A DNA stretch of 33,324 nucleotides from a virus. Where the stretch lies: positions 1-33,324 of the IMG/VR virus record IMGVR_UViG_3300015192_000005; one strand, given 5' to 3'. Each line of letters starts with the position of its first letter. Positions within the stretch are counted from its first letter, which is position 1. Below the pieces are notes generated by a model. It saw nothing but the letters and a program-made list of their open reading frames with translations, made no database searches and was not told the DNA's origin. Made by a program: the position numbers and the translations under genes. This document shows positions 1 through 33,324 of the stretch, in pieces.

Positions 1-492
1 GACCTCGCCAGCGGTACCGGTACCGCTTTCGACGGCTCGAGCGCGCTCACGGTCGCTGCTGACCTCGTCTCCGGCACCGGTACCGCTGGGGATGCCTCGA
101 GTACGCTGGCCACCGCTGCCGACCTCGTCTCCGGTACCGGTACCGCTGGCGACGGCTCGAGTGCGCTCACGGTCGCGGCCGTCCAGCCCGCCAGCGCTGG
201 CGGCGCGCTGGACGGCTGGAGCGCGCTCACCGTCAACGCCGACCTCACCTCCGGGACTGGGGTCGCCCCGGACGCCACGGTCTCCACCTCGTCCTCTGTC
301 TCCGCTCCGGCCGACCTCGTCTCCGGTACCGGTACCGCCCTGGATGCCTCGAGCGCGCTGGTCACCGCTGCCGACCTCGTCTCCGGTACTGGTTCCGCCC
401 CGGACGGCTTGAGCGCGCTCACCGTCGCCGCAGACCAGCCCTCCGGCGTTGGCTCCGCCCCGGACGCCACCGTCACGGTAGGGGTCACGCCA
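1..492 (+). repeat. 60-bp in-frame tandem repeats (about 8 units)
   Basis: Units start at 1, 61, 121, 181, 241, 313, 373 and 433. All steps are exactly 60 bp except 241 to 313, which is 72 bp and therefore carries a 12-bp in-frame insertion. Most units begin GACCTC or GACC followed by a GGTACCGGTACCG-like core. Units 181, 241 and 433 have diverged. The period is a multiple of three, so unit gain or loss by recombination would keep the frame. Confidence 0.85.
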
Positions 493-786
493 CCCACGGC
501 AGTGGCCGGCGGTACCGGCATCGCCCCGGACGCCCTGGTCGCCCTGGTCGTGTTCGCGGGATGGTCCGGAGGTACGGCCATCGGCTCCGATGGGGCTGTT
601 CTACTAGTGGGCCGCATCGGCATCCTGACCAGCGCTACCGTCGCCGCAGGGATGTTCAGCGCCACCGCCGGCACGTCCGAGGCCAGCGCCACGTCCGGCG
701 CGGCTGCTACGTCCACTGACCGACCCCGGGCTGCGCTCGTTGGCTCGCAGTCTGGCGGGGTGGCTACGTCGGTGGTCGGCCCGTGA
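1..786 (+). CDS. Repeat-rich virion-associated protein, 3' end (partial)
   Basis: The frame is open from the left edge to a TGA at 784-786, giving 261 visible residues; the start lies outside the window. The first ~160 residues are tandem ~20-residue units with the core SGTGTA-x-D followed by an A/L/T/V-rich stretch. The remainder is a low-complexity Ala/Gly/Thr/Ser tail. No catalytic motif or membrane segment is visible. It sits directly upstream of the head-tail connector, where capsid or capsid-decorating proteins usually lie, so it may be a repeat-bearing surface or decoration protein or the C-terminus of a capsid protein. This frame is preferred because its small-residue beta-repeat composition is coherent, while the alternative frames give Pro/Arg-rich shadows. 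The structural role is inferred from position only. Confidence 0.6.
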   Translation, partial: DLASGTGTAFDGSSALTVAADLVSGTGTAGDASSTLATAADLVSGTGTAGDGSSALTVAAVQPASAGGALDGWSALTVNADLTSGTGVAPDATVSTSSSVSAPADLVSGTGTALDASSALVTAADLVSGTGSAPDGLSALTVAADQPSGVGSAPDATVTVGVTPPTAVAGGTGIAPDALVALVVFAGWSGGTAIGSDGAVLLVGRIGILTSATVAAGMFSATAGTSEASATSGAAATSTDRPRAALVGSQSGGVATSVVGP

Positions 787-827
787 ACTCGCTACCAGCG
801 AGGACGTCAAACCGGCGCGCGTACACC

Positions 828-846
828 GTAGTCTGTCCATAAGGGA
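828..846 (+). promoter_or_regulatory. Late-gene upstream motif, copy 1
   Basis: A 19-nt sequence matches 17 of 19 positions with 10901-10919. Each copy lies just upstream of a gene, here 10 nt before the GTG at 857. It contains TAGTCT (829-834), which could be a -10 element, and AAGGGA (841-846), which serves as ribosome binding site for the connector gene. No good -35 is visible at 16-18 nt, so if it is a promoter it is phage-specific or activator-dependent. Confidence 0.45.
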
Positions 847-856
847 TGGTGATCCG

Positions 857-1678
857 GTGACGTACTACGTGGGGCAACTCGTAAGCGTGGCGACCGTCGT
901 CACGGACGCTACCGGCACGCCCACGGACGCCACCGTCGTTGCCACCGTTACCGACCCGGCCGGCGTCGTGACCACGCCGGCCGTGACGCACGGGACCACC
1001 GGTAACTACTCCGTCGCCGTACCGGTCACCCTGGCCGGCGACTACGCGTACACGTTCGCCGCTTCCGGCACCGTGACGGCCGTCGACTCGGGCCAGTTCC
1101 ACGTTGAGGTCACCGGGCTCCGCATCGTCGGATTGGCGGAGGTCAAGAAACACGCCAACATCACCACCACCACCGACGATGGCGAGATCAACGACTTCAT
1201 CGCCACCGCGCAGGAGGTCATCGAGTTCATCGTGGGCCCCGTCGTCGGGACGACCTACATCGAACTGTTCCCCGGGCGCGTGGGTCGGATTGTCCTGCTC
1301 CACGCGCCGGTACGCTCCGTCGTCTCGATTCAGGAGCGCTTCGGTAGCACCGTGCTCCGCACGCTGGCCACCACTGAGTATTACCTGGACATCAATACCG
1401 GCGTGATCGACCGGACGCAGACCACCGGGCTCCCGTTCTACTTCGGTGGGGACAATGTCCTGGTGACGTACGTGGGCGGCCGGGTCGTCACGCCCAACAT
1501 CCGTCAGGCAGCCAAGGAGCTGGCCGTCCACCTATACCGGCGCTCCCAGGTGCTCCGTGGTGGCCGGCGGCCGTCCAGCACGGATAACGACCCCTCAACG
1601 GTGATCATGGGATACGCGATCCCGAACGCTGTGATCGAGATGTTGGGGCCCAACAAGCGCGCACCGGTGGTGATCTAG
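857..1678 (+). CDS. Head-tail connector (gp6-like adaptor) with N-terminal Ig-like domain
   Basis: The 273-residue product has two parts. Residues ~1-85 are a beta-rich Ig-like segment (VTDATGTPTDATV, then a TGNYSV...AGDYAY pattern). Residues ~90-270 are a gp6-like connector with an alpha-helical start (LAEVKKHANI, then INDFIATAQEVIEFIVGP), a beta core and a C-terminal helix region. Such adaptors form a ring at the portal vertex to which the tail completion proteins bind. The frame extends upstream to 740, but the GTG at 857 is preferred because AAGGGA lies 10 nt upstream and the segment before it has no family character. It is followed directly by the next neck gene. The family call comes from residue pattern and gene order; the Ig-like part is an inference. 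Confidence 0.7.
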   Translation: MTYYVGQLVSVATVVTDATGTPTDATVVATVTDPAGVVTTPAVTHGTTGNYSVAVPVTLAGDYAYTFAASGTVTAVDSGQFHVEVTGLRIVGLAEVKKHANITTTTDDGEINDFIATAQEVIEFIVGPVVGTTYIELFPGRVGRIVLLHAPVRSVVSIQERFGSTVLRTLATTEYYLDINTGVIDRTQTTGLPFYFGGDNVLVTYVGGRVVTPNIRQAAKELAVHLYRRSQVLRGGRRPSSTDNDPSTVIMGYAIPNAVIEMLGPNKRAPVVI

Positions 1679-2155
1679 ATGCCCGCGATCACCACGACTG
1701 TCCCCGCGGTCCTCAACGCCCTGGTGGCGCTGGCGTCGTCCGTCATGCCGACCTCAGTCGCGGTCCACGATGGGCCGCCCACGGAGCCGATCGCACCCGA
1801 GTACCTCTCTATCGGGTTCAGCGCTGACGACGAGGTATCGGCGGTCAGCGGGAGCCTGCGGGACGAAGGCAACCACATATCCAGCGAGTCCTACAACGTG
1901 CGCTGTCAGCTCTCCGTCATGACCGGCGACATGACGGTCGGGGCCGTCATCGTCCAGCGCGCTCGGATCGCATCACTCTTCGCGTTGTACGTCGCCGCAC
2001 TGCGCGCCGACCCGCAGCTCCTGGGGGCGCTGGTCGCCGGTGGCCGGGCGGACCTCGGACAGTACGCCTGGACGTACGGTCCGACCAGTGGCGGGACGGT
2101 GGCCACGATTGATTTTGACGTCACGGTCATGGCCGGGTTCCTGGGTGCGACATGA
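1679..2155 (+). CDS. Neck protein, probably tail terminator
   Basis: The 158-residue product starts at the ATG immediately after the connector's TAG and overlaps the next start by 4 nt (ATGA). The N-terminal helix (AVLNALVALASS), the VHDGPP segment followed by a beta strand (EYLSIGF), and the paired C-terminal strands ending in an F-x-V-x-V-M pattern resemble tail terminator proteins, which cap the tail tube at the head end. Position between connector and major tail protein agrees. Head-closure protein is the main alternative. Confidence 0.6.
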   Translation: MPAITTTVPAVLNALVALASSVMPTSVAVHDGPPTEPIAPEYLSIGFSADDEVSAVSGSLRDEGNHISSESYNVRCQLSVMTGDMTVGAVIVQRARIASLFALYVAALRADPQLLGALVAGGRADLGQYAWTYGPTSGGTVATIDFDVTVMAGFLGAT

Positions 2156-2457
2156 GCCGTGTCGACCTGCACCGTGCTGAGATCCGAGCCATTGCCGGTG
2201 ATCGCTACGTGTTCGCTGCGCTTCGTCGCGAGGGCCGCAAGGTACAGGCGAACGCGCAAGCGCGCGCCCCGATCGGTTTCGGCAGTCACGGCAAGCCGGC
2301 AGGATACCTTCGGTCGCGCATCGTCATGCAGACCGTAAAGAAATCGACGTACCCGTACGTTCGCGTGGCCACGCTCGATGTGGAGCCGTGGCGCGGCCAC
2401 CGGGGCGGATGGCCGAATGGCCGCGAGCAGAACAACCGCACACACTATCTGGGCTGA
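2152..2457 (+). CDS. HK97-gp10-like neck/tail-completion protein
   Basis: The 101-residue basic protein begins at ATG 2152, overlapping the preceding stop. It shows the small neck-protein pattern: a helix (VFAALRREGRKVQANAQA) followed by RAPIGFGSHGKPAGYLRSRI, as in HK97-gp10-like proteins where P-x-G/TG-x-LR follows the helix. Such proteins join the head connector to the tail. It lacks the longer C-terminal part of classical gp10 and ends in GREQNNRTHYLG. The assignment rests on motif and synteny. Confidence 0.55.
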   Translation: MSRVDLHRAEIRAIAGDRYVFAALRREGRKVQANAQARAPIGFGSHGKPAGYLRSRIVMQTVKKSTYPYVRVATLDVEPWRGHRGGWPNGREQNNRTHYLG

Positions 2458-2470
2458 GGAGGGAACGACC

Positions 2471-2770
2471 ATGACAGCACCTGTACCAACGGGTGATCCG
2501 GAGCTTGACGCTTACAACGCTGCGCAATTCGCGGAGTGGGGTCGGTACGTCGCGCTGGGGGACATCACCTGGAAGGGAGGGCTCGCCGCAACGCTGGGCC
2601 ATGCCGTCCCCGTCTCCGTCGCGGAGGCTCGAGGCTGGGTCGACCTGGGCCTAGTCGCTGATCGCAACACAAAGGAAGGCCGCGATGCGCTCCGCGCGGC
2701 CGGTCATGAACTTCCGCCGGAAGAGCCAGCGAAAAAGGCACCGGCTAAGAGCAAAGAGCAGGATGCCTGA
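2471..2770 (+). CDS. Small hypothetical protein between neck and major tail genes
   Basis: The 99-residue product starts at ATG 2471, preceded by GAGGAGGG at 2457-2463. It has an acidic N-terminus, a central W/G-rich segment and a Lys/Glu/Ala tail ending EEPAKKAPAKSKEQDA, typical of small actinophage head-tail region proteins of unknown role. Its stop overlaps the major tail protein start by one base (TGATG), suggesting coupled translation. I recognise no domain. Confidence 0.6.
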   Translation: MTAPVPTGDPELDAYNAAQFAEWGRYVALGDITWKGGLAATLGHAVPVSVAEARGWVDLGLVADRNTKEGRDALRAAGHELPPEEPAKKAPAKSKEQDA

Positions 2771-3348
2771 TGCCCTCCATCGCCACCCCCACGATCCTCA
2801 CCGATCCGGGTTACCTCTTCCGCGCGATCCTCGGGACCGCCGAACCGACGTACGCCGTCACCGCATCCAAGTTCACCGACGTATGGGCCGCCGCGTGGGT
2901 ACCGGTGGGCGCCACGCTGGACGGTACGGATTTCAACTACGACATCAAGGTCGAGCCGATCCGCGCGGCTGAGTTGCTTGACCCGCTTGCGTGGAAGACT
3001 ACCGACCGCACCGGCATGGTCGGGTTCAACATGCTCGACTGGACGTTGACGAAGTTCTCATGGGCGCTCAACGGCGGTACGCAATCCATCGTCTCCGGTA
3101 CGACCACGACCCAGATCAATGCGCTGGTCCCGCCTGTCCTCGGCGCAGAGACCCGTTGCATGTTGGGCTGGGAGTCCCTGGACGGGACTGTCCGGTTCAT
3201 CTGGTACCAGGGCATTAGCTCCGGCACGGTCAAGAGTGCGTTCAAGCGGGCGCCGGCCGTCACCGCGATTACCACGATGTTCAACCTGGAGATCCCGTCT
3301 GGCGGGCAGCCGTTCCGCGCGCTGACAGCAGGTACCGCACGTGTCTAG
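2770..3348 (+). CDS. Major tail protein
   Basis: The 192-residue, Thr/Gly/Ala-rich, beta-strand-dominated protein lies immediately before the tail assembly chaperone and tape measure genes, the invariant place of the tail tube subunit. It includes VWAAAWVPVGATLDGTDF near the N-terminus and ends in PFRALTAGTARV. It starts with ATG at 2770 (TGATG overlap with the previous stop) and its end overlaps the chaperone start by 8 nt. The call comes from synteny plus composition; tube proteins diverge too much for a motif-based call. Confidence 0.75.
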   Translation: MPSIATPTILTDPGYLFRAILGTAEPTYAVTASKFTDVWAAAWVPVGATLDGTDFNYDIKVEPIRAAELLDPLAWKTTDRTGMVGFNMLDWTLTKFSWALNGGTQSIVSGTTTTQINALVPPVLGAETRCMLGWESLDGTVRFIWYQGISSGTVKSAFKRAPAVTAITTMFNLEIPSGGQPFRALTAGTARV

Positions 3349-3859
3349 TCTCGGTGACCTCGGCAAGCCTCGCGTATCGGCTGGACTCACGTTCGGTTGG
3401 TTCGGTGCGACCATCCGTGTCTCGGATGCCGCGAGTGATCTCGTCTTCCTGGACTTCATCGCCAGTTCCAGTGGCGTGAGCTTCGATCCCGACAACCTGA
3501 CGCCGGGACAGGTTGCGTCCGCAAGTACCGCGATCATGGACTACCTGCGGAGTCAGGTCCACGCGGACGACTGGGCTGAGTTCTGGCGTCTCGCCAAGGA
3601 CAACGGTCAGACCATCGAGGACCTGATGACCGTGGCGCGCTCCATCACGGAAGCGGTCTCGCGTTTCCCTACTGGGCGGCCCACCGCCTCACTGAGTGGG
3701 CCGCCCAGCACGCCGGAGAGGTCCGAGGACGTCTCATACTCTCCGGTCAGTCCGCTGGGCATCATCGACCCCAAGGTGGATCGGGCGTTCTCGCTCCTGA
3801 AGGGACGACCGGACCTCAAGAGTGTGGTCTGGGATGCGCAAGCAGCGCGGGAGGGATAG
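3341..3859 (+). CDS. Tail assembly chaperone, short form (gpG-like)
   Basis: The 172-residue product starts at GTG 3341 inside the 3' end of the major tail gene. The N-terminal half is compact and acidic (FGWFGATIRVSD, then DFIASSSG and ADDWAEFWRLAKDNGQTIEDL). The second half is a Pro/Ser-rich linker followed by DPKVDRAFSLLKGRPDLKSV. The TAG at 3857-3859 follows a slippery GGGA context, and an open -1 frame continues to 4092. These chaperones coat the tape measure protein during tube polymerisation; the short form is normally in excess. Confidence 0.75.
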   Translation: MSSLGDLGKPRVSAGLTFGWFGATIRVSDAASDLVFLDFIASSSGVSFDPDNLTPGQVASASTAIMDYLRSQVHADDWAEFWRLAKDNGQTIEDLMTVARSITEAVSRFPTGRPTASLSGPPSTPERSEDVSYSPVSPLGIIDPKVDRAFSLLKGRPDLKSVVWDAQAAREG

Positions 3860-4092
3860 GGATCGCGGAACTCTGCGCCGTCGCCTACGTGATGCTGCTC
3901 GAGCGCGTGGACATGTTCTCCGTCGCAGCATGGCAGGCAGCGCTCATCGCACACGCGAGCGGCGCCGAGGTCGAGATACCCGACCCCGATGGCGCTCGAG
4001 ACGACTTCATCGAAGCACTTGCGAAACCACCGATGGCGCTGACCAACTCTGACCAATGGGTGCTGCGTACGGCACTCGGGTTACCGACGTGA
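3341..4092 (+). CDS. Tail assembly chaperone, predicted -1 frameshift product (gpGT-like)
   Basis: The -1 frame continues past the short form's TAG and encodes IGIAELCAVAYVMLLERVDM and onward to the stop at 4090-4092, resembling the T extension of siphovirus chaperones. That frame has no convincing independent start: its first ATG (3889) lacks a ribosome binding site and would remove the AELCAVAYVMLLE segment. The best slip point is G-GGA-TAG (3853-3859): a glycine tRNA on GGA can re-pair with GGG when the stop occupies the A site. The join would follow the AAREG end of the short form. The fusion is 250 residues. Confidence 0.65.
3853..3859 (+). promoter_or_regulatory. Candidate -1 frameshift site (GGGATAG)
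   Basis: In the zero frame the codons are GAG GGA TAG; slipping back one base reads GGG ATA. This is not a canonical XXXYYYZ heptamer, so it would be a single-tRNA, stop-stimulated slip. No other good slippery heptamer is visible in the overlap of the two frames. Confidence 0.45.
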
Positions 4093-4106
4093 GGGAGGGA
4101 TCGTAG

Positions 4107-6131
4107 ATGCCTGGTGGCAGTCTCGCGGACTACTTCGTCACGGTGAAACCCGACCTTGACAAGTTCGGTCCCGAACTCAAGGCCAAGCTACTGGCAACCG
4201 ACAACAGCACCGGCACTGACAGCAACGTCGTCGGGAAGACCATCGGTCGAGAGATCGCTAAGGGTGCGTCCACCGCCACCAGTGATGGGTTGAAGGCCGC
4301 CTTGCCGGCGGCTATCACCACGGCGGGGGGCGCGTCCGCCGGAGCTGCGCAGGGCGCCGGTATCACTATCGCCGGCACTATGACCGCCGCACTCGTGGTC
4401 GGTATTGTCGCCGCTGTCCCGGTCATCGCCGCGGCGACTAGCGTCGCGTTGGTGGGTGGCATGGGATTGAGCTTCATCGGGCTCGGTGCGTTCATCCTCG
4501 CCAAGACCTCGCCGCACGTGCAGGATGCCGCGAAGCGCCTCATGGAGATCGCCAAAGAGGAGTTCCACGCTGCTGCCCAGCCCATGATGCAGCCGATGGT
4601 TGATGCAATCAAACTGACCTGGACGACGCTACGCACTCAACTGGCGCCTCAGTTTCGGTCAGCGTTCTCCATCATGGCGAGTGCTGTCGTCCCATTGACC
4701 GCTGGGCTCCTAGGATTCCTCACCTCCGCTATGCCCGGGTTCCTCTCAGCGATGCGCACCGCGAATGGCGTCGTGGTCGCCCTCGCTCAAGCCATGCCAC
4801 GTATGGGTACCGCGTTGGGCGACTTCTTCGTGATGATCGGACACAACGCGCCGCTCCTAGATCGTCTCACTGGCGTACTCGTGACATGGATCAACAACTC
4901 GTTCAAGGTACTTGGGCCGCTGGTCTACGGGCTCACGGTCATCTTCGGTGACCTCGTGAACACGTGGCGCGCGTTTCAGATCCTGCTTGAGAACAGCGCG
5001 AAGACTGTCGGAGGGTGGATCGGATCCGCCCAAGGACTCGCAGCCGCATGGCACCCACTGGGTGAGGCCATCAAGACGGCGTGGCACGCGATGGAGAACT
5101 TCGCCACCGCGAGTAGCCGGAAAGACATCCTCACCACAGGGCGAACGCTCGCTGACGCACTGCTCGCCCTGTGGAACCAGCTCATGACGTTCCTCATCGA
5201 GGCTTGGAAACGTCTCTGGAAAGAGATCGTGAAGTGGTGGGATCACACGGGCTCACCCATGCTCAAGGCTGCCCTCGCTGCTGGTCTTGACATGCTCATC
5301 GCCGTGGTCCTCGCGAAGATGGACCAACTCGGCGCAAGCATGGTCAAGAAGACCAACAAGGCGATAAATGGGATCGTGTCGGACTTCCTGGACCTGCCTG
5401 CGCAGGTGTACGTCATCCTGGACGCTTTCGTCGTCAACACCGCCGCCAGGGCATCCGCGTTGGTCGCTGGCATCATCCGATGGCTGCGCACCCTGCCCGG
5501 CGCGGCTGTCGCTGTCATCTCGGGCGTCGGCCCCGGCATCCTCAACGTCCTCAGCAACGCCGCTAACGGTGCCGTGGTCACCGTGCTCAACCTGGTCGCC
5601 CGAGTGGTAGGCGTGTTCGCGCGGCTCGCCGGACAGGTGGCCAGCGCACTCGGGAACGTGCCTAGTGCGGTCATCGGGGCGTTGGCCGGAGCCGGTAGTT
5701 GGCTCTACAACGCCGGCCAGTCCGTGATCTCTGGCATGATCAATGGCATTCGGAACGCCGCAAGCGGGCTCGCAGACGCTGCCGCCAACGCCGCGCGTTC
5801 CGCGCTGAACGCCGCGAAGGCCGCTATCGGGATCCAAAGCCCATCTAAGGCGTTCCGTGACCAGGTGGGCCGTCCAGCCATTGAGGGCCTGGTCGCCGGT
5901 GTTCACGCCGCTATGCCCAACGCCCGCTCCGCCGTGCGGGACAGCGTCGCCAGCCTGGTACCCGCCGCTCGAGCAGGGCTGTCCGGCGCCGGCTCAGCGG
6001 GTACGGACGCCAGTGACCTCCTGGACGTGCTCACGGACATCCGTGAGCTGATCGCCAGCCTGCCCAGTGGCGTAGCCGGAGCGCTCACCGGTGGCGTGCG
6101 CTCCGCGAGCCAGCTTGCCAGGGCCCGCTGA
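4107..6131 (+). CDS. Tape measure protein
   Basis: The 674-residue, Ala/Gly/Val-rich protein directly follows the chaperone genes, with a strong ribosome binding site (GAGGGAGGGA, 4091-4100). It begins SLADYFVTVKPDLDKFGPEL, a common tape-measure opening. A long hydrophobic stretch (~84-132) may contribute to membrane interaction during DNA entry. A second amphipathic and hydrophobic region spans ~430-560, followed by the GIQSPSKAFRDQVG segment frequent near tape measure C-termini. No peptidase or muralytic domain is visible. At the usual 1.5 angstrom per residue this predicts a tail near 100 nm, which is an inference. Confidence 0.9.
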   Translation: MPGGSLADYFVTVKPDLDKFGPELKAKLLATDNSTGTDSNVVGKTIGREIAKGASTATSDGLKAALPAAITTAGGASAGAAQGAGITIAGTMTAALVVGIVAAVPVIAAATSVALVGGMGLSFIGLGAFILAKTSPHVQDAAKRLMEIAKEEFHAAAQPMMQPMVDAIKLTWTTLRTQLAPQFRSAFSIMASAVVPLTAGLLGFLTSAMPGFLSAMRTANGVVVALAQAMPRMGTALGDFFVMIGHNAPLLDRLTGVLVTWINNSFKVLGPLVYGLTVIFGDLVNTWRAFQILLENSAKTVGGWIGSAQGLAAAWHPLGEAIKTAWHAMENFATASSRKDILTTGRTLADALLALWNQLMTFLIEAWKRLWKEIVKWWDHTGSPMLKAALAAGLDMLIAVVLAKMDQLGASMVKKTNKAINGIVSDFLDLPAQVYVILDAFVVNTAARASALVAGIIRWLRTLPGAAVAVISGVGPGILNVLSNAANGAVVTVLNLVARVVGVFARLAGQVASALGNVPSAVIGALAGAGSWLYNAGQSVISGMINGIRNAASGLADAAANAARSALNAAKAAIGIQSPSKAFRDQVGRPAIEGLVAGVHAAMPNARSAVRDSVASLVPAARAGLSGAGSAGTDASDLLDVLTDIRELIASLPSGVAGALTGGVRSASQLARAR

Positions 6132-6139
6132 CATGGGAG

Positions 6140-6529
6140 GTGAGTAAGATCGCCACGCTCACGCTCACCGCGCTGTGGGTCAACCTCGTCTCCACCGGCG
6201 CCGCCGTGTCTGCGTACAGCGACCCGGGGCGCTCCCGCGTCCACGACATCGCTGGCGACGTCCGCACGTACGCCGGCGGCCGCCAGCGCTCAGCCAGCCA
6301 GACCGGTGAGCGCACCGTGTTCTCATTCCAACTGCTCGGCGTCACCGCCGCCACGTGCGACACGCTGAGGCTGTGGGTAGGCCAGACCGTCCAGGTACGC
6401 GACCACCGCGGCCAACGATTCTTCGGCGTGTATTACTCCGTCGACATGGGCGCCGGGCGCCGGGACAAGGTGGGCGTGTACGACCCGGCTATCACGCTTA
6501 AGGGCGTCACGTACACGGAAGCGGTCTAG
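6140..6529 (+). CDS. Minor tail protein (distal-tail region)
   Basis: The 129-residue protein starts at GTG 6140. A GGGAGG lies directly against the start, which is too close for normal use, so coupling to the tape measure stop or a slightly different start is possible. It is beta-rich, beginning with alternating TLTLTALWVNLV, then GDVRTYAGGRQRSASQ and a VRDHRGQRFFGVYYSVD strand pair. In actinophages a protein with this pattern sits between the tape measure and the tail-hub proteins and probably joins tube to tip. Function is inferred from position. Confidence 0.6.
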   Translation: MSKIATLTLTALWVNLVSTGAAVSAYSDPGRSRVHDIAGDVRTYAGGRQRSASQTGERTVFSFQLLGVTAATCDTLRLWVGQTVQVRDHRGQRFFGVYYSVDMGAGRRDKVGVYDPAITLKGVTYTEAV

Positions 6530-6532
6530 TCG

Positions 6533-7660
6533 GTGCAGAACGTCCTGGACGGGCCGCGTGCAGCGCTCACCGTCGCGCAGGTGCAGTACCTCATCCGCGA
6601 CTCGCCGGCCGTCACCGTGTCCGCCGGCCTGGAACTCCTAGACGCCAACCTTAACGTCACCGCCGACATCTCGGACAGCCTAGTTGGCGGGACGGTGTCC
6701 CGCGCGTCCTACGCCGTCCTGCACGGGACCGCATCGCTTGAGCTGTCCACCGCGCTCGACTGGGGCCAAGCCATCGTCCGGCCGTTCTACGTGATGACCG
6801 ATGGCGCGCTGTCCGCCCGCTTCAACCTCGGCGCGTACTACACGTCGGTACCGACGCGCGACGCTGGGCTGGCCACGCCCACCTACACCGTGAGCGGTTT
6901 CGATATCCTGCACAACCTCAACACGCCTGTAGGCGAGGCGTACTCCGTCGATACCGGCTCAACCTACCTGTCCGCTGTCGCGAGCATCCTCACCGCGCGC
7001 GGGTCGGTGTACGTGACGGACCAGACAGCATCCGCGAGCGTGCTCCCGTCCCCCAAGGTGTGGCCGTTCGACGACAAGACGACATGGCTCGCGATCGTGA
7101 ACGACCTCCTGGCCGCCATCGGGTACCGAGGCATCTTCTCCGACTGGAACGGCGTGCTCCACTGCGAGCCCTACCGACCACCCAACCAGCGCGCACCGGA
7201 GTGGTTGTACGACATCGGTCCGCTCACGTCCATGCTGTCCGTCTCTCGCGTCGTCACAGAGGACTACTTCGACGCACCGAACCGGTGGGTCTACTACCGC
7301 TCCAACAACGTCGACAGCACGGCGCCGGTCGAGGGTAATGGCATCTACACCTACGTCAACGCCAGCACCGGACCGACGTCCATCCTCGCCCGCAACGGCC
7401 GGGTCATCACTGCCGTACGCCCGGTAGACGTGGCCGACCAGGCATCGTTGGTGAGCCTGGCGACGGCAGGGATTGACGCAGACCTCCGGCTCATCCGGCA
7501 CGTCTCGCTGACCACGTTCCCCAACCCGCTGCACTGGCACTTTGACCGGGTCTACGTCACGGATGCGAGTCTCACCGGCACCTACTCCGATGTGCTGGTC
7601 ACCAACTGGTCGCTGCCGCTGGACGGTAGCGACATGTCACAGGAATGGACCATCCTGTGA
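6533..7660 (+). CDS. Minor tail protein, probable baseplate hub
   Basis: The 375-residue protein starts at GTG 6533, 3 nt after the preceding stop. It has the beta-barrel hub style of tail-associated proteins: a domain with DISDSLVGGTVSRASYAVLHG, then TVSGFDILHNLNTPVGE, a helical segment (TWLAIVNDLLAAIGY) followed by DWNGVLHCEPYRPP, and a C-terminal domain with WHFDRVYVTD. The GY-x-G-(I/L)-F-x-D-W-x-G-x-L motif recurs in hub proteins of actinophages. It overlaps the next gene by 4 nt. Confidence 0.65.
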   Translation: MQNVLDGPRAALTVAQVQYLIRDSPAVTVSAGLELLDANLNVTADISDSLVGGTVSRASYAVLHGTASLELSTALDWGQAIVRPFYVMTDGALSARFNLGAYYTSVPTRDAGLATPTYTVSGFDILHNLNTPVGEAYSVDTGSTYLSAVASILTARGSVYVTDQTASASVLPSPKVWPFDDKTTWLAIVNDLLAAIGYRGIFSDWNGVLHCEPYRPPNQRAPEWLYDIGPLTSMLSVSRVVTEDYFDAPNRWVYYRSNNVDSTAPVEGNGIYTYVNASTGPTSILARNGRVITAVRPVDVADQASLVSLATAGIDADLRLIRHVSLTTFPNPLHWHFDRVYVTDASLTGTYSDVLVTNWSLPLDGSDMSQEWTIL

Positions 7661-8397
7661 CGACCTTTGATATCGACCTCGCGAACCTAGTCCGACAACA
7701 GGTCGAGGCAAACGAGCAGGTCGACCGGGCCGCCGGCACGGTGTCCACCTTCACTCCCGGTACTGCACGTGCGATGGCCCAGTTCGACGGGTCGTCGCTC
7801 GCAGTACCGGTCAAGGTCATGGGTAACGTGCGGATCCGGGCCGGTGACCGGGTCGGGTTGATCCGCGTCGGCAGTGATTGGGTCATCTTCGGCACGCTGA
7901 ACGTGGCCCGGTTGATCGAGGGCTACGCCTTCACCCGGGCCGGTACGCTGGCCACGGCGGTCGGAGCCACGGAAGTGGCCCTCACCGCGTGGGAGGGCGT
8001 CACCATACCCACGTACCGCAACGGCAGGCTGTATTCCTTTGAGGGCCACGGTTTCGTGTACGACACTGGCTCATCGGGAAACGGGTCGCTGCAAACGGTC
8101 CTGTTCCGGGAGCAACTCAACAACAGTGGTTCCACCTTGCTTGCCTCCGTACCCGTGGTATCCCTAGGGGGTAGCATCGTCGTGCAGTGGTCGCATACCA
8201 GTTACGCGAAGAATACGAGCGGACTGGACGTCGCCGTTGCCAACGGACCGGGGTTGAGCATCACGAAGACACTCGGCGTGGGATCATCTTCGCTATACGC
8301 AGACTCCGCATACCCCACCGAGCTAATCGTTACCGACATCGGCTCCCTTGACGACCCGGCGCTAGCAAACCTCGTTGCGCGCGCAACACCGATGTAG
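7657..8397 (+). CDS. Minor tail protein
   Basis: The 246-residue protein starts at GTG 7657 (GTGA overlap, AGGAA upstream); an in-frame ATG at 7645 is possible but would create a longer overlap. The N-terminal ~75 residues form a beta domain (TARAMAQFDGSS, VPVKVMGNVRIRAGDRVGLIRVG), as in small OB-like tail-tip domains. The C-terminal part is beta-strand rich with Gly/Ser-rich loops, suggesting a receptor-proximal domain. It continues the tail-tip operon. Confidence 0.6.
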   Translation: MTTFDIDLANLVRQQVEANEQVDRAAGTVSTFTPGTARAMAQFDGSSLAVPVKVMGNVRIRAGDRVGLIRVGSDWVIFGTLNVARLIEGYAFTRAGTLATAVGATEVALTAWEGVTIPTYRNGRLYSFEGHGFVYDTGSSGNGSLQTVLFREQLNNSGSTLLASVPVVSLGGSIVVQWSHTSYAKNTSGLDVAVANGPGLSITKTLGVGSSSLYADSAYPTELIVTDIGSLDDPALANLVARATPM

Positions 8398-8409
8398 GGA
8401 GAGACGGTC

Positions 8410-8748
8410 ATGGTCACTCGATACGCGCTCTATACCCCGGTCGCCGGTACGACGTCGTTCGTGCTCGCAGACGCTTTCGCCACCCAGGCCGCTGCCGTCG
8501 CTGCCAACCTGGACGCGAAAGGTGTCGTGATCACGGTGGACGTGATCGACGACCAGCGGGCGCGTGTCGACGACGGCGTCACGATCGCGGTCAAGTCTGC
8601 AGACCTCCCACCAGGCATGGCGCAATTCCCGGACGGGACACTGCAGGCTACCTGCGGACGTGCGGCCGGCCACGGCGGTAAGCACCGGGGACCGGTCTCA
8701 GTCATCGCCACCGGGGCGGCCGTCGGTGCCATCTATCAGTGGACGTAG
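8410..8748 (+). CDS. Hypothetical protein in tail-fibre region
   Basis: The 112-residue product starts at ATG 8410 behind a GGGAGAG ribosome binding site. An N-terminal beta strand (TRYALYTPVAGTTSFVLAD) and a helix (QAAAVAANLDAKG) give a small alpha/beta domain. A CGRAAGHGGKHRGP segment follows. No known family is recognised. Its place between two minor tail proteins suggests a virion or tail-fibre accessory role. Confidence 0.55.
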   Translation: MVTRYALYTPVAGTTSFVLADAFATQAAAVAANLDAKGVVITVDVIDDQRARVDDGVTIAVKSADLPPGMAQFPDGTLQATCGRAAGHGGKHRGPVSVIATGAAVGAIYQWT

Positions 8749-8761
8749 GGGAGACTGACGC

Positions 8762-10885
8762 ATGGCCACGATCACCACCACCACCGCGAGCCCTGTCCTG
8801 CAATACCCGGCGTCAACGTTCATCGACCGCAACCCCAGCGATGGGTCGCTGTGGGCCATGGTCCGCAACAGCGCTGGCAACTTCGAGTTGTGGCGTTCCC
8901 CCGACGCAACCACCTGGTCCCTCATCGGCTCCGCGCTGGTGCGCGCCAACATGCAGGAGTGGGGGGGTATCTACATCTGGTTCGATCAGCTCTTCTGGTG
9001 CTACCGCGTCAATGAGGGCGGATTCGATGAGATCTACTCGCGGACGGCGTTGCTGACACCCACGTCGGTCACGTGGGACGCGGAGTGCGCTGTCCTCGGG
9101 CTCGGCAACAGTGGTACAGCCGGGTCGGTCTTCACTGGCATCGACTGCATCGCCGCGCCGACGTCCTGGGGCTTCACGTATATCGCTGTCGCCGGAGGGC
9201 TGAACGTCAACGGCTCCCTGGGTGTGGCCATCGGCGGGGCGACCATGGACCAGGGGACGCGGGTCTCTACCCACAACGACAGCATCATCACCGGGGGGCC
9301 GACCGGCGGAGGCTTCGGCGGCAACGTCTGGCTCCCCAAGGTGGGCACTGGGCGGCAGACACCATCGATCGGGTTCCAGCACGACAACACCGACGGCAAG
9401 ACCGCGAACACCCCCCACCTGTGGGTGTCGTTCGGTCGCACCGAGGCCTACACGCTGAAACTGACCTGGACACCGGGGCTGTGGTCCGGCCCGTCCACCC
9501 CCTCCACCGACTACACCGGGCTCACGGCACAGAACAGCATCACCGGACGGTGGGACGGGACGAGGTGGGTACGCGCCGTCCCCGACCCGGCGTCGACGTC
9601 AAAGGTCCGGATGCTGCAGCTCAACGCCTCGAACACCTCGCTCACGTCGGTGCTGACCCCGACCCATCCGACCGGGGTCGTCCGGAATTGTTCGATCATC
9701 GCGGACGCCGGCAACGGTAACCCGCGAGTCCTCGCCGTGGGCACCAGTACGACCGTCCTGTACTCCATCGACTACAACAGGGCGAACAGCACGTGGGGCG
9801 CCTGGACGGCCGTACTCGCTACCGCGGTCATGGGCACCAATGGTGACAACTGGGCCACTCGTCGGGACAGTTACGGTAACCGGCGCGTCGACTCGATCAC
9901 CGCGCAGTCTGGCGCGCCGAACACGATCATCCATACGCCGTCCGTCCTGCCGTACGCACCGAACACGCCGGTATGGACGACAGCGGGACTGGCGTACATG
10001 GATGGTGGCGCGGCTGACGTCGCCATCGCGCTCGTGCTCGACTGGGTCTTCTCTGACGCCGACCCGCTCGACACGCAGAGCGCGTACGCGGTCAGTCGGC
10101 AGGTCGGTGCCGGAGCGCTGGCGTACTGGCGAGCCAGTGACTCGACCTGGCAACCGGCGGAGGTGCAGAACACGAGCGGGACCACCGCGCTCACGCTCGC
10201 CGCGAGCTGGGCCGCCGGCACGGATGCCAACTACGTGTTCAAGGTCAAGTATTGGGACTCGACCAGCGTGGCATCCAGCTACTCCGGCGCGCTGACGATC
10301 ATCCCGTCCGTGGTGGTCAACCCGGCTGTCACGGCGCCCACCGCCGCACAGGTGCTCGGTGTCGGCACGCTGATCGTGACCTGGACGGCCACGGAGCAGA
10401 CCGCGTACCGGATCACGCTGGCCACCAACCCGGGAGGGGTGAGCGCGTACGACTCTGGCTGGGTCACCAGCACCGTACGTACGCTCACGGTGCCGAACAT
10501 CCTGGCCAACGGCACCGGGTGGACGGTGACGCTCCAGACGCGCAACAACGAGGGCCTGGCTAGCGCCGTCCAGTCGGTCAACTTCACGGTCGTCTACACA
10601 CCGCCGGCCACGCCTACCTTGGTCAACACAGCCGTCCCCGCGTCCGGCTGGGTCTCCGTCGCCGTCACCAACCCGACCCCGACCGGTGGGCAGCCCGCCG
10701 TGACCACGCAGGAGCTGTACCGGCGGGTAGTGGGCGATGGCACCAACGGCATCCGACTGGTGACCGGGCTCGCGTCCGGCGCCACGTACCAGGACTGGAA
10801 GGCCGTCTCCGGCGTGGCGTACGAGTACCGCGTCCAGGTGTTCGGGGCCAACAGTGCCGCTGCGTACAGCGCCTGGACAGCCTGA
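8762..10885 (+). CDS. Large minor tail protein / tail fibre with propeller-like and Ig/FN3-like domains
   Basis: The 707-residue protein starts at ATG 8762 with GGGGAGA just upstream. Residues ~15-395 contain repeated blade-like units: NPSDGSLWAMVRNSAGN, LWRSPDATTWSLIG (a degenerate Asp-box, S-x-D-x-x-x-W), TRWVRAVPDPAS and YSIDYNRANSTWGAWT. These suggest a sialidase-like beta-propeller. Residues ~400-705 carry three successive FN3/Ig-like modules, each with a YRITLAT- or YRVQVFG-like strand near its end and Pro-rich joints. It is the last tail gene and so the likely receptor- or glycan-binding fibre. No enzyme motif is certain. Confidence 0.7.
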   Translation: MATITTTTASPVLQYPASTFIDRNPSDGSLWAMVRNSAGNFELWRSPDATTWSLIGSALVRANMQEWGGIYIWFDQLFWCYRVNEGGFDEIYSRTALLTPTSVTWDAECAVLGLGNSGTAGSVFTGIDCIAAPTSWGFTYIAVAGGLNVNGSLGVAIGGATMDQGTRVSTHNDSIITGGPTGGGFGGNVWLPKVGTGRQTPSIGFQHDNTDGKTANTPHLWVSFGRTEAYTLKLTWTPGLWSGPSTPSTDYTGLTAQNSITGRWDGTRWVRAVPDPASTSKVRMLQLNASNTSLTSVLTPTHPTGVVRNCSIIADAGNGNPRVLAVGTSTTVLYSIDYNRANSTWGAWTAVLATAVMGTNGDNWATRRDSYGNRRVDSITAQSGAPNTIIHTPSVLPYAPNTPVWTTAGLAYMDGGAADVAIALVLDWVFSDADPLDTQSAYAVSRQVGAGALAYWRASDSTWQPAEVQNTSGTTALTLAASWAAGTDANYVFKVKYWDSTSVASSYSGALTIIPSVVVNPAVTAPTAAQVLGVGTLIVTWTATEQTAYRITLATNPGGVSAYDSGWVTSTVRTLTVPNILANGTGWTVTLQTRNNEGLASAVQSVNFTVVYTPPATPTLVNTAVPASGWVSVAVTNPTPTGGQPAVTTQELYRRVVGDGTNGIRLVTGLASGATYQDWKAVSGVAYEYRVQVFGANSAAAYSAWTA

Positions 10886-10900
10886 CCAGCGCGAACGGCG

Positions 10901-10919
10901 GTAGACTGTCCACAAGGGA
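10901..10919 (+). promoter_or_regulatory. Late-gene upstream motif, copy 2
   Basis: It matches the motif at 828-846 at 17 of 19 positions and lies 17 nt upstream of the ATG at 10937, between the tail fibre and the membrane/lysis genes. It contains TAGACT (10902-10907) as a possible -10; no clear -35 precedes it. A promoter here would allow separate transcription of the lysis genes. Confidence 0.45.
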
Positions 10920-10936
10920 CAGTCGGGGGTGGTGTC

Positions 10937-11503
10937 ATGTCCGGCGAGACGGAGAAAGACATTAGCGGGTGGACAACGGACACCCTGCACCTGTTCATAC
11001 AGCATCAGATTAACGATCTTCGTACTATGCTCAACGAGCGGTACGTTACGCAGACGAAAGCGATTGCCTCCGAGTTCGCCAGTCAGCGAGTCGCTATGCA
11101 GACAAACCTGGTCGCTGCGGAACGCGCCGTCGCTACTGCGTTACTCAATGTAGAGAAGGCCGTCGGGAAAGCCGAGATCGCTGCCGATAAACGGTTCGAC
11201 TCCATGAACGAGTTCCGAGAGCAACTCAACAACCAGGCCGGGACGTTCGTCACGCGCACCGAGTCTGACGCCGCGATCAATCGCAACACGGAGCGGATAC
11301 AGGCCCTGGAGGGCGCCGTAAAGAGCCTCGCTACCCGGAGCGAGGTGCAGGTCATCACCGACCGGTACACCGAGCGATTCCAAGACCTCGCGGACCGCGT
11401 CACGAAGACAGAGGGGGCGACCATGGGTATGCGGCAAGGATGGACAGTCCTCGTCGCAGTGGCCACACTGGCGACCGGGATATACCTTGCGTTCCATCAC
11501 TGA
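10937..11503 (+). CDS. Coiled-coil membrane-anchored protein next to holin
   Basis: The 188-residue protein starts at ATG 10937, with a G-rich site (GGGGGTGG) upstream. Residues ~20-165 are almost entirely helical and charged with heptad character (ATALLNVEKAVGKAEIAADK, FDSMNEFREQLNNQ). The C-terminus (~168-188) is one transmembrane helix ending YLAFHH, giving an N-in or N-out tail-anchored topology. Similar proteins neighbour holins in many actinophages; a role in lysis or spanning is inferred, not shown. Confidence 0.65.
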   Translation: MSGETEKDISGWTTDTLHLFIQHQINDLRTMLNERYVTQTKAIASEFASQRVAMQTNLVAAERAVATALLNVEKAVGKAEIAADKRFDSMNEFREQLNNQAGTFVTRTESDAAINRNTERIQALEGAVKSLATRSEVQVITDRYTERFQDLADRVTKTEGATMGMRQGWTVLVAVATLATGIYLAFHH

Positions 11504-11518
11504 GAGAGGCAACTACCC

Positions 11519-11953
11519 GTGAACCTTTTCCGGACCTACGGACGCGCGATCGTCGCCGTCGGCACGTTCCTCGTGGCGTGGCTGACTGCGTCCCGCACCG
11601 ACGGGCATATCTCGCCGACGGAGTGGCAGATCTTGATCGTTGCAGGCGCCAACGCCATCCTGGTCTACGTGGCGCCGCACTACGCCGGCGTGAAGTGGAT
11701 CAAGCCGGCTGTCTCTGTCGTGCTCACCGTGACCGCCTTCCTCGTCGCGCAAGCCGGTACCGGCGGTGTCCATGGCTCGCAGTGGTGGACGCTGACCGTC
11801 CTCGTCCTCGGCGCACTCGGCGTGACCGTGGCGCCGTCGCGCTCTGTGGCTGAGGACGTGCCGGTACCCGCTGCTCCAGCTGGTCCCGCCGGCACGTCCA
11901 CCGGCGCCGGCCGCGCGGCGCCGCCCACGTACGGGCCGGCGGACCGCGTCTAG
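11519..11953 (+). CDS. Putative holin
   Basis: The 144-residue protein starts at GTG 11519 with GAGAGGC upstream. It has four hydrophobic segments (~8-24, ~36-52, ~62-78, ~88-104) and a Pro/Ala-rich cytoplasmic tail. This size, topology and place at the end of the late operon suit a holin that permeabilises the membrane for the endolysin. The endolysin is not adjacent: it lies at 26381-27271 on the other strand. A strong hairpin follows at 12042. Confidence 0.65.
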   Translation: MNLFRTYGRAIVAVGTFLVAWLTASRTDGHISPTEWQILIVAGANAILVYVAPHYAGVKWIKPAVSVVLTVTAFLVAQAGTGGVHGSQWWTLTVLVLGALGVTVAPSRSVAEDVPVPAAPAGPAGTSTGAGRAAPPTYGPADRV

Positions 11954-12041
11954 GGCGCGTGTCGACCCTCCCTTCCCAGCGTGCTCCGGGCTGCGACACC
12001 CGTTGAGCCGACGCCGAGAGTGGCATCCAGGGTCGGTACGA

Positions 12042-12082
12042 CGGAGCACCCCCCACTGTCCGCCGCAGTGGGGGGTGCTCCG
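12042..12082. terminator. Strong bidirectional hairpin terminator
   Basis: A perfect 17-bp inverted repeat (12042-12058 with 12066-12082) flanks a 7-nt loop. It lies between the last plus-strand late gene and the converging minus-strand genes. There is no long T-run on either side, which is common in high-GC actinobacterial terminators. Confidence 0.85.
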
Positions 12083-12224
12083 TCCTTGCGGAGGTACTCA
12101 CCCCCACCTTTGCGCAGTGCGTACGACGTTCGTACCGAGTCTCACCCCTACACCGGCGCAGGGCATCACCCCTATGTCAGCGCCGGACACTATGTAATAC
12201 CTGGGGACAACGGCGCCATAGCGG

Positions 12225-12425
12225 TCACCTCTTCGGATACTGCTCTCGCCACGCCGCACGGAGGACGCGGTACTCCCGCCGACGTCGGTAGGCCATGCGA
12301 AGCGCGCTGGGTACGTTCCAGATGCACGCGAAGGACAGCGCCAGGAGTGCCAGCAACGCGACGACACTCGCCGCGTTGCTCCGCATCGGGTCATTGAACA
12401 GGTGCCACCACCAGCCGTGCCTCAT
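12225..12425 (-). CDS. Small single-pass membrane protein
   Basis: The 66-residue product starts at ATG 12425 behind GAGAGGGGAC. It has an N-terminal segment rich in W/H, a transmembrane helix at ~17-38, and a strongly basic cytoplasmic tail (RMAYRRRREYRVLRAAWREQ). It is the most downstream minus-strand gene of the left arm. The AT-rich sequence at about 12430-12470 probably contains its promoter, but I cannot place -10 and -35 convincingly. Function unknown. Confidence 0.6.
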   Translation of the reverse strand: MRHGWWWHLFNDPMRSNAASVVALLALLALSFACIWNVPSALRMAYRRRREYRVLRAAWREQYPKR

Positions 12426-12471
12426 GACGTCCCCTCTCGATCATCTATACCTAATATGAACTCAAACACAG

Positions 12472-12500
12472 AGCACCTATCCCTAAACGGACAGGGTGCT
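12472..12500 (-). terminator. Hairpin downstream of the 85-residue gene
   Basis: An inverted repeat pairs AGCACC with GGTGCT, plus a further ~5 bp after one bulged base, with a 5-nt loop. On the minus strand it is followed by a T-rich stretch. It separates the gene ending at 12547 from the one starting at 12425. Confidence 0.5.
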
Positions 12501-12546
12501 GATTGCGATCATGGCTTGACCTGCGGATGTCCATCTCGTCCCGGTA

Positions 12547-12804
12547 TCACGGGACGTCCTCCACGACGAGGCGCAGCACGAACCGCCGCCCGGGCGGCGC
12601 TGGGTGGTCGGCGTGCCGTGCCTCGAGCATGACCCGAGCCTCGGCATCCCACGGCCGCGCCACAAGGACCATCTTGAGGTGAAACTGATCATCACCCCAC
12701 GCCTCCATGTCGGTGTACCCGCACATGAACGTCTCCAGCGCGGTCAGCGCGACTGTGGTCACGTCGTCAGCGTCGAGCATCCGTCTCGCCATGGCGCGCA
12801 CCAT
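12547..12804 (-). CDS. Hypothetical protein, 85 residues
   Basis: The acidic C-terminal reading (MLDADDVTTVALTALETFMCGYTDMEAWGDDQFH in pieces, then a VLVARP and RRFVLRLVVEDVP strand pair) looks like a small alpha/beta domain. Starts at ATG 12804, 12792 or 12780 are possible and none has a good ribosome binding site. Upstream is a terminator at 12878-12919, with a possible TTGACC -35 at 12870-12875 and AGGTTA 17 nt on. The gene seems to be its own transcription unit. No family recognised. Confidence 0.5.
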   Translation of the reverse strand: MVRAMARRMLDADDVTTVALTALETFMCGYTDMEAWGDDQFHLKMVLVARPWDAEARVMLEARHADHPAPPGRRFVLRLVVEDVP

Positions 12805-12877
12805 AACCCGAGAAGGTACGCGCCGGCTAGTAACTCGCAGGGCTGGTAACCTCGGCGTAGACCTGCGGAGGTCAAGA

Positions 12878-12919
12878 CGAACGACCCCCTGGTCGGGGAG
12901 TGGACCAGGGGGTCGTTCG
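12878..12919 (-). terminator. Hairpin terminator of the membrane/translocase operon
   Basis: A perfect 17-bp inverted repeat (12878-12894 with 12903-12919) has an 8-nt loop and lies 11 nt beyond the stop of the gene ending at 12930. On the minus strand TCTT follows. It ends the operon that begins at 16314. Confidence 0.85.
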
Positions 12920-12929
12920 CTGTTTGCGA

Positions 12930-13334
12930 TCAGTGGTGATGCGTGATGGTCACGACCGTGACGCACGTCCCGGCGCTGGCGACCAGGGCGCCAAGGATGA
13001 GCAGGAAGACACCGCCGCCCACCACCGCAGCACCGTGATGCGCCACCGCGCGATACACCTCGTACCCGGCAAGGCCCACCAGGGCCAGCATGACGACAGC
13101 GAACGTGACCCCGAAACCGAGCAGGAACGCTCGCACCTTGCGGTCGCGGGCCCGGATCAAGTCCTGGCGGTACGCCCACCGCGCGTACCGCTCCTCATAT
13201 TGCTCCGCGCGTACCCGCCGCCATTGGGCACTGCGCCATTCCGCGAGGTACGCCGCGTCCCGCAGGACGACCTCGCCCCGCAGGACCACGCCGCCCGGCG
13301 CCCACTCCTGACGCGCCCGCTGCTCGACCGTCAC
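12930..13334 (-). CDS. Two-helix membrane protein with charged N-terminal half
   Basis: The 134-residue product starts at GTG 13334 (GTGA overlap with the upstream stop; GGGGGT precedes it). Residues 1-65 are charged, W/R/Y-rich and helical (AEWRSAQWRRVRAEQYEERY). Two transmembrane helices follow at ~69-92 and ~102-128. The last gene of the translocase operon, it may be a membrane partner of the translocase. No family recognised. Confidence 0.65.
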   Translation of the reverse strand: MTVEQRARQEWAPGGVVLRGEVVLRDAAYLAEWRSAQWRRVRAEQYEERYARWAYRQDLIRARDRKVRAFLLGFGVTFAVVMLALVGLAGYEVYRAVAHHGAAVVGGGVFLLILGALVASAGTCVTVVTITHHH

Positions 13335-13540
13335 AGCACCCCCAACCCGTGAAGACCAACCCAGCCGAGGGCAGCGACGCCGGCCACGATGGTGAGCCCG
13401 GCCATGGCCCAGTTCCGCGCGTGCCTCGACTGCTGATGGAAGCGCTGGCGCGCACGCTGCGCCGCCAGCGTCACGCTCAGCGCGTACCAACCAGCCGGAG
13501 CGCCGACCAGGAACCCGGCACCCATCCCAATGAGCATCAT
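13331..13540 (-). CDS. Small two-helix membrane protein
   Basis: The 69-residue product starts at ATG 13540, overlapping the GIY-YIG gene stop (ATGA); GGGAG lies 12 nt upstream, and a GTG at 13546 with 6-nt spacing is an alternative. Two hydrophobic helices (~3-24 and ~46-66) flank a basic linker (AAQRARQRFHQQSRHARN). Function unknown; it lies between two other membrane protein genes of the translocase operon. Confidence 0.6.
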   Translation of the reverse strand: MMLIGMGAGFLVGAPAGWYALSVTLAAQRARQRFHQQSRHARNWAMAGLTIVAGVAALGWVGLHGLGVL

Positions 13541-13986
13541 TGCCACGATCGACTCCCAGCCCGATGACGGGCGACCGGTGAGGCCGGAAGGGATGCATCC
13601 CGTAGCCGACGCTGTCGGCGCGCTGTGTAGATCGGGACCCGCCGCGGGTTGGCGAGGTTCCACTGATAGTTCAGCCGTGGCTGGCGGAGCACGATGCGCC
13701 ACACCTCAGCCCACCACAGGTGCGGCGTCGACACCCGACGCCACTGCTTGATCACACGGCCCCGCACGATCAGGTCCCCCCATGGCTGCGTCTTGCGATG
13801 CTGCTCCCACCGCGCGCCCGGACGCTGCCGGGTCTTGCCGATGTAGTCGTTACGGTGCAGGCGCCCCGTACGGTGGTCAGCCACGTCGAGCGCGTAGATG
13901 GTCCCGGGCCGACGCGACAGCCACGTCCAGCCCACCAACGCAGCCAGTGGGACCAGCATCACGACCCACCACAACAGTCCCGTCAT
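13537..13986 (-). CDS. Membrane-anchored GIY-YIG nuclease-like protein
   Basis: The 149-residue protein starts at ATG 13986 behind GGAGAGGGGG. Residues ~4-24 form one transmembrane helix, placing the remainder in the cytoplasm. The soluble part carries a GIY-YIG core: GTIY (28-31), DYIGKT (47-52), an Arg-rich helix with RWEQH, a possible metal-binding Glu in WWAEVWRI (E94) and the late Asn region LNYQWNLANPRR. In this family the Tyr pair, Arg and Glu form the catalytic site that cuts one DNA strand. It is unusual to find the fold tethered to a membrane. It is downstream of the FtsK-like gene by 17 nt, suggesting action on DNA handled by that motor. Confidence 0.65.
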   Translation of the reverse strand: MTGLLWWVVMLVPLAALVGWTWLSRRPGTIYALDVADHRTGRLHRNDYIGKTRQRPGARWEQHRKTQPWGDLIVRGRVIKQWRRVSTPHLWWAEVWRIVLRQPRLNYQWNLANPRRVPIYTARRQRRLRDASLPASPVARHRAGSRSWQ

Positions 13987-14003
13987 GATGTCCCCCTCTC
14001 CTG

Positions 14004-15503
14004 TTAGTCCGCACCGTTGCCACTGCGACCAGTGAGGCTGCGGTAGTAGTCCTGCGACACCTTGATGGCTCGCGCGACACGAGCACGCTCCTCCGGCGAC
14101 ACCCACGCGCCGCGGTACTTCACGATGGGACCAGCGGGCAGTGTCGTCCACATGACCCCAGCCGTTGCGACACCGGGCGCGAGTTGGTGCGCCGGGAAGC
14201 GGGCCGGGTCAAACCCAAGCGACCGAACGACATCGTCCGACCCGACCCGGCCGCACGCGACATAGCCGAACAAGTCGCGGGCCGCGCCGAGCACCTCCTT
14301 CTGCGACAGTTGCGACAGGGCGATGACTGTCGCACCCGCACTGCGACACTGCGACAGGTAGACCGGAAGCGCTTTGCTGAGTGCGACACGACGGCCGTTG
14401 ACGTTGATCTGGGTCTTACCGTCGCTGAGAAGTGTCGCTGTCACCAACTCGTCGATGATCATGATGTCGAGCGGGTCGCCCCGAGTGAATGGCGACTCGA
14501 GCAGGTCACGCGCGGCCAGTAGTCCCTGCTGCACGTGCAGCGCACCGAGGGCGAGTTCCATGAACCGGGGCCACTTGCTCGGGTCGGACTCGTACAGGTA
14601 CGCCACGTCGCGCAGGAGGTGGAACTCCTGGCCGCCCTTCGGGTCGAACACCCGCAGTCGGAAGGGGATCCCTGCCTCGAGCAGGCCCTGCAGCACGCGC
14701 CATGCCTCGCTGGACTTCCCGGCACCCTGGCCGCCCACGAGCAGGGTAGGGAGACGGAGGTCTTTCTCGATCGGGTCGCCGTATGCGTCCAGGCCGACCA
14801 CCACATGCAGCGGTTTCGTGGCCTTTGGCAGCATCTCGGGCACCACGACACGCCGGAAGGCATCCGCGTATATGAGGTCCATCACGATGTGGGTCTCCAC
14901 CGTGGAACGGGCGAGGCGCCGAGAGGTCGAGGGGGTGGAGGAGAGCGCCATGTCCCGCGCACCGAATGCCGTAGTGAGCCTCCCGGCAGCGATGGTGAGC
15001 TGGTCAAGACCTGCGCCGACCGGTGAGCCGTCGAGCACGACGCGGACCCCGACGGCCGTGGGCGAGAGGCGTACCAGACGCGGGACGCGCTTGCGATCAG
15101 CGTGGCCCGGCTGCGCCTTGGCCAGCCCGGCGTCTGTCATCGCCGTTACCCAGCGTCGCCGTACGCGTCGTCTGCGTCGTCGGTAGGCGTTGGCTCCTGC
15201 TAGGCTCGGCACAAGCTGGCGCCGTGCCGCGGGAGTGAACGCGATCGCCGCCGCCCCGACGCCCGTCACGCTGAGTACCGCTCGCCAGTCCCCGTACGGC
15301 GACAGCAGGCAGGCCCCGACGCACAGCGCGGCCGTGGTTGGCCTGGTCGCCACCAGGATGAGGACCCGCAACGCGAGGGCCGCGAGGTACTGCACGGTCC
15401 GCCGTGCCAAGAGCAGGCCGCCGTCCCGGAGGCTGATAGCGCGGCGTGAGGCGCTGGGGGTGAGGGCTGGTACTGTGGCCGTTTCGTCCAGGGCTGTCGT
15501 CAT
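14004..15503 (-). CDS. FtsK/TraB-like membrane-anchored DNA translocase
   Basis: The 499-residue protein starts at ATG 15503, overlapping the preceding stop (ATGA). Residues ~36-92 contain two or three transmembrane helices, followed by a basic stretch (YRRRRRRVRRRW). The motor domain has Walker A GGQGAGKSS (257-265), the FtsK-typical DPKGG (287-291), Walker B DIMIIDE (346-352) and SQLSQKE as sensor region. FtsK/SpoIIIE and the TraB proteins of actinomycete plasmids are hexameric ATPases that pump double-stranded DNA through a membrane pore. Here only ~40 residues follow the motor core, so the winged-helix DNA-recognition (gamma) domain appears missing. Its neighbours are mostly membrane proteins. 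TraB-like versus segregation-type function cannot be decided from sequence. Confidence 0.85.
   Translation of the reverse strand: MTTALDETATVPALTPSASRRAISLRDGGLLLARRTVQYLAALALRVLILVATRPTTAALCVGACLLSPYGDWRAVLSVTGVGAAAIAFTPAARRQLVPSLAGANAYRRRRRRVRRRWVTAMTDAGLAKAQPGHADRKRVPRLVRLSPTAVGVRVVLDGSPVGAGLDQLTIAAGRLTTAFGARDMALSSTPSTSRRLARSTVETHIVMDLIYADAFRRVVVPEMLPKATKPLHVVVGLDAYGDPIEKDLRLPTLLVGGQGAGKSSEAWRVLQGLLEAGIPFRLRVFDPKGGQEFHLLRDVAYLYESDPSKWPRFMELALGALHVQQGLLAARDLLESPFTRGDPLDIMIIDELVTATLLSDGKTQINVNGRRVALSKALPVYLSQCRSAGATVIALSQLSQKEVLGAARDLFGYVACGRVGSDDVVRSLGFDPARFPAHQLAPGVATAGVMWTTLPAGPIVKYRGAWVSPEERARVARAIKVSQDYYRSLTGRSGNGAD
14053..14438. repeat. Cluster of the word GCGACA (TGTCGC) inside the translocase gene
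   Basis: TGCGACA on either strand starts at 14053, 14166, 14302, 14311, 14328, 14342, 14350 and 14382, with further GCGACA at 14074, 14257 and 14433. This is eleven copies in under 400 bp. They fall in different reading frames of the gene (as CTG TCG CAG, TGT CGC, GTC GCA and GCG ACA), so codon choice alone does not explain them. A second dense patch spans about 16000-16500 in and before the DUF2637-like gene. Confidence 0.6.
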
Positions 15504-15577
15504 TTGGTGCTCTTACTCCCATTTCGTATCGCGATGAGCTGTGCGCCGATGTACTCGCAAAACAGGTCGAGGATCAT
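15500..15577 (-). CDS. 25-residue ORF linking the DUF2637-like and translocase genes
   Basis: ATG 15577 overlaps the upstream stop (ATGA) and its TGA overlaps the translocase ATG (ATGA); GAGAGGGA lies 5 nt upstream. The peptide is MILDLFCEYIGAQLIAI followed by RNGSKSTK. It matches the operon's overlap style, so it is probably translated and may simply carry ribosomes to the translocase start. Its ILDLFC is encoded by a 19-nt sequence identical to the methyltransferase motif I region at 17516-17534 (here 15556-15574). Confidence 0.6.
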   Translation of the reverse strand: MILDLFCEYIGAQLIAIRNGSKSTK

Positions 15578-16314
15578 GGCGTTCCCTCTCTCGTGCTTGT
15601 CGCGCGCCGCCGCTGGTACCGCTCAATCGTCTTCTTGCTGACTCCCAGCACCAGGGCCACGCTGGCGCAACTCTCGCCCGCCGCAAGCCGGCGCCGAGCC
15701 TCTGCCTGGTCCCACTTACCAGGCTTGTCGGCGGGCTCAGTGCGCGCCCGGGGGAGACGCTCTGCAGCCCGCACGATGTCCTCGGCATCACGCACGATGG
15801 CAGCCTGCACGTCGGCACCCGAGCGAGGGGGACGGGGCGCAGCGGGCCTGGTGGCCGCCCGGCGAGGGGTACTCGGGACCGCTTTTGCCAGCCTGTCCAG
15901 CGTCCGTAGCGTGACGATCGTCAGGTGAGAGGTCAGCGCGAGCATGGCCGGCCACGCCGCTGCCCCGATCCGACCCTGGACATCCAGGTGCATGTGATCC
16001 GCGTGCGACAGGTTGCCGGCGATCGAGGCGCCGCACGACACCGCGAACACCAACCAGGCATACGCCCGCTGTCGCCACCCAGCGTGTCGCAGCAGGAATG
16101 TCGCCGCGATCGCGACCACCGTCAGGCCATCGATGCCCAGCGGGACAAGGACAGACAGGTATCCCACCTTCGCGACATCCTGGCCGTACCCGTCATTGCC
16201 CTGGAACGACAGCGCGAACGTCATGAACGCGACAAGGACTGTCGCACCCAGGAGCACGTACAGCGCCACCTGTCGTGTCCCACGGTCGCTGTCGCCCGTC
16301 GCTGTCGCTGTCAT
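15574..16314 (-). CDS. DUF2637-like four-helix membrane protein with C-terminal helix-turn-helix
   Basis: The 246-residue protein starts at ATG 16314 with GGGGAGAGGG just upstream. Transmembrane helices lie at ~15-37, ~50-74, ~82-102 and ~113-134, with the PLGIDGLTV and GNLSHADH signatures of DUF2637. A Pro/Ala/Arg linker leads to a helix-turn-helix at ~205-236 (RRRLAAGESCASVALVLGVS, then KKTIERYQRRR). DUF2637 proteins are common beside FtsK-like genes on actinomycete plasmids and integrative elements. Because the translocase lacks its own DNA-reading domain, this HTH may supply sequence recognition at the membrane; that is inference. It is the first gene of the operon. Confidence 0.75.
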   Translation of the reverse strand: MTATATGDSDRGTRQVALYVLLGATVLVAFMTFALSFQGNDGYGQDVAKVGYLSVLVPLGIDGLTVVAIAATFLLRHAGWRQRAYAWLVFAVSCGASIAGNLSHADHMHLDVQGRIGAAAWPAMLALTSHLTIVTLRTLDRLAKAVPSTPRRAATRPAAPRPPRSGADVQAAIVRDAEDIVRAAERLPRARTEPADKPGKWDQAEARRRLAAGESCASVALVLGVSKKTIERYQRRRATSTREGTP

Positions 16315-16349
16315 GTGTCCCTCTCCCCTACGATGTGTGTCGCACATGG

Positions 16350-16395
16350 GTAAGCGACGTCCGGGACTCTCAAGCGTTCACCAAACGTCGCTTAC
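16350..16395. promoter_or_regulatory. 11-bp inverted repeat in the leader of the translocase operon
   Basis: GTAAGCGACGT (16350-16360) and its exact complement (16385-16395) are separated by 24 nt. The repeat lies between the predicted start of transcription (~16397) and the ribosome binding site, so it could be an operator or a leader RNA hairpin. Each arm contains GCGAC, echoing the word enriched in the operon. Confidence 0.55.
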
Positions 16396-16403
16396 TAGCT
16401 CCC

Positions 16404-16433
16404 ACGGTAGACCCTAGTAGGTCTACGTCGCAA
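16404..16433 (-). promoter_or_regulatory. Promoter of the DUF2637/translocase operon with internal palindrome
   Basis: On the minus strand TTGCGA (16433-16428), an 18-nt spacer and TACCGT (16409-16404) form a plausible promoter. A perfect palindrome with 7-bp arms, 16407-16426, lies across the spacer and contains CCTAGTAGGT, the same core as the operators at 21086, 25604 and 28023. The transcript would have a leader of about 80 nt. Confidence 0.55.
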
Positions 16434-16443
16434 CCCGTGAGAC

Positions 16444-16483
16444 ACAGAGACACCCGGTAGCGGTCGCTACCGGGTGTCTCTGT
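16444..16483 (-). terminator. 19-bp hairpin terminator of the methyltransferase operon
   Basis: 16444-16462 pairs perfectly with 16465-16483 around a minimal loop, 16 nt after the stop of the gene ending at 16499. It isolates that operon from the translocase promoter immediately downstream. Confidence 0.85.
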
Positions 16484-16498
16484 CGCGCTGAGGTGTCG

Positions 16499-16825
16499 CT
16501 ACGCCTGTGGGGTCGAGGGCTGGTCCGCGTTCTTCGCGTCCACTGCGATGGACTCGAGGGCACCCTCGATCGCGACGCCCGCCTCCTTGACCGTGGCGCT
16601 GGTCCACTCACGGTAGATGCGGACCGCCTTCGTCCACATCCACGCGTCGCCGTCGGTGGCCAGCGCTTCGTGCACCGCCTCCCGTGCTGTCGCGAGGTCA
16701 GCGTCACGTACCGGCCTGTCGAGCATGGCGAGCAACCGACGCGCATCAGCGCGCTCAATCTCGTCCTCCGACTGCGCCGCCTTCTGCAACTCTGCGATCC
16801 TTGCCTTGATGTCTGCAGCCTTCAT
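16499..16825 (-). CDS. Hypothetical helical protein, 108 residues
   Basis: The product starts at ATG 16825 behind GAGAGGAC. It is almost fully alpha-helical and acidic (AADIKARIAELQKAAQSED, ADARRLLAMLDRP, ATAREAVHEALATDGDAW), with a short C-terminal tail. No motif recognised. It ends the operon before the 16444-16483 hairpin; the 76-nt gap to the methyltransferase is the largest in the operon and contains a TAGGTTAGGGT stretch that might hold a weak promoter. Confidence 0.65.
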   Translation of the reverse strand: MKAADIKARIAELQKAAQSEDEIERADARRLLAMLDRPVRDADLATAREAVHEALATDGDAWMWTKAVRIYREWTSATVKEAGVAIEGALESIAVDAKNADQPSTPQA

Positions 16826-16901
16826 CGTGTTGTCCTCTCGTTTGGGAATGCTTCGCGTCCTGGTGGACCCTAACCTACGTGCCGACTTTCCCGCTACGTG
16901 G

Positions 16902-17567
16902 CTAGCCGGTCAGTACCCCGGCAGCCCAGTACGTGTACGCCGGTGGGATGGACTGGGCTAGTTCGCGGGTAGTCATCCAATCAATGCCCATGGCGCGCTC
17001 CCAGTCAGACTTACTGCCGAACATGACTCCGTCACGGGTAGATGACCCACCGGACTTGCCGGCCACCGTGACGTACCGTCCGTCTCCGACCCTGCCTTGA
17101 TGTGGTTCGTGGGAGACGGGCGGTACGTGGTGGCTGAACTGGAACAACCGATGACGGAACACGCCGAGGCCGAACATCGTCCCACAGAGCGTGACAGCTC
17201 CCTGCATCTCCGGGAATGCCATCATCGTGTTTTCGATGACCCACCGTCCGCCCCACGCCTGAAGTGCTGCCCGTACGGAGCCGATCAAACGAGGATGCCT
17301 GTTCCGCGTCCCCGCTTGCGCCGCGCCGCGCGTGTTCGCCTGACACGGTGGCGAGGCGTGAGCGAGCCGAAAGCGGGACATGAACACCGGATCGGACAGT
17401 ACCTCCAGGGCGTCCGCTTCGATGAACTCGTACGGGTACCGAGGTTGAGGCCGGTTGTCGACCCCGACGACCCTAAGACCCGCGCGGGCATAGCCAGCAC
17501 CGGCGCCACCGGCGCCGCAAAACAGGTCGAGGATGAACTCATCCATTACCGCGGCGCCGACCGCCAT
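16902..17567 (-). CDS. DNA cytosine-C5 methyltransferase (short form)
   Basis: The 221-residue enzyme would methylate cytosine C5 using S-adenosylmethionine. Motif I is ILDLFCGAGGAGAGY (12-26), motif II VVGVDNRP, motif IV ASPPCQ with catalytic C75, motif VI ENT (112-114) and a motif VIII-like FRHRLFQF (137 onward). At ~220 residues it is shorter than typical Dcm enzymes, with only a small region for target recognition. ATG 17567 overlaps the MmpS-like stop (TGATG); in-frame GTG 17585 and ATG 17546 are alternatives. No restriction enzyme is beside it, so protection of phage DNA or marking is more likely than a restriction pair. Confidence 0.85.
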   Translation of the reverse strand: MAVGAAVMDEFILDLFCGAGGAGAGYARAGLRVVGVDNRPQPRYPYEFIEADALEVLSDPVFMSRFRLAHASPPCQANTRGAAQAGTRNRHPRLIGSVRAALQAWGGRWVIENTMMAFPEMQGAVTLCGTMFGLGVFRHRLFQFSHHVPPVSHEPHQGRVGDGRYVTVAGKSGGSSTRDGVMFGSKSDWERAMGIDWMTTRELAQSIPPAYTYWAAGVLTG

Positions 17568-18031
17568 CAGTAACTCACTACGCACGTGCCATACGCACCG
17601 CTACCCGTGCCGGAGCGGATGAGCCGAGTGCCTCGGAAGATAGAGCACGTGACCATGGACTGCGGGTCACCGCCGGCCATCGCCGTGAGCGACACCGTTT
17701 GGAAGATGCCAGGGACCGCGATCTCGAGGCGCCACGGCAGTGGCTGGTCCTGGTAGTTGTTGGTGCCGCCATCTTTCGAGTACGAGATGAACGACGCCAC
17801 GCCCGTACCCTCCACGGTGAAGACCAACGACTCCACCGGCTTGACGGTGGGCGACGGCGTGACGGTGCTCGTAGGGTGCGCCGCGGTCGCGCTGCGCGTC
17901 CCGTGCCTGGACGACAAAGCCATGCAGCTCCCCCCAATGCACAGGAGAACGACAACCACGAAGAGCATGAACACGACGCCCCAGATCGGGAACGGCCTGG
18001 ATATATTGATCGGCTTTGCCTGCTCGCTCAT
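17567..18031 (-). CDS. MmpS-like exported/membrane protein
   Basis: The 154-residue protein starts at ATG 18031 (ATGA overlap). One transmembrane or signal-anchor helix (~17-36, IWGVVFMLFVVVVLLCIGG) precedes a Thr/Pro/Ser linker. An extracytoplasmic beta-sandwich (~66-154) follows, with the MmpS hallmarks VEGTGVASFISYSKDGG, LPWRLEI and a late C-x-(I/F) to C pair. MmpS proteins in mycobacteria support MmpL lipid/siderophore transporters. No MmpL gene is here, so a phage role, perhaps altering the envelope of the infected cell, is inference. Confidence 0.65.
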   Translation of the reverse strand: MSEQAKPINISRPFPIWGVVFMLFVVVVLLCIGGSCMALSSRHGTRSATAAHPTSTVTPSPTVKPVESLVFTVEGTGVASFISYSKDGGTNNYQDQPLPWRLEIAVPGIFQTVSLTAMAGGDPQSMVTCSIFRGTRLIRSGTGSGAYGTCVVSY

Positions 18032-18336
18032 AGCGTCTCGTCCTTCTGTGTCGGTGGGGTCAGCGTGTCGCTGACGTGAAGCGCTAGCCGTCGGACGCCG
18101 AGCAGCGTCTCCCTGGTGGCCTTCTCCCTCACCATGTCCGGGCCAGGGAACGTGGTGTCGAGAGCGTTCATCGCGAACGTGGCAAGGTTGTTGAGACCCA
18201 CCGTCAACTCAGCGACAGCCTGCCGGAGCCGGACCACCTCGCGCACCAACACCCGCTCCGTGGTGTCCATCTCCTGCAGTGGAGGCAGGCCGGGGAGCCT
18301 ATTCGTGTCGGTCACGACATCCTCTTCCGTGATCAC
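18028..18336 (-). CDS. Hypothetical helical protein, 102 residues
   Basis: It starts at GTG 18336 (GTGA overlap) and its stop overlaps the MmpS-like start. The centre is a long helix (TERVLVREVVRLRQAVAELT) with heptad character, followed by NNLATFAMNALD and a helical C-terminus. It could form a short coiled coil. No family recognised. Confidence 0.65.
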   Translation of the reverse strand: MITEEDVVTDTNRLPGLPPLQEMDTTERVLVREVVRLRQAVAELTVGLNNLATFAMNALDTTFPGPDMVREKATRETLLGVRRLALHVSDTLTPPTQKDETL

Positions 18337-18569
18337 TCGATGTACCCGTTGTCCGCGAGCCAGGTCATGCCCTGGTCCGTGGGACGCATCGTGATACAGG
18401 TCTCCTCGAGGCTAACCGGCCACGTGCCCACGATCGCGAGCCCCTCACTGGCCAACTCCTGTGCTACCGGCACCTCCGGTGGGGACAGGTCCATGAGTCC
18501 GACGTCATACGCGAATATCAACAGGTCACGCGCTGCCGGGTCGAGCTTGATGATCCGATCCGTCTTCAT
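18333..18569 (-). CDS. Hypothetical protein, 78 residues
   Basis: ATG 18569 is chosen over the in-frame ATG at 18593 because AAGGA lies upstream and the stop of the 17-residue ORF overlaps it as ATGA. The sequence (DPAARDLLIFAYDVGLMDLS, then ITMRPTDQGMTWLADNGYIE) has the outline of a small winged-helix-like domain, without a confident family match. It overlaps the next gene by 4 nt. Confidence 0.6.
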   Translation of the reverse strand: MKTDRIIKLDPAARDLLIFAYDVGLMDLSPPEVPVAQELASEGLAIVGTWPVSLEETCITMRPTDQGMTWLADNGYIE

Positions 18570-18619
18570 GACTGGCCCGTCCTTTTCATCCATCGTTCCA
18601 ACCGGGCATCCTCATCCAT
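18566..18619 (-). CDS. 17-residue ORF with WhiB-tail-like upstream frame
   Basis: ATG 18619 encodes MDEDARLERWMKRTGQS, and its stop overlaps ATG 18569 in the usual ATGA manner. The same frame is open upstream to beyond 18700 and reads YCLSHLFAAGIYGGM into the ATG, resembling the last conserved segment of WhiB proteins (C...G-(V/I)-Y/W-GG-M). There is no good upstream start and no cysteine cluster of the WhiB type. It may be a coupling peptide or a remnant. Confidence 0.35.
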   Translation of the reverse strand: MDEDARLERWMKRTGQS

Positions 18620-18696
18620 GCCGCCGTATATCCCAGCAGCGAACAGATGACTTAGGCAGTAGTTCCGAGTACCGCGGTACGGGCCCCACGCTCTCC

Positions 18697-19209
18697 TCAG
18701 ATGCTCGGGTGAATCGTAACAACACCGCCGAGGGCACGGAGCGTGGCATAGACGATCGTCACGCTATCGAGCCATCCTGCCCGGCCGCGGGGCTCATCGT
18801 GTTGATACCGGATATCATCCCACTCGATCACTTCCAGGTCAGCGCCGACCGGGATAGCCTCCAGCACCTTGACCGCGAACTCACCAGCGAGAGCCTGGCT
18901 CGGCGCGTCCTCAAAGAAATGATCGAGAACGCGGGACAGGTCGAGCGGGAAGCCAAACAGGTCACGAGCCAGGTCATACCACGTGTTGAACCAGGGCATG
19001 CACGCCACCTCTTGAAAGGTGACGCCACGCTCGAGCAGGAGATCGGTGGTCAGACACCCGTGGAAGCACCCCCGATAACCGCCGGGAGCGGCTGCGTTGA
19101 GCGCGACCCAGCTTCCTTGTATTATCCCATCGCGCTCCACATGATCGCGCATCCGAGCAATGGCATCCGCTTTGAGTTGCGGGTTACCGTGGAACGCTAC
19201 GAGTGTCAT
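18697..19209 (-). CDS. Conserved-looking hypothetical protein, 170 residues
   Basis: It starts at ATG 19209, overlapping the previous stop. The N-terminal LVAFHGNPQLKADAIARMRD region is followed by GSWV...GGYRGCFHGCLTTDLL, a Cys/His-bearing motif seen in phage and bacterial proteins of unknown function. Then come FGFPLDLSRVLDHFFEDAPS and a C-terminal helix region. The GCFHGCLT residues could bind a metal or form an active site, but I know no activity for it. Confidence 0.65.
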   Translation of the reverse strand: MTLVAFHGNPQLKADAIARMRDHVERDGIIQGSWVALNAAAPGGYRGCFHGCLTTDLLLERGVTFQEVACMPWFNTWYDLARDLFGFPLDLSRVLDHFFEDAPSQALAGEFAVKVLEAIPVGADLEVIEWDDIRYQHDEPRGRAGWLDSVTIVYATLRALGGVVTIHPSI

Positions 19210-19391
19210 CGGGGATACCTCTCTCTATTCACGTCAAGCGCGACAGCACCGGCAGCGGTTAGGAGTCCGTTCACGTCCAGCAACCCGCGCCGGATTAGGG
19301 CACTGCGAGTGCGTCCATCACACACTGCGGTGTATCGCCCGGTCTGCGTCGTGCACAGCGCGGACCACATCCGAATCGAAATCTTTCCCAT
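19206..19391 (-). CDS. Small basic protein from a leaderless promoter
   Basis: The 61-residue product starts at ATG 19391, exactly 6 nt after the -10 of the promoter at 19398-19426, so its mRNA should begin at or next to the ATG. The sequence is basic (GRYTAVCDGRTRSALIRRGL) with a turn-helix-like C-terminal half (LLDVNGLLTAAGAVALDVNR), reminiscent of a very small winged-helix fragment. It is the first gene of the operon ending at 16499. Confidence 0.6.
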   Translation of the reverse strand: MGKISIRMWSALCTTQTGRYTAVCDGRTRSALIRRGLLDVNGLLTAAGAVALDVNRERYPR

Positions 19392-19397
19392 GCCCTC

Positions 19398-19426
19398 ACT
19401 GTACTAGGTTCCGAGTACCGACGCAA
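19398..19426 (-). promoter_or_regulatory. Leaderless promoter of the methyltransferase operon
   Basis: TTGCGT, a 17-nt spacer ending ACCTAG, and TACAGT are followed by exactly 6 nt and ATG 19391. The operator position (19410-19420) is only a weak match to ACCTANTAGGT, so this promoter may escape the shared regulator. Confidence 0.65.
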
Positions 19427-19446
19427 GCGGTTCACGGATAAACGGA

Positions 19447-19495
19447 AGAGCCGTACCCCCACCAGGACCGCCCGTCGCGGTAGGGGTACGGCTCT
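19447..19495 (-). terminator. Hairpin terminator after the gene ending at 19519
   Basis: A 13-bp perfect stem (19447-19459 with 19483-19495) encloses a 23-nt loop. On the minus strand TTCCGTTTAT follows. It insulates the leaderless promoter just downstream. Confidence 0.7.
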
Positions 19496-19518
19496 CACTT
19501 CCGAGCAAAGATCAGATA

Positions 19519-20052
19519 CTAGTTACGGGAGTTCCAGTACGCGATGGCCTTAGCCGACTCCTCGTCGGTCGCCGGGTTCAGCACCCACGCAACGGGGGTG
19601 GGCGGCGTACCCACACCGTTGCGAGCCAACCAACGCTGAATCTCCTCCCAGCCCAGGAGGGCATCCTCGGTGTCGAACTGCTTCTTCGTCGCCTTCACCG
19701 GCACGAGGTGCAAGGTGCCCAAGATCGGCTTACCGTTCTCGACCGCCGTGGTCATCGCCTTCGCGACGCTGATCTGAGACCAGTACATCTCTGCGTACTT
19801 CGTCACGGTGCCGTCGTCGTTGAAGACCCAGGTGTCGACCTTCCAGCGGTCCTGAAGCTCGGTACTGTTGGGCTTCTGCACGCGGTCCATGCTCACCGGC
19901 TTCAAGACCAGGAGCTTACCGAGCAACTCTGGCACCTTCGGCCACGCACCCTGAGTGGGCTGGCCGAACGGATCGGCGTCCGGTACCGACGGGGCCTTCG
20001 GCTCCACCGTGTCCGTCGCACTGCCGAACGGGTCTTTCGCTTCCTTCGCCAT
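19519..20052 (-). CDS. Hypothetical protein, possibly ssDNA-binding-like
   Basis: The 177-residue product starts at ATG 20052 with GAGAGGAC upstream. A disordered N-terminus (KDPFGSATDTVEPKAPSVPD, then DPFGQP) leads to a beta-rich domain (LLGKLLVLKPVSM, DRWKVDTWVFNDDG, AEMYWSQISVAKAM, GTLHLVPVKATKKQFDT) and a C-terminal helix. Actinophages often carry a DPF-starting protein of this design beside Cas4-like nuclease and helicase genes, and the nuclease at 21077-22090 lies upstream here. A single-strand-binding or recombination-accessory role is plausible but unproven. Confidence 0.55.
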   Translation of the reverse strand: MAKEAKDPFGSATDTVEPKAPSVPDADPFGQPTQGAWPKVPELLGKLLVLKPVSMDRVQKPNSTELQDRWKVDTWVFNDDGTVTKYAEMYWSQISVAKAMTTAVENGKPILGTLHLVPVKATKKQFDTEDALLGWEEIQRWLARNGVGTPPTPVAWVLNPATDEESAKAIAYWNSRN

Positions 20053-20099
20053 ACTGTCTGTGTCCTCTCTCGGGACTGCTAGACGCGATGCACTAAACC

Positions 20100-20138
20100 G
20101 GTCTCCCGACAGGGGCGAGCATCCCCCACCGAGAGACC
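20100..20138 (-). other. RNA hairpin in the leader before the gene at 20052
   Basis: Six base pairs (20100-20105 with 20133-20138) plus an inner AGGGG/CCCC pairing form a hairpin about 50 nt upstream of the start. It could be a processing signal after the tRNA-like element or a regulatory leader. The surrounding 20053-20196 holds no convincing gene. Confidence 0.4.
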
Positions 20139-20196
20139 AGGCGCCCGATGCCGCGGGCTTGACGCTGGCTCGCTTAACGAGGCGAGACGACGTCCG

Positions 20197-20266
20197 TGGT
20201 CCCGGGAGGAATCGAACCTCCGTCAACCCGTGTGCCCTCGGGGCTCTGCCACTGAGCTACGGGACC
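20197..20266 (-). tRNA. tRNA-like gene 1, anticodon undetermined
   Basis: The 70-nt element has a 7-bp acceptor stem (GGTCCCG/CGGGACC), TA at positions 8-9, a 4-bp D stem (GCTC/GAGC) with a GG-containing loop, and a 5-bp T stem with loop TTCGATT. The discriminator is A and no CCA is encoded. The anticodon arm is abnormal: CCCG pairs with CGGG around AGGGCACA, one base short of the normal arm and without U33. It may be a real tRNA with an odd arm, a decoy or a decayed gene. Confidence 0.6.
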
Positions 20267-20375
20267 GTATGGAGTTGTGTGGTGAGCGCGCAGGAACGGC
20301 TAGTGGCCGTGCAGCCATGTCGTGACCGCCCTTGCCCCTGAAGCAAATCATAAAAAGTGGGGTTTAACACGCTCG

Positions 20376-20452
20376 CTACCCCGGGAGGATTCGAACCTCC
20401 GGTTACCGTCTGCCCCTGGTCCTGGGCCACGTCCTAGCGGACGTACGGGGTA
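20376..20452 (-). tRNA. tRNA-like gene 2, anticodon undetermined
   Basis: The 77-nt element has a 7-bp acceptor (TACCCCG/CGGGGTA), TA at 8-9, a short D arm (CGT/ACG, or a 5-bp CGTCC/GGACG) and a perfect T arm (GGAGG, loop TTCGAAT, CCTCC). The anticodon arm GGCCC-AGGACCA-GGGGC has one G-G mismatch and G at position 33; a literal reading would give anticodon GAC. The variable region is 11 nt. Aminoacylation identity cannot be assigned. Confidence 0.5.
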
Positions 20453-20519
20453 CACCGCGCTCCCTCGGATCGAACCCGGCACGCACCAAGTGATCCGTCA
20501 GGGCGACTTCGAACAAAGA

Positions 20520-20717
20520 CTAGACTCGGAACTCACCGTTCAGGACACCCTCACGGAACGCGTCCCACTCGTCGGTGGTGAAGCGGACGGAGCCCAGCCC
20601 TGGGGCCTTCGAGTTGCGGACCTCGACCTCGCTGCCGTCAAGGCGAACCTCCACGCACATGTCACTGTACGGTCCGGACTTCGTGGACTTGACCCACTGC
20701 GTAGTGAGCTTGCTCAA
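20520..20717 (-). CDS. DUF397 domain protein
   Basis: The 65-residue product carries the DUF397 pattern: W-x-KSTKSG near the start, a central CVEV strand, VEVRNSKAPGLGSVRF, then EWDAFREGVLNGEF at the end. DUF397 proteins (BldB relatives) are an actinobacterial family, usually paired with a helix-turn-helix regulator and linked to development or secondary metabolism. The start is TTG 20717 with GGGAG 5 nt upstream; no ATG or GTG gives the same fit. No partner HTH of the usual type is adjacent. A host-derived regulator mimic is plausible. Confidence 0.8.
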   Translation of the reverse strand: MSKLTTQWVKSTKSGPYSDMCVEVRLDGSEVEVRNSKAPGLGSVRFTTDEWDAFREGVLNGEFRV

Positions 20718-20740
20718 GGCGACTCCCTCTCGTTGGTGGA

Positions 20741-20797
20741 CACGCCCGGCCGATCGGTCTCTCACTGAAAGGCTGACCGGGTCACCGGCCGGGCGTG
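20741..20797 (-). other. 12-bp stem hairpin before the DUF397 gene
   Basis: 20741-20752 pairs perfectly with 20786-20797 around a 33-nt loop. It lies between the promoter at 20852-20880 and the ribosome binding site, so it could act as an attenuator or a 5' stabilising structure. No T-run follows on the minus strand. Confidence 0.5.
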
Positions 20798-20851
20798 CGT
20801 ACCCATTTATGTCGTGAGGTGCGGTAGACAGAGACCCTGCCCATCCTAGGT

Positions 20852-20880
20852 CTTATGCGACGCCTCTATGCGTTACCCAA
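20852..20880 (-). promoter_or_regulatory. Candidate promoter for the DUF397 gene
   Basis: On the minus strand TTGGGT (20880-20875), a 17-nt spacer and CATAAG (20857-20852) are followed by CCTAGG near the expected transcription start. The leader before TTG 20717 would be about 130 nt. Confidence 0.4.
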
Positions 20881-20889
20881 TACCTCACG

Positions 20890-20981
20890 CGATCGGGCAA
20901 GGACTCGAACCTTGGAGACGCTACAGACTATGTCCGCCGCATCGCTACCTGACGACCGTTTGCGCTGGCCGTCTCCCGATC
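20890..20981 (-). ncRNA. tRNA-like element 3 (92 nt, no recognisable anticodon arm)
   Basis: A 7-bp acceptor-like stem (GATCGGG/CCCGATC) directly abuts a perfect T arm (CAAGG, loop TTCGAGT, CCTTG), the geometry of a tRNA. The 5' part forms a strong hairpin (GACGGCC with GGTCGTC, one wobble), but the remaining ~36 nt contain no 5-bp stem with a 7-nt loop. An alternative AGACG/CGTCT pairing would make a three-way junction. It is downstream of its own promoter (21074-21102), so it is probably transcribed. It could be a degraded type II tRNA or a tRNA-mimicking small RNA. Confidence 0.45.
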
Positions 20982-21073
20982 AACCATCCCGACCCGAGTA
21001 GGAGGGTCGCGTCCTTTCGCCACACCCTCCCAAGCCTTGTCGACGTCCGCGTCCCGCTTGCATTACGACCAGA

Positions 21074-21102
21074 ACCCTACTCGCTCCCTAGTAGGTTGGC
21101 AA
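21074..21102 (-). promoter_or_regulatory. Promoter-operator inside the 3' end of the nuclease gene
   Basis: TTGCCA, a 17-nt spacer and TAGGGT lie over the last codons and stop of the nuclease gene. The operator (minus-strand ACCTACTAGGG, 21096-21086) abuts the -35 exactly as at 25604-25614. The start would be near 21067, upstream of tRNA-like element 3. Confidence 0.6.
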
Positions 21103-22090
21103 CACCCTCCGTCAATGCCTTCTGAACGCCCAACGCCATCCGCTCCAACTCGGGTGTCCAGAGCCCAGCCGGCTCAGCCTCTGCCCACACCGCGCGAAGA
21201 TCAGCGACGCTGGTCGCAGAGCGCACGCGGTCCACGTACGCGAGGTCGAGCGGGTCACACGCCGTCGGCAACCGCTCCTCCGACCGGCGCCACGCCCTGG
21301 CGGACTCACATAGCTCCGCAGCCCGCCAGCCCAGTTCCACCGGGACGCGGTAGAAGGTGGTCTCAGCAGTACCGACCAGGGCATGGGCCACCAGGGCGTC
21401 TGTCTGGCTCACGGCAGGCATGGGCACCCACGCGTCCCGCGCGTTGTCCCACCAGTGGGAGGCGTGCGCGTAACACGCAAGTTGGATCGTGATCTCGCAC
21501 CACGTCTTCCAGATGTTGCGCGCAGTCTTCAGGTCCTCTACGTGGTTACCCCACAGCGGCGAGTGCGCGACCCGATCGATGCGACCCACCAACTGGAACC
21601 GCGGGACATACACCACCGCCTCAATCAACGCGGGATCGATCGTGATCTGATGATCACGCAAGGCTTGGGCGTACGCCGCCGCGTCCGCGAGGTACCCCTC
21701 CGGACCGTGGATCGGCTGACCGCGGTCCACCGCCTCTGTGAAGTTGTGCAGCGCCGTGCCGCGGTGTGCGCCGTCACTCGCGCCGGCAGCCTCGCGAGCG
21801 CGCTCCGCGATGGCCTGGATAGCCTTGTCGTCCTCCCATGGCGTCGAGCAGGCAAGGGCGTACAGGCTCTCTCGAGCCGTGAGACCCTTCACCACGTTGC
21901 GCTGCTCCCACAAGTGCAGCGCCGCCATGTCAGAGATGGTCTTCGCGTACGTCGACACCCGCGAGCACTGCGCCCGCTGCCCCGTCTCCGGATCGACGAT
22001 CGAGTACCGGTGGTTGCCGTTGACGTACGGCGCGTTGCCGGACGGGCGAGCAGGTGGCCGGCCGAACGGGTCATCAGCGCTCACGGTCAT
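21077..22090 (-). CDS. Cas4/RecB-like PD-(D/E)XK nuclease
   Basis: The 337-residue protein starts at ATG 22090 (ATGA overlap). The nuclease core is ordered GTALHNFTEAVDRG (His ~115), LIEAVVYV (Glu ~157), LVGRIDRV (Asp ~172), VEDLKTA (Asp ~186, Lys ~188) and QLACYA (Gln ~203, Tyr ~207), the RecB/Cas4 arrangement. The four-Cys iron-sulfur cluster of true Cas4 is not evident. In actinophages such exonucleases sit with helicases and probably process DNA ends for replication and recombination; the SF2 helicase is three genes upstream. No CRISPR array is present. Confidence 0.8.
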   Translation of the reverse strand: MTVSADDPFGRPPARPSGNAPYVNGNHRYSIVDPETGQRAQCSRVSTYAKTISDMAALHLWEQRNVVKGLTARESLYALACSTPWEDDKAIQAIAERAREAAGASDGAHRGTALHNFTEAVDRGQPIHGPEGYLADAAAYAQALRDHQITIDPALIEAVVYVPRFQLVGRIDRVAHSPLWGNHVEDLKTARNIWKTWCEITIQLACYAHASHWWDNARDAWVPMPAVSQTDALVAHALVGTAETTFYRVPVELGWRAAELCESARAWRRSEERLPTACDPLDLAYVDRVRSATSVADLRAVWAEAEPAGLWTPELERMALGVQKALTEGVANLLGSE

Positions 22091-22524
22091 GCGTCTACCC
22101 CCCAGTGCCGCAACGCGAGCTTGCGGGTGAGCTGCTCGACCAGGCCACGCGCGAGGCCGGACTGGTCGAGCTGGGTCACGAACAGGAGCACCTCGTCTGC
22201 CACCTCGTCCGTGCTGGCCGGGTAGGACTCGGGACAGGGGCCGCCGTTCGAGACGTCCCGCACTCGGGTCGCCTCTGCCAAGCCAGCACGGACCTGTGTG
22301 ATCCGGTCACCACCGGGCAGGACGGGTGGGGGCGCGTACAGCAGTGGGTGGCCTTCCTCGTCGGTCGAGTGCACGGAGAACTCGAGCAGGTGCATCCGGT
22401 CACGGTGCTCGAGGTACACCTCGTCCTTCCACGCCTGGATGTCCCCCCACGAGGACGTGGTCAGCTTGGCCACCTCTGCGCCCGTCCGCCGATCCCCGAT
22501 CCGAGCATGATGCATCGGGCTCAT
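22087..22524 (-). CDS. Hypothetical protein, 145 residues
   Basis: It starts at ATG 22524 (ATGA overlap; GGTGGGGAC upstream). A beta-rich N-terminal half (WGDIQAWKDEVYLEHRDRMH, LLEFSVHSTDEEGHPLLYAP) precedes a helical C-terminus (STDEVADEVLLFVTQLDQSG, LVEQLTRKLALRHWG). It lies between nuclease and helicase genes, suggesting DNA metabolism. No family recognised. Confidence 0.65.
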   Translation of the reverse strand: MSPMHHARIGDRRTGAEVAKLTTSSWGDIQAWKDEVYLEHRDRMHLLEFSVHSTDEEGHPLLYAPPPVLPGGDRITQVRAGLAEATRVRDVSNGGPCPESYPASTDEVADEVLLFVTQLDQSGLARGLVEQLTRKLALRHWGVDA

Positions 22525-22769
22525 GTCCCCACCTTCTCTACTACTAACGCGCACCCCACCGCATCCCAACCGGTCACCCGGTAGATCACGTCCTCGCCTT
22601 GCGGGTCTACGCCAACGTTGATGTGACTACGTGTGATGAATAGCCGATCCGGGTCAGATGCCTGGGTCACGTTGAGACTAACGAGACTCCGTTGAGGCGC
22701 TTGCACAACCGTTATTCGATGAGTCGTAAGGATGATCGGGTCACTCGTTGATCCGCTGATCGGGCTCAT
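22521..22769 (-). CDS. Hypothetical beta-rich protein, 82 residues
   Basis: It starts at ATG 22769, 7 nt after GGGAGGGG; the frame also opens at TTG 22775. The sequence is dominated by predicted strands (PIILTTHRITVVQAPQRSLV, LFITRSHINVGVD, DVIYRVTGWDAVGCALVVEK). Its first four codons match those of the downstream gene (MSP plus I/M), perhaps by chance. No family recognised. Confidence 0.6.
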   Translation of the reverse strand: MSPISGSTSDPIILTTHRITVVQAPQRSLVSLNVTQASDPDRLFITRSHINVGVDPQGEDVIYRVTGWDAVGCALVVEKVGT

Positions 22770-22771
22770 GG

Positions 22772-24607
22772 TCAATCCCCTCCCTTCGCGAAGTGCGCCA
22801 CGATGGGGTCAACGCGGCGGGTTGCCTGCATGACGTCGATAAGGTCCGCGATCGGGCCCATCTTGCGCGCGTCCGCAGGGACAGTGATCCCGAGTTGGCG
22901 AGCAAGCGTGCGGATCTTGTCCGTGGGGGGCGAGTTCCGCCAACCAGCCTTCCGGTCCTTGCGGATCGACAGCGGCGGAGTCATCTCATCGACAAGGTCT
23001 TCACCCCACGCGAACGCCATGCTTAGCGGCAGCGCACAGTGCTCCGTACGCTCACCGCGCTTGCCGTTGACGTCGTCTCGATAGTCCTGGGTGCACCAGT
23101 AGAGATCCCACGTCCCGGGGGTGACGTCGGGGCCGACGGCCGGCGAGATGAACACGTACACCGAGCCCCTACCGGCGCCGGCGGGCACGAAGTACGCGCC
23201 GGCGGCCGTGCGCTGCCAGACCAGCCGCGAGGTCGCAGACAGCGGGTCAAAGTCGACCACCTCGACCGGACCACGGTGCACCAGCCTGCCAACGTCCTCG
23301 CCGGCCTCGCGCTCCTGGAGCCCCAACTCGTCCTCGAGGTCGATCAAGGAGACGTCGTCGCGGTACTCGATCACCTGCTCGCTGAGGTCGACCAGCGACG
23401 CCAGCCCGTGCACGTTGGAGGCGCCCACCGCGTCCAGGATGAGGCAATCCTGGCCGTCATACTCGAGCGTGTCGTCCGGGCGGACACCACGACCAACGCA
23501 CTGGGTGTAGAGCACCTTCGAGCGGGTGGGCCGCGCCATCACGATGCAGGACACGCGCGGCGCGTCGAAACCCTCCGTCAACAGCGTCGGGTTGCAGACC
23601 ACCGTGGTCGTGCCGTCCATCAGGCGGGCGACCACGGCGGCGCGCTCCGTCTCCGGCGTGAGGTACGACAACGACTCCGCCTTGATACCCACCTCAGCGA
23701 AAGCCTCCGCGAACGCCTCCGCAGAGGCGATGGTCGGCGCGAAGAGGATCCCGGAGCGCAGACGACCAGGGCGCATCGGGTCTTGCGCGTGCTCGAGATA
23801 CGCCTTCGCCACGATCTCCGGCGCCAACGACTTCTCCAGGGCGGCGCCAAGCGACCCGCGCTCGAAGTCACCACCGGAGCGCTTCACGTCCTTGAGGTCA
23901 AGGTCCGGGATCTCGATGCGCTTCCCGCGCGGCGGGATGAGGTACCGGTGACGCACCCCCCAGGAGATGTCCTTCTGGTCGGAGACCTTCTGCCACACCT
24001 CAGAGAGTTTCTGGTTGTCACCGCGCGCCAGCGTCGCCGTGAAGCCTGCCACCAGCGGAGCGTTCGCCGCGCACGTGGGGGTCGGGCAGTGCGTCGGCGC
24101 TCCCGGATCGGAGCCCTGGTCGGCTGCGACCGCCTCGCGCGCCTGCGTGCACTCGTCGCACCAGGACGCGTAGGCACCGTAGTGCGTGAGGATGTTGCGG
24201 TACGTCGGGGCGATGGACCGATGGCACTCGTCGATCACGATCAACCCGACGTTGCGGATCATCTTGCGCCGCCGCTCCGTGCGCAAGGACTGCACGCTCA
24301 CCACGATCACCCGACGCAACACCTCGTTGCGGGTACCCTTCACGATCCCGTACGGGAGGCTGGGGGCCAGCCAGCGGAGTTTCTTCACGGTCTGACCGAT
24401 CAGCTCATCGGTGTGCACCAGGACGATTGCGCGCTTCCCCGGGTTCTCCTCAAGGAAGCGCGCAATCACGTGAACCAGTACGACCGTCTTCCCCAGGCCG
24501 GTCGCGTGTACCACGGCGCAACGACGCAAGCCAGCGGCCCAGTCAGCGAAGAGGTTGTCCTCTGCGTTGCGTTGGTACTCACGCGGGACCAGGAGCGCCG
24601 TGGTCAC
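22772..24607 (-). CDS. SF2 DNA/RNA helicase (DECH box) with a zinc-finger-like insertion
   Basis: The 611-residue protein starts at GTG 24607 (GTGA overlap). Motifs in order: P-R-x-YQ (Q motif, ~8-12), Walker A ATGLGKT (35-41), VIDECH (124-129), FTATL (189-193), TLLTEGFDAP (341-350, motif V) and QCVGRGVR (369-376, motif VI). This is the RecG/UvrB/SSL2-type restriction-helicase layout. Between motifs II and III, C150, C153, C174 and C179 (CDEC and CPTPTC) could bind zinc. The C-terminal ~200 residues form an unfamiliar domain. It probably unwinds DNA for replication or recombination with the Cas4-like nuclease. Confidence 0.85.
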   Translation of the reverse strand: MTTALLVPREYQRNAEDNLFADWAAGLRRCAVVHATGLGKTVVLVHVIARFLEENPGKRAIVLVHTDELIGQTVKKLRWLAPSLPYGIVKGTRNEVLRRVIVVSVQSLRTERRRKMIRNVGLIVIDECHRSIAPTYRNILTHYGAYASWCDECTQAREAVAADQGSDPGAPTHCPTPTCAANAPLVAGFTATLARGDNQKLSEVWQKVSDQKDISWGVRHRYLIPPRGKRIEIPDLDLKDVKRSGGDFERGSLGAALEKSLAPEIVAKAYLEHAQDPMRPGRLRSGILFAPTIASAEAFAEAFAEVGIKAESLSYLTPETERAAVVARLMDGTTTVVCNPTLLTEGFDAPRVSCIVMARPTRSKVLYTQCVGRGVRPDDTLEYDGQDCLILDAVGASNVHGLASLVDLSEQVIEYRDDVSLIDLEDELGLQEREAGEDVGRLVHRGPVEVVDFDPLSATSRLVWQRTAAGAYFVPAGAGRGSVYVFISPAVGPDVTPGTWDLYWCTQDYRDDVNGKRGERTEHCALPLSMAFAWGEDLVDEMTPPLSIRKDRKAGWRNSPPTDKIRTLARQLGITVPADARKMGPIADLIDVMQATRRVDPIVAHFAKGGD

Positions 24608-25029
24608 GACATCGCTGCCTTCGCGACCACCAGGACGACGCGCTGGACCGCCTCGAGCCGGACGGCCGCGTCCTCCACTGCGATACAGAGCGCTGAGTCG
24701 TGGTCCGGGTGGTCCTCCGCGGCGTCGTGCACGATCTCTGCGGTATCCGCTGCGATCCTCGCCTCATCCAGGAGCGTCACCAGCGTGTCCGTGAGCCACA
24801 TGGGAGCGCCGGCAGGGTCGCCACCGCCAGCGATGAAGCGCTTACCGCCGTCGCCGATAGCATTGACGACCTCACGGACCACATCGAGGTAAACGAACGC
24901 CGCGTGACTCGCCAGGCACAGCGACTGGTCGTGCTCCTGGGTCATGTCGTGCATAGTGACCAGGATGTCGCGCTGCTCTATCGCCTCATCCACCACTGAG
25001 GTCAAGGCATCAACCAACCAGTGCCCCAT
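24604..25029 (-). CDS. Hypothetical helical protein, 141 residues
   Basis: ATG 25029 overlaps the previous stop (TGATG); a GTG at 25035 is an alternative. Two halves look alike: a helix with DALTSVVDEAIEQRDILVTM and DQSLCLASHAAFVYLDVVRE, then DTLVTLLDEARIAADTAEIV and DSALCIAVEDAAVRLEAVQR. This is an internal duplication of a helical unit with a D-S-(A/L)-LC-(I/L)-A core. Function unknown; the next gene is the helicase. Confidence 0.65.
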   Translation of the reverse strand: MGHWLVDALTSVVDEAIEQRDILVTMHDMTQEHDQSLCLASHAAFVYLDVVREVVNAIGDGGKRFIAGGGDPAGAPMWLTDTLVTLLDEARIAADTAEIVHDAAEDHPDHDSALCIAVEDAAVRLEAVQRVVLVVAKAAMS

Positions 25030-25325
25030 CACCACACCCGACCCGTCTTACGCACCTTGTCAACGTCCAGGGCCGGCGGGGGGAGGACACCGTCAACGTT
25101 GGTGACCTCGTCCTCGGTGTCCGCGATCACGGTCTGAGCGGTCTCGACCCGAATCAGGTGGTATGGACAATCGCCATGCGAACTACGCTGGAACGAGGTC
25201 TGCGCCTCGCTTATAGTCCTGAACATCCCCCAGTTAAACCACGCACCACTCGTCGCACTGAGATACACGACCAGGTACTCCGTGCTCGCCGGAGGGGGGA
25301 CGTACGGGCTGGGCTCGAAAGACAT
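25029..25325 (-). CDS. Hypothetical protein, 98 residues
   Basis: It starts at ATG 25325, 3 nt after the previous stop, with GAGAGTGAG upstream. The product has an N-terminal Pro-rich stretch, strands EYLVVYLSATSGAWFNWGMF and HLIRVETAQTVIADTEDEV, and a basic tail. A small alpha/beta domain is likely (strand, helix with TISEAQTSFQRS, strand). No family recognised. Confidence 0.6.
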   Translation of the reverse strand: MSFEPSPYVPPPASTEYLVVYLSATSGAWFNWGMFRTISEAQTSFQRSSHGDCPYHLIRVETAQTVIADTEDEVTNVDGVLPPPALDVDKVRKTGRVW

Positions 25326-25327
25326 GA

Positions 25328-25585
25328 CTACTCACTCTCTACGGTTGCGCCGTACGGGAAGTACACGGATGTGGCGTTGCCGTAGGAGTCGAGGCCGATC
25401 TCAAGGCCGAACATTTTGATCGTGTCGACCGCGACCCTGCTCCCCGTGACCGCAACGGCGTTGACCTCCGCGGAGAGCAACCCCGCGACGTGCTCCGTGA
25501 TCACGTCAATCTTCTTGTGAGACGACTTCGGCAGGGTCGCCTCAAGGAACTCCTTGAACGCCTCGAGCGCATCCTTATCGGTCAT
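25328..25585 (-). CDS. Small protein heading the nuclease/helicase operon
   Basis: The 85-residue product starts at ATG 25585, exactly 6 nt after the -10 at 25592-25597, so translation is predicted to be leaderless. The N-terminal helix (KDALEAFKEFLEATLPKSSH) is followed by strands (VNAVAVTGSRVAVDTIKMFG, ATSVYFPYGATVESE). It is the first of seven genes running to 21077. No family recognised. Confidence 0.65.
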   Translation of the reverse strand: MTDKDALEAFKEFLEATLPKSSHKKIDVITEHVAGLLSAEVNAVAVTGSRVAVDTIKMFGLEIGLDSYGNATSVYFPYGATVESE

Positions 25586-25591
25586 GGCCCA

Positions 25592-25620
25592 ACCGTACTA
25601 GGCACCTATTAGGTTGTCAA
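25592..25620 (-). promoter_or_regulatory. Leaderless promoter-operator of the nuclease/helicase operon
   Basis: Consensus -35 TTGACA (25620-25615), a 17-nt spacer made of the palindrome ACCTAATAGGT (25614-25604) plus GCCTAG, and TACGGT (25597-25592). Six bases separate it from ATG 25585. The TTGACA overlaps the stop codon of the gene ending at 25617. Confidence 0.85.
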
Positions 25621-25772
25621 CGCTGAGGGAGCCAGCAACCCGGATAAGGCCCAGATGTCATGCGCCAGAACAGGTCAGCCATGTGCGCGGACCTCGAGGC
25701 GCCGACCCGCTCGCACTTGACGTTGTAGCGGGTGGCACGGAAGAGCCGACGACGAACACGGGCCCTACTCAT
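25617..25772 (-). CDS. Small basic protein, 51 residues
   Basis: It starts at ATG 25772 (ATGA overlap; GGAGGACAAG upstream). The sequence is Arg-rich (SRARVRRRLFRATRYNVK) with C20 and C46 and ends PGCWLPQR. Nucleic acid binding is possible from charge alone. It is the second gene of a two-gene unit with the winged-helix gene. Unrecognised family. Confidence 0.55.
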   Translation of the reverse strand: MSRARVRRRLFRATRYNVKCERVGASRSAHMADLFWRMTSGPYPGCWLPQR

Positions 25773-26077
25773 GTCTTGTCCTCCACGCTCAACGCGGAAA
25801 GGGCGGCCTGTCCATCGTGGGTGAGCACCCACCGCCGCCGGTGAGACACCGAGGCCGGCGGGCGAGGGAGGAGCGCGACCAGCCCGGCCAACTCCAATGT
25901 GCGCATGTCGGCAGTGACGAACGCCGACCCACGGCCGGGAGCGGGACGGGTCACGACAGAGACCGCGTGCCACGTGGCCTGCACGCGGTTATACGTGTTC
26001 TCCCTCGTGACCCTGCCGTCGCGGACAGCGCGAAGGATGTCGACCTGTCTCGAGGTCAACCCGGTGGATGCAGTCAT
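25769..26077 (-). CDS. Winged-helix DNA-binding protein
   Basis: The 102-residue product starts at ATG 26077, 6 nt after its -10 (leaderless). The fold reads SRQVDILRAVRDGRVT (helix 1), ENTYNRVQATWH, then VTADMRTLELAGLVAL (recognition-type helix) and a wing with RRRWVLTHDGQAALSAL, as in MarR/PadR-like small regulators. A regulatory role within the right arm is likely; targets unknown. Confidence 0.7.
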   Translation of the reverse strand: MTASTGLTSRQVDILRAVRDGRVTRENTYNRVQATWHAVSVVTRPAPGRGSAFVTADMRTLELAGLVALLPRPPASVSHRRRWVLTHDGQAALSALSVEDKT

Positions 26078-26083
26078 GACCCA

Positions 26084-26112
26084 ACCGTACTAGGAACCTG
26101 TTAGCCCGTCAA
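26084..26112 (-). promoter_or_regulatory. Leaderless promoter-operator of the winged-helix gene
   Basis: TTGACG, then GGCTAACAGGT (26106-26096) plus TCCTAG as a 17-nt spacer, then TACGGT; 6 nt to ATG 26077. The operator matches ACCTANTAGGT at 8 of 11 positions. The element lies over the last codons of the gene ending at 26090. Confidence 0.75.
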
Positions 26113-26377
26113 CGGTGAACATAGACGCCAGGACCGCCATGACCAGGCCCATGTCCGCATCGTCCCGATCGGGTGGACGGGAGGCAGTCACCGCATCGCT
26201 GATCGACCGGTCAGACCACGCCATCGAGCCATTGAGCTCAAGCTGGAACGAGCGCACGGGACCACCGAGGTCGAGGACCGCGAGGACCACCCACGTCGTG
26301 CCGTCCGGCGCCTTCACCGCGTCGCCCGGCTGGATGCGGTCCCAGGTGGTCGGCCACCACTCCTGGTCGGTGCTCAC
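26090..26377 (-). CDS. Hypothetical protein, 95 residues
   Basis: It starts at GTG 26377, 3 nt after the endolysin stop, without an obvious ribosome binding site, so coupled translation is likely. The core IQPGDAVKAPDGTTWVVLAV is a short SH3-like beta pattern, followed by SFQLELNGSMAWSDRSISDA and a C-terminal hydrophobic helix. No family recognised; its place suggests co-expression with the endolysin. Confidence 0.6.
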   Translation of the reverse strand: MSTDQEWWPTTWDRIQPGDAVKAPDGTTWVVLAVLDLGGPVRSFQLELNGSMAWSDRSISDAVTASRPPDRDDADMGLVMAVLASMFTVDGLTGS

Positions 26378-26380
26378 GGG

Positions 26381-27271
26381 CTAGGGCTTCGGGGCCGGCG
26401 GGACGGCCAGGGAACCGAGGACGGTGCGGAGTGCCTCCGCCAACGTGGCCACGTCCACGGGTGACTGGCCAGCGAGGGCGAGGGATGCCAGCGTGCTGTT
26501 GAGTGCCTTGACCCCGTTCCCGAGGTCGGTAAGTACCTGGTTGGTCCTGCGCATCTCGTCCAGGGTCGCCCATGCGGCCTGGTTGGTACCCATGACCCAA
26601 TCAGCGGCAGAGAACCTCGCACCCTTGCCGTTGTCCAGGATATCGGTCCAGTTCATCATGTCCCCTACGGTGAGTAGCTGAAGAAACTCGTTATACGGCA
26701 TCCGTACAGCATTGAAGTCGACCAGGCCACCGCCGTACGGATGATTGTCCGCGTACTGCCACACCACCGGTGTCACGCCACCGTACGGAGCCCAGCCAGG
26801 ACCGTCGTCGCGGTACGTCGCGTAGTTCGAGGACACGAGGTGTAGCCCGTTCGCCTCCAACGGTCGGAGGTCGGGACTGCCCATGTTGCCCTGCCAGTAC
26901 CAGTGCGGGATGTACGCGAGGTTGACCCGACCACCGAGCAAACGGTACGCATCGGCGAACGCGTTGATGTTGTTCACGGTGAGCGGTCGGTTGTACCCGG
27001 TGTTGCCGGCCACGTCCTCAGCGTCGATCATTAGCGGGACGTCCGGCCCGACGTGGGAGAAGCAGAACTGGGCTTGCGCTGTCTCGGTACCGTAGTTGAG
27101 CCAGTGATACCCGATGAACGTGGCGCCGACGCGGGCCGCCTCCGCCTTATAGAAGGCGTACAGCGGGTCGACCACCGAGCGGGACAACGTCGCCCGAGCG
27201 CACACGACCAGGGTATTCGGCTCGAGCGTCACGTGCACGTAGGAGTCAAGGTCCGGATAGAAGAAGGTCAC
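26381..27271 (-). CDS. Endolysin, glycoside hydrolase family 25 (muramidase)
   Basis: The 296-residue enzyme would cleave N-acetylmuramic acid linkages in peptidoglycan. The GH25 barrel shows YPDLDSYV at the N-terminus, FIGYHWLNYG (~52-61), the catalytic pair in MIDAEDV (D83, E85), NLAYIPHWYWQ and VVWQYAD. Residues ~235-296 form a helical tail (TLDEMRRTNQVLTDLGNGVK, LAEALRTVLG) without a standard wall-binding motif. The start is GTG 27271 behind GAGGGGG. It has no signal peptide, so release depends on the holin at 11519, which lies on the opposite strand 15 kb away. Confidence 0.85.
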   Translation of the reverse strand: MTFFYPDLDSYVHVTLEPNTLVVCARATLSRSVVDPLYAFYKAEAARVGATFIGYHWLNYGTETAQAQFCFSHVGPDVPLMIDAEDVAGNTGYNRPLTVNNINAFADAYRLLGGRVNLAYIPHWYWQGNMGSPDLRPLEANGLHLVSSNYATYRDDGPGWAPYGGVTPVVWQYADNHPYGGGLVDFNAVRMPYNEFLQLLTVGDMMNWTDILDNGKGARFSAADWVMGTNQAAWATLDEMRRTNQVLTDLGNGVKALNSTLASLALAGQSPVDVATLAEALRTVLGSLAVPPAPKP

Positions 27272-27398
27272 GGGACGGCCCCCTCGAGGTCATATGCCCA
27301 GGTCGAGCATAGTCCGGACAGCCTCGAGCATGGATGATGACCAGCCGGCCGTCCTTCGCGACCTTCTCCACCGCGCGACAGCAGATGCAGCGGATCAC
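27246..27398 (-). CDS. 50-residue Cys-rich protein overlapping the endolysin start
   Basis: GTG 27398 overlaps the preceding stop (GTGA) and the frame runs to TGA 27246-27248, inside the first codons of the endolysin gene. It reads IRCICCRAVEKVAKDGRLVI, then IHARGCPDYARPGH, with three cysteines at the start and one at residue 27, suggesting a small metal-binding fold. It fills what would otherwise be the only 120-nt gap in this operon, and the overlap style matches its neighbours. Confidence 0.55.
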   Translation of the reverse strand: MIRCICCRAVEKVAKDGRLVIIHARGCPDYARPGHMTSRGPSRDLLLSGP

Positions 27399-27688
27399 GT
27401 CGGCCACTCAGACCGACAGATGTCGCACAGCCCTGCGTAATTCGGGTTGTCGGCTAGCAACGGCGAGGGCAAGCCAACGTCCGGGTGGTCGATCATCATG
27501 CGGGTGTGCGCCAGCGTGTTGTCATGGCGGTACAGGTCACCGGAGACCCATGACCACACACGGTCAAACCGGTCAAGGATGTCCGGGTGATCCGCAGCAT
27601 CCTGCTCCGCCATCACCTGACGCAACGCCACCCACTCATCCATGATCCGAGCAACTGGGTTGCTGGGTACTGTCTCCGGCTGCATCAT
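27395..27688 (-). CDS. Hypothetical protein with C-terminal CxxC, 97 residues
   Basis: It starts at ATG 27688 behind GAGAGGGGAG. Helical throughout (ARIMDEWVALRQVMAEQDAA, DILDRFDRVWSWVSGD, NTLAHTRMMI), it ends with YAGLCDICRSEWPT. The start lies 53 nt inside the preceding gene. Function unknown. Confidence 0.6.
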   Translation of the reverse strand: MMQPETVPSNPVARIMDEWVALRQVMAEQDAADHPDILDRFDRVWSWVSGDLYRHDNTLAHTRMMIDHPDVGLPSPLLADNPNYAGLCDICRSEWPT

Positions 27689-28004
27689 GACTCCCCTCTC
27701 GCGTGTCGAAGACGTGGTGCTTTCGCGTGGCGCGGCGGGGAGCAACTCCATGCGCAACGTGCTCTCCGGCTGTGTCGCCGAGCTCACGCCGCGCGGCGTG
27801 CTCACGCGCGTGTCGGTGGAGATCGGCAAGGTCGGCCATGTCCAGGCTCAGTGTCGCCGCGCGTTCCATGCCGGCGAGGTAGGTCTGCTGATAGGTGATG
27901 CGGTAGCGGTCGGCAGCCGTGGGCCGCCGGAGCGCCAACAAGCGGGCAAGGTGCTCTCGCTCACTCTTGATGTGTCGCACCAGTGGGTGCGTACCCTCGG
28001 TCAT
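27636..28004 (-). CDS. Hypothetical basic protein from a leaderless promoter
   Basis: The 122-residue product starts at ATG 28004, 6 nt after the -10 TAGGCT. Residues ~8-70 are helical and charged (LVRHIKSEREHLARLLALRR, YQQTYLAGMERAATLSLDMA). The C-terminus is low-complexity (DTREGSHDAAGDSTQQPS) where it overlaps the next gene, so this end may be little constrained. First gene of the endolysin operon. No family recognised. Confidence 0.55.
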   Translation of the reverse strand: MTEGTHPLVRHIKSEREHLARLLALRRPTAADRYRITYQQTYLAGMERAATLSLDMADLADLHRHAREHAARRELGDTAGEHVAHGVAPRRATRKHHVFDTREGSHDAAGDSTQQPSCSDHG

Positions 28005-28010
28005 GGGGCA

Positions 28011-28044
28011 AGCCTACCAGAAACCTAGTAGGTACTGCTACCGT
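28011..28044. promoter_or_regulatory. Divergent promoters sharing one operator
   Basis: Palindrome ACCTAGTAGGT (28023-28033) is flanked by a minus-strand -10 (TAGGCT, 28016-28011; 6 nt to ATG 28004) and a plus-strand -10 (TACCGT, 28039-28044; towards the gene at 28083). The gaps to the palindrome are 6 and 5 nt. Neither direction has a good -35, and the operator takes its place. Confidence 0.65.
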
Positions 28045-28082
28045 ACGTGGGATGACGGGACACTCAGTGAGGGGACATATAG

Positions 28083-28514
28083 ATGGCACGTGAAGCGGTG
28101 TTCACGGAGCAGATCAGTACGAAGGTGTCGAGCACCGTGAAGCGTCGACTGCAGGCGCTCGATCAGGCATACCCACAGGTCAGCGAGTCCGACGCGATCC
28201 GGGACGCGATGGGCCACGGGCTGGACGCCATGGAGGCGTACTTCGCTGAGCACTATCAGGCGTACGTCCTCGAGCGCTCTCAGCGCAGCGGGGTTGACGC
28301 CCAGATCACGGTGTACGTGACGCCCGAGATGCGGGCAAGGGTCAACGCGATCGATGAGCGGTACCCGCGGCTCGCCGTGGCCGACGCCGTCCGGGTCGCC
28401 ATCGACAGGGGCATCGAGGCGGCGGAGAGGGCGTACACCGTGCGCTACCCGGAGCGGGCGGATGGCTGGGCGGCACTGCTCGGCGAGGACGCTGGGTACG
28501 GGTCGCAGGTCTAG
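28083..28514 (+). CDS. Double ribbon-helix-helix DNA-binding regulator
   Basis: The 143-residue protein starts at ATG 28083 with GAGGGGAC upstream. It contains two RHH-like units in tandem: ~9-53 (EQISTKVSSTVKRRLQALDQ, then SESDAIRDAMGHGLDAME) and ~73-117 (AQITVYVTPEMRARVNAIDE, then AVADAVRVAIDRGIEAAE). RHH proteins normally dimerise to form the DNA-binding ribbon; here one chain may supply both strands. It lies beside the operator at 28023-28033, so autoregulation and control of the minus-strand early operons are likely. Confidence 0.7.
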   Translation: MAREAVFTEQISTKVSSTVKRRLQALDQAYPQVSESDAIRDAMGHGLDAMEAYFAEHYQAYVLERSQRSGVDAQITVYVTPEMRARVNAIDERYPRLAVADAVRVAIDRGIEAAERAYTVRYPERADGWAALLGEDAGYGSQV

Positions 28515-28533
28515 GCTCAAGACCCACAAGCAA

Positions 28534-28559
28534 ACAGCCCCGGTAGGCGCCGGGGCTGT
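28534..28559 (+). terminator. Hairpin between regulator and primase genes
   Basis: A 9-bp stem (28534-28542 with 28551-28559) with an 8-nt loop follows the regulator stop by 20 nt and precedes the primase start by 30 nt. It may be a terminator or attenuator; no T-run follows. Confidence 0.6.
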
Positions 28560-28589
28560 CCATTGATGCCGTACTCGGGAGTCAAATCC

Positions 28590-30704
28590 GTGACAGACCA
28601 TAGCACGACCACCAACCCCGTCTATGCGGCAGCGCTGGGCTACATCGCGCGCGGATGGGCTGTGATCGCCGTACACGGCGTGCGGGATGGTCGGTGCACC
28701 TGCGGCCGGTCGCCGTGCGGACGTGACGACAGGAGCGCTGGCAAGCACCCGGTACAGACGGACTGGCAGCGCCGGCCACCCATGAGCAGGGCGGACGCCT
28801 ACGCCACCTGGGTAGAGGAGGGCGCCGGCTGGAACATCGGGATCCGGACGGGACGGGTGGAGGGCGCGCGGGACTGGCTCTTCGTCCTGGACGTCGATCC
28901 CAAGAGCGGCGGGCATGAGTCGCTGCAGGGGCTGATCGCCGAGTGCGGACCGCTGCCGGACACATGGATGACCCGCACGGGCAGCGGCGGCGCACACCTC
29001 GGCTTCGCCATGCCGGACGGGATCGAGGTCCGCAACAACCAGCGCATGATCGCGCCGGGGATCGACATCCGCGGCACCGGTGGCTTCGTGGTCGCCCCCC
29101 CCAGCGTGAGCGGGATCGGCCCGTACGAGCAATTGATGTCCATCGACCCGGCGCAGCCGATGGACTGGCTCGTTGAGATGATCCGCTACCGACCAGTCGA
29201 GGTAGACACCACCGAGTGCGTGGAGGGCCTGCCCTCCTGGGACGACCTGGAGCCGTCGGAGCGCGCGCGGGTGCAGAAGTACGCGGAGGTCATCATCGCC
29301 CGCGAGGCACGCTCGTACGCCCTAGCGGAGCAGGGTACGGGCAACGCCACCCTGTACCGCGCGGCGTGCAAGGTGTTCGAGGTCGTCCAGTCACCGTGGA
29401 ACACGCTCACCGCCGACCACGCCGTGGACCTGCTCGACCAGGCCCGGCGGCGCCGACTCGAGCAGGTCCACGGTGGGCAGGACCAGGAGGAGTTCCGCAA
29501 GACGGTGAACTCAGCGATGACCAGGGTGGTCGGCCGCGGGAGGCCGCTACCCGAGCGACCAGCGGATCGGCTGATCTTCGACCACCCTGGTCTCCCCCTC
29601 GCGATTGAGGCGCCGGACGCGGGGGGTGACGAAGGCGAGCAGGAGGAGGTCGGACCGGGCAGGCCGCTGACCCTCAAGGAGCAGATCCGCGCCGAGATGC
29701 TCGACCGGGACGCGCTCGAGCGCGTGCCACCACTGGAACCGCTCATCGAGGACGTCCTCAACCTCGGTACCGAGTGCTGGTTGATCGGCGCACCGGGGAC
29801 GTTCAAGAGCTTCCTCGCGCTCGACTGGGCCGCCCACATCGCACTGGGCCGACCATGGCGCGGACACAGCGTGCTGCAGGGCAGGGTCATCTACATGGCC
29901 GCCGAGGGCGCTGAAGGTGTTCCCCAGCGGGTCCAAGCGTGGGAGATGACGTACGGGCAGCGGATGGCCGACGTGACAGTGCTACCGCAGCCCATCCAAG
30001 TCACCAACACTGACGCGTGGTCGGCGCTCATCGAGATATGCGCTGAGGACCGCCCCGTACTCATCGTGCTGGACACCCAGGCGCGCATCACGGTCGGGCT
30101 CGAGGAGAACAGCAACATGTCCATGGGCATCCTCATCGACGCCGTCCGGCGCCTGAAGGTGCGTACCGGCGCGTGTGTCCTGGTCCTGCACCACACCGGC
30201 CGCGATGGCGCGCACGCACGCGGGGCGTCTGCCCTGGACGGCGCGCAGGACACCGAGATACGGGTCGACCGGCCCGACAAGAAAGCGCGCGTGATCGAGG
30301 TCAGCGTGGATAAGCAAAAGAATAACGACGATAGCGCCGAACCGATCATTGTCGAGTTGCTCAAGTTAGAGGTGGGCATCCACCCGAGGACAGGCAAGCC
30401 CATCACGTCATTGGCACTGAAGCCGGATAGCCCATTCGCGCTTCCTCCGGTGAAGCGCAAGCCGTGGGTCGAGGGCCTGTCGTATAACCAGTCTGTCATC
30501 ATCGACGTGTTGTGGGAGTTCGTTGACCCGGACGGGCAGACAGTGCCTGAGATCCGCGCACTGATCAAGGAGCGCGGGTCAGATATGTCGAAACAGTCGT
30601 TTTACTATGCGTTCAATGCACTTAAGGCGACTTCGCCCGATCCGATCGTGATGCACGGGCTCGCCGGGACGCAACGCTGGACGCTCGCCTCCAAGCTGGA
30701 GTGA
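28590..30704 (+). CDS. Prim-Pol / RecA-fold helicase replication protein
   Basis: The 704-residue protein starts at GTG 28590 with GGGAG 8 nt upstream. The N-terminal bifunctional primase-polymerase (AEP) domain shows CTCGRSPCG...GKHP (zinc-type segment, 36-54), FVLDVD (catalytic D101, D103), GSGGAHLGF (131-139, H136) and GIDIRGTGGFVVAPPS. After a helical linker and an acidic hinge (~340-360) comes an ATPase with Walker A GAPGTFKS (400-407), Walker B VLIVLD (~490-495) and VLHHTGR. The C-terminus (~625-704) is winged-helix-like. This layout is used by RepPP-type initiators of actinomycete integrative elements and by some phages. Confidence 0.85.
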   Translation: MTDHSTTTNPVYAAALGYIARGWAVIAVHGVRDGRCTCGRSPCGRDDRSAGKHPVQTDWQRRPPMSRADAYATWVEEGAGWNIGIRTGRVEGARDWLFVLDVDPKSGGHESLQGLIAECGPLPDTWMTRTGSGGAHLGFAMPDGIEVRNNQRMIAPGIDIRGTGGFVVAPPSVSGIGPYEQLMSIDPAQPMDWLVEMIRYRPVEVDTTECVEGLPSWDDLEPSERARVQKYAEVIIAREARSYALAEQGTGNATLYRAACKVFEVVQSPWNTLTADHAVDLLDQARRRRLEQVHGGQDQEEFRKTVNSAMTRVVGRGRPLPERPADRLIFDHPGLPLAIEAPDAGGDEGEQEEVGPGRPLTLKEQIRAEMLDRDALERVPPLEPLIEDVLNLGTECWLIGAPGTFKSFLALDWAAHIALGRPWRGHSVLQGRVIYMAAEGAEGVPQRVQAWEMTYGQRMADVTVLPQPIQVTNTDAWSALIEICAEDRPVLIVLDTQARITVGLEENSNMSMGILIDAVRRLKVRTGACVLVLHHTGRDGAHARGASALDGAQDTEIRVDRPDKKARVIEVSVDKQKNNDDSAEPIIVELLKLEVGIHPRTGKPITSLALKPDSPFALPPVKRKPWVEGLSYNQSVIIDVLWEFVDPDGQTVPEIRALIKERGSDMSKQSFYYAFNALKATSPDPIVMHGLAGTQRWTLASKLE

Positions 30705-30729
30705 CGGCACGCGGTGTTCATGGGGCCAT

Positions 30730-30841
30730 GATCCTTTTTGGACTATGGCCCCATGATCTTTTTTGGACTCGGGTCTCAAAGCATGATCTTTTTTGGACTC
30801 GGGAAGATCTTTTTTGGACTACTAGAGATCTTTTTTGGACT
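30730..30841 (+). repeat. Iteron-like direct repeats (candidate replication origin)
   Basis: Five copies of a 15-mer GATCTTTTTTGGACT occupy 30730-30744 (one C for T), 30755-30769, 30785-30799, 30806-30820 and 30827-30841. The start-to-start spacing is 25, 30, 21 and 21 bp. An inverted copy with two mismatches is at 30869-30883. The T-runs make this the least GC-rich stretch of the window. The repeats follow the replication gene directly, as iterons bound by plasmid or phage initiators do. Confidence 0.75.
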
Positions 30842-31054
30842 CGGGTCGAGTTTACGCAGGTCAGGGGTGGTCAAAAAAAGATCTTGGGGGGGGTATGACG
30901 TGATCGAGATCCATCGATGGATTGGGATCACTACTAGCGTTCTTTTTGATCTAGGGGATTGTGCCCTTGAGCTGCACGTATGCAAGATCAGATATACAGG
31001 TATGTCGATGGAGAAGACTTTTTTGATCCAAAACGACTACCGGTTTGGTGAGAT

Positions 31055-31095
31055 GGTGTAGGATCATGAGTCGCAGGCGCTCATGATCCGACACC
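31055..31095. repeat. 16-bp inverted repeat downstream of iterons
   Basis: 31055-31070 pairs with 31080-31095 (15 of 16 pairs) around a 9-nt loop. The arms include GGATCATGAG. No T-run follows, so it may be a structural or binding element of the origin rather than a terminator. Confidence 0.6.
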
Positions 31096-31187
31096 ACTCC
31101 CACCGAGTACCGTGATCTTGGCAGTTAAGTCCAAGACTGTACGGACAGTGAGTGGTTGGCCACACCGTGAGTAGCCCGGTGGCCGGG

Positions 31188-31216
31188 TTGCTTGACAGGG
31201 TGAGGTCTCTTAGGAC
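31188..31216 (+). promoter_or_regulatory. Promoter of the gene at 31228
   Basis: TTGCTT (31188-31193), a 17-nt spacer and TAGGAC (31211-31216). The start would fall ~5 nt before ATG 31228, giving an almost leaderless mRNA; no ribosome binding site is present. A TTGACA at 31190-31195 has an unsuitable spacing to this -10. Confidence 0.5.
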
Positions 31217-31227
31217 ACCCTAGGGTC

Positions 31228-31587
31228 ATGACCGACACCAACCCCCCAACCACTGATCACGACCTCATCGCGACTCGCAAGCTGTTAGACACCCGCCGGT
31301 TCCTGATCGGTGCGACCAACCCGAGCAAGGCGCCTATCCTCGGGCCTGCCCTCGTCGCTATCCGTGCGGTATTGCTGGGTGGCCGATGGCGCACTCATGA
31401 GGAGGTTGTCGGTGCGGCATTGCGCGCTTCCCCCGATATCGCTGTCAGCACCATTCAATCCAAGCTATGGGAACTGGTCAGGGCTGGACTGATCGAGCGC
31501 TGTGGTGAGTACGTCGTTCGACATGGCGCCGCGCAGGCGTCAGATAGTCGGCGGTATCGGGTCGTGGACTGGCCGGAATCGCTATGA
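31228..31587 (+). CDS. Winged-helix DNA-binding protein
   Basis: The 119-residue product starts at ATG 31228 without a ribosome binding site. Helix ALVAIRAVLLGGRWRTHEEV, helix STIQSKLWELVRAGLIERCG and a wing-like RRYRVVDW form a small winged-helix domain after a ~35-residue tail. It is placed beside the candidate origin and upstream of the resolvase, with which it overlaps by 4 nt. Role in replication or regulation is inferred. Confidence 0.65.
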   Translation: MTDTNPPTTDHDLIATRKLLDTRRFLIGATNPSKAPILGPALVAIRAVLLGGRWRTHEEVVGAALRASPDIAVSTIQSKLWELVRAGLIERCGEYVVRHGAAQASDSRRYRVVDWPESL

Positions 31588-32408
31588 CCCGATCCCTATC
31601 GGACTCACCGTCAACAGCGTCGCTGGTCGCGATAACGCGTCGGTACAGCGTCGAGGAGGCGCAACGCGCTGGCTGGACGCTCACGATCGATGGTGATGGG
31701 CTCAGCCCTGGCGACATCGTCCTGGTCCCAAGCGCCGGAGCGCTCCGACGAGGGATCATCACGAACCTTGCCCGGGCGTACGCCTCAGTCGCGTTCATTA
31801 CCGAGTCTGCGATCCGCACGGCTGGGCAGGTACGCACGTTCGGCGTGCCGGAGACGCTGATCGGGTCGTTGACGGTCGTCCAGCCTCGGCGGACCTCGGT
31901 GAAGGTGCCGTTCGACCAGGTATGGACCTGGGGCGGACTGGGACACTACGTCCAGGACACTGGTCCCACCCCTGTCGGCGCTGTCCTGCTCCGCACCGTC
32001 GTGACGGGGTCAGCGATGCCTAAGGGCTCCCAGAAGGTCATCACCGCCCGCGGCCGGAAGCCGGTGATGAAGCCGGACAACCCCGAGTCCGCATGGTGGC
32101 AACGGCACGTAGCGATCACGGTGCAGCAAGACGCACGGTGCCCAGGCCCGGGTTGGCCAACCCTGCTACCTGTTCAGGTGTCGTGCGTCTTCCTGCTCGG
32201 GCGTGCGTTCTCCTGTGAGGACGAGGAGCCGACCGGCCACGACATCGGCGACGTCGACAAGCTGTGCCGCAACGTGGGTGACGCCCTCGAGATGGCCGGC
32301 CTGATCAAGGACGACAAGCAGGTCATCACCTGGGACGGGTCGTACAAGGCATGGGCGCCCGGGGGCGTCGATCCGTGCATGTTGCTCACCGTCAGCGAGT
32401 ACCGATGA
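31584..32408 (+). CDS. RusA-type Holliday junction resolvase with extra N-terminal domain
   Basis: The 274-residue protein starts at ATG 31584 (ATGA overlap). Residues ~137-271 form RusA: VVTGSAMPKGSQ near its start and the metal-binding core GHDIGDVDKLCRN (D220, D223, K226) followed by DALEMAGLIKDDKQV (D233, D243, D244). RusA dimers cut four-way junctions. The ~130 residues before it include SPGDIVLVPSAGALRRGI and a KVPFDQVWTWGGLGHY segment and match no domain I know. RusA alone is ~120 residues, so this is a fusion or long form. Confidence 0.8.
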   Translation: MTRSLSDSPSTASLVAITRRYSVEEAQRAGWTLTIDGDGLSPGDIVLVPSAGALRRGIITNLARAYASVAFITESAIRTAGQVRTFGVPETLIGSLTVVQPRRTSVKVPFDQVWTWGGLGHYVQDTGPTPVGAVLLRTVVTGSAMPKGSQKVITARGRKPVMKPDNPESAWWQRHVAITVQQDARCPGPGWPTLLPVQVSCVFLLGRAFSCEDEEPTGHDIGDVDKLCRNVGDALEMAGLIKDDKQVITWDGSYKAWAPGGVDPCMLLTVSEYR

Positions 32409-32884
32409 ACGAGGACGGTATCCAGCGGGCGTCGATGCCCTCGGACATCCGGGCGCGCAGGTCGGGGGAGGCCCATCAACTGACTCTCCACGCCCCGCCG
32501 CCTCATCCGGCGCCCGAGGTCGCTGCCACCACCGATATCCCGATCCCGCTCCCGATGGGCGTACGGCGGTTCAAGGTCAACGCGGAGCGGACCGGTTGGA
32601 CCGTGGTCCCGTGGTACTTCCGAGGCACGTGGATGTACGCCAAGGGCAAGCCGGGTGTGGTGACGGACGTCCTCGCCCTCCGGATGGCCCGTGCGCCCGC
32701 TCAGCGTGCCGTAGCGGTATGGGCAGCGCCGGTAGTACCCGGAAGGCACTCAGAGTGGGCGTTCGACCTGTCGTATACCTGGGATGACAAGTCCCCACCG
32801 TTGCGCGTCCCGCTCATGCAGTCTCGCAAGGATCCCGACGTAGTCAACCTCATGGCGATCATCAAGATGGTGGGTGCATCGTGA
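32405..32884 (+). CDS. Hypothetical protein, 159 residues
   Basis: It starts at ATG 32405 (ATGA overlap). A Pro/Ala-rich N-terminus precedes a domain with two Trp-rich segments (ERTGWTVVPWYFRGTWMYAK and EWAFDLSYTWDDKSPP) and a C-terminal helix (NLMAIIKMVGAS). No family recognised; coexpressed with the resolvase. Confidence 0.65.
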   Translation: MNEDGIQRASMPSDIRARRSGEAHQLTLHAPPPHPAPEVAATTDIPIPLPMGVRRFKVNAERTGWTVVPWYFRGTWMYAKGKPGVVTDVLALRMARAPAQRAVAVWAAPVVPGRHSEWAFDLSYTWDDKSPPLRVPLMQSRKDPDVVNLMAIIKMVGAS

Positions 32885-33075
32885 AGCGCGACCCGGACAT
32901 CCCGCAACTCCTCCCGATCCCGCATGACCGGGGACTCGACAAGGTCACCACCGATGAGGCCACACCCGACCCGGCCACCGACCGGCAGCGGGCATGGGTC
33001 ACGGCTGGGGCCTTCCTCGGCATGGTCATCCTCAGCACGTTGGCGCATCTCGCCTACCTGGCCTGGTCCCGATGA
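32881..33075 (+). CDS. Small single-pass membrane protein
   Basis: The 64-residue product starts at GTG 32881 (GTGA overlap). A charged N-terminal half is followed by one transmembrane helix (~39-62, WVTAGAFLGMVILSTLAHLA) and SR at the end. Function unknown. Confidence 0.6.
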   Translation: MKRDPDIPQLLPIPHDRGLDKVTTDEATPDPATDRQRAWVTAGAFLGMVILSTLAHLAYLAWSR

Positions 33076-33324
33076 CCGGCCCTATCCTCGCGGACATGGC
33101 CCAGTCCCCGCTGCCACGTGGTGCACGGCGCACCGTGCGTACCGGGTCACCATGCACTGCCATCGGTGGCATGACTGAGAACACCGGTGGTCCGGGCCGG
33201 CTGGTCGTTCACCAGTACGGGGTACACCGCTGCAATCGGGATGAGCAGCACCTGGGGGAGCACACCTGTGGCGTATGCGGGGCAGGGTTCCTACGCATGA
33301 CCACCATCCCGGTATCGGGGGTAC
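33072..33324 (+). CDS. Cys/His protein, 5' part (runs off right edge)
   Basis: ATG 33072 overlaps the previous stop (ATGA) and the frame stays open to the window end (84 codons). After a basic start it reads HQYGVHRCNRDEQHLGEHTC and GVCGAGF, a His/Cys set ending in CxxC that could bind zinc. The remainder of the gene is outside the window. Confidence 0.55.
   Translation, partial: MTGPILADMAQSPLPRGARRTVRTGSPCTAIGGMTENTGGPGRLVVHQYGVHRCNRDEQHLGEHTCGVCGAGFLRMTTIPVSGV

Follow-up and report, generated by a model that had tools for sequence, protein, structure and literature searches.

FtsK-like proteins encoded by phages are already known (PHROG 1358) and are widespread. Which DNA a phage FtsK moves, and where to, is the question raised by an operon in an IMG/VR virus record, which was analysed at its whole length of 33,324 bases (referred to here as the window) and comes from a virus of soil actinomycete bacteria. 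Considering that this locus supplies a partner set and a candidate cis-acting site for one such motor, the question has now become directly testable.

The window is siphovirus-like: its plus strand encodes head-tail adaptors, a tape measure and tail proteins, and its minus strand carries genes of early type. The contig is probably incomplete, because the sequence begins within a gene at the left, and among the ORFs scanned none was recognised as coding for a terminase, portal or capsid. With regard to the combination that characterises AICEs (Int, Rep and an FtsK-type Tra), the incomplete contig holds a Tra-type motor and a Prim-Pol replicase together with structural phage genes, and neither an integrase nor a relaxase was recognised in it. 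AICEs use three replication types, of which Prim-Pol is one (PMC3218068). At 30727-30845, immediately 3' of the Prim-Pol/AAA gene, five 22-nt iterons with the core GATCTTTTTTGGACT form a candidate replication origin. A 46-nt intergenic repeat, operator- or promoter-like, occurs in three copies (25581-25626, 26073-26118 and 28000-28045; core AACCGTACTAGG.ACCT.TTAG), of which the third is just 63% alike. The open left end (1-540) carries 60-nt tandem-like repeats encoding 20-residue repeats (DLVSGTGTA..DxSSALTVAA), and two tRNA-like genes predicted by ARAGORN (20196-20266 and 20889-20981, anticodons undetermined) are probably spurious.

An earlier note on this DNA had proposed a plasmid-like membrane DNA-transfer module at 12930-16314, and all of the parts that it named are present there, encoded by the minus strand in convergent orientation to the late genes (Table 1). 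The operon is real and tight, with stop/start overlaps between successive genes and a hairpin at its end. Because the 25-aa ORF overlaps its neighbours on both sides, translational coupling is suggested; the ftsK and GIY-YIG genes are spaced by 17 bases with a strong ribosome-binding site. The start of the DUF2637 gene is taken as the ATG at 16314, which is preceded by GGGGAGAGG, and an in-frame upstream ATG at 16347 has no ribosome-binding site. The hydrophobic stretches of the last two ORFs agree with their previous description as membrane proteins, and searches of Pfam and PHROGs gave no confident family for the first of them and no family for the second. The earlier note mentioned neither the TGTCGC(A) array nor the terminator-like hairpin, nor that the gene trio recurs in other phages and prophages.

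Table 1. Coordinates, strand and basis of assignment for features of the window.
Feature	Position	Strand	Basis
DUF2637 (SpdB-like) four-helix membrane protein with C-terminal HTH, 246 aa	15574..16314	-	Pfam, PHROGs, sequence
25-aa ORF, ATGA overlap with both neighbours	15500..15577	-	sequence
FtsK/TcpA-type membrane dsDNA translocase, 499 aa	14004..15503	-	profile vs FtsK, AF2 model and Foldseek
Membrane-anchored GIY-YIG-type nuclease-like protein, 149 aa, N-terminal TM helix	13537..13986	-	9 homologues, catalytic residues kept
Small protein, two hydrophobic stretches, ATGA overlap with GIY-YIG gene	13331..13540	-	sequence
Small protein, two hydrophobic stretches, GTGA overlap with 13331..13540 gene	12930..13334	-	sequence
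Terminator-like hairpin, 16-bp perfect inverted repeat GAACGACCCCCTGGTC / GACCAGGGGGTCGTTC, no clear T run	12879..12918	-	sequence
Array A: 12 TGTCGC (8 are TGTCGCA) in 3' third of ftsK, all three reading frames; candidate clt-like site	14054..14438	mostly -	word scans
Array B: 12 TGTCGC in 5' half of DUF2637 gene and upstream	16005..16499	mostly +, opposite to array A	word scans
Prim-Pol + AAA_25 replicase	28563-30704		PF09250 4.8e-32

The translocase carries a Walker A motif (GGQGAGKSS, at about residues 257-265) and a Walker B motif (IMIIDE, at about 347-352), and hydrophobic helices at about 36-88, seen in both model and sequence, form an N-terminal membrane anchor. As a single sequence it matched Pfam FtsK_SpoIIIE below the cut-off (0.0041), and a profile built from 20 relatives matched FtsK at 8e-23 and TcpA at 4e-15. 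Foldseek matched its AF2 model (pLDDT 83, pTM 0.74) to the FtsK motor domain on DNA (6t8o, E 4.6e-17 over 382 columns), TcpA of pCW3 (6o1z, 2.5e-14) and EccC (9e-13), and far more weakly to the viral packaging NTPase B204 (2.7e-6). Profile and fold therefore agree with the previous reading of the protein as an FtsK/TraB-like membrane motor and place it with FtsK/TcpA, not in a packaging or unrelated ATPase family. TcpA, the FtsK-type conjugation ATPase of conjugative plasmid pCW3 and the second-best fold family for the window motor, works within a larger conjugation apparatus, unlike the window motor.

Since the motor domain ends near residue 466, about 30 residues before the C-terminus, and is followed by a single helix (470-491) in a protein that ends at 499, the gamma wHTH domain of FtsK is, judging from the model, absent. 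The DUF2637 assignment of the membrane neighbour is sound (PF10935, 1.6e-9; 38.3 bits against a gathering score of 22.8), and its C-terminal HTH emerges from several matches that are each weak alone (best Pfam HTH_7, 0.0025; phrog_664 DNA-binding, 3.2e-5). A motor devoid of its DNA-reading domain beside a membrane protein with an HTH, as the earlier note had it, is thus what we see, the HTH by these weak matches. The split of functions proposed on that basis is a possible interpretation. AICE Tra proteins of about 472 aa, whose DUF2637 partners gave no HTH match, end at the same profile position as the window motor, so loss of the gamma domain is not peculiar to the phage, and prophage translocases appear from their sequences to keep a C-terminal winged helix besides the membrane-HTH protein. 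The DUF2637 domain is shared with membrane proteins of cluster A mycobacteriophages (PHROG 733) at 33-37% identity; unlike in the window, no FtsK neighbour is present there in the one record examined. The label 'excisionase' that PHROGs and many records give to these cluster A proteins (including L075, mycobacteriophage SWU1 ORF34) may be a misannotation.

When used as single queries, neither the motor, nor the whole DUF2637 protein, nor the GIY-YIG protein gave a match in viral contigs, and the motor had none in INPHARED. Its viral-contig relatives were found with an alignment query, the best being L038 (47% over 373 aa) and L039 (41%). Plasmid matches were few and weak, the best being AICE pMR2 of Micromonospora rosaria (27%, E 4e-7), and the motor motifs, including conserved C-terminal ones, align with those of pMR2 and the plasmid relatives. 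In bacterial genomes, relatives of the motor occur at 32 actinomycete loci, many with DUF2637, RepSA and Int nearby; those examined in Micromonosporaceae and Nocardia are largely AICE-like (GntR, Tra, DUF2637, RepSA, Xis, Int). AICE Tra proteins, which fall into several clades, pMR2 included (PMC3218068), are by sequence comparison the nearest relatives of the motor outside phages. Maximum likelihood-based phylogenetic analysis groups the window motor with those of L038 and L039 in one clade with 100/100 support, outside the pMR2 AICE clade. The description 'plasmid-like' therefore holds only in part, considering that the motor belongs to this phage clade and that prophages repeatedly carry the GIY-YIG/translocase/membrane-HTH set. 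The tree and the weak plasmid matches do not support a recent capture from an AICE or plasmid. In the AICE-like viral contig L040, eight GACCCAC repeats in an intergenic region (9668-9817) may be an origin or a clt.

The sister phage L038 also bears on whether the translocase fills phage heads like A32/PRD1-type ATPases. The HerA/FtsK superfamily does contain packaging ATPases, and no terminase is seen in the incomplete contig of the window. However, L038 encodes its own terminase (phrog_9, 2.8e-69), portal and major capsid protein besides the orthologous motor, whose gene is convergent to an r1t-type holin and tail genes as in the window; in addition, the window has a tape-measure protein and head-tail adaptors, and in the fold match FtsK outscores the packaging NTPase by ten orders of magnitude. 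A packaging role is therefore very improbable, and we reject a terminase- or A32/PRD1-type packaging ATPase, given an FtsK/TcpA fold match far above B204 and the separate terminase in L038.

The GIY-YIG protein had no Pfam or other database match of its own and no PDB profile match, and a single-sequence structure model was too poor for use (pLDDT 53). Of 201 Micromonosporaceae genomes searched in full, 9 encode a homologue (at best 40% identity, 2.8e-19), and one of these homologues matched Pfam GIY_YIG_2 at 0.0048, the best Pfam match. Seven residues (Y31, Y48, G50, R59, H63, E94 and N106) are invariant in the window protein and its nine homologues, and among them is what we take to be the catalytic set (Tyr, Arg, Glu, Asn) known for the GIY-YIG family. 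The nine homologues keep every catalytic residue, which agrees with the previous assignment as a GIY-YIG nuclease-like protein.

At least seven of the homologue loci, mostly in phage context, share one layout, namely a membrane protein that ends C-terminally in an HTH or HTH-like element, a membrane P-loop translocase and a GIY-YIG protein. This layout is listed for L039, L058, L067-L072 and L074, and holin or tail genes adjoin in most of these. Around the GIY-YIG homologues (L058, L067-L074), the order is mostly a long-linker membrane protein with the HTH or HTH-like end, further membrane proteins, a large membrane P-loop translocase, the GIY-YIG gene and convergent phage genes (holin, Dit, and the phrog_5313 and phrog_1887 tail-associated proteins). 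The translocase is recognised by FtsK_SpoIIIE in L067 (2.6e-60), by FtsK profile matches in L070 and L071, and by a P-loop read directly in L068, L069, L072 and L074. L073 is the exception, with no translocase upstream of its GIY-YIG gene, and the L074 contig ends soon after the GIY-YIG gene, so that phage context is outside its range. Upstream of the motor in L039 lie a membrane T5orf172-like protein (0.016, below the cut-off), a second T5orf172 protein above the cut-off and a membrane protein with an HTH-like end. The linked genes, whose absence from related phages the earlier note would have counted against its proposal, thus recur there. Homology between the window DUF2637 protein and the membrane-HTH proteins of the other prophages was considered and rejected, since hhalign detected none and PF10935 is absent at those loci; as far as sequences tell, the resemblance is one of layout alone. 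In the part of the literature covered, the layout appeared in no title or abstract opening on phage FtsK, DUF2637 or GIY-YIG-FtsK links.

The TGTCGCA repeat was first spotted by eye in the ftsK gene, so the motif was chosen after looking. It occurs 17 times in the window against 7.3 expected, a count reached by none of 100 shuffles, and 12 of the 17 copies fall within 14053-16344. For the shorter TGTCGC, 27 of 48 copies lie in 2.6 kb (13914-16494) across the DUF2637 and ftsK genes, where 3.8 would be expected (binomial P 5e-18), and at this scale no other hexamer of the window is as strongly clustered by region (-log10P 13.9, against 6.4 for the next unrelated word and 5.97 for the best of 30 block shuffles). 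The coding strand of ftsK has seven TGTCGCA, read as LSQ, CRS and VAx in three frames, against 0.73 expected under synonymous shuffling (maximum 4 in 2000), and the DUF2637 gene has 11 TGTCGC against 2.8 under protein-preserving codon shuffling. The two arrays are opposite in orientation (A, 11 minus and 2 plus; B, 3 minus and 9 plus; P 0.005). In a calibrated screen with 82 control genes of the same loci, the window ftsK comes first with the TGTCGC word at a score of 6.1, the next control reaching 3.7; for the DUF2637 gene the screen arrives independently at the same word (4.3). A scan for any heptamer confined to ftsK gave just P 0.013; the array claim is based on the scan of the whole window, together with the independent recurrence of the word in the DUF2637 gene. 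In the same screen, the membrane-HTH genes of L039 (CGGATA, 12 against 1.1) and L074 (CCGACC, 45 against 16.7) score above 8 and that of L058 is suggestive (4.0); clustering is not significant in those of L069, L071 and L072. Word scans of pMR2 and of L041, L045 and L047 gave nothing clear, the pMR2 AICE having no comparable cluster, and none was found in L038, whose operon is truncated. A TGTCGC array shared with the relatives scanned is rejected; the words differ and some loci show none.

In Streptomyces conjugation, one FtsK homologue assembles on short clt repeats and Spd membrane proteins aid spread; of these, SpdB2 sits in the membrane, binds to DNA and interacts with TraB, and SpdA2 binds sps palindromes inside its own gene (PMC4170104). 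The clt of pWTY27 consists of four 7-bp repeats that overlap the end of traA and are bound by TraA (PMC3583192). Like these TraB/TraA-clt systems (pSVH1, pIJ101, pWTY27), the window combines a single FtsK-like motor, Spd-type membrane partners and short repeats at or in the putative transfer genes, and its TGTCGC(A) arrays, which exceed synonymous expectation at a tra-type locus and are candidates for a cis role or binding, may by analogy be likened to clt transfer sites. Unlike them, its motor is without the clt-reading C-terminal wHTH, the HTH sits on the membrane partner, the repeat word is another one, and the set lies in a tailed phage and includes a membrane GIY-YIG protein. The pMR2 Tra clade similarly has an FtsK-type membrane motor of about 470-560 aa with no evident gamma domain and a DUF2637 gene nearby; it differs by forming a separate supported clade at the 27% identity given above, and the pMR2 AICE has RepSA, Xis and Int and neither a GIY-YIG partner nor a word array. 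Among phage FtsK/SpoIIIE-like proteins (PHROG 1358, mycobacteriophage LittleE gp198 and those of Bacillus SPO1-like phages), which share with the window a phage-encoded FtsK-type ATPase, the sole neighbourhood compared, that of LittleE gp198, shows neither a DUF2637 nor a GIY-YIG gene next to the motor.

Because the operon has the same kinds of parts as the Streptomyces transfer systems (motor, DUF2637 membrane partner and repeat site), we favour the interpretation that it is a phage membrane dsDNA-translocation module working like the Tra/clt systems of mycelial actinomycetes, at a probability that we place somewhat short of even. By analogy, such a module would most likely serve to spread phage DNA from cell to cell, be it inside one hypha or from one hypha to another. 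In this scheme, the HTH of the DUF2637 protein would read TGTCGC(A) and tether phage DNA to the membrane; this tethering could load the hexameric motor, which has no reading domain of its own, onto array A or B; the motor would then drive phage dsDNA through a septum or into an adjacent hypha, and the GIY-YIG protein might nick or cut DNA at the membrane, e.g., opening a circle or concatemer. Against transfer speak the lack of a comparable word cluster in the pMR2 AICE relatives and L038, the uneven clustering in the membrane-HTH genes of other phages (strong in L039 and L074, suggestive in L058, unconvincing in L069, L071 and L072), the lack of detectable homology of those membrane-HTH proteins to the window DUF2637 protein, and the absence of an integrase or relaxase from the incomplete contig.

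The same parts could instead serve partition, with the membrane HTH protein as a membrane-tethered centromere-binding protein, the TGTCGC arrays as centromere and operator, and the motor moving the phage or prophage replicon out of closing septa, so that it is passed on to every mycelial compartment. Array B overlaps the 5' end of the operon, as operator/centromere arrays often do, the two arrays lie outward and opposite in orientation, the phage has a Prim-Pol replicase and iterons, and SpdA2/sps of pIJ101 affects segregational stability and not spread (PMC4170104). However, at least two relatives (L058 and L067) lie in multi-megabase chromosomal contigs, as expected of integrated prophages, no ParA/ParB was noticed among the annotated ORFs, and the nuclease would not be required, which leaves partition unlikely. 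Exclusion of DNA or host takeover, in which the motor and tethered nuclease would attack incoming or competing DNA (superinfection exclusion) or disrupt host DNA segregation during infection, has a similarly low probability. Defence systems do couple HerA/FtsK ATPases to nucleases (PMC10853773), PHROGs classes phage FtsK-like proteins as moron/host takeover, the locus is next to the late genes at their lysis/tail end, where morons are common, and the GIY-YIG genes stay linked though the adjoining translocases differ widely, as in modular conflict systems; yet a dense array inside the operon implies recognition of self DNA, and the nearest motors outside phages are AICE transfer proteins. It is quite unlikely that the arrays serve as an operator or as some other DNA signal that has nothing to do with the motor, within a module that is the decaying remnant of an AICE. 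Array B surrounds the operon start and the HTH protein could autoregulate, but array A lies 1.6-2.4 kb downstream, inside ftsK, the motor motifs and gene overlaps are intact, and the motor falls in the phage clade, not nested among AICE proteins.

If the favoured reading of DNA transfer is true, the phage would gain a lysis-free route of spread inside the mycelium, and the boundary between conjugative elements and phages would be blurred in mycelial bacteria. The broader proposal is doubtful, namely that temperate tailed phages of mycelial actinomycetes carry a conjugation-like apparatus of their own (membrane HTH tether, FtsK-type pump, membrane GIY-YIG nuclease and phage-specific clt-like array), so that the phage or prophage genome could move between hyphal compartments as naked dsDNA besides virions.

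Apparent inteins were also observed at or beside Walker A in two distantly related phage translocases, one being the insertion at Walker A of the L039 motor (8500-9990) and the other lying at 5070-6270 of L058, where LAGLIDADG/Hom_end was matched.
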